Source of the DNA: a virus
Strand: one strand, 5' to 3'
Virus record (IMG/VR): IMGVR_UViG_3300046690_000724
Span: 1-22,430 of that record
DNA length: 22,430 nt
The translations under genes were made by a program, and so were the position numbers. Under the pieces are notes generated by a model that saw only the letters and a list, made by a program, of their open reading frames with translations, was not told the DNA's origin and did not search any database. This document shows, piece after piece, positions 1-22,430 of this stretch (positions are counted from its first letter, which is position 1; every line of letters begins with the position of its first letter).

Positions 1-37
1 CCCGAGTTTCCTTGGTTTCCTTGGAGGAAAGAGCCAT
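1..37 (-). CDS. Start of a gene cut by the window edge (N-terminus only)
   Basis: An ATG at 37-35 on the minus strand opens a frame reading MALSSKETKETR before the window ends. An AAAGGAACGCAAA stretch just upstream supplies a GGA ribosome-binding core at good spacing. It lies 12 nt beyond the stop of the preceding small membrane peptide, so it continues the same leftward operon. Too little is visible to name a product. By position, after portal and lysis genes, a virion protein such as a scaffold or capsid protein would fit, but this is only inference. Confidence 0.5.
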   Translation of the reverse strand, partial: MALSSKETKETR

Positions 38-49
38 TTTGCGTTCCTT

Positions 50-145
50 TCAACGGAAAATCAGCCAGAGGACGAACCAAATCGCCGTGGAAAAAGCCGT
101 AGCATAAAAAACGCCCCTCCAGAAGCCACCGTCAGGTCCGGGCAT
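50..145 (-). CDS. Small single-helix membrane peptide, possible holin-like
   Basis: This 31-residue frame starts MPGPDGGFWRG and continues into one hydrophobic segment (about residues 12-30, VFYATAFSTAIWFVLWLIF) ending in Arg. I chose the ATG at 145 because GGAG lies 9 nt upstream and because the longer frame to 256 only shadows the lipoprotein gene. It overlaps the 3' end of that gene by 14 nt, so translation may be coupled. It sits at the end of an endolysin / spanin-like / lipoprotein cluster, which makes a holin or other lysis role possible. No family is recognised; a one-helix protein this small could serve many roles. Confidence 0.5.
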   Translation of the reverse strand: MPGPDGGFWRGVFYATAFSTAIWFVLWLIFR

Positions 146-584
146 GGGGGCGGTCTCCGTTATTGCTGTCGGGAGGACCAGGTTTGTCGACACCGTCGAC
201 CCCGCCTGGCGGTTTCTCGCCGCCCATGTCCGGTGGGCCGGGCTTGTCGATGCCATCCGGCGGCTTGCCGCCTGTCGGCGGTGGCTCGGTGATTGGTGGT
301 TCCGGGGTCGGCGGCGTGACCCCGCCGCCTACCGGTGGAGGGTGGCCTCCATCCACAGGAGGAACAGCAGGCCCACCACCACCAGCCCCACCATCACCAC
401 CAGCAGCTGCTCCTTCACTGGCGCCTCCGCTCGATGCCTTCGAGGCGCTTGGTGGACGCTTGCACAGCTGCGAGGTGTTGACGCCACGTTCGCGTAAAAG
501 TCTGCACTGGTACTCGTCGAAGTCTGTTGGCCCGGTCGTCGTGCAGCCGGCGAGAAAAATGTAGGAAACGAAAAGCCATTTCAT
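132..584 (-). CDS. Proline/glycine-rich lipoprotein (candidate outer-membrane spanin)
   Basis: A 150-residue protein with a lipoprotein signal: MKWLFVSYIFLAGC puts a lipobox (LAGC) with Cys14 as the lipidated residue. After the lipobox comes a short cysteine-containing block (Q-C-R-L-L ... G-V-N-T ... C, about residues 26-41). The rest is a long Gly/Pro-rich low-complexity tail with two DKPGPPD repeats. Proline-rich small lipoproteins encoded next to a bitopic partner are typical of Rz1-type o-spanins, and the endolysin and a membrane-anchored protein lie just upstream. It is longer than classic Rz1. The ATG at 584 overlaps the stop of the preceding small gene (ATGA) and has AAGG upstream. 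The Cys block is shared with that preceding gene. Spanin function is inferred from position and form. Confidence 0.7.
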   Translation of the reverse strand: MKWLFVSYIFLAGCTTTGPTDFDEYQCRLLRERGVNTSQLCKRPPSASKASSGGASEGAAAGGDGGAGGGGPAVPPVDGGHPPPVGGGVTPPTPEPPITEPPPTGGKPPDGIDKPGPPDMGGEKPPGGVDGVDKPGPPDSNNGDRPHART

Positions 585-715
585 TTCTTACCTTGTTTCT
601 TCGGTGCCGGCGGACAGATGCCGGTCGTGTCAACGCCGGTCTGTTTCAGCACCCGGCACTGGTCCGCCGAGAATTTCGGCGTTTCCGCCCGGCTGGTCGA
701 CGCCAGCAGCATCAT
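581..715 (-). CDS. Small secreted Cys-motif protein nested at the 3' end of the spanin-like gene
   Basis: The frame ends MMLLASTSRAETPK..., then Q-C-R-V-L-K-Q-T-G-V-D-T-T-G-I-C and a Lys-rich tail; its TGA overlaps the ATG of the lipoprotein gene. Residues up to SRA look like an export signal with an Ala-x-Ala-like cleavage site. The Cys block matches the one in the downstream lipoprotein (QCRLLRERGVNTSQLC), so the two are probably paralogues. The start is uncertain. ATG at 715 leaves a short signal of only 10 residues. An in-frame ATT at 763 would give a better signal peptide and has AGGAGGAGGT 8 nt upstream, although that stretch also encodes Glu codons of the overlapping gene. The gene overlaps 630-1100 in another frame, as Rz1 overlaps Rz. 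Confidence 0.55.
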   Translation of the reverse strand: MMLLASTSRAETPKFSADQCRVLKQTGVDTTGICPPAPKKQGKK

Positions 716-1100
716 GGCCGCGAGACAGCATGGAATCGGCGATAAGCTTGAGCGATTGACAATAGCTCTCGACCTCCTCCTCGTTCGGGTCGTGGTCGAG
801 CAGGACATTAACATACCAGCGGTCGGCGCCGGTAAACGAGAAGCCAGAGGAGATGCCCCACAGATCGGGGCCGCCGCGCGCCTTGACGTGGCGTAGCGTA
901 CAGCCGCTCTTCGAATCATGCTCCTCGTAGGTGGACAGGATACGGTCGAGCAGCTTTTCGTCGCCGAGGGCGCGGTAGACGACGTAGACCGGCACCGCGA
1001 TGACTGCCAGCAGCGCGATGATCATGACGTTGGACAGGGTTAGCGACGAGACAACCTTTGCCGCGCGTTCGAGTTTGCCGGGTTCAGGTTGCTCGGACAC
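630..1100 (-). CDS. Bitopic membrane protein of the lysis cassette (inner-membrane spanin-like)
   Basis: A 156-residue protein starting at GTG (1100), which overlaps the end of the endolysin gene by 17 nt; AGGG lies just upstream. Residues about 21-46 (LTLSNVMIIALLAVIAVPVY and beyond) form a single membrane helix. The remainder is a polar, probably periplasmic domain containing a YEEHDSKSGC segment, a hydrophobic stretch around WGISSGFSFTGADRWYVNV, and an acidic EEEVES run. One N-terminal anchor, a soluble tail and a position directly after an endolysin fit an i-spanin or holin-like role. The C-terminal ~30 codons are shared, in another frame, with a small secreted-protein gene. I do not recognise a specific family, so the lysis role is positional inference. 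Confidence 0.65.
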   Translation of the reverse strand: MSEQPEPGKLERAAKVVSSLTLSNVMIIALLAVIAVPVYVVYRALGDEKLLDRILSTYEEHDSKSGCTLRHVKARGGPDLWGISSGFSFTGADRWYVNVLLDHDPNEEEVESYCQSLKLIADSMLSRGHDAAGVDQPGGNAEILGGPVPGAETDRR

Positions 1101-1668
1101 GGCCCTGCGCTTGGTTCAGCGCTTCGAGGAAGACGTCGTGGTAGGACGCGATCAGTTCGTCCTTGTCGTGGCCGTTGATGATGGTTCTTGCGCCGATGGG
1201 ATCGTCGTCGTCTTCGTTGAAGAAATCGCCGAGCTTTGCGCCGGTGAACCAGCCTTCAGCCATCCCCCTGAACATGATGCGGGCGGCGATAAGGCTATCT
1301 CGGGCCATCTCAGGATGAGCAATGAGGTCTCTGTCGTCGATAAGACCAAGTGCTGCGGATGCCTTGTCATAGTTGTAATCGTGGGTGAGCTGGACGAAGC
1401 CGCGCCCGATATAGGGGTAGTACTCTTTTCCCTTGAGGTACTCGTCGGAGCCGGCTTCGATGGTTGGCCACATTTTGTAGGCGCACTCATGGTATGTCGT
1501 CGCAAGCATGTACGCCAGCCACCTGACGTCGGTCATCGGGGTGCCGCCAGCCTGATATTCCCAGACGGCAAGAATCACATTTTGACCGTCAACCTGCTGC
1601 TGACTTAATGCCCCACCGAACAGGGCGGGGCGCACGTAGTCGAAGTAGGTGTCGCGGTCGAAACGCAT
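1084..1668 (-). CDS. Endolysin, GH19 chitinase/lysozyme-like
   Basis: A 194-residue protein with hallmarks of glycoside hydrolase family 19-type phage endolysins. A helix WLAYMLATTYHECAYKMWP carries the likely catalytic Glu61 in the HE pair, followed by the GRGFVQLTHDYNY block at about 89-100, which lines the substrate cleft. It would cleave the glycan strands of peptidoglycan at the end of infection. No signal peptide or membrane segment is visible, so it probably needs a holin to reach the wall. The ATG at 1668 overlaps the stop of the preceding gene and has GGAGG upstream. Its position between small structural-region genes and a spanin-like gene supports the lysis assignment. Confidence 0.88.
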   Translation of the reverse strand: MRFDRDTYFDYVRPALFGGALSQQQVDGQNVILAVWEYQAGGTPMTDVRWLAYMLATTYHECAYKMWPTIEAGSDEYLKGKEYYPYIGRGFVQLTHDYNYDKASAALGLIDDRDLIAHPEMARDSLIAARIMFRGMAEGWFTGAKLGDFFNEDDDDPIGARTIINGHDKDELIASYHDVFLEALNQAQGRVRAT

Positions 1669-1892
1669 CAGCCCGGTCCCTCCAGCATTTCGTCGAGAAT
1701 CATCAGTTGCAGCACTTCAGCGAGGCGTATCCGGTACGACGCCGTCATTGCGCGACCGTGTTCGTCCGCGCCGAGGGCATCGGGATTGCTGATCATGTCC
1801 TTGAAATAGGCCGAACATGCCACACGGATCGCCATGGCCTGGCCCCCGCTTAGGGTTTTGCCGTTGATCTCGATTGCAGGTTCGTCATTCAT
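1668..1892 (-). CDS. Conserved-looking 74-residue protein of unknown function
   Basis: The protein begins MNDEPAIEINGKTLSGGQAM and is acidic and mostly helical in appearance, without membrane segments or recognisable motifs. Its stop overlaps the endolysin ATG and its own ATG (1892) overlaps the stop of the preceding gene, so it is embedded in a translationally coupled operon. It has a clean, unbroken frame with normal GC-rich codon use. Function is unknown; proximity to the endolysin does not by itself make it a lysis protein. Confidence 0.7.
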   Translation of the reverse strand: MNDEPAIEINGKTLSGGQAMAIRVACSAYFKDMISNPDALGADEHGRAMTASYRIRLAEVLQLMILDEMLEGPG

Positions 1893-2074
1893 CTCACTTC
1901 CCCGATGGTGGATTTGTGCTGGCCCCAGCCCAGCTGGGAAGGCAGCGCACCCTGGCCCTTGCGGTTGTGCAGGCCCTGCTCGTAGGAGGCCTGGTGCAGG
2001 TCATGGGCCAGCTTGCGCGCCTTGCCGGTGACGCCGCCGCGCCGGTTGGCCAGACGGCCCTTGAACTTGCTCAT
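1889..2074 (-). CDS. Small basic protein of unknown function
   Basis: A 61-residue, Arg/Lys/Gly-rich protein (MSKFKGRLANRRGGVTGKAR...) with a Gln/His-containing second half. No cysteine pairs, membrane segments or known domain can be seen. The basic N-terminus would suit nucleic-acid or virion-interior binding, but this is speculation. ATG at 2074 overlaps the stop of the upstream gene, and its own stop overlaps the next ATG at 1892. The tight packing in the operon is the main support for a real gene. Confidence 0.6.
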   Translation of the reverse strand: MSKFKGRLANRRGGVTGKARKLAHDLHQASYEQGLHNRKGQGALPSQLGWGQHKSTIGEVR

Positions 2075-2370
2075 CGCCCCGCCTCCTCGAGGCGGGTCAG
2101 GACAGCGCGGACCATCGGCAACACCGCGTCCGTGAGTTCCTTGTCGCCGTTGCAGACGCCGACATAGGCCGTAAGTTTCCGCTCTGCCCGCCGCAACGCT
2201 TGCCGTAGCCGCTCGTTCTCCGCCTCGGCTTTAGCAAACTGCACTTCCATGTCGTGGCGGGCAACGTCATAAGCCAGTTCATAGGCATCCTTGAGTTGAG
2301 CCTCAAGGTCGGCGATGCGGGCCAACAAGCGCCCGACTTCGGTGATGCGCGGATGCTCGATGGTGTTCAT
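2071..2370 (-). CDS. Coiled-coil protein of unknown function
   Basis: A 99-residue protein whose central part (about residues 12-66) is a heptad-like helix: RLLARIADLEAQLKDAYELA, then EAENERLRQALRRAERKL. This is followed by a short C-terminal helix ending EEAGR. It is probably cytoplasmic and oligomeric. Both ends overlap neighbours by 4 nt (ATGA at 2370 and 2074), so it belongs to the portal-to-endolysin operon. No specific family is recognised. Confidence 0.7.
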   Translation of the reverse strand: MNTIEHPRITEVGRLLARIADLEAQLKDAYELAYDVARHDMEVQFAKAEAENERLRQALRRAERKLTAYVGVCNGDKELTDAVLPMVRAVLTRLEEAGR

Positions 2371-2594
2371 GGGTAGGAGTCCCCGTCATAGGTATCGTTG
2401 AGGCCATTCTGCGCTTCGATGCCTTCACGGGCGAAGCCTTTGAATGGTCGCAGTTCGCGACGACCCATTTCCTTAATGAGAACGGAGTGGAACTCCTGCG
2501 CTCGCTTCAGATCACGGAACTGGACCTTGACGTAAGGGTCGCCATCGCCGACCACGCAGAGCATGAAAGCATCCGAAAAATCGTTTAAGTTCAT
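2367..2594 (-). CDS. Unknown 75-residue protein
   Basis: The frame can be extended to 2642, but I place the start at the ATG at 2594 (MNLNDFSDAFML...). It lies one nucleotide beyond the stop of the upstream gene and follows a GGGGAACTGAG stretch. The 16 extra upstream residues only shadow the neighbouring gene. The sequence FMLCVVGDGDPYVKVQFRDL suggests a small alpha/beta fold with a strand-helix-strand order. No catalytic motif is visible. It is co-transcribed with flanking small genes and overlaps the next ATG by 4 nt. Confidence 0.65.
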   Translation of the reverse strand: MNLNDFSDAFMLCVVGDGDPYVKVQFRDLKRAQEFHSVLIKEMGRRELRPFKGFAREGIEAQNGLNDTYDGDSYP

Positions 2595-2595
2595 C

Positions 2596-2883
2596 TCAGT
2601 TCCCCGATGGCGGGTAGAGCGGGGTGACAACGCCATGCTCATTCAGTTGCGGCGGCAGAGGATGTCCAGAAGCTGCCGCAGCATTTGCCGTAGCCAACTG
2701 GGTCGTAAGCCTTTGCGCCCGGTAGGTGTGGTAATTGGGCTGGGGATATTCATCCTCTTCGTCCAGTTCGTAGCTCAGGAACGACTGAAGCTGCTGGATC
2801 AGGGTCGGCGGTGGTGGCTGGCTTTGGCTGAAGGCGGCGACGGTGCCAGCGAGCAGGATAGCGATGACGACGATCCAATTCAT
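2596..2883 (-). CDS. Small exported protein with N-terminal signal
   Basis: A 95-residue protein starting MNWIVVIAILLAGTVAAFSQ, a hydrophobic signal sequence or membrane anchor with a plausible cleavage after residue ~17-20. A short proline run (SQPPPPT) and a polar acidic region (ELDEEDEYPQ) follow. The ATG at 2883 is preceded by GGAACGGATAAA and overlaps the stop of the upstream frame (ATGA). A longer frame to 3192 exists but is Arg/Pro-rich shadow sequence opposite the portal gene end. It would act in the periplasm or membrane. With a separate lysis cluster downstream, a lysis accessory role is possible but unproven. Confidence 0.65.
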   Translation of the reverse strand: MNWIVVIAILLAGTVAAFSQSQPPPPTLIQQLQSFLSYELDEEDEYPQPNYHTYRAQRLTTQLATANAAAASGHPLPPQLNEHGVVTPLYPPSGN

Positions 2884-3113
2884 TTTATCCGTTCCCAAAT
2901 GCGTTCGACGAGATATTCGATGCGGCGGAGGCGATCTAGCAGCCAGGCATTGGCTTCTTGGGTGGGAAGCCCGTCTTGGCTGCCGGCATGGGGGCTTTCG
3001 TCCCACCGAACGGGGCCGTGGTGGTCGCTTTGCTGAATGGCTTCGACGGCGGTTTCTTGACGGCTTTCTTGGGCTTGGTCTTGAACGGCATGGTCGTCTC
3101 TCCTCTGGGTCAT
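2880..3113 (-). CDS. Possible 77-residue protein overlapping a smaller basic gene
   Basis: This frame opens with an ATG at 3113 that overlaps the portal stop (ATGA), and its TGA overlaps the ATG at 2883. Both ends therefore look like a real operon member. Its last ~25 residues (NAWLLDRLRRIEYLVERIWE and beyond) form a convincing amphipathic helix. The first ~59 residues, however, are read from DNA that also encodes the basic 51-residue protein at 2936-3091 in another frame, and look composition-poor. Either both frames are used, or the C-terminal helix is reached by an internal start or a frameshift. Ribosome-binding signals for the 3113 start are weak and would depend on coupling to the portal gene. 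Confidence 0.45.
   Translation of the reverse strand: MTQRRDDHAVQDQAQESRQETAVEAIQQSDHHGPVRWDESPHAGSQDGLPTQEANAWLLDRLRRIEYLVERIWERIK
2936..3091 (-). CDS. Lys/Pro-rich basic 51-residue protein
   Basis: Reading from the ATG at 3091, the product is MPFKTKPKKAVKKPPSKPFS followed by a Thr/Ala/Gly/Pro-rich stretch and a basic end, KKPMPGC. The start is strongly supported by AGGAGAGACGACC directly before ATG, a variant of the GGAGTAACGACC block used by many early genes here. The strongly cationic, disordered sequence would suit DNA or virion-interior binding, but no family is recognised. It lies wholly inside the longer overlapping frame 2880-3113. Confidence 0.6.
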   Translation of the reverse strand: MPFKTKPKKAVKKPPSKPFSKATTTAPFGGTKAPMPAAKTGFPPKKPMPGC

Positions 3114-5434
3114 TGCATCGGCAGCCCTGGCGGCGGCGCTCCGGCGCCATTCGGCAGCGGCGGCCCGCCCGGCGGGATAGTAAGAGGGGCACCGGGCGGA
3201 CCGGCTCCAGCGCCGGGGGGTGGCCCGGGCGGAGGCGGTGGCTGCATGGCCTGCATCTTGGCCAGCGCCTGTATCTGCTCCTGGAAGTCGTCGATCAGTT
3301 CGACGACGCCCCTGGAGTTCTTGAGCGGATGCAGCATCATCTTCATCAGTTCGAGCGAGAACTGCGCCACCATGGGCGGCGGCAGGATGCCGGCCTGGAG
3401 AAGGCCGGCGGCGCCCTGCATGATGCCCTGCATGGCCATCATCATCTTGCCATTGGCTTCCTGCTCGCCCTGCTCGTCGATGGCGACGGTCGAGTCGGTC
3501 TCGACGTCGATGGAGCAGGTCCTCTGGAAGTCGTCCCTAAGGATGGCCTCGACCGCCGGCGTGACCTCCTCGCCGGTCATCCGCGTCAGGGTGGAGGCAT
3601 CGAAGTTCTTGGCGATGATTTCGGCCTTCATGCGCAGAAGCTCGCGGGCGAAATTCGAGCAGACGCGCTTCTGCTCGGCGAGGCGGTTGGTGCCCATCGT
3701 GCCCTTGATGCGCTGCGCGGTGGCGGTCTCATAAGGGTTGGTCGCGCCCCTCATGATATCGCCGATGCCCATCACCTCGTAGATGGTCTGCTTGATCTGG
3801 TCGCGGGCGAGGTAAAGCTCCTTGAGCGCGTTGACCCACTCGATGATCGGCACCAGCCAGATGTGATTGGCCAGCCCGCCGTTGATGAGGTCGACGCCGG
3901 CCACGGGGAGCATCTTGCCGTCCTCGGCGGTCAGGATGGCGGCGATATCGCGGTTCGAGGCGTTGTAGCCGCCCCTGACCTTGATCTTGTCGGTGAGGCG
4001 CGAAATCTGCCGGGAGGTCTCGTCGAGATCGGCGGCGAGGTGGCGGTAGAGGTCGTAGTAGGGCCTGGGAAGCATCGAGTCGGTGGTGGTGACGGCCAGC
4101 AGCGGCTTGGGGACAGGGAAGAAGTTGGAAAGGCCGAGGCTGTCGGGGTCGACGCGCAGCACGAGGCCGTCGACCTCGCGAATGAACCAGATGACGTTGG
4201 TCTTGGTGCGGTTCCAGATTTCCCAGACCATCGCCTTCTTGATGACGTCGCCGAGCTTGTTGGCGGTCTTCATCGGGCTGCCGCCGCCGACCACCGACTT
4301 GGCGGCGCTCTCGTCGGTCCACTTCAGCACGTCCTGCAGTTTGTTGGCGGCCTTGAGGGTTTGCAGCTGCTGGCTGTCCTCGAACTCGGCCAATAGGGAC
4401 TTCTCGTCGAACAAATGGCGGAAGGCGACCCAGGAGCCGTCGGTGAACTGGCGGACGGGATCGTAGAGGATGTCCTCCCAGTAGACGTATTCGTCGCTGA
4501 CGGTCTCCCAGATTTTGACGTCCTCGGTCAGCGGAGCCTCACCCGGCGCGGGAGGAGGGCTGCCGGGGAGGCTCAGGTTCCCGCCCATGACGGGGTCGGC
4601 AACGGGCTGGCTTTGCAGTTGCGGATACCAGCGGACGCGGCAGGTGCCCCTGCCGGGCAGCAGCATGTCCTTGACGGCGGCCTTGATCGCCTCGTGGCTG
4701 GTGGTGTCGTCGACGACGATGCCGAGCGCCTTCTCCATGACGGCGGCGGCGGTCTCGACATCCTTCTGGTCCGGCATCCCCGGCGGCGGCGGCGCCGGCA
4801 TCATCGCCGGCATCGCCGGGGGAGGCGGTTCCTCGGGGGGAGGCGGCGGCGTTGGTGGCGGCGGTGCTTGGACTGGCGGCTGCGGCGGATGCAGGCCCTG
4901 GATGTTGATGTCGACGCCGAGATTGGGGCTGGGCGGGGTGGGTGGCAGTGGCGCCGGTGGCGGTGCCTGAGGTGCCGCCATCGGCGGTCCACCCGGCATC
5001 CCCGGCCCTGGCGGGGGAGCCATCATTGGCGGGGCCGGGGGCAGAGGGGGAGGTTGCGGAACCGGGGTGGTCTTCTTGATGAAACGGGAGCGGACGACGG
5101 GGTCCGGCGGGTTGGCGTAGATGTTGGGCAACATCACTTCGGTGTTGGAGAAAAGGATATTGAAGACGATGTCGTTGACGTTGCGCTTCTTGTTGAGCGC
5201 GGTGTAGGTGCCGTCGTTGCGGTAGATGCGGATGATCTCGCGCCCGCGCTGGCGCCAGTCCTGTTCGGCGCGCTCGGCGTCGGCGAGGCAGCGTTCCCAA
5301 TATTGGGCGTCGATCTCGTCGGTGGGGTCGGTTGGGGGTTCCTCGGGGTTGACCGGCGGCGTGTCGGCCTTGCCGGCCTCGGCGCTAATGGTGCCGGCGA
5401 CTTTGGGGGTGTCGTCGAAGAACTTTGTCGCCAT
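3110..5434 (-). CDS. Portal protein with an internal polyproline insertion
   Basis: A 774-residue protein encoded directly after the large terminase, the usual place for a portal. The core contains typical portal-like helical blocks: YWERCLADAERAEQDWRQRG near the N-terminus, FNILFSNTEVMLPNIYANPP, and late in the protein IKQTIYEVMGIGDIMRGATN followed by the TATAQRIKGTMGTNRLAEQK helix. Portals form the dodecameric ring through which DNA enters and leaves the capsid. Residues about 123-225 are an unusual Pro/Met/Gly-rich insertion, and the last ~45 residues are another Pro/Gly-rich tail. Both are likely disordered. The ATG at 5434 lies 2 nt past the terminase stop. Assignment rests on context plus these blocks; the low-complexity insertion is atypical. 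Confidence 0.85.
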   Translation of the reverse strand: MATKFFDDTPKVAGTISAEAGKADTPPVNPEEPPTDPTDEIDAQYWERCLADAERAEQDWRQRGREIIRIYRNDGTYTALNKKRNVNDIVFNILFSNTEVMLPNIYANPPDPVVRSRFIKKTTPVPQPPPLPPAPPMMAPPPGPGMPGGPPMAAPQAPPPAPLPPTPPSPNLGVDINIQGLHPPQPPVQAPPPPTPPPPPEEPPPPAMPAMMPAPPPPGMPDQKDVETAAAVMEKALGIVVDDTTSHEAIKAAVKDMLLPGRGTCRVRWYPQLQSQPVADPVMGGNLSLPGSPPPAPGEAPLTEDVKIWETVSDEYVYWEDILYDPVRQFTDGSWVAFRHLFDEKSLLAEFEDSQQLQTLKAANKLQDVLKWTDESAAKSVVGGGSPMKTANKLGDVIKKAMVWEIWNRTKTNVIWFIREVDGLVLRVDPDSLGLSNFFPVPKPLLAVTTTDSMLPRPYYDLYRHLAADLDETSRQISRLTDKIKVRGGYNASNRDIAAILTAEDGKMLPVAGVDLINGGLANHIWLVPIIEWVNALKELYLARDQIKQTIYEVMGIGDIMRGATNPYETATAQRIKGTMGTNRLAEQKRVCSNFARELLRMKAEIIAKNFDASTLTRMTGEEVTPAVEAILRDDFQRTCSIDVETDSTVAIDEQGEQEANGKMMMAMQGIMQGAAGLLQAGILPPPMVAQFSLELMKMMLHPLKNSRGVVELIDDFQEQIQALAKMQAMQPPPPPGPPPGAGAGPPGAPLTIPPGGPPLPNGAGAPPPGLPMQ

Positions 5435-5436
5435 GG

Positions 5437-6873
5437 TCAGAGGTCCAGTTCGTCGAGCTTGAAGGCGTTGCGGATGAGGAAGGGGTTCTTGTCCTCGTGC
5501 TCGGTGACGAAGCCGGTCGAGCGGAAGGGGCGCGACATGCAGGCGTAACGGACTTCATCCACGGCGTGGTCCTCCGAGTCGGTATCGAGGTCCTCGGGGT
5601 TGTGCTCCGAGTGCTGCATCATCGGCAGGGTGCGGATGGTATCACGACAGGTATCGAGGAAGTAGATCATCGGGCGTCCGTCGGCGTCGCCCCGCAGCCG
5701 AGCGCGGACCTGGTCCCAGCCGCCCATGCGCTTATCGCGGCTGACGCGGGCGTTGTCGGCGCGGCGGAAGAAGGCGCCGGCCCTGCCGAGGGTCTCGCCA
5801 ATGGAAGGGCCGGAGATGACGGCGAAGGCCGCCGGGTCCAGCACCCCGTAGGCGATATCCTCGCGATTGTCGCGCGCCACGATGCCGGCGCCCACCATTT
5901 CGGCGGGAAGGCGGAGGCCCTCGTTGGCGGCGGCGGCGCCATACCACTCGCGGTAGCGGACAATCGCACCGCGAGGCAGGATTGTTTGCCGGCTAAGGAT
6001 TGGGAAATCATCCTGCACGTGAGCCCACCAGCCGACAGAGAAAGGCTTCGCGCTGCCCCAGTCCATGGAACGGAAACGGACCCAGTCGGCAGGGATACGG
6101 AAGGCTTCGAGCACGTGCCGGCGGCGGTCGCCCTCCAGCCAGGCGCGGACGAGGGCCTCGGAGCCACTGGCGCGCAGCCTGTTGATATAGCCGGGGTCGT
6201 TCTTGAGCAAGGCGGGGTTGTCGGTGACCTTGGCCGGGATGAAGACACGGGTGAGGCCGGTGCGGGGATCGGTGGTGGGGGTCATCGGGCCGAGGTCGAT
6301 GGCCCACTGCTTGACCCAGTGGTGGCCGGGGCCGCCGGGGTTGCAGGTGGCGCGGAACTGGCACTTGATACCCGGCACGGCGCTGCGCAGGGTGGCGAAC
6401 AGCTTGAAGATCGCCTTGGAATCGGCGTACTGGGTCAGTTCCTCGACGTAGACGCGGGTCAGCGACCAGCCCTGGTAGTTCTGGGCGTCGGAGTCGGATT
6501 CGAGGTAGGCCATGTTGAGCATGGCGCCGCCCTGGAAGCGGAAGAACTTCTTCTGGTCGTTCCACTGGGCGGCGCTGCCGTACATTTGCTGGGCGGTCTC
6601 GATGGTGTCCTTCAAATCCTCGCGGGTCTTGCGCACCATCAGGCCCCTGGCGTGAGGGCCGTGGCGCTCGGCGTGGAGCCAGAACTCGCCCAGCGTCGCG
6701 TAGCTCTTACCGCCGCTTCTTCGTGAAACCCCCGACCCCCGCTAACTCAATAGCGGGGGTCGGGGGCCTCTTGCGCCTCCATAGATAACAGCGTCGAAGG
6801 GGGCTTTGAGGAATGCGACTTGAGGACCGGGTTGGGGTTTGAACCCAATCACGACCTTCTGGGGTTGGGGCAT
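5437..6873 (-). CDS. terL: Terminase large subunit, interrupted in its P-loop by a 51-nt insert
   Basis: The ATG at 6873 (AGGA upstream) starts MPQPQKVVIGFKPQPGPQ and reaches FDAVIYGGAR. It then runs into a hairpin-forming insert and an in-frame TAG at 6744-6742. In the same frame the sequence resumes as SGGKSYATLGEFW and continues to 5437. Omitting 6768-6718 gives residues G33-A-R-S-G-G-K39-S40, a perfect Walker A. Walker B with the catalytic Glu is RVYVEELTQ. The C-terminal nuclease domain shows SMDWGSAKP, FLDT and HAVDEVRYA acidic sites. The product would power and terminate DNA packaging with the portal. After the TAG there is no ATG, GTG or TTG before the ATG at 6639, and a protein starting there (400 residues) would lack the P-loop and be inactive. 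Recoding, RNA processing or a defective gene are the options. Confidence 0.85.
6718..6768 (-). other. 51-nt hairpin insert inside the terminase P-loop codons
   Basis: On the minus strand, a 16-nt arm CCCCCGACCCCCGCTA (6766-6751), loop TTGAGT, and exact complementary arm TAGCGGGGGTCGGGGG (6744-6729) form a perfect stem. GAGG/TTTC outside it adds four more pairs (two of them G-U in RNA), giving about 20 bp. The in-frame stop TAG is the first triplet of the 3' arm. AAGA occurs at both junctions (6772-6769 and 6721-6718), so the codon before the insert and the last codon of the insert are both AGA. The length, 51 nt, keeps the reading frame. It is not a usual intron or IS element. A terminator-like role is possible in principle (GC stem then TTT) but would stop transcription inside terL. 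Confidence 0.85.
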
Positions 6874-6882
6874 CAGCGTGTC

Positions 6883-7404
6883 CTAGGTGGCAGGGACGTA
6901 GTCCGACTGGCCGTAATATTTGTTCTGGGCCTGCTGCTTGCGCGTCGCCCAACGGCAATTGTCGGGGGAATAGTGGCCCAGTGTATCCTTGCGATCAAGA
7001 GTGAGATCGGGACGGTAGTCATGCGCCAAGGCCCACGCCTTGAAAGGCGGGTAGCTGGCCCAGACAGGATCGACGTGGACACGGCCAACATAGTGCGGGT
7101 GATGCCGGCAGCGCTTGTGCATGTCTTTCCAGCACTCGTAGAGCCGGGTTCTGGCGGAGCCATGCGTGGTGTTGCGCCGGATCGTGGCCTCGGTCAGCAG
7201 GCAGCCGCACGACTGGACGTGGCCGGAGCGCATGTCCTTGCCGTTGACGACGGGCCAGTTGCCGCAGGCACAGCGGCAGCGCCAGCGGGCCTTGCGGTCG
7301 GGCGAGGTGCCGGCGCGCTCGACGACGGTCAGGCGACCGAAGGTCTGGCCCGACATATCGACGACATTGAAACTGCGGGGACTGGAGTGGACACCTCTGG
7401 GCAT
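6883..7404 (-). CDS. HNH endonuclease with zinc-finger-like N-terminus (homing-type)
   Basis: About 173 residues from the ATG at 7404. The N-terminal part reads DMSGQTFGRLTVVERAG, then Cys-rich RCRCACGNW and SGHVQSCGCL, a zinc-binding arrangement common in phage HNH proteins. A middle block HGSARTRLYECWKDMHKRC and the C-terminal LDRKDTLGHYSPDNCRWATR match the beta-beta-alpha metal nuclease fold. Such proteins are often free-standing homing endonucleases that cut intron-less or insert-less alleles. It ends 9 nt before the large terminase ATG and sits between the two terminase genes. A TTG at 7437, overlapping the KTSC stop, is an alternative start, as is an ATG at 7356. Some HNH proteins next to terminase instead assist packaging (HK97 gp74 type); both roles remain open. 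Confidence 0.85.
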   Translation of the reverse strand: MPRGVHSSPRSFNVVDMSGQTFGRLTVVERAGTSPDRKARWRCRCACGNWPVVNGKDMRSGHVQSCGCLLTEATIRRNTTHGSARTRLYECWKDMHKRCRHHPHYVGRVHVDPVWASYPPFKAWALAHDYRPDLTLDRKDTLGHYSPDNCRWATRKQQAQNKYYGQSDYVPAT

Positions 7405-7433
7405 AACCCACCATAGAAGATTTCTACGGAGGG

Positions 7434-7631
7434 TCAACCAATCCTCGAATAGCTGTAAGCCTTGCGGACGTCGCGGTTGAAGTAGGTGCCTTTCGACGAG
7501 TAATCGCTCGATACGGCCTGGAACACGGCGGGAGGGACACCGTAGTATTCGTACACGGTGCCGTCGGTGAAGGTTATGGTCAGCGTCCGGCTGCTGTCAT
7601 CGTAGTCGCTCTGGGCTATGGCTGTGGACAT
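7434..7631 (-). CDS. KTSC-domain protein
   Basis: A 65-residue protein from the ATG at 7631 (MSTAIAQSDYDDSSRTLTIT) with the classic KTSC pattern: YD at the N-terminus, TFTDGTVYEYYGVPPAVFQA in the middle and GTYFNRDVRKAYSYSRIG at the end. KTSC domains occur as small stand-alone phage and bacterial proteins or fused to lysyl-tRNA synthetase, and are of uncertain function. No clear Shine-Dalgarno precedes this ATG. A TTG at 7691 with CAGGG upstream would add 20 residues. The stop overlaps a possible TTG start of the HNH gene. Confidence 0.8.
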   Translation of the reverse strand: MSTAIAQSDYDDSSRTLTITFTDGTVYEYYGVPPAVFQAVSSDYSSKGTYFNRDVRKAYSYSRIG

Positions 7632-7733
7632 TAGAACAAACCAAGAACAGTTCAGTTTGGCTTCCGTGTAAATTTTGTGGAGGCCCCACAACCCTGGGGT
7701 GTACCCACTTTCCGGATTGACCCCGCCACCCTA

Positions 7734-7810
7734 ACTATACTACGACTATACTCAGACTATACCATCTATACTCTCACAGTATACTCACACTATACTAGCG
7801 CTATACAGTA
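7734..7810. repeat. Seven-unit 11-bp repeat array (CTATAC core)
   Basis: CTATAC occurs at 7735, 7746, 7757, 7766, 7790 and 7801, with a GTATAC at 7779. Spacing is 11 bp throughout except that the fourth unit is displaced by 2 bp, so units stay on about the same DNA face. The array is AT-rich in a GC-rich genome and lies just past the small terminase gene, running into its last codons. It could be a terminase pac/cos recognition site, replication iterons or a regulator-binding array. The same hexamer recurs in the inverted repeat at 10935-11046. Confidence 0.85.
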
Positions 7811-8346
7811 GAGGCCGAGCCCTCGTCGTCGCTCTCGACCTCTACATCTTTCTGGTGTAGCTCAACTATAGTTTCGGTTTGCGTAGGTATTGTTGCAGTA
7901 GAGTTGTGCTCTATTACTGTAACGCCGAAGTCAGACAGCCAGGCTTCGGCAGTCATCTCATCAGGACTGTCTGGATTGTTAGCCGGCTTACGAACCAGCA
8001 CATCGGCCTGCACCCGGTCGACGATTAGGCCATGCAATTTGGCCACTCCCATGTAGCAAGCCTGGGCAGCCGAGCCCTGGCCCAGCGCGCGAGATTCCGC
8101 AGCAGTTGCAAGGAGTTCGCCTGTCAAAAACTGCGCCGATATAGGCTGGCGCGCATGTCGCGCGGCCATGAGCTCTTGCTTCCTGGCCTGGACCTTAGTC
8201 GAGCTTAGTATTTTCGACGCATTCACCTCGCACGTCGCCTTGCCACGGTCCTGGCCGTACACCATGGCATAGGCGTGTGACCCCGGAAGACCGTCCAGGA
8301 CATGCAGCAAAACCATCTCGTGCTTAGCGGGGATGCGCGTAAACAT
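7801..8346 (-). CDS. terS: Terminase small subunit
   Basis: A 181-residue protein from the ATG at 8346 (MFTRIPAKHEMVLLHVLDGL). It contains the TerS-like helical segment CEVNASKILSSTKVQARKQE followed by QFLTGELLATAAESRALGQG and SAAQACYMGVAKLHGLIVDR, the DNA-recognition and oligomerisation regions of many small terminases. It selects viral DNA and hands it to the large subunit. The acidic C-terminal tail (KDVEVESDDEGSASTV) is encoded by AT-richer DNA. A GTG at 8400 could extend the frame, but it lies inside the terminator hairpin at 8391-8419, so the ATG is preferred even though its ribosome site is weak. The downstream 11-bp array begins at its stop codon. Confidence 0.82.
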   Translation of the reverse strand: MFTRIPAKHEMVLLHVLDGLPGSHAYAMVYGQDRGKATCEVNASKILSSTKVQARKQELMAARHARQPISAQFLTGELLATAAESRALGQGSAAQACYMGVAKLHGLIVDRVQADVLVRKPANNPDSPDEMTAEAWLSDFGVTVIEHNSTATIPTQTETIVELHQKDVEVESDDEGSASTV

Positions 8347-8390
8347 GCCCGCACAATGCCACGCCGGCCCCGTACAGCGCAACCAACGCG

Positions 8391-8419
8391 AAAAGGGCAC
8401 CGGATTGCTCCGGCGCCCT
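8391..8419 (-). terminator. Intrinsic terminator of the left early operon
   Basis: On the minus strand AGGGCGCCGGA pairs with TCCGGTGCCCT (one G-U pair) around a GCAA tetraloop, and the stem runs into TTTT. It follows the stop of the gene at 8450 by about 30 nt and separates the early genes from the terminase block. Confidence 0.8.
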
Positions 8420-8449
8420 CAAACCCTCTCTACGGCCTCGCCTGAGGCG

Positions 8450-8761
8450 TTATGGCCTATCGGAAACCTTTTGGTAAACCGGCAGGCCCTTGTAGCTGCC
8501 GCTATCTTCAGCATCGTCCTTCGGCAGGCCAAGTGCCTTGCGGCAAGCATTGCGCAAGGCGCCCGGCGTGAAGCCGGCGTTCACAGCCGCCGAGACATCG
8601 GCACCGGCCCTGATGTCCGCCATGACGTCGTCGATGCGCCTGAGGTACTGCGGCAAGGCGTAAACGCTGTGGTAAGCGCGCGGGCTTTTCGCCGCGCGGG
8701 CTTCCTGCTTGGCGTCGAACGCGATGACGGCGCCCACGAGATTGTCGCGAATGTTTTTCAT
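8450..8761 (-). CDS. Unknown 103-residue early protein
   Basis: The protein (MKNIRDNLVGAVIAFDAKQE...) appears soluble and helical, with a segment YALPQYLRRIDDVMADIRAG and a small C-terminal tail. No known domain is recognised. The ATG at 8761 is immediately preceded by AAAGGAGTAACGACC, the extended ribosome-binding block that marks many early genes here, so the start is firm. It is last in its transcription unit, upstream of the terminator at 8391-8419. Confidence 0.75.
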   Translation of the reverse strand: MKNIRDNLVGAVIAFDAKQEARAAKSPRAYHSVYALPQYLRRIDDVMADIRAGADVSAAVNAGFTPGALRNACRKALGLPKDDAEDSGSYKGLPVYQKVSDRP

Positions 8762-8787
8762 GGTCGTTACTCCTTTTCGATCTGGGT

Positions 8788-9192
8788 TCAGCGGCTGATA
8801 TCAACGCCATGCCATACGCCGTCGCGGTAAACGTCATGCTTGCAGCTGCGTTCACGCCCATCGTAAGCATCACGAATGAATTTGGTGATCGACCCCACGC
8901 CACGCGCTTCGACAAAAGCGACAGCTTCCACTTCAGAGGCAAAATCTTCCACGCGGTTCATACTGCGGGCTTCATAAATCTGTGCCGTAAGCGCTTCAAG
9001 ATTGCGCGCCGGCGTCACCGGAAAAAGAAAAGCCCGAAGCGCCGTGGCGATAACGTCGGCTTCGGCGTCGCCCCAACCTTCGTTCATATGCGCCTCGAAG
9101 CGGTCCAGCATCCGCGACAAGCCCTCGCGCTCATCGCCGTACTTGGCAATCAACTGGTTGGCGTAGCTGGTAGCTTCAGAAAAATTCGTCAT
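8788..9192 (-). CDS. Unknown 134-residue early protein
   Basis: Translation from the ATG at 9192 gives MTNFSEATSYANQLIAKYGD..., a soluble, acidic, probably alpha-helical protein ending in WHGVDISR. I recognise no domain. The start is fixed by GGAGTAACGACC directly upstream; the frame could extend to 9252 but that would cross the promoter and its palindrome. A promoter with TTGCAC and CATATA hexamers 17 bp apart lies just upstream (9232-9260). The gene at 8450 follows 27 nt after its stop. Confidence 0.75.
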   Translation of the reverse strand: MTNFSEATSYANQLIAKYGDEREGLSRMLDRFEAHMNEGWGDAEADVIATALRAFLFPVTPARNLEALTAQIYEARSMNRVEDFASEVEAVAFVEARGVGSITKFIRDAYDGRERSCKHDVYRDGVWHGVDISR

Positions 9193-9219
9193 GGTCGTTA
9201 CTCCGTTACAGGCAAAATC

Positions 9220-9250
9220 GCCTTCCCCACGTATATGGCATGGGGAAGGC
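9220..9250. promoter_or_regulatory. Perfect 10-bp inverted repeat enclosing a -10 element
   Basis: GCCTTCCCCA at 9220-9229 is the exact inverse of TGGGGAAGGC at 9241-9250. The 11-bp centre contains the CATATA -10 hexamer of the minus-strand promoter. This could be an operator for a dimeric repressor or, once transcribed, a 5'-UTR hairpin. Confidence 0.65.
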
Positions 9251-9260
9251 ATACGTGCAA
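9232..9260 (-). promoter_or_regulatory. Early promoter for the gene at 8788-9192
   Basis: A -35 TTGCAC (9260-9255) and -10 CATATA (9237-9232) are 17 bp apart, a sigma-70 layout. Upstream lies a conserved GAAAATAATTTGCGTTGAAG element shared with the promoter at 9920-9948. Confidence 0.6.
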
Positions 9261-9284
9261 GACTTCAACGCAAATTATTTTCAG
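9256..9284 (-). repeat. 29-bp promoter-upstream repeat, copy 1
   Basis: This 29-bp segment matches 9944-9972 at all but one position. It covers the -35 region of the downstream promoter and, at its other end, the TGA stop of the preceding gene (9283-9281). An AT-rich GAAAATAATTT portion could act as an UP element or activator site. Confidence 0.8.
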
Positions 9285-9871
9285 GCGATACAAGCCGCAT
9301 GATAAGCCGAGACGGCATCAGCTGTGGCCAGCGAACGATTGGCGCGATTGCCGGCGACGAATTCGCACCAGCTATTCCACCATTGGCGTGAACCGCCGGT
9401 ATCGCCGCAGACCGCGACATACTTGCGGATTTTCGCCAGCTTGGTTTCATGCTTGACCGACTTGGCCAGCTTGAACGTCGCTTCGCCCAAGCCCAAGCGC
9501 TTCAGATTGTGCGTATCGAGACAGGCGACTTCCAAACCAACGATCTGGGCGACGAACGACGCCTTGACGATACCAAGCCCCGGAACGTTGGAAAGGATAT
9601 CGACGGCGCCGACAACGTCATTGACCTCGACCGCCTTGACCAGCGCGGCGTGGAGCACGTCAGCATGAGCGACGGCGTACTCATAGCCACCACGCTTCGA
9701 GCCGAAAAGGTACTTGCTGCCGGCGCCGTTGGCGCGAATGTCCGCCATCTGGTTGGCGACTGACTGCAAGGGTTGCTGGATGGTTGCCAACACGAATGCA
9801 ATCACATCGGTGAGGCCGGCGGGCGAAGCCAGCGCGTGATCACGCATCAAGGGCATATCGCGGTCGTACAT
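9281..9871 (-). CDS. Helix-hairpin-helix (HhH-GPD-like) DNA glycosylase-related protein
   Basis: A 196-residue protein from the ATG at 9871 (MYDRDMPLMRDHALAS), preceded by GGAGTAACGACC. Residues about 91-126 read DILSNVPGLGIVKASFVAQI then VGLEVACLDTHNLKRLGL. This matches the hairpin of HhH-GPD base-excision enzymes (endonuclease III/OGG family: xPGxGxxxA, then the catalytic-Asp region DTHxxR), with Asp119 the likely active-site acid. The lysine expected just after the second hairpin glycine is displaced by one position (Lys103), so glycosylase/lyase chemistry is uncertain. It could repair phage DNA, excise a modified host base or simply bind DNA. A strong promoter lies directly upstream. Confidence 0.65.
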   Translation of the reverse strand: MYDRDMPLMRDHALASPAGLTDVIAFVLATIQQPLQSVANQMADIRANGAGSKYLFGSKRGGYEYAVAHADVLHAALVKAVEVNDVVGAVDILSNVPGLGIVKASFVAQIVGLEVACLDTHNLKRLGLGEATFKLAKSVKHETKLAKIRKYVAVCGDTGGSRQWWNSWCEFVAGNRANRSLATADAVSAYHAACIA

Positions 9872-9919
9872 GGTCGTTACTCCGTTTGAATTGAAGCGCA
9901 CCAATGCGCTAGAACCCTC

Positions 9920-9948
9920 TATCTAGACGATAAAAGGCCCCATTGCAA
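9920..9948 (-). promoter_or_regulatory. Early promoter for the HhH gene
   Basis: A -35 TTGCAA (9948-9943) and -10 TAGATA (9925-9920) are separated by 17 bp and lie about 50 nt upstream of the ATG at 9871. The 29-bp repeat copy 2 overlaps and extends upstream of the -35. Confidence 0.6.
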
Positions 9949-9972
9949 GTCTTCAACGCAAATTATTTTCAG
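9944..9972 (-). repeat. 29-bp promoter-upstream repeat, copy 2
   Basis: This segment is identical to 9256-9284 except for one base. As in copy 1, the stop codon of the preceding gene (TGA at 9971-9969) lies at its upstream end and the -35 hexamer at its downstream end. Confidence 0.8.
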
Positions 9973-10067
9973 TCCCATAATCCCAACAAGCCCATGATCA
10001 CGATGCCGGCCACGGGAATGAGGGTGAACAAGGCGCCAAGCACCCCAAGCTCCAGAAACAGCGTCAT
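9969..10067 (-). CDS. 32-residue hydrophobic membrane peptide
   Basis: Reading from the ATG at 10067 gives MTLFLELGVLGALFTLIPVA followed by GIVIMGLLGLWD, almost entirely a single membrane-spanning helix. Its ATG overlaps the stop of the upstream gene (ATGA), with a G-rich GGGGGTTGGGC stretch just before it. Small one-helix early phage peptides can alter host membrane functions, but no function can be assigned. It is easy to miss because of its size. Translational coupling and the clean hydrophobic profile are the support. Confidence 0.55.
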   Translation of the reverse strand: MTLFLELGVLGALFTLIPVAGIVIMGLLGLWD

Positions 10068-10273
10068 GCCCAACCCCCGACGATACCATCCGACGGTTTC
10101 CAGGTTTCCAGGACGATGCGGCTGACCGCCGCCGCTTCGCTACCAGCGAACCGATACCATCCACGCAAATGCGATCCTGGCAGCGGGCCGAACAGATCGA
10201 CATGGCCGGCACGGGTGATGCGGTAACGCATCCCCCGGCTGGCGGCGTAATGCCGGATGATGGCGCGGTTCAT
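10064..10273 (-). CDS. Unknown 69-residue basic protein
   Basis: From the ATG at 10273 the product begins MNRAIIRHYAASRGMRYRIT and contains DLFGPLPGSHLRGWYRFAGS. It looks like a small beta-rich soluble protein with no recognised domain. Its start overlaps the upstream stop and its stop overlaps the membrane-peptide ATG, both as ATGA, so it belongs to a four-gene coupled run starting at 10790. The longer frame to 10696 is shadow sequence of the upstream genes. Confidence 0.65.
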   Translation of the reverse strand: MNRAIIRHYAASRGMRYRITRAGHVDLFGPLPGSHLRGWYRFAGSEAAAVSRIVLETWKPSDGIVGGWA

Positions 10274-10488
10274 GCCAGCACCTCGCAATCGGCGAGGATG
10301 ACGCGGATCAGCTTGCCGGACTTGTCGAGACGGACGTGCGCCACCTCGCGGTCGTAGCGGCTCGCTCCGGTCGGCAACGCGGCGCGCACCGCATGTTTCG
10401 GGCGGGATACGCTGGTCTTCTCGATAGTGCCGAAACGATCCCCCATCATCCAGCGGTCGGTATAGGTGGGTATCTGAACGCGGATCAT
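10270..10488 (-). CDS. Unknown 72-residue protein
   Basis: The product MIRVQIPTYTDRWMMGDRFG... continues with VAHVRLDKSGKLIRVILADC. This alternation of strands suggests a small beta-barrel or SH3-like fold, the kind often seen in small phage early proteins that bind host factors. That is only an impression from the sequence. ATG at 10488 overlaps the stop of the coiled-coil gene upstream (ATGA). Confidence 0.65.
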   Translation of the reverse strand: MIRVQIPTYTDRWMMGDRFGTIEKTSVSRPKHAVRAALPTGASRYDREVAHVRLDKSGKLIRVILADCEVLA

Positions 10489-10790
10489 GGCGCTGCCTCG
10501 CTGGTGATCCGCAGCGCCCACTGCATCTCATCGTTGGCCACGAATGTCTCGCCGTCGTGGTCGGCATCCGCGCGGCTGTCCATCCAGTCGCGGATGTCGA
10601 ACAACATATCTTCCAACGTCGCCAGACGGTCCTGCAGGCGGGCGCGCTCATTGTCGAGCTCGTCGACCTGTTCGAGCGCCCTGTCGCGTTCGGCACGAGC
10701 CTCGACGATGTCGGCCTTCAGATCGTAAAGCCGGTCTTCGAGCTCGTCGATGCGGTCGCGGACCGCGTATCCAGGTACACCGTAAGTCAT
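10485..10790 (-). CDS. Coiled-coil early protein
   Basis: A 101-residue protein from the ATG at 10790 (MTYGVPGYAVRDRIDELEDR). Residues about 11-60 form a continuous acidic/basic heptad helix (ELEDRLYDLKADIVEARAER..., DELDNERARLQDRLATLEDM), followed by a polar tail. AAAGGAGTAACGGCAAA precedes the ATG, a variant of the early ribosome-binding block. The frame is open to 11060, but the extra part covers promoter and inverted-repeat DNA, so I exclude it. Function unknown. Confidence 0.72.
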   Translation of the reverse strand: MTYGVPGYAVRDRIDELEDRLYDLKADIVEARAERDRALEQVDELDNERARLQDRLATLEDMLFDIRDWMDSRADADHDGETFVANDEMQWALRITSEAAP

Positions 10791-10831
10791 TTTGCCGTTA
10801 CTCCTTTGAAGTTTGGTTTTGATGTCTTCCC

Positions 10832-10860
10832 CATATAGTCCACTCAATTCTTCAACGCAA
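10832..10860 (-). promoter_or_regulatory. Early promoter for the 10790-9969 operon
   Basis: A -35 TTGCGT (10860-10855), 17-bp spacer and -10 TATATG (10837-10832). The TTGCGTTGAAG block matches the element upstream of two other early promoters on this strand. Confidence 0.65.
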
Positions 10861-10934
10861 GGGCGCCCCCACCTTTTTTCGAAAAAGCCCGGAAAAATCC
10901 CGACAAAACCGGCAGAACCCTTATTTTCCAAGGG

Positions 10935-11046
10935 CTGTGTATAGTTGTGTATAGTTTTCGCAAAGTCTCCATAGGATGCACTCATGTCTTCAATTCGCCC
11001 CCGCGCGTAGGACAAGTTTAGGAAAACTATACACAACTGTACACAA
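10935..11046. repeat. Imperfect ~25-bp inverted repeat built from GTATAG direct repeats
   Basis: The left arm (10935-10959) contains two GTATAG units 10 bp apart, at 10939 and 10949. The right arm (11022-11046) is nearly its inverse, with CTATAC at 11027 and a CTGTAC variant at 11037. The arms are 62 bp apart. The element fills the gap between the primase-helicase stop and the next early promoter. A regulator or replication initiator bound as paired dimers would explain the arrangement. The region 10791-11056 otherwise holds only the promoter at 10832-10860. Confidence 0.85.
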
Positions 11047-11056
11047 CCCAATGATA

Positions 11057-13348
11057 TCAAGGGCTTAGCGGATTGCCAAAAACATCAAACCCCGCTCCCG
11101 AATTTCCCCTGATTTTGATATCCTGATATACGTTTCCGCTGTTGATCCGCTTCCTTGCGAAGCCCCTTCGGTCCACCAATTCCTTGCCGAACACCGTTAC
11201 GCTGTCGAAAAGCTCGTGATTTCCTTGCTGGTTTCGCCAATCGATCCAGTCCTTGAACAGCACCAATACCAAGACTTCAGAGCCCCTCGCTTTTTCGATC
11301 CTGGCGCCGATCCACTGCCCCAGCAGGTCCTGCTCCCTGAACATCGCGTCGGTCGCGTCCTCGACCTTTTTTGGCTTTATCAGCCGCGTTTTCCGCCACG
11401 CCAGACACCCATCTATCATCCACCGCAGCACCCCCGCCGCCTCGCCTTTCAGCTTGTCCATCAACTCCAGATCGACAACCTTCGGTTGAAAGCGGAACTC
11501 CATCATCATGAAGCGCCGGCGGATCGCTTCGTCGATGCCGCCTGGAAACGTCGGCTGGTGGTTGCCGTATGCCAGCAATTTAAACCTGGGTTCGAAACTG
11601 AATTCGTCCTTGTGCTTGAACCCAGCCGTCACCACACCCCCACCAGTGATATCCTTCAGCAACCCCTCGTCCCACTGCGCCCCAGCCGGCACTTCCGAGA
11701 TGGTGCACAGCCTCGCCCCCGACAGCATCGCCAATTTCGACGTATGCCCCATGCCGTGCGCCTTCTTGATGAACAAATCAGCCACCGGCTTGGCCGCGTA
11801 GTCGCCCATCGCCCACGCCAGCATGTCGGCGAACTTGCTCTTGCCGTTGCCACCCGGCCCGTACAGGAACAGGATTTTCTCCTCGATGGTCAGTCCCGTC
11901 AGGCAGTACCCCGCCCACTGCTGCAGGAACGCCACCGACGCCAAATCCTTTTCCGTCACCTCGTCCAGGAACTTCAGCCAGCGCGGGCACACCACCGCAG
12001 CCGCCGGCGCCACCGCCGTCACCTTCGATATCAAATCCGACGCCTTCGCGGGGACAAGCACCCCCGTCCTGAGGTCGACTGTCCCCCCGGGCGTCCCCAG
12101 CAGCCAGACATCTTTATCGAAATCCGTTTCGCGGCACTGCAGCGCCGGCATCTGCTGGCACAGCCCCTCGACCCCATCCAGGAACGACAGCGTCGTGACG
12201 TCGTGCTCCCCCCGTGCCTTCGGCGGTGCCGACCTCGCCATGGCCATCGCCGCCCGCCCCGCCAGCTTGACCTTCGACGGCAGATGCCGCCACGCCACCC
12301 CGTCGAACTCCGCCCACGCCTTGCGGTCGAGCACGTAGCGCATCCGCCACCCCCACCGCCGCGCGATTTCCTCGGCGTATCGCAACTGCATGGCGCGCGG
12401 CAGGCCGCCGGTCGCCACACCGGGCGCCGGCGGCACCTCGCCGTCGTCGAACACCGACGCCGCCTCCTTGGCCACCCACGCCTCGGCGCCCGCCGGGTCT
12501 GCCGACCGCGCCGCCCGCAGCAACCAGAACCGCCCGATATTCGCATCCCTGAAACTGTCCCACCGCGCCTGTGTCACCTCCGTGACATTACCCCCATACT
12601 TTGCCGCCCACTGGTGGTCGACCCCAACCGCCTTACCCTCCGACGCCCCCCATATCGCCCTGCCGACATTGACGAAGCCATCCCAGTCCGCCACCGCGTT
12701 CGGTATCAGTCCGACCAATTCCGCCAGCAGCGCTTCGTCCTCGACCAGGTCGCCCGCCGACCCTCTTCCCGGCAGCCGTGGCGCCCCCGCCGGCGCCAGT
12801 TTCGTCCACATCTCCCCGACCCTATGCGTCACCCCCGTCCACAGCCCATCGCGCGCCTTCCAGCCGCCGCGCGAGCTCTTGGTGTGCGTCCCCTGCGGCA
12901 GCCGGAAGATACCCGCCGCTCCGGTGTTGTGGGCGCCGCCCCACAGCGCATTGCCGCGCATCGCCAGCCGCAGCGCCTTGTATTCCGCCGGCTCCATCCC
13001 CCCTTCGATGATGAAGCCGTACTGGAACGACCCCGCCGAGCTCTCCACCGTGAACGACGGCTGCAGCGGGAACAGCATGTCGAACCCCTGGCGGTCGATC
13101 TCCTTGCCGACGTCGTCGATGACCAGCACCATCACCCTGCCGGCGTCCTTCCGGTCCTTGCCCGCCGGGATCGCCGCCACGCAATAATACAAATCCATGT
13201 CGTCGGGCAGGTCGAACGTCCCCGCCGGCCCCTCCCGCCCCGGCCTGAGCGTGTCGTCCTTGTCGTAGCGACCCGTGACGACGTAGGCGCCGCCCGTTGG
13301 AAACGCCGCCGACAGCAGCCGCCTGCTGCTTGGCGAGAGCGCGCTCAT
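11057..13348 (-). CDS. Primase-helicase with SF3 (P4/D5-type) helicase domain
   Basis: A 763-residue protein. The C-terminal third is a superfamily 3 helicase: Walker A GPGGNGKS at residues 497-504, Walker B-like RLCTISEVPAG, and the sensor-type KLLAYGNHQPTF, followed by an RRRF arginine region. This matches the phage/plasmid primase P4 family. The N-terminal half looks like a primase-polymerase region (FPLQPSFTVESSAGSFQYGF, IFRLPQGTHTK) as seen in RepB/prim-pol proteins fused to SF3 helicases. It would unwind and prime phage replication forks. The ATG at 13348 overlaps the stop of the zinc-protein gene, whereas the longer frame to 13519 shadows that gene. An inverted repeat just downstream could be its recognition site. 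Family identity is clear; the primase chemistry is inferred. Confidence 0.88.
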   Translation of the reverse strand: MSALSPSSRRLLSAAFPTGGAYVVTGRYDKDDTLRPGREGPAGTFDLPDDMDLYYCVAAIPAGKDRKDAGRVMVLVIDDVGKEIDRQGFDMLFPLQPSFTVESSAGSFQYGFIIEGGMEPAEYKALRLAMRGNALWGGAHNTGAAGIFRLPQGTHTKSSRGGWKARDGLWTGVTHRVGEMWTKLAPAGAPRLPGRGSAGDLVEDEALLAELVGLIPNAVADWDGFVNVGRAIWGASEGKAVGVDHQWAAKYGGNVTEVTQARWDSFRDANIGRFWLLRAARSADPAGAEAWVAKEAASVFDDGEVPPAPGVATGGLPRAMQLRYAEEIARRWGWRMRYVLDRKAWAEFDGVAWRHLPSKVKLAGRAAMAMARSAPPKARGEHDVTTLSFLDGVEGLCQQMPALQCRETDFDKDVWLLGTPGGTVDLRTGVLVPAKASDLISKVTAVAPAAAVVCPRWLKFLDEVTEKDLASVAFLQQWAGYCLTGLTIEEKILFLYGPGGNGKSKFADMLAWAMGDYAAKPVADLFIKKAHGMGHTSKLAMLSGARLCTISEVPAGAQWDEGLLKDITGGGVVTAGFKHKDEFSFEPRFKLLAYGNHQPTFPGGIDEAIRRRFMMMEFRFQPKVVDLELMDKLKGEAAGVLRWMIDGCLAWRKTRLIKPKKVEDATDAMFREQDLLGQWIGARIEKARGSEVLVLVLFKDWIDWRNQQGNHELFDSVTVFGKELVDRRGFARKRINSGNVYQDIKIRGNSGAGFDVFGNPLSP

Positions 13349-13554
13349 GCCTGCCGCCCGCGCTTGATGTAGTACCCGTTCGCATGGGCCTCGCGGCCCG
13401 CCTTCGAGGTGCAATGCGCGAGCCGGTGCTCCGTGCGGTCCCCCACGATGCGTCCGTGGTGGTGCCACGCCAGGCACCAGGGACACCAGAACATGTTCTG
13501 TCCCTTCACTTCCTTGCACAGGTAGGTGGGGATGCCGATGGTGGATGTTGTCAT
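13345..13554 (-). CDS. Small zinc-binding protein beside the primase
   Basis: A 69-residue protein (MTTSTIGIPTYLCKEVKGQN...) with a C-P-W-C knuckle followed by WHHHG and, later, HRLAHC, so Cys24, Cys27 and downstream His/Cys residues could bind one zinc ion. Small proteins with this CPWC/HHHG/HRxAHC pattern often sit next to phage primase genes, so a role in primer synthesis or DNA binding is plausible. The ATG at 13554 has a strong AAGGAGG seven nucleotides upstream. Its stop overlaps the primase start. Confidence 0.72.
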   Translation of the reverse strand: MTTSTIGIPTYLCKEVKGQNMFWCPWCLAWHHHGRIVGDRTEHRLAHCTSKAGREAHANGYYIKRGRQA

Positions 13555-13694
13555 GAAAGCCTCCTTGGCCTATATCTCATGACGAAGGACGAGAAGCCCT
13601 GCGTCAGTATCGTAGGTTTGTCGTTACTCCGGCGGTACCCGGGCCGGGCAACTCGTTCTTCAGCCGTCCGCCATTCGAACCCCATTCGAATAAG

Positions 13695-13729
13695 AAATAG
13701 CCACCCCCAGCCCACCGGGGTGGCTATTT
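13695..13729. terminator. Bidirectional intrinsic terminator after the DNA polymerase gene
   Basis: A 13-bp perfect stem (AAATAGCCACCCC with GGGGTGGCTATTT) encloses a 9-nt loop. On the minus strand it is followed by TATTTCTTATT and lies 42 nt past the polymerase stop. On the plus strand it ends in TTTT. The 13555-13694 stretch beyond it holds no convincing gene, only an orphan GGAGTAACGAC block. Confidence 0.85.
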
Positions 13730-13771
13730 TCGTTGAGCCGGCCAATCAAGTCCAGCCACACCATCTGGTGC

Positions 13772-15691
13772 CTACTTGCCGAACCGCTTCGATATCTTGT
13801 ATTCCGCCGCCAGCGGCAGCCCACCGGTCCACGCCATCCCCCGAATCATCAAGTCCCTGAGCATGACAGCGCTGCCGGCGGCGTCCCTCTCCGGCACTTC
13901 CCAGACGATTTCATCGTGCACCGTCATGATTGGCGTCCACCCCGCCTGGCGCGACGCCATCACCCCCAGCGCCATGACGTCGCGCGCCACCGACTGCGCC
14001 ATGTTCTCGACCAGCCGGCCACCGTAGGTCCGTTCCGTCCCCCACTTCTTGGTCTTGCCGTTCAAGCCAGAGAACACCAGGCCGCCATCCTCGAAGCGCA
14101 TTCCGTGATAGGCCAGCCGCCCACCACCCGGCTTGCGCAGCATCAACACCCCATCCGGCCCGACGCCGGCGGCCACCCCATGCTCAAGCCATACCGCCAC
14201 CCCCGGCTTCCGGACCGCCGCCTTGACGCAATCCTCGATGGCGTACCAATATCTGACGATCTTGTCGTTGCCGGCCCGCCACCCCCGCAGCGCCGCCTCC
14301 GCCTCCATCGCCGACAGCGTCACCCCATACTGTTCAGCCGCCGTTTGCCTGAACTTCTCCGGCCCCATCCCAAATGAGCAGGCGAGTGTTAAAACCTTGC
14401 CTAGTTGGCGGTCACCAGAGCCCACCGCCGCCGCCTGCATGGTGTAGACGTCCTCACCACCACGAAACGCCTGCAGCACGTCCTCCTGCCCCGCCAGCCA
14501 CGCCGTGATGCGCGCCTCGATCTGACTGAGGTCGACAGACACCAGCACACACCCCCGCCGCGCCACCAGGCAGCCCCGAAGCGCCCCCGAGATCGCCCGC
14601 ATCGGCTTGCTCCAGAACATCCCCAGCCCGCCGGCATCCCTTTCCGCCACGCCGATCACCGTATCGGCGTTCATCCCCTTGTCGGGTCGCGGCAGGTTCT
14701 GCACCTGGATCAGCCTTCCGGCCCAGCGCCCGGTCCGTCCGGCGCCATAAAATTGCAGAAGATTCCGCGCCCGCTCGTCGGCCACCGACGCCACCGCCGC
14801 CATCGCGTCGAGCTTCGCCAGCGAACTCTTCGCCACCGCCTGCCGGATTTCCAGCACCCTGCGCACACGCGGATGCAGCCGCCTGCCTGGCGCCAGCCAC
14901 GCGCCAATCGTCTCCTTCGTCGTGTCCTTCAGGATGACGTTCTCGCCCTGCAGCCACGCCAGCAGCTTCTCCGACTGGGTGCCGGGCGAGGTCACCAGGC
15001 CCTCGGTGAGGTAAGCGCATTCGGCGTCCAGCCGATGCCGCTCCGTTTCCGCCGCCTTCTTCAGCGCCCTGACCGCCACCAGATCGATCAATACCCCCAT
15101 CTGGTTGATCTCGGCGTCGACCACCGACAGCGCCTTCTCCTCCGCCGACAGCGCCGGGATCAGCCGGTCGAGTTCGCGTTCGGCGTCGACGTCCCTTCGG
15201 CAATACGCCGCCAGGTCGTCGAGCATCCGCACCGCCTTGCCGCTGCGGTCCTCATGCCACCCCGTGCCATCCCTACGTGGCTTGCCCATCGCCAGCATCA
15301 GCCGCCGCGCCGTGTCGTCCTTGACCACCGAGGCGCCAATCGCCTCGCCGGCCAGCTGCAGCGATCCCGGCAGCCCCCACGCCAAGGACCTCTGCATGAC
15401 GCAATCCATTTGCGTGTGCTTCAAAACGATGCCGTAATGCAACTTGAGAATGTGCCACTCGAAGTTGGCGTTCCACGCCTTGACGGTGCCACCTTCGGTG
15501 ATGTGATCACGCACCCGTGACGGTAAAGCGGTGCTGGGCCAGACCACGGATTGCGCCGGTTCGTGATCGAACGCCCAGCCGACCACCGTCACCGCGAAAC
15601 CCGGCGTCCTGACGTAATTCTCGACCCCGACCCGCTTGAGGTCGGCGACAGAAAAGCTTTCTAGATCAAGGTGTAGGACGTGCTTGTTCAT
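13772..15691 (-). CDS. Family A DNA polymerase with 3'-5' exonuclease
   Basis: A 639-residue protein. The exonuclease domain shows D9-x-E11 (HLDLES), NANFEWHI and the late YCRRDVDAERELD motif. The polymerase domain has motif A VSVDLSQIEARITAWLAG (Asp near residue 387), motif B RQLGKVLTLACSFGMG (Lys near 431), and motif C TVHDEIVWEV (HDE near 591). The tyrosine common after the motif B lysine is Phe here (SFG), a substitution known to affect dideoxynucleotide discrimination in this family. It is the replicative enzyme for the phage genome. The ATG at 15691 (MNKHVLHLDLES) overlaps the stop of the RHH-like gene; a longer frame to 15718 only adds Ala-rich shadow residues. A terminator follows. 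Confidence 0.95.
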   Translation of the reverse strand: MNKHVLHLDLESFSVADLKRVGVENYVRTPGFAVTVVGWAFDHEPAQSVVWPSTALPSRVRDHITEGGTVKAWNANFEWHILKLHYGIVLKHTQMDCVMQRSLAWGLPGSLQLAGEAIGASVVKDDTARRLMLAMGKPRRDGTGWHEDRSGKAVRMLDDLAAYCRRDVDAERELDRLIPALSAEEKALSVVDAEINQMGVLIDLVAVRALKKAAETERHRLDAECAYLTEGLVTSPGTQSEKLLAWLQGENVILKDTTKETIGAWLAPGRRLHPRVRRVLEIRQAVAKSSLAKLDAMAAVASVADERARNLLQFYGAGRTGRWAGRLIQVQNLPRPDKGMNADTVIGVAERDAGGLGMFWSKPMRAISGALRGCLVARRGCVLVSVDLSQIEARITAWLAGQEDVLQAFRGGEDVYTMQAAAVGSGDRQLGKVLTLACSFGMGPEKFRQTAAEQYGVTLSAMEAEAALRGWRAGNDKIVRYWYAIEDCVKAAVRKPGVAVWLEHGVAAGVGPDGVLMLRKPGGGRLAYHGMRFEDGGLVFSGLNGKTKKWGTERTYGGRLVENMAQSVARDVMALGVMASRQAGWTPIMTVHDEIVWEVPERDAAGSAVMLRDLMIRGMAWTGGLPLAAEYKISKRFGK

Positions 15692-15906
15692 GGCTGCCGC
15701 CGCTGCTTGAGTAGCCACGTCAGTGTCTGCGAGAAGCCTGGTCGGAAACCGAATTGCTTTTCCAGCGTGTCCGTGAGCGCCTCTATTTCGGCCTTGACCT
15801 CGGCGGAAATGTAGATGTTGCGGATTTTCGTCCGCGATGTCGCCTGGTTCCGTTTTCTCGCGGCGTCGCGTTCCTCGGCGGTCTTGTATTTGCGCGGCCT
15901 ACCCAT
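15688..15906 (-). CDS. Small DNA-binding protein, AT-hook/RHH-like
   Basis: A 72-residue protein opening with MGRPRKYKTAEERDAARKRN. GRPRK is an AT-hook-like basic motif, and RNIYISAEVKAEIEALTDTL followed by a second helix (FSQTLTWLLKQRRQ) resembles a ribbon-helix-helix repressor core. It would act as a dimer on DNA, most simply on the divergent promoter region right beside it. GGAGAAACGACACA precedes the ATG, a variant of the early ribosome-binding block. Its stop overlaps the DNA polymerase ATG, so the two are co-expressed. The repressor role is inferred. Confidence 0.72.
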   Translation of the reverse strand: MGRPRKYKTAEERDAARKRNQATSRTKIRNIYISAEVKAEIEALTDTLEKQFGFRPGFSQTLTWLLKQRRQP

Positions 15907-15953
15907 TGTGTCGTTTCTCCATTGAACTTTTTTACGGAAATCACAAATAAGGC

Positions 15954-16006
15954 TTGAACTCTTGAAAGGCAAGCGCTATATCGGGGTTTCAACAATTCAA
16001 CGTCAA
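15954..16006. promoter_or_regulatory. Divergent overlapping promoters sharing one -10 box
   Basis: Rightward: -35 TTGAAC (15954-15959), 17-bp spacer, -10 TATATC (15977-15982), serving the gene at 16023. Leftward: -35 TTGACG (16006-16001), 18-bp spacer, -10 GATATA, which is the same six base pairs read on the other strand. It serves the RHH/DNA polymerase genes. The two polymerase complexes could not bind together. Confidence 0.6.
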
Positions 16007-16022
16007 ACAGGAGTAACGACAA

Positions 16023-16301
16023 ATGAACATTGCCAACATCCACCCCGCCGACGAACTCGGCGCCATTCGCGACGCCATCAAGCAATTGGAAGCCCGCGAG
16101 GCGGTGCTGCGCGCCTATCTCCTGGATGCCTCCAATGAGGAACGCGACGGCGTCAACTTCACCGCCTTCGTCCAGGCTTCCGTCCGCGAGACCCTCGACA
16201 AGCCGGCGCTGATCGCCGCCTTCGGTCGCGATGCCATCGAACCCTACATCAAGGCGAGCGAGGTCCGCAGCCTGAAGCTGGCAAGGAGAAGCGATGACTG
16301 A
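16023..16301 (+). CDS. Unknown 92-residue first gene of the rightward early operon
   Basis: The product (MNIANIHPADELGAIRDAIK...) begins with a long amphipathic helix (residues about 10-35, with QLEAREAVLRAYLL). A globular-looking region follows: FTAFVQASVRETLDKPALIA and GRDAIEPYIKASEVRSLKL. No known domain. The ATG is preceded by CAGGAGTAACGACAA, the canonical early ribosome block, and by the promoter at 15954-15982. Its end overlaps the next gene by 8 nt. Confidence 0.75.
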   Translation: MNIANIHPADELGAIRDAIKQLEAREAVLRAYLLDASNEERDGVNFTAFVQASVRETLDKPALIAAFGRDAIEPYIKASEVRSLKLARRSDD

Positions 16302-16614
16302 CATCCCCATCAAGAAGAAACGGCTTCGTCGCCGCGCCGCCTCCGGCAGTGGCGGCAAGCTGACCTACACCCCGCCGGTGTGGCGCTTCGACGAATTGAT
16401 CCTCGGCCTCGGTCGCGAGGACCAGATCGTCGAGGACCTCGTCGGTCGCGGTTACTCGCGAGTGCCGCCGACGTCGATTGTCGGCTGGCGCCTGCGCAAT
16501 TCGATCCCGCCGGCGTGGCTGCCGATCTTCATCCAGCTTGGCATCGAGGCCGGGCTGATCAAGAACGTCGAGAAGGACCTCATATCCCATGACAGTTCAA
16601 CTGATCGCCATTGA
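16294..16614 (+). CDS. Putative helix-turn-helix regulator
   Basis: A 106-residue protein with a basic head (MTDIPIKKKRLRRRAASGSG) and a domain around residues 30-95: LILGLGREDQIVEDLVGRGY, then VGWRLRNSIPPAWLPIFIQL. The last block resembles the recognition-helix region of Cro/YdaS-like HTH proteins (W-R-x-R-N-x-I-P-x-x-W). It could control early transcription. The ATG at 16294 has AAGGAGAAGCG just upstream and overlaps the previous gene; its 3' end overlaps the resolvase gene by 26 nt. The HTH call is moderate. Confidence 0.6.
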   Translation: MTDIPIKKKRLRRRAASGSGGKLTYTPPVWRFDELILGLGREDQIVEDLVGRGYSRVPPTSIVGWRLRNSIPPAWLPIFIQLGIEAGLIKNVEKDLISHDSSTDRH

Positions 16615-17047
16615 CCCCGGCGCCATCTCCGGCGCCGTCGCCGTCTTCCCGGAGGGGGGCAGCCCATCGGTCACCGACCTGCCGGTGGTTGATGGGCAGG
16701 TGGATGCCGCGCAGCTGGCTCGCTGGCTGCGCGGCATCGACCCCAAGGCCGCCGTCGTCGAGCGTGTCGCCTCGATGCCGCGCCAGGGTGTGTCCTCGAC
16801 TTTCAAATTCGGCGTCGCCGTCGGCATCATCCACGGGGTGCTGGGCAGCATCGGCGTTCCCATCCACCTGGTGACGCCGACGCAGTGGAAGAAGGGCCTG
16901 AGCCTGATCGGCACCGACAAGGAGACCGCCCGCGCGCTCGCCATCCGCCTCTATCCCGGCGTCGTCGGGCTGGAGCGCAAGAAGGATCACGGCAGGGCCG
17001 ACGCCCTGCTGTTGGGGCATTGGTTCATGCACCGCCGCAAGGAGTAA
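16589..17047 (+). CDS. RuvC-like Holliday junction resolvase / endodeoxyribonuclease
   Basis: A 152-residue protein with the RuvC/RNase H-fold acidic set. Asp9 lies in LIAIDPGAISGA and Glu58 in KAAVVERVASMP, with the C-terminal cluster KKDHGRADALLLG giving Asp133 and Asp138. The usual helix with TPTQWKKGL and DKETARALAIRLYP lies between. Such enzymes cut branched DNA, resolving recombination and replication intermediates before packaging. It sits next to replication and recombination genes. The start ATG overlaps the end of the previous gene; no strong ribosome site is visible, so coupling is likely. Confidence 0.88.
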   Translation: MTVQLIAIDPGAISGAVAVFPEGGSPSVTDLPVVDGQVDAAQLARWLRGIDPKAAVVERVASMPRQGVSSTFKFGVAVGIIHGVLGSIGVPIHLVTPTQWKKGLSLIGTDKETARALAIRLYPGVVGLERKKDHGRADALLLGHWFMHRRKE

Positions 17048-17053
17048 CGACGC

Positions 17054-17227
17054 TTGACCTATATCTACCTCGTCACCATCCCGCTCATCGCCGTCGTCAA
17101 CACGGCGCTCATCATCCGGATGATGTCGCTGACCGAGCGTATCGACAAGCTTGAACTCAGGGAGGAGCGCGCTCGTATCGACAGGCTCCGGCGACGGCTC
17201 CCTCTGAGCCAATCCATCAGTGACTAG
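17054..17227 (+). CDS. 57-residue single-span membrane protein with TTG start
   Basis: The frame begins at TTG 17054, which lies two nucleotides after a perfect GGAGTAACGAC block at 17041-17051. The product MTYIYLVTIPLIAVVNTALI has one N-terminal membrane helix (about residues 4-23). A charged coiled-coil-like tail follows (TERIDKLELREERARIDRLR). The block starts at the stop of the resolvase gene, so the order is tight, and the stop TAG at 17225-17227 abuts the ribosome site of the next gene. Function unknown. Confidence 0.68.
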   Translation: MTYIYLVTIPLIAVVNTALIIRMMSLTERIDKLELREERARIDRLRRRLPLSQSISD

Positions 17228-17238
17228 GAGTGGCGACC

Positions 17239-17565
17239 ATGAGTGATGGCGAGGACCGCCGCGATGACGGCATCGAACGGGTCCAGCGCGAGGAGTGGCA
17301 GCGCCGCGCCCGTGAGTTCGTCCTGAAACGTGTTCCCGTGGGCTGGGAAGGGCTGTTCGAGGACATCCGCCTGCGCATCATGCGAGCGCAAGGATACTAT
17401 CCTCCGCACGATCCCAACGCATGGGGGGCCTTGGCCATGTACTGCATTCGCCAGGGCTGGCTGAAGCAGACCGGCGTCTGGGACAGCGCCAAGTCCGCGC
17501 CCAACCACGCCCATCACTACCAGATTTTGAGGAAAGTGAACGTGAACCGGAGTAACGACCAATGA
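17239..17565 (+). CDS. Unknown 108-residue protein, winged-helix-like
   Basis: Starting at the ATG at 17239 (MSDGEDRRDDGIERVQREEW), preceded by GGAGTGGCGACC, a two-base variant of the common block. The core IRLRIMRAQGYYPPHDPNAW then ALAMYCIRQGWLKQTGVW resembles the small winged-helix modules in phage replication-associated proteins (a P-N-A-W-G-A helix followed by G-W/L-L-x-x-T-G). A GTG at 17230 is an alternative start. Its last codons encode the ribosome-binding block of the SNF2 gene and its TGA overlaps that gene's ATG. Confidence 0.7.
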   Translation: MSDGEDRRDDGIERVQREEWQRRAREFVLKRVPVGWEGLFEDIRLRIMRAQGYYPPHDPNAWGALAMYCIRQGWLKQTGVWDSAKSAPNHAHHYQILRKVNVNRSNDQ

Positions 17566-18896
17566 ACGCCCCGCTCTACCCATTCCAGGCCGACGCCGCC
17601 GCGCGCGTCGCCGGCGACGAACGGATTTACCTCGGCTTCGACCCCGGCCTCGGCAAGAGCCGTACCGCGCTGGAAGCCGCCAAGCGCCGCAAGGCCCAGA
17701 CCGTGCTGATCATTTGCCCGGCGTCGGGCCGCTACGTCTGGGAGCGCGAGTGCGGGCTGTGGTGGCCGACAATGCCGTTCACCACGGTCAGCGGTCCGTC
17801 CGACCTGGGCAAGCTGTCGCTGCTGCCCGGCATCGTGCTGATCACCTATGGCCTGCTGAGCCAGAAAGGCAGCCCCTATGTCGACGCCGTTGCAATGCGG
17901 ACCCGGCCCTTCGACATGACCATCCTCGACGAGGCCGCCGCCGTGAAAAACACTGGCGCCAACCGCACCCGCGCCATCCTCGGCAAGATGTTTTCGAAGT
18001 TGGGTTACCTGCTACCGCTCAGCGGCACTCCGGCCCCCAACCACGCCGGCGAACTCTACCCGATCCTCCGAGCGCTGCACCCCAGCGCCATCCAGGCCGG
18101 CAGGTCGGTGATGACGCAGTGGGAGTTCGAGGACGTCTTCTGCCGCGTCGTCTCGAAGCGTTTCGGTGGCGGCCCCTCGGTGCGTGTCATCGAGGGCTCC
18201 AAGAACCTGCCGGAACTTAGGAGAAGGCTCGAAGGCTTCATGGTCAGGGTCAGGAAGGAAGACGTGCTGAAAGACCTGCCGCCGATCCGCTACGACGTCG
18301 TGCCGCTGGCGGTGTCCAGCATGGCGCAGCCGGCGATGCCCGATATCGTCGACGACGACGCCTTCCTCAGGTACCTCTCGGCATCGGGCGAGGAGCACAT
18401 CATGCGGCTGCGCCGGCTGTTGGGCGTCGCCAAGTGCCTGCCGGCGATAGAGTACATCGACGACTTCCTGACTAATTTGCCGGCCAGCAAAAAAGTGCTG
18501 GTCTTCGCCCACCACACATCGGTGATCGACGGCCTTATCCAGGGTCTCGCCGACTGGCAGCCGGCGATGATCGTCGGTGCCTCGACCACCAAGGAGCGTA
18601 CCGCCGCCGTCAATCGTTTCCTCGGCGACCATTCCTGCCGTATCATTATAGGTAACATACAGGCAGCCGGCACCGGCTTGACCCTGGTCGGCCCCAACTG
18701 CGACTGCTCCGACGTCATCTTCGTCGAATCGTCGTTCAGCGCCGCCGACAACGCGCAGGCGGCCTGCCGCGTCCACCGCATCGGCCAGTCAGAGGCCGTC
18801 ATCGCCCGTTTCCTGACCGCGCATGGCACCATCGACGACAGGATACAATCCATCCTCGCCCGCAAGGCCAAGGACTTCGACCAACTTTTTAATTGA
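17562..18896 (+). CDS. SNF2-type DNA helicase/translocase
   Basis: A 444-residue superfamily 2 ATPase. Motif I is GFDPGLGKSRTAL (Lys32), motif II is DEAA at 123-126 instead of the usual DEAH/DEAD, and LPLSGTPAPN is motif III. In the second RecA domain, VLVFAHHTSVIDGL, GNIQAAGTGLTLVG (motif V) and QAACRVHRIGQSEAVIARFL (motif VI) are typical of SNF2/SMARCAL1-like proteins. Phage copies probably move along or remodel branched DNA during replication and recombination. ATG at 17562 overlaps the upstream stop and follows CGGAGTAACGACCA. All core motifs are present. Confidence 0.92.
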   Translation: MNAPLYPFQADAAARVAGDERIYLGFDPGLGKSRTALEAAKRRKAQTVLIICPASGRYVWERECGLWWPTMPFTTVSGPSDLGKLSLLPGIVLITYGLLSQKGSPYVDAVAMRTRPFDMTILDEAAAVKNTGANRTRAILGKMFSKLGYLLPLSGTPAPNHAGELYPILRALHPSAIQAGRSVMTQWEFEDVFCRVVSKRFGGGPSVRVIEGSKNLPELRRRLEGFMVRVRKEDVLKDLPPIRYDVVPLAVSSMAQPAMPDIVDDDAFLRYLSASGEEHIMRLRRLLGVAKCLPAIEYIDDFLTNLPASKKVLVFAHHTSVIDGLIQGLADWQPAMIVGASTTKERTAAVNRFLGDHSCRIIIGNIQAAGTGLTLVGPNCDCSDVIFVESSFSAADNAQAACRVHRIGQSEAVIARFLTAHGTIDDRIQSILARKAKDFDQLFN

Positions 18897-18908
18897 GGAG
18901 TAACGACC

Positions 18909-19121
18909 ATCGCCACCGCAATCGAAGACATCGTCGCCGGCTTGGCGCCGAACGAGGTCAAGAGCCTCGTCGCCGTCCTGACCGAACGCATGAGAAAATC
19001 CAGCCGCGAGACCGCGCTCGCCGCCGCCTCGCTGCTGGTCAACGAACTCACCATCGCCCGCGAACCGCTGCTCGCCGAGCAGGCGCAAGCGATCCTCGAC
19101 GCCTTAGCCAGGAAAGATTAG
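18909..19121 (+). CDS. 70-residue helical protein with apparent ATC start codon
   Basis: Directly after a perfect GGAGTAACGACC block (18897-18908), where other genes have ATG, this gene has ATC. The open frame then reads ATAIEDIVAGLAPNEVKSLV, AVLTERMRKSSRETALAAAS and ends LDALARKD at TAG. Codon use and composition look like a real, amphipathic, helical protein; the other frame with a TTG at 18893 gives Arg-rich nonsense. There is an in-frame stop four codons upstream, so no ordinary start lies before the ATC. Inside, the first candidates are TTG at 18939 and ATG at 18990, without ribosome sites. Either ATC is used inefficiently, or a start mutation silenced the gene. Confidence 0.6.
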   Translation: MATAIEDIVAGLAPNEVKSLVAVLTERMRKSSRETALAAASLLVNELTIAREPLLAEQAQAILDALARKD

Positions 19122-19131
19122 GGAGAAAACC

Positions 19132-19770
19132 ATGATCACCATCACCCTCGAAGCCGAGACCGTCGAGGAGTTGCGCGCCCAGTTGTTCGCGCTGCTCCCG
19201 ACGCCCATCTGGAAGACCGTCACGCCGCCGGAACCGGAGCCGGCCAAGGAGGAATGGAAGACGCGGATGCAGGAAGAAACCGAACGTCTGCGTAAAGACA
19301 TGCAGGAATGGAAGGCCGACCCGCTGCAGCCCATCGCGGCCACGCCGGCGCCCGCCAAGCCCAAGCGCAAGCACCGCGCCACGGCGGCGCCGGAGCCCGA
19401 GCCCGAGCCGGCGGAGCCGGTGCTGGAGGACGTCGATCTCACCTCGTTCGACAGCGAGGAGGAGGCATCCAAGGGACCTGGCACGGAGTGGCTCGACTAC
19501 GCGGCGGAAGACGACGCCGACCTTCCCGCCGCCATTGGTTCGGTGTTTACATCAGGCATCCCGTCGAACCCGCTGATCGACGCCCTCGCCAACGAGAAGA
19601 TCAAGGCCGAGGTCATCGACCGGCTCGCCGGCCTGTTCAACTCCGGCAAGGTCAAGTTCATCCGCTCGATCCTCGACGAGTTCGGCAATGGCGCCAAGAC
19701 CTTCGCCGAGATCGACGCTTCGCAATTCCCCGAAATCCGCGAAGCCATGAACAGGGGGGCGACCCCATGA
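19132..19770 (+). CDS. Unknown 212-residue protein with Pro/Glu-rich linker
   Basis: Begins MITITLEAETVEELRAQLFA, a strand-helix unit, then a charged helix and a Pro/Ala/Glu-rich linker (about residues 65-100, including repeated PEPEPEP). A helical C-terminal domain follows (ALANEKIKAEVIDRLAGLFN and KFIRSILDEFGNGAKTFAEI). The tail may be an interaction module in the replication cluster. No enzyme motif is seen. The ATG has GGGAGAAAACC just upstream and the stop overlaps the next ATG. Confidence 0.72.
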   Translation: MITITLEAETVEELRAQLFALLPTPIWKTVTPPEPEPAKEEWKTRMQEETERLRKDMQEWKADPLQPIAATPAPAKPKRKHRATAAPEPEPEPAEPVLEDVDLTSFDSEEEASKGPGTEWLDYAAEDDADLPAAIGSVFTSGIPSNPLIDALANEKIKAEVIDRLAGLFNSGKVKFIRSILDEFGNGAKTFAEIDASQFPEIREAMNRGATP

Positions 19771-19961
19771 GCGATGACGCACTCAGGACCTGGCTGGAGA
19801 ATTCCAGGAAGAATATCGCCGCCCTTGATCTGAGGCTTCGCCAGCAAACGCACTGTTCGCGCTGCAAGCGCAAGCTCGATATCGCGACGCACACCGAGGA
19901 CCACGTCGTCCGCTACATCAGGTTCTGCTATCCCTGCGATACGCTGGAGAACGACGAATGA
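19767..19961 (+). CDS. Small zinc-ribbon-like protein
   Basis: A 64-residue product, MSDDALRTWLENSRKNIAAL followed by HCSRCKRKLDI and, later, RFCYPCDTLENDE. The two C-x-x-C knuckles are about 25 residues apart, the spacing of a zinc ribbon. Such proteins commonly bind DNA or stabilise protein complexes; the function here is unknown. The ATG at 19767 and the stop both overlap neighbours by 4 nt. A G-rich GGGGGGCGACC stretch precedes the start. Confidence 0.7.
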   Translation: MSDDALRTWLENSRKNIAALDLRLRQQTHCSRCKRKLDIATHTEDHVVRYIRFCYPCDTLENDE

Positions 19962-20230
19962 AACAGCGGCTGCGGCGTGACCTGAAGGACATGAACCGCT
20001 TGCTGGATGGAGGCGACGACGATCCAGCGCTGACGCTCTTCATCCGCGAGTTGGCGAAGGTGTTCCAAAAGCATTTCAAACTCAAGCCGACCGTGCTTGG
20101 CCCCTCCGGCGAGGAGAACACGCCGTTCATCGCCTTCGTCGTTGCCGTGGCCAGACTACAGAAGATGCATCTGACGGTGGCGCAGGTGTCGGACATGGGC
20201 CGCCGCGTTGGTATAAAGGAAGACGAATGA
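19958..20230 (+). CDS. Unknown 90-residue helical protein
   Basis: The product MKQRLRRDLKDMNRLLDGGD... contains LFIRELAKVFQKHFKLKPTV and ends with a helix VAQVSDMGRRVGIKEDE that could form an HTH-like unit. No family recognised. Its ATG overlaps the zinc-ribbon gene stop and its TGA overlaps the start of the DUF2800 gene, placing it firmly in the recombination part of the operon. Confidence 0.68.
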   Translation: MKQRLRRDLKDMNRLLDGGDDDPALTLFIRELAKVFQKHFKLKPTVLGPSGEENTPFIAFVVAVARLQKMHLTVAQVSDMGRRVGIKEDE

Positions 20231-20967
20231 CCCTCCATGCGGCGTGTTCGCCATCCAGCGCCGCGATGTGGCTTTCGTGCCCCGCTAGCATCACCAAGTC
20301 AGCCGGCCTGACCCGACCGTCGTCGCGCTACGCCAGGGAAGGCACCGCCGCGCACCAGATCGCCGAGATGATCATCTCTGGCAATATTTTTCCACCTGGT
20401 AAAATTACCGTCGAGGGTGAGCAGTTCATTGTCGGCATCCCGATGCTCAGGGCCTTGAATCCGTACATCACCTTCGTCCAGAACCTGCAGGCGCAAACCC
20501 CCGACGTCCGCGTCGAGCAGCGCGTCAGGATCGGCAGTGGCGGCCTCGTCTGGGGCACCGCCGACTGTGTCGCCCGCCTCGACGACACCATGATCATCGC
20601 CGATCTGAAGTACGGCACTGGGGTGCCGGTGGCGCCGGATTCGGCGCAGCTGAAAATCTATGCGCTCGCCGCCATGGACACGCTGTGGCCCAACGTGTCG
20701 TTCCAGACCGTCTGCCTGACCATCGTTCAGCCGAGGCTCGATCCGGTGCCGAAACCACACGCCCTGTCCGCCGGCGAACTCATCGACTGGGGCGACGCCG
20801 AATTGCAGCCGGCCATCAAGCGCATCAACAAGGGCGACGAAACCGAAACCCCCGGCACCTACTGCCGCTGGTGCGTCAGGAAGACGATGTGCGCCGCCTA
20901 CAAGGCGGTGAAAGTCGGTGTCGCCAGCGACGCCTTCAACGATGGCGTTGACACGTTGAACACTTGA
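20227..20967 (+). CDS. DUF2800 protein, RecB-like PD-(D/E)XK nuclease
   Basis: A 246-residue protein with DUF2800/Cas4-RecB-like features. SSAAMWLSCPAS (Cys18) is followed by EGTAAHQIAE (His43), WGTADCV (Asp113), the D126-L-K128 catalytic pair in IIADLKYGTG and QLKIYALA. The C-terminal cluster CRWC...C (Cys213, Cys216, Cys222), with Cys18, could hold an iron-sulfur cluster as in AddB/Cas4 nucleases. It probably degrades DNA ends for recombination, working with the ssDNA-binding-like protein encoded next. DUF2800 and DUF2815 genes are regularly paired in phages. ATG at 20227 overlaps the upstream stop. Confidence 0.85.
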   Translation: MTLHAACSPSSAAMWLSCPASITKSAGLTRPSSRYAREGTAAHQIAEMIISGNIFPPGKITVEGEQFIVGIPMLRALNPYITFVQNLQAQTPDVRVEQRVRIGSGGLVWGTADCVARLDDTMIIADLKYGTGVPVAPDSAQLKIYALAAMDTLWPNVSFQTVCLTIVQPRLDPVPKPHALSAGELIDWGDAELQPAIKRINKGDETETPGTYCRWCVRKTMCAAYKAVKVGVASDAFNDGVDTLNT

Positions 20968-21020
20968 ACGTAAAGTTATCAGGCATATCGCAATAACCGA
21001 AATATCGAAAAGGAATCGAC

Positions 21021-21560
21021 ATGGTCATGCTCAACACCCCCTACGGAACCCTCGCCTTCCCACAGTTCTTCCAGCCGAAGGAGCGCGCCGAAGGCGGCGA
21101 TGCGGTTTATTCCGGCGCCATCCTGTTCGACAAGGAGCAGCAGAAGCACCCCTTCTTCAAGGCGCTGCGGGACGCCTGCGTCGCCGTCGCCCGAACCAAG
21201 TTCGGCCCCCAGGTCAACATGAAGGAAATCCACATGCCGTTCCGCGACGCCGGCGAGAAGGCCGGCAGGTACAACGGCTACAATGAGGGTGACGTCTTTA
21301 TTAATCCATGGACCAAAAACAAGCCTGATATCGTCGACGCCAACCGCCAGCCGGTGCTGCTGCCGGAGCAGGTCTGGGCCGGACAACTGGTGCGCTTCAA
21401 CGTCTCGCCGTTCGCCTGGATCAACTCCGGCAAGAAGGGCGTCTCCTTCGCCTTGAACCACGTCCAGATCATCAAGGATGGCCCGCGCATCGACGGCAGG
21501 GTGTCGGCTGGCGCCGCCTTCGACGACGGTGAGGTCGCCGGCGTCGACATGTTCCACTGA
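21021..21560 (+). CDS. DUF2815 protein, probable ssDNA-binding protein
   Basis: A 179-residue protein: MVMLNTPYGTLAFPQFFQPK, then YSGAILFDKEQQKHPFFKAL, and VWAGQLVRFNVSPFAWINSG near the C-terminus, with an acidic end (DDGEVAGVDMFH). The pattern matches DUF2815, related to the OB-fold T7 gp2.5-type ssDNA-binding proteins, where an acidic tail recruits partners. It likely coats single strands made by the DUF2800 nuclease and helicases. AAAAGGAATCGAC precedes the ATG. A 53-nt AT-rich gap separates it from the preceding gene, and a terminator follows. Confidence 0.82.
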   Translation: MVMLNTPYGTLAFPQFFQPKERAEGGDAVYSGAILFDKEQQKHPFFKALRDACVAVARTKFGPQVNMKEIHMPFRDAGEKAGRYNGYNEGDVFINPWTKNKPDIVDANRQPVLLPEQVWAGQLVRFNVSPFAWINSGKKGVSFALNHVQIIKDGPRIDGRVSAGAAFDDGEVAGVDMFH

Positions 21561-21598
21561 GCTAGTAAGCCGGACGTTTCGTATTGCGTTGTCCGGCG

Positions 21599-21629
21599 CC
21601 CCCCTGACCCGCCGTCAGGGGGGTTTTTC
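21599..21629 (+). terminator. Strong intrinsic terminator of the rightward early operon
   Basis: CCCCCCTGAC (21599-21608) pairs perfectly with GTCAGGGGGG (21614-21623) around a 5-nt loop, followed by TTTTTC. A second weaker hairpin, CCGGAC/GTCCGG (21570-21596), lies just before it. Confidence 0.9.
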
Positions 21630-21651
21630 TTACTTTGGTTTGAGCACACCG

Positions 21652-22122
21652 ATGCGGTTGGAGCCGATCACTTTTCGCGCGGCCTGCGCCTTTGTCGCGG
21701 CGCTGCACCGGCACAACAAGCCGCCGCGCGGGCACAAATTTTCCATCGGGCTGCGCGATGGCGACCAGCTGGTCGGCGTCGTCATGACCAGTCGTCCGGT
21801 GGCGCGCGCCTTCGATGACGGCCTGACGCTGGAAATTGTGCGAACCTGCACCGACGGCACGACGAACGCCAACTCCATGCTCTATGGCGCGGCGTGGCGG
21901 GCAGCCAAGGCGATGGGATATCTGCGCTGCGTCACCTACACGCAGGCCGAGGAAAGCGGCGCCAGCCTGCGCGCCGCCGGCTGGCGACGAGTCAGGGAAC
22001 TGGAGCCACGCGGTTCGTGGGCGGCCTCGACGAAAGACCCACGCCTGGTGGCGATGCGCGACCCCGTCGGCAATGGCGGCGTCGCGCGGGTGCTGTGGGA
22101 GATTGTCAGCCTCCCAGCCTAG
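21652..22122 (+). CDS. XF1762-like / GNAT-fold acetyltransferase-like protein
   Basis: A 156-residue protein starting MRLEPITFRAACAFVAALHR. It contains the HNKPPRGHKFSIGL stretch, DQLVGVVMTSRPVARAFDDG, TLEIVRTCTDGTTNANSMLY, AAWRAAKAMGYLRCVTYTQ and SLRAAGWRR. This order of blocks is that of the XF1762 phage family, whose fold resembles GNAT N-acetyltransferases. Substrate unknown. The ATG at 21652 lies 23 nt past the terminator T-tract, with only a weak GAG ribosome site; TTG at 21640 is an alternative. It converges with the membrane-protein gene, overlapping by 17 bp. Confidence 0.75.
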   Translation: MRLEPITFRAACAFVAALHRHNKPPRGHKFSIGLRDGDQLVGVVMTSRPVARAFDDGLTLEIVRTCTDGTTNANSMLYGAAWRAAKAMGYLRCVTYTQAEESGASLRAAGWRRVRELEPRGSWAASTKDPRLVAMRDPVGNGGVARVLWEIVSLPA

Positions 22123-22330
22123 GCAGATGGATGTCGTTGCCGATGCCGACGCCGATCAGGTTGAGCAGCAGCACGATGACGATGATCACCATCAGCACCA
22201 TCAGGGCGATCTTGATGATGCGGTTTGGCGGGTCGGGGATCGGGACGCTGTCGAGAACGTAGATGACGAGCCAGTAGAGCAGGCCCAGAACCAGGAGATA
22301 GATGATCAGCGTGATGAGGGCTCCGACCAT
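22106..22330 (-). CDS. Two-helix membrane protein (Thivi_2564-like)
   Basis: A 74-residue protein with two hydrophobic spans, LITLIIYLLVLGLLYWLVIY (about residues 5-25) and IALMVLMVIIVIVLLLNLIG (about 41-61). They are joined by a short loop with Pro and Asn (SVPIPDPPNR). The shape recalls the Thivi_2564 family of small membrane proteins; a holin role is also possible. ATG at 22330 follows the stop of the next minus-strand gene by 1 nt. Its end overlaps the convergent gene at 21652-22122. Confidence 0.75.
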   Translation of the reverse strand: MVGALITLIIYLLVLGLLYWLVIYVLDSVPIPDPPNRIIKIALMVLMVIIVIVLLLNLIGVGIGNDIHLPRLGG

Positions 22331-22331
22331 G

Positions 22332-22430
22332 TCAGCGCCCCCTCGCGATGTAGCCGCCCGGCGCCGGATTGCCGCCGTAGGCGGTGTTGCCGCGCTGCTG
22401 GCCGCTGTTGTCGGCGTGTGGGTAGTAGGT
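22332..22430 (-). CDS. C-terminal end of a gene entering from the window edge
   Basis: The last 32 codons are visible: TYYPHADNSGQQRGNTAYGG and then a Gly/Pro tail ending YIARGR at TGA (22334-22332). The Gly/Asn/Gln/Tyr-rich low-complexity end is compatible with a structural or tail-associated phage protein, but this cannot be settled from the fragment. It lies 1 nt upstream of the membrane-protein gene on the same strand. Confidence 0.6.
   Translation of the reverse strand, partial: TYYPHADNSGQQRGNTAYGGNPAPGGYIARGR

What the first reader, a model, noticed from the sequence alone, without database searches (positions are those of the whole stretch)
6718..6873. Large terminase P-loop split by a 51-nt hairpin insert with an in-frame stop: candidate ribosome-bypass element
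Seen: the frame YGGAR, then 51 nt (16-bp perfect stem, about 20 bp with flanking pairs, containing TAG), then SGGKSYATLGEFW in the same frame. Omitting exactly 51 nt gives G-A-R-S-G-G-K-S, a perfect Walker A, while simple read-through of TAG would place 17 residues in the loop and lose its first glycine. AGA occurs as both the last codon before the gap and the last codon of the insert, as GGA does at take-off and landing in T4 gene 60, whose gap is 50 nt. No usable start lies between the stop and 6639, so without recoding or RNA removal no packaging ATPase could be made. Known: T4 gene 60 and the Magnusiomyces mitochondrial byp elements show such hops. Inference: this is an independent byp-like element in terL. 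Alternatives: RNA excision, a terminator-like regulatory insert, a defective phage, or an assembly artefact.
Basis: partly seen in the sequence, partly recalled or inferred. Interest (0 to 1): 0.93.

Follow-up and report, generated by a model that had tools for sequence, protein, structure and literature searches.

The report
Mobile endonuclease–hairpin cassette splitting phage terminase
In a soil phage, a 51-letter hairpin containing a stop signal sits inside the most conserved part of the essential DNA-packaging gene, right next to a homing-endonuclease gene that travels with it, and the ribosome most likely jumps over the hairpin, as it does in the single proven phage case, T4 gene 60.

Summary
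A 51-nt insert (16-bp perfect stem, about 20 bp folded, in-frame TAG) splits the Walker A motif of terL on the minus strand at 6718-6768. It is not an assembly error: a different 42-kb phage (L006) has the identical insert, while the closest relatives (L003, L004) have an uninterrupted GGARGGGKS. Two further assemblies (L015, L097) carry an unrelated 40-nt, UUCG-capped, stop-containing hairpin 9 nt away in the same P-loop. All three insert-bearing phage lineages have an HNH endonuclease gene abutting terL. None of the 80 distinct uninterrupted terL loci with enough upstream sequence has one abutting. Endonuclease gene, 5' exon and insert form one block with sharp edges, the right edge lying at the insert's 3' end: a homing signature. 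This matches the layout of T4 mobA/gene 60. Best explanation: an independently evolved homing-endonuclease cassette whose insert blocks cleavage and is neutralised by ribosome bypass (AGA to AGA). The bypass step is inferred, not shown; RNA excision or a defective terL cannot be excluded. For the 40-nt version, a hop restoring the exact motif needs a mismatched landing codon. The window's own terL also has a separate 13-codon deletion, so L006 and L015/L097 are better exemplars.

The parts
6883..7404 (-). Free-standing HNH-type homing endonuclease gene, 173 aa, abutting terL (ends 9 nt before its ATG)
   Evidence: PHROG 374 'HNH endonuclease' E=8e-49; 85% aa to the L006 gene, 65% to the L015 gene; absent upstream of terL in L003; dN/dS about 0.34
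6769..6873 (-). 5' exon of terL, 35 codons from ATG to GGAR; last codon AGA (6771-6769) is the inferred take-off codon
   Evidence: over 90 nt, 20 differences from L003 (19 at third positions, no amino-acid change) but 1 from L006
6718..6768 (-). 51-nt insert in the Walker A motif with in-frame TAG (6744-6742); last codon AGA (6720-6718) is the inferred landing codon
   Evidence: absent from L003/L004 and from the other distinct intact P-loops (89 intact in all); identical (51/51) in L006
6729..6766 (-). Perfect 16-bp stem, 6-nt loop; extends to 20 bp including part of the AGA take-off codon
   Evidence: no match elsewhere in viral or genome collections except L006
5437..6717 (-). 3' exon of terL (S/GGKSYATLGEFW...); Terminase_6N; carries a further 39-nt in-frame deletion near 6131
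   Evidence: Pfam PF03237; dN/dS 0.085-0.19 against L006 and L003; deletion

Best explanation
The hairpin is the target-site part of a mobile cassette made of an HNH homing endonuclease gene, the first ~35 codons of terL, and a stop-containing hairpin insert. The endonuclease cuts the conserved P-loop coding sequence of terL in phages lacking the insert (inferred). Repair copies endonuclease gene, 5' exon and insert into the recipient (supported by the block structure with sharp edges). The insert makes the carrier resistant to its own nuclease (inferred). So that the essential packaging ATPase is still made, ribosomes stall at the rare AGA codon at the foot of the hairpin, let go, slide over 51 nt and resume after the matching AGA (inferred). 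That restores G-A-R-(G/S)-G-G-K-S. A second, unrelated 40-nt hairpin in the same P-loop beside a related endonuclease (L015/L097) would be an independently acquired version of the same solution.
For: Identical 51-nt insert in L006, whose downstream terL differs strongly from the window's (synonymous pS 0.60, 88.9% aa). Insert absent in the 96%-identical L003/L004. Different 40-nt, frame-breaking, UUCG-capped hairpin with a stop in L015 and, in a separate assembly, L097. Removing either insert (L006, L015) leaves exactly GGARGGGKS, so both are clean insertions. Related endonuclease (65-85% aa) abuts terL in all three lineages and in none of 80 intact terL loci with enough upstream sequence (Fisher p = 9e-4 without the window, counting L013 against the association). 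Sharp cassette edges: left at the KTSC gene end, right at the insert 3' end (same pattern for L015 vs L013). 5' exon and insert almost identical between window and L006 while the adjacent endonuclease gene differs at 12.7% of sites (P(0 of 51) about 1e-3). terL after the insert is under purifying selection. AGA is a rare Arg codon (2 of 97 in five L006-genome genes). Same layout as T4, with mobA 5' and a 50-nt gap 46 codons into gene 60, the take-off codon pairing into the stem foot and, in L015, a UUCG loop as in T4.
Against: No RNA, protein or cleavage data. The stop codon is 8 codons into the insert, not next to the take-off codon as in T4. In L015 a hop restoring the exact P-loop would go from GGU to AGC (mismatched first base); matched hops (GGG to GGG, GGU to GGC) leave three extra residues (GGARGGGKPSKS). 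No nascent-peptide signal can be recognised: the upstream peptide is the ordinary one of relatives. The window's own terL has a 13-codon deletion and Ser in place of Gly in Walker A, so that copy may be non-functional. The identity of 5' exon and insert could reflect recent conversion rather than constraint. Window and L006 are not independent for the association.
Confidence: 0.6

Rival explanations
1. Same mobile cassette, but the insert is removed at RNA level (a tiny self-processing or enzyme-processed intron, or RNA polymerase skipping the hairpin between short repeats) before translation.
For: Clean insertion in both versions; AAGAGG repeated at both ends of the insert in L006 would allow slippage; [quoted passage not shown]
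Against: 51 and 40 nt are far below known self-splicing intron sizes (own knowledge); no real Rfam match; no matching end repeats in L015 for an exact 40-nt removal; T4's similar-sized gap stays in the mRNA.
Confidence: 0.13
2. The inserts disrupt terL: these phages are defective or carry a decaying terL, and the hairpin is a scar of homing or faulty break repair.
For: The window copy also has a 39-nt deletion and a Walker A Gly-to-Ser change; only one terL was found in each record.
Against: L006 and L015/L097 have otherwise intact terL 3' exons under purifying selection; the insert is retained unchanged in two diverged phages; one version appears in two libraries; the layout recurs.
Confidence: 0.17
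3. Stop-codon read-through (51-nt version) or frameshifting (40-nt version) adds residues to the loop of a working TerL.
For: 51 is a multiple of three, so read-through stays in frame.
Against: TAG also ends the endonuclease gene, so it is a normal stop here; read-through would put 17 residues into a highly conserved P-loop; the 40-nt version shifts frame and needs another mechanism; 89 distinct relatives have an uninterrupted P-loop.
Confidence: 0.05
4. Assembly artefact or dispersed palindromic repeat.
For: Metagenomic contigs; the window has another odd indel.
Against: Same insert in an independent 42-kb contig; the second insert in two separate assemblies; the hairpin matches nothing else in 2.9 million viral contigs and nothing in 84,980 prokaryote genomes.
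Confidence: 0.03

Closest known systems
Phage T4 mobA / gene 60 mobile bypass cassette (Bonocora et al. 2011, cited in PMC4592705; review PMC5009743)
   Same: HNH-type homing endonuclease gene just 5' of an essential gene's coding segment; short 5' coding segment (46 vs 35 codons); ~50-nt non-coding insert with hairpin whose foot includes the take-off codon; [quoted passage not shown] relatives lack both parts.
   Different: Target is terminase, not topoisomerase; unrelated DNA; terL is not split into two genes; stop lies inside the hairpin, not next to the take-off codon; much stronger stem (-45.9 vs -15.0 kcal/mol); 51 nt keeps frame whereas 50 does not; endonuclease gene intact, T4 mobA defective; bypass not demonstrated.
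[quoted passage not shown]
   Same: Predicted bypass in a phage terminase gene.
   Different: There linked to a UUA codon and possible regulation, with no deleterious insert; not tested here.
Magnusiomyces mitochondrial byp elements
   Same: Blocks of inserted nucleotides skipped in translation; suspected mobility.
   Different: 81 copies in mitochondrial genes and largely context independent (PMC5009743); here one site beside an endonuclease gene in a phage.
Free-standing phage HNH homing endonucleases (PHROG 374)
   Same: Same protein family; such genes are reported at boundaries of genetic exchange between phages (title and abstract of PMC10448857).
   Different: The other members in the L006 genome lie outside terL, without a comparable hairpin insert.

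Membership tests
T4-type homing endonuclease-bypass cassette | Endonuclease gene directly upstream, absent with the insert in relatives | tested here: met
   Three of three insert lineages; 0 of 80 intact loci have it abutting terL (L013 has one with the KTSC gene between)
T4-type homing endonuclease-bypass cassette | Endonuclease gene and insert move as one block | tested here: met
   Sharp identity edges at KTSC end and insert end
T4-type homing endonuclease-bypass cassette | Endonuclease cuts insert-lacking but not insert-bearing allele | not testable with these tools
   needs cleavage assay
Programmed translational bypassing (gene 60) | Insert stays in mRNA and ribosomes join both segments | not testable with these tools
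   needs cDNA and mass spectrometry
[quoted passage not shown]
   AGA/AGA in window and L006; not met for the 40-nt version if the exact motif is to be restored (GGU to AGC)
Programmed translational bypassing (gene 60) | Stem-loop beginning at the take-off codon | tested here: met
Programmed translational bypassing (gene 60) | Stop codon immediately 3' of take-off codon | tested here: not met
   TAG is the ninth codon of the insert; rare AGA may supply the pause
Programmed translational bypassing (gene 60) | Stimulatory nascent peptide | tested here: inconclusive
   5' exon peptide is essentially that of insert-free relatives
Self-splicing intron | Match to a known intron family | tested here: not met
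   No Rfam hit near gathering score

The most novel reading that the evidence does not exclude
Ribosome bypass has been recruited independently of T4 as the rescue partner of a homing endonuclease, at least twice with unrelated hairpins, in the P-loop of phage terminase. Endonuclease-linked bypass elements would then be a recurrent class of mobile DNA comparable to introns and inteins.
Probability: 0.58. Interest if true: 0.94.

Novelty: new variant of a known kind. Interest (0 to 1): 0.87.

Why it matters
T4 gene 60 is the one well-proven long programmed ribosome hop in a phage, long thought a curiosity. A second, independent endonuclease-hairpin cassette, in two sequence versions, would show that bypass is a repeatable escape route for selfish endonucleases invading essential genes. 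It would also give a comparative handle on what a bypass signal needs (strong hairpin, rare take-off codon, displaced stop, imperfect landing). The cassette is short and can be tested directly in reporters.

Tried and rejected
Dispersed palindrome: the hairpin pattern matches only L006 in viral contigs and nothing in genomes. Rfam introns or ribozymes: none. Second terL copy in the records: none. Hairpins beside other members of the endonuclease family: no comparable insert within 1 kb of about 55 relatives, and the other endonuclease insertions of the L006 genome that I inspected lie between genes. Gapped P-loop patterns in viral contigs found nothing new, but the patterns were badly chosen: the first required a GGN codon before the Lys and would miss L015, the second had too short a gap to recover L006, so those two scans are not evidence of absence. 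PDB sequence search with endonuclease and terminase: no match. Pfam for the endonuclease: no match. DNA search of cultured phages with 6 kb of the window: no match. Genome scan with terL: one Mesorhizobium locus, P-loop intact.

Full report
Observation. terL lies on the minus strand. Its ATG is at 6873; codons 32-35 (GGAR) end at 6769; 51 nt follow (6768-6718); then AGC GGC GGT AAG AGC (S G G K S) continues to the stop at 5437. The 16-bp perfect stem is the strongest inverted repeat of the window. It folds to 20 bp, z = -5.25, with about 1e-4 such stems expected by chance. The TAG at 6744-6742 closes the frame. No ATG, GTG or TTG follows in frame before 6639, past the Walker A motif, so ordinary translation cannot make a TerL with its P-loop.

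Relatives show it is an insertion. Sixty-six loci from IMG/VR encode relatives and 80 were returned by a profile scan. Among 91 distinct P-loop sequences, 89 are uninterrupted and match the conserved [YF]GGARGGGK[ST]-type motif. The nearest relatives, L003 and L004, lack the insert. L006, a 42-kb contig of a different phage, has exactly the same 51 nt; without them its motif reads GGARGGGKS. The window and L006 are far apart downstream of the insert (synonymous pS 0.60, 88.9% amino-acid identity), so this is not one misassembled molecule.

A second, unrelated insert. In L015, 40 nt (GCCCTGCCCCCTCTGCTTCGGTAGAGGGGGCAAGCCTAGC) split the same motif 9 nt further along, after GGARGGG and before KS. 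They form a 12-bp stem with a UUCG loop, put a TAG in the upstream frame and shift the frame. L097, assembled from another metagenome (3300037070 against 3300037071), is 99.97% identical over 3.2 kb and has the same 40 nt. Read-through cannot rescue this version.

The missing half of the picture: an endonuclease gene. The window's 7404-6883 (minus) encodes a 173-aa HNH-type endonuclease (PHROG 374, E = 8e-49) ending 9 nt before the terL ATG. L006 has it (85% aa) and L015 has it (65%), overlapping the terL start. L003 has none there: its KTSC-domain gene (KTSC assignment made on the L006 homologue) abuts terL directly. Among intact loci with at least 700 nt upstream, 0 of 80 have the gene abutting terL. 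L013 has a 55%-identical one, separated from terL by the KTSC-like gene; L044 and L049 have one on the opposite strand. Fisher's exact p = 9e-4 without the window and with L013 counted against the association. Window and L006 share ancestry of the cassette, so the effective number of independent cases is two.

Block structure. Along the alignment of window, L006 and L003, all three are similar up to the end of the KTSC gene. Window and L006 then share endonuclease, 5' exon and insert. Directly after the insert all three are close for about 300 nt, after which the window is 88-100% identical to L003 while L006 falls to 57-83%. At the insert itself the first codons already differ between window and L006 (AGCGGCGGT against GGAGGAGGA). 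The 5' exon differs from L003 at 20 of 90 nt, 19 of them third positions with no amino-acid change, but from L006 at 1 of 90. L015 against L013 repeats the pattern: 5' exon 77%, then 87-95% over the first four 60-nt windows after the insert. The right edge of the exchanged block is therefore the insert itself in both versions. This is what repair of a double-strand break at the insert position would leave. Across the cassette, endonuclease genes of window and L006 differ at 12.7% of sites while the insert differs at 0 of 51 and 5' exon plus insert at 3 of 156. Constraint or repeated conversion next to the cut could both explain that.

How it most likely works. Shown: insertion, block transfer, linkage to an HNH gene, hairpin, matched AGA codons, purifying selection on the downstream terL (dN/dS 0.085-0.19). 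Inferred: the nuclease cuts the uninterrupted P-loop sequence; the insert protects; ribosomes hop. AGA is rare in these genes (2 of 97 Arg codons in the L006 genome), and part of the AGA take-off codon pairs into the foot of the stem, so a stalled ribosome with a hairpin at its A site is plausible. T4 sliding is efficient up to about 56 nt (PMC11194080), so 51 and 40 nt lie in range.

Comparison with T4. In T4, mobA lies 5' of gene 60, whose 50-nt gap follows codon 46. T4-related phages lack both parts, and the gap is thought to protect against the nuclease (PMC3014915, PMC5009743; Bonocora et al. 2011 cited in PMC4592705). The order and spacing here are the same, with unrelated sequences and a different target gene. 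Differences are real: the stop is not next to the take-off codon, no special nascent peptide is evident, and in L015 exact restoration requires landing on AGC from GGU, while matched hops leave KPS in the loop. The review records that mitochondrial bypasses tolerate imperfect matches. I therefore say it works like the T4 cassette, and do not claim it is a proven member.

Caveats. The window's terL has a separate 39-nt in-frame deletion near 6131, removing a segment (WDVIEGAFFPEFD in L003) kept by L003-L006, and Ser instead of Gly in the motif. Either the window phage is a defective variant or that spot is misassembled. L006 and L015/L097 do not have this problem. Their terL genes are intact except for the insert (L097 is truncated by its contig end), and no second terL was found in the records, some of which are fragments. 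Hosts are unknown; the one prokaryotic genome with a related terL is Mesorhizobium. Two of my gapped-pattern scans could not have recovered all the known cases, so the count of insert-bearing phages is a lower bound.

Noticed in passing
window 6127-6137 (minus strand, terL): 39-nt in-frame deletion in terL relative to L003, L004, L005 and L006, removing 13 residues (WDVIEGAFFPEFD in L003); possible defective variant or local misassembly.
   Followed up: partly
L006 contig (IMGVR_UViG_3300046683_000633): 15550-16023, 21550-21993, 28927-29397, 32076-32537: Four more endonucleases of the same HNH family scattered through one 42-kb phage genome, mostly intergenic insertions relative to the syntenic L003 phage: an unusually endonuclease-rich genome.
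   Followed up: partly
L234 12707-13162 (minus): A further HNH-like gene inserted between two genes relative to L003, with the first codons of the downstream gene recoded at synonymous sites, similar to the recoded terL 5' exon.
   Followed up: no
L013 1888-2391: Related endonuclease (55% aa) one gene further upstream, with an uninterrupted terL P-loop; its target may be elsewhere.
   Followed up: no
window 13695-13729: Perfect 13-bp inverted repeat AAATAGCCACCCC/GGGGTGGCTATTT just below the DNA polymerase A gene (13772-15718, minus), possibly a terminator.
   Followed up: no
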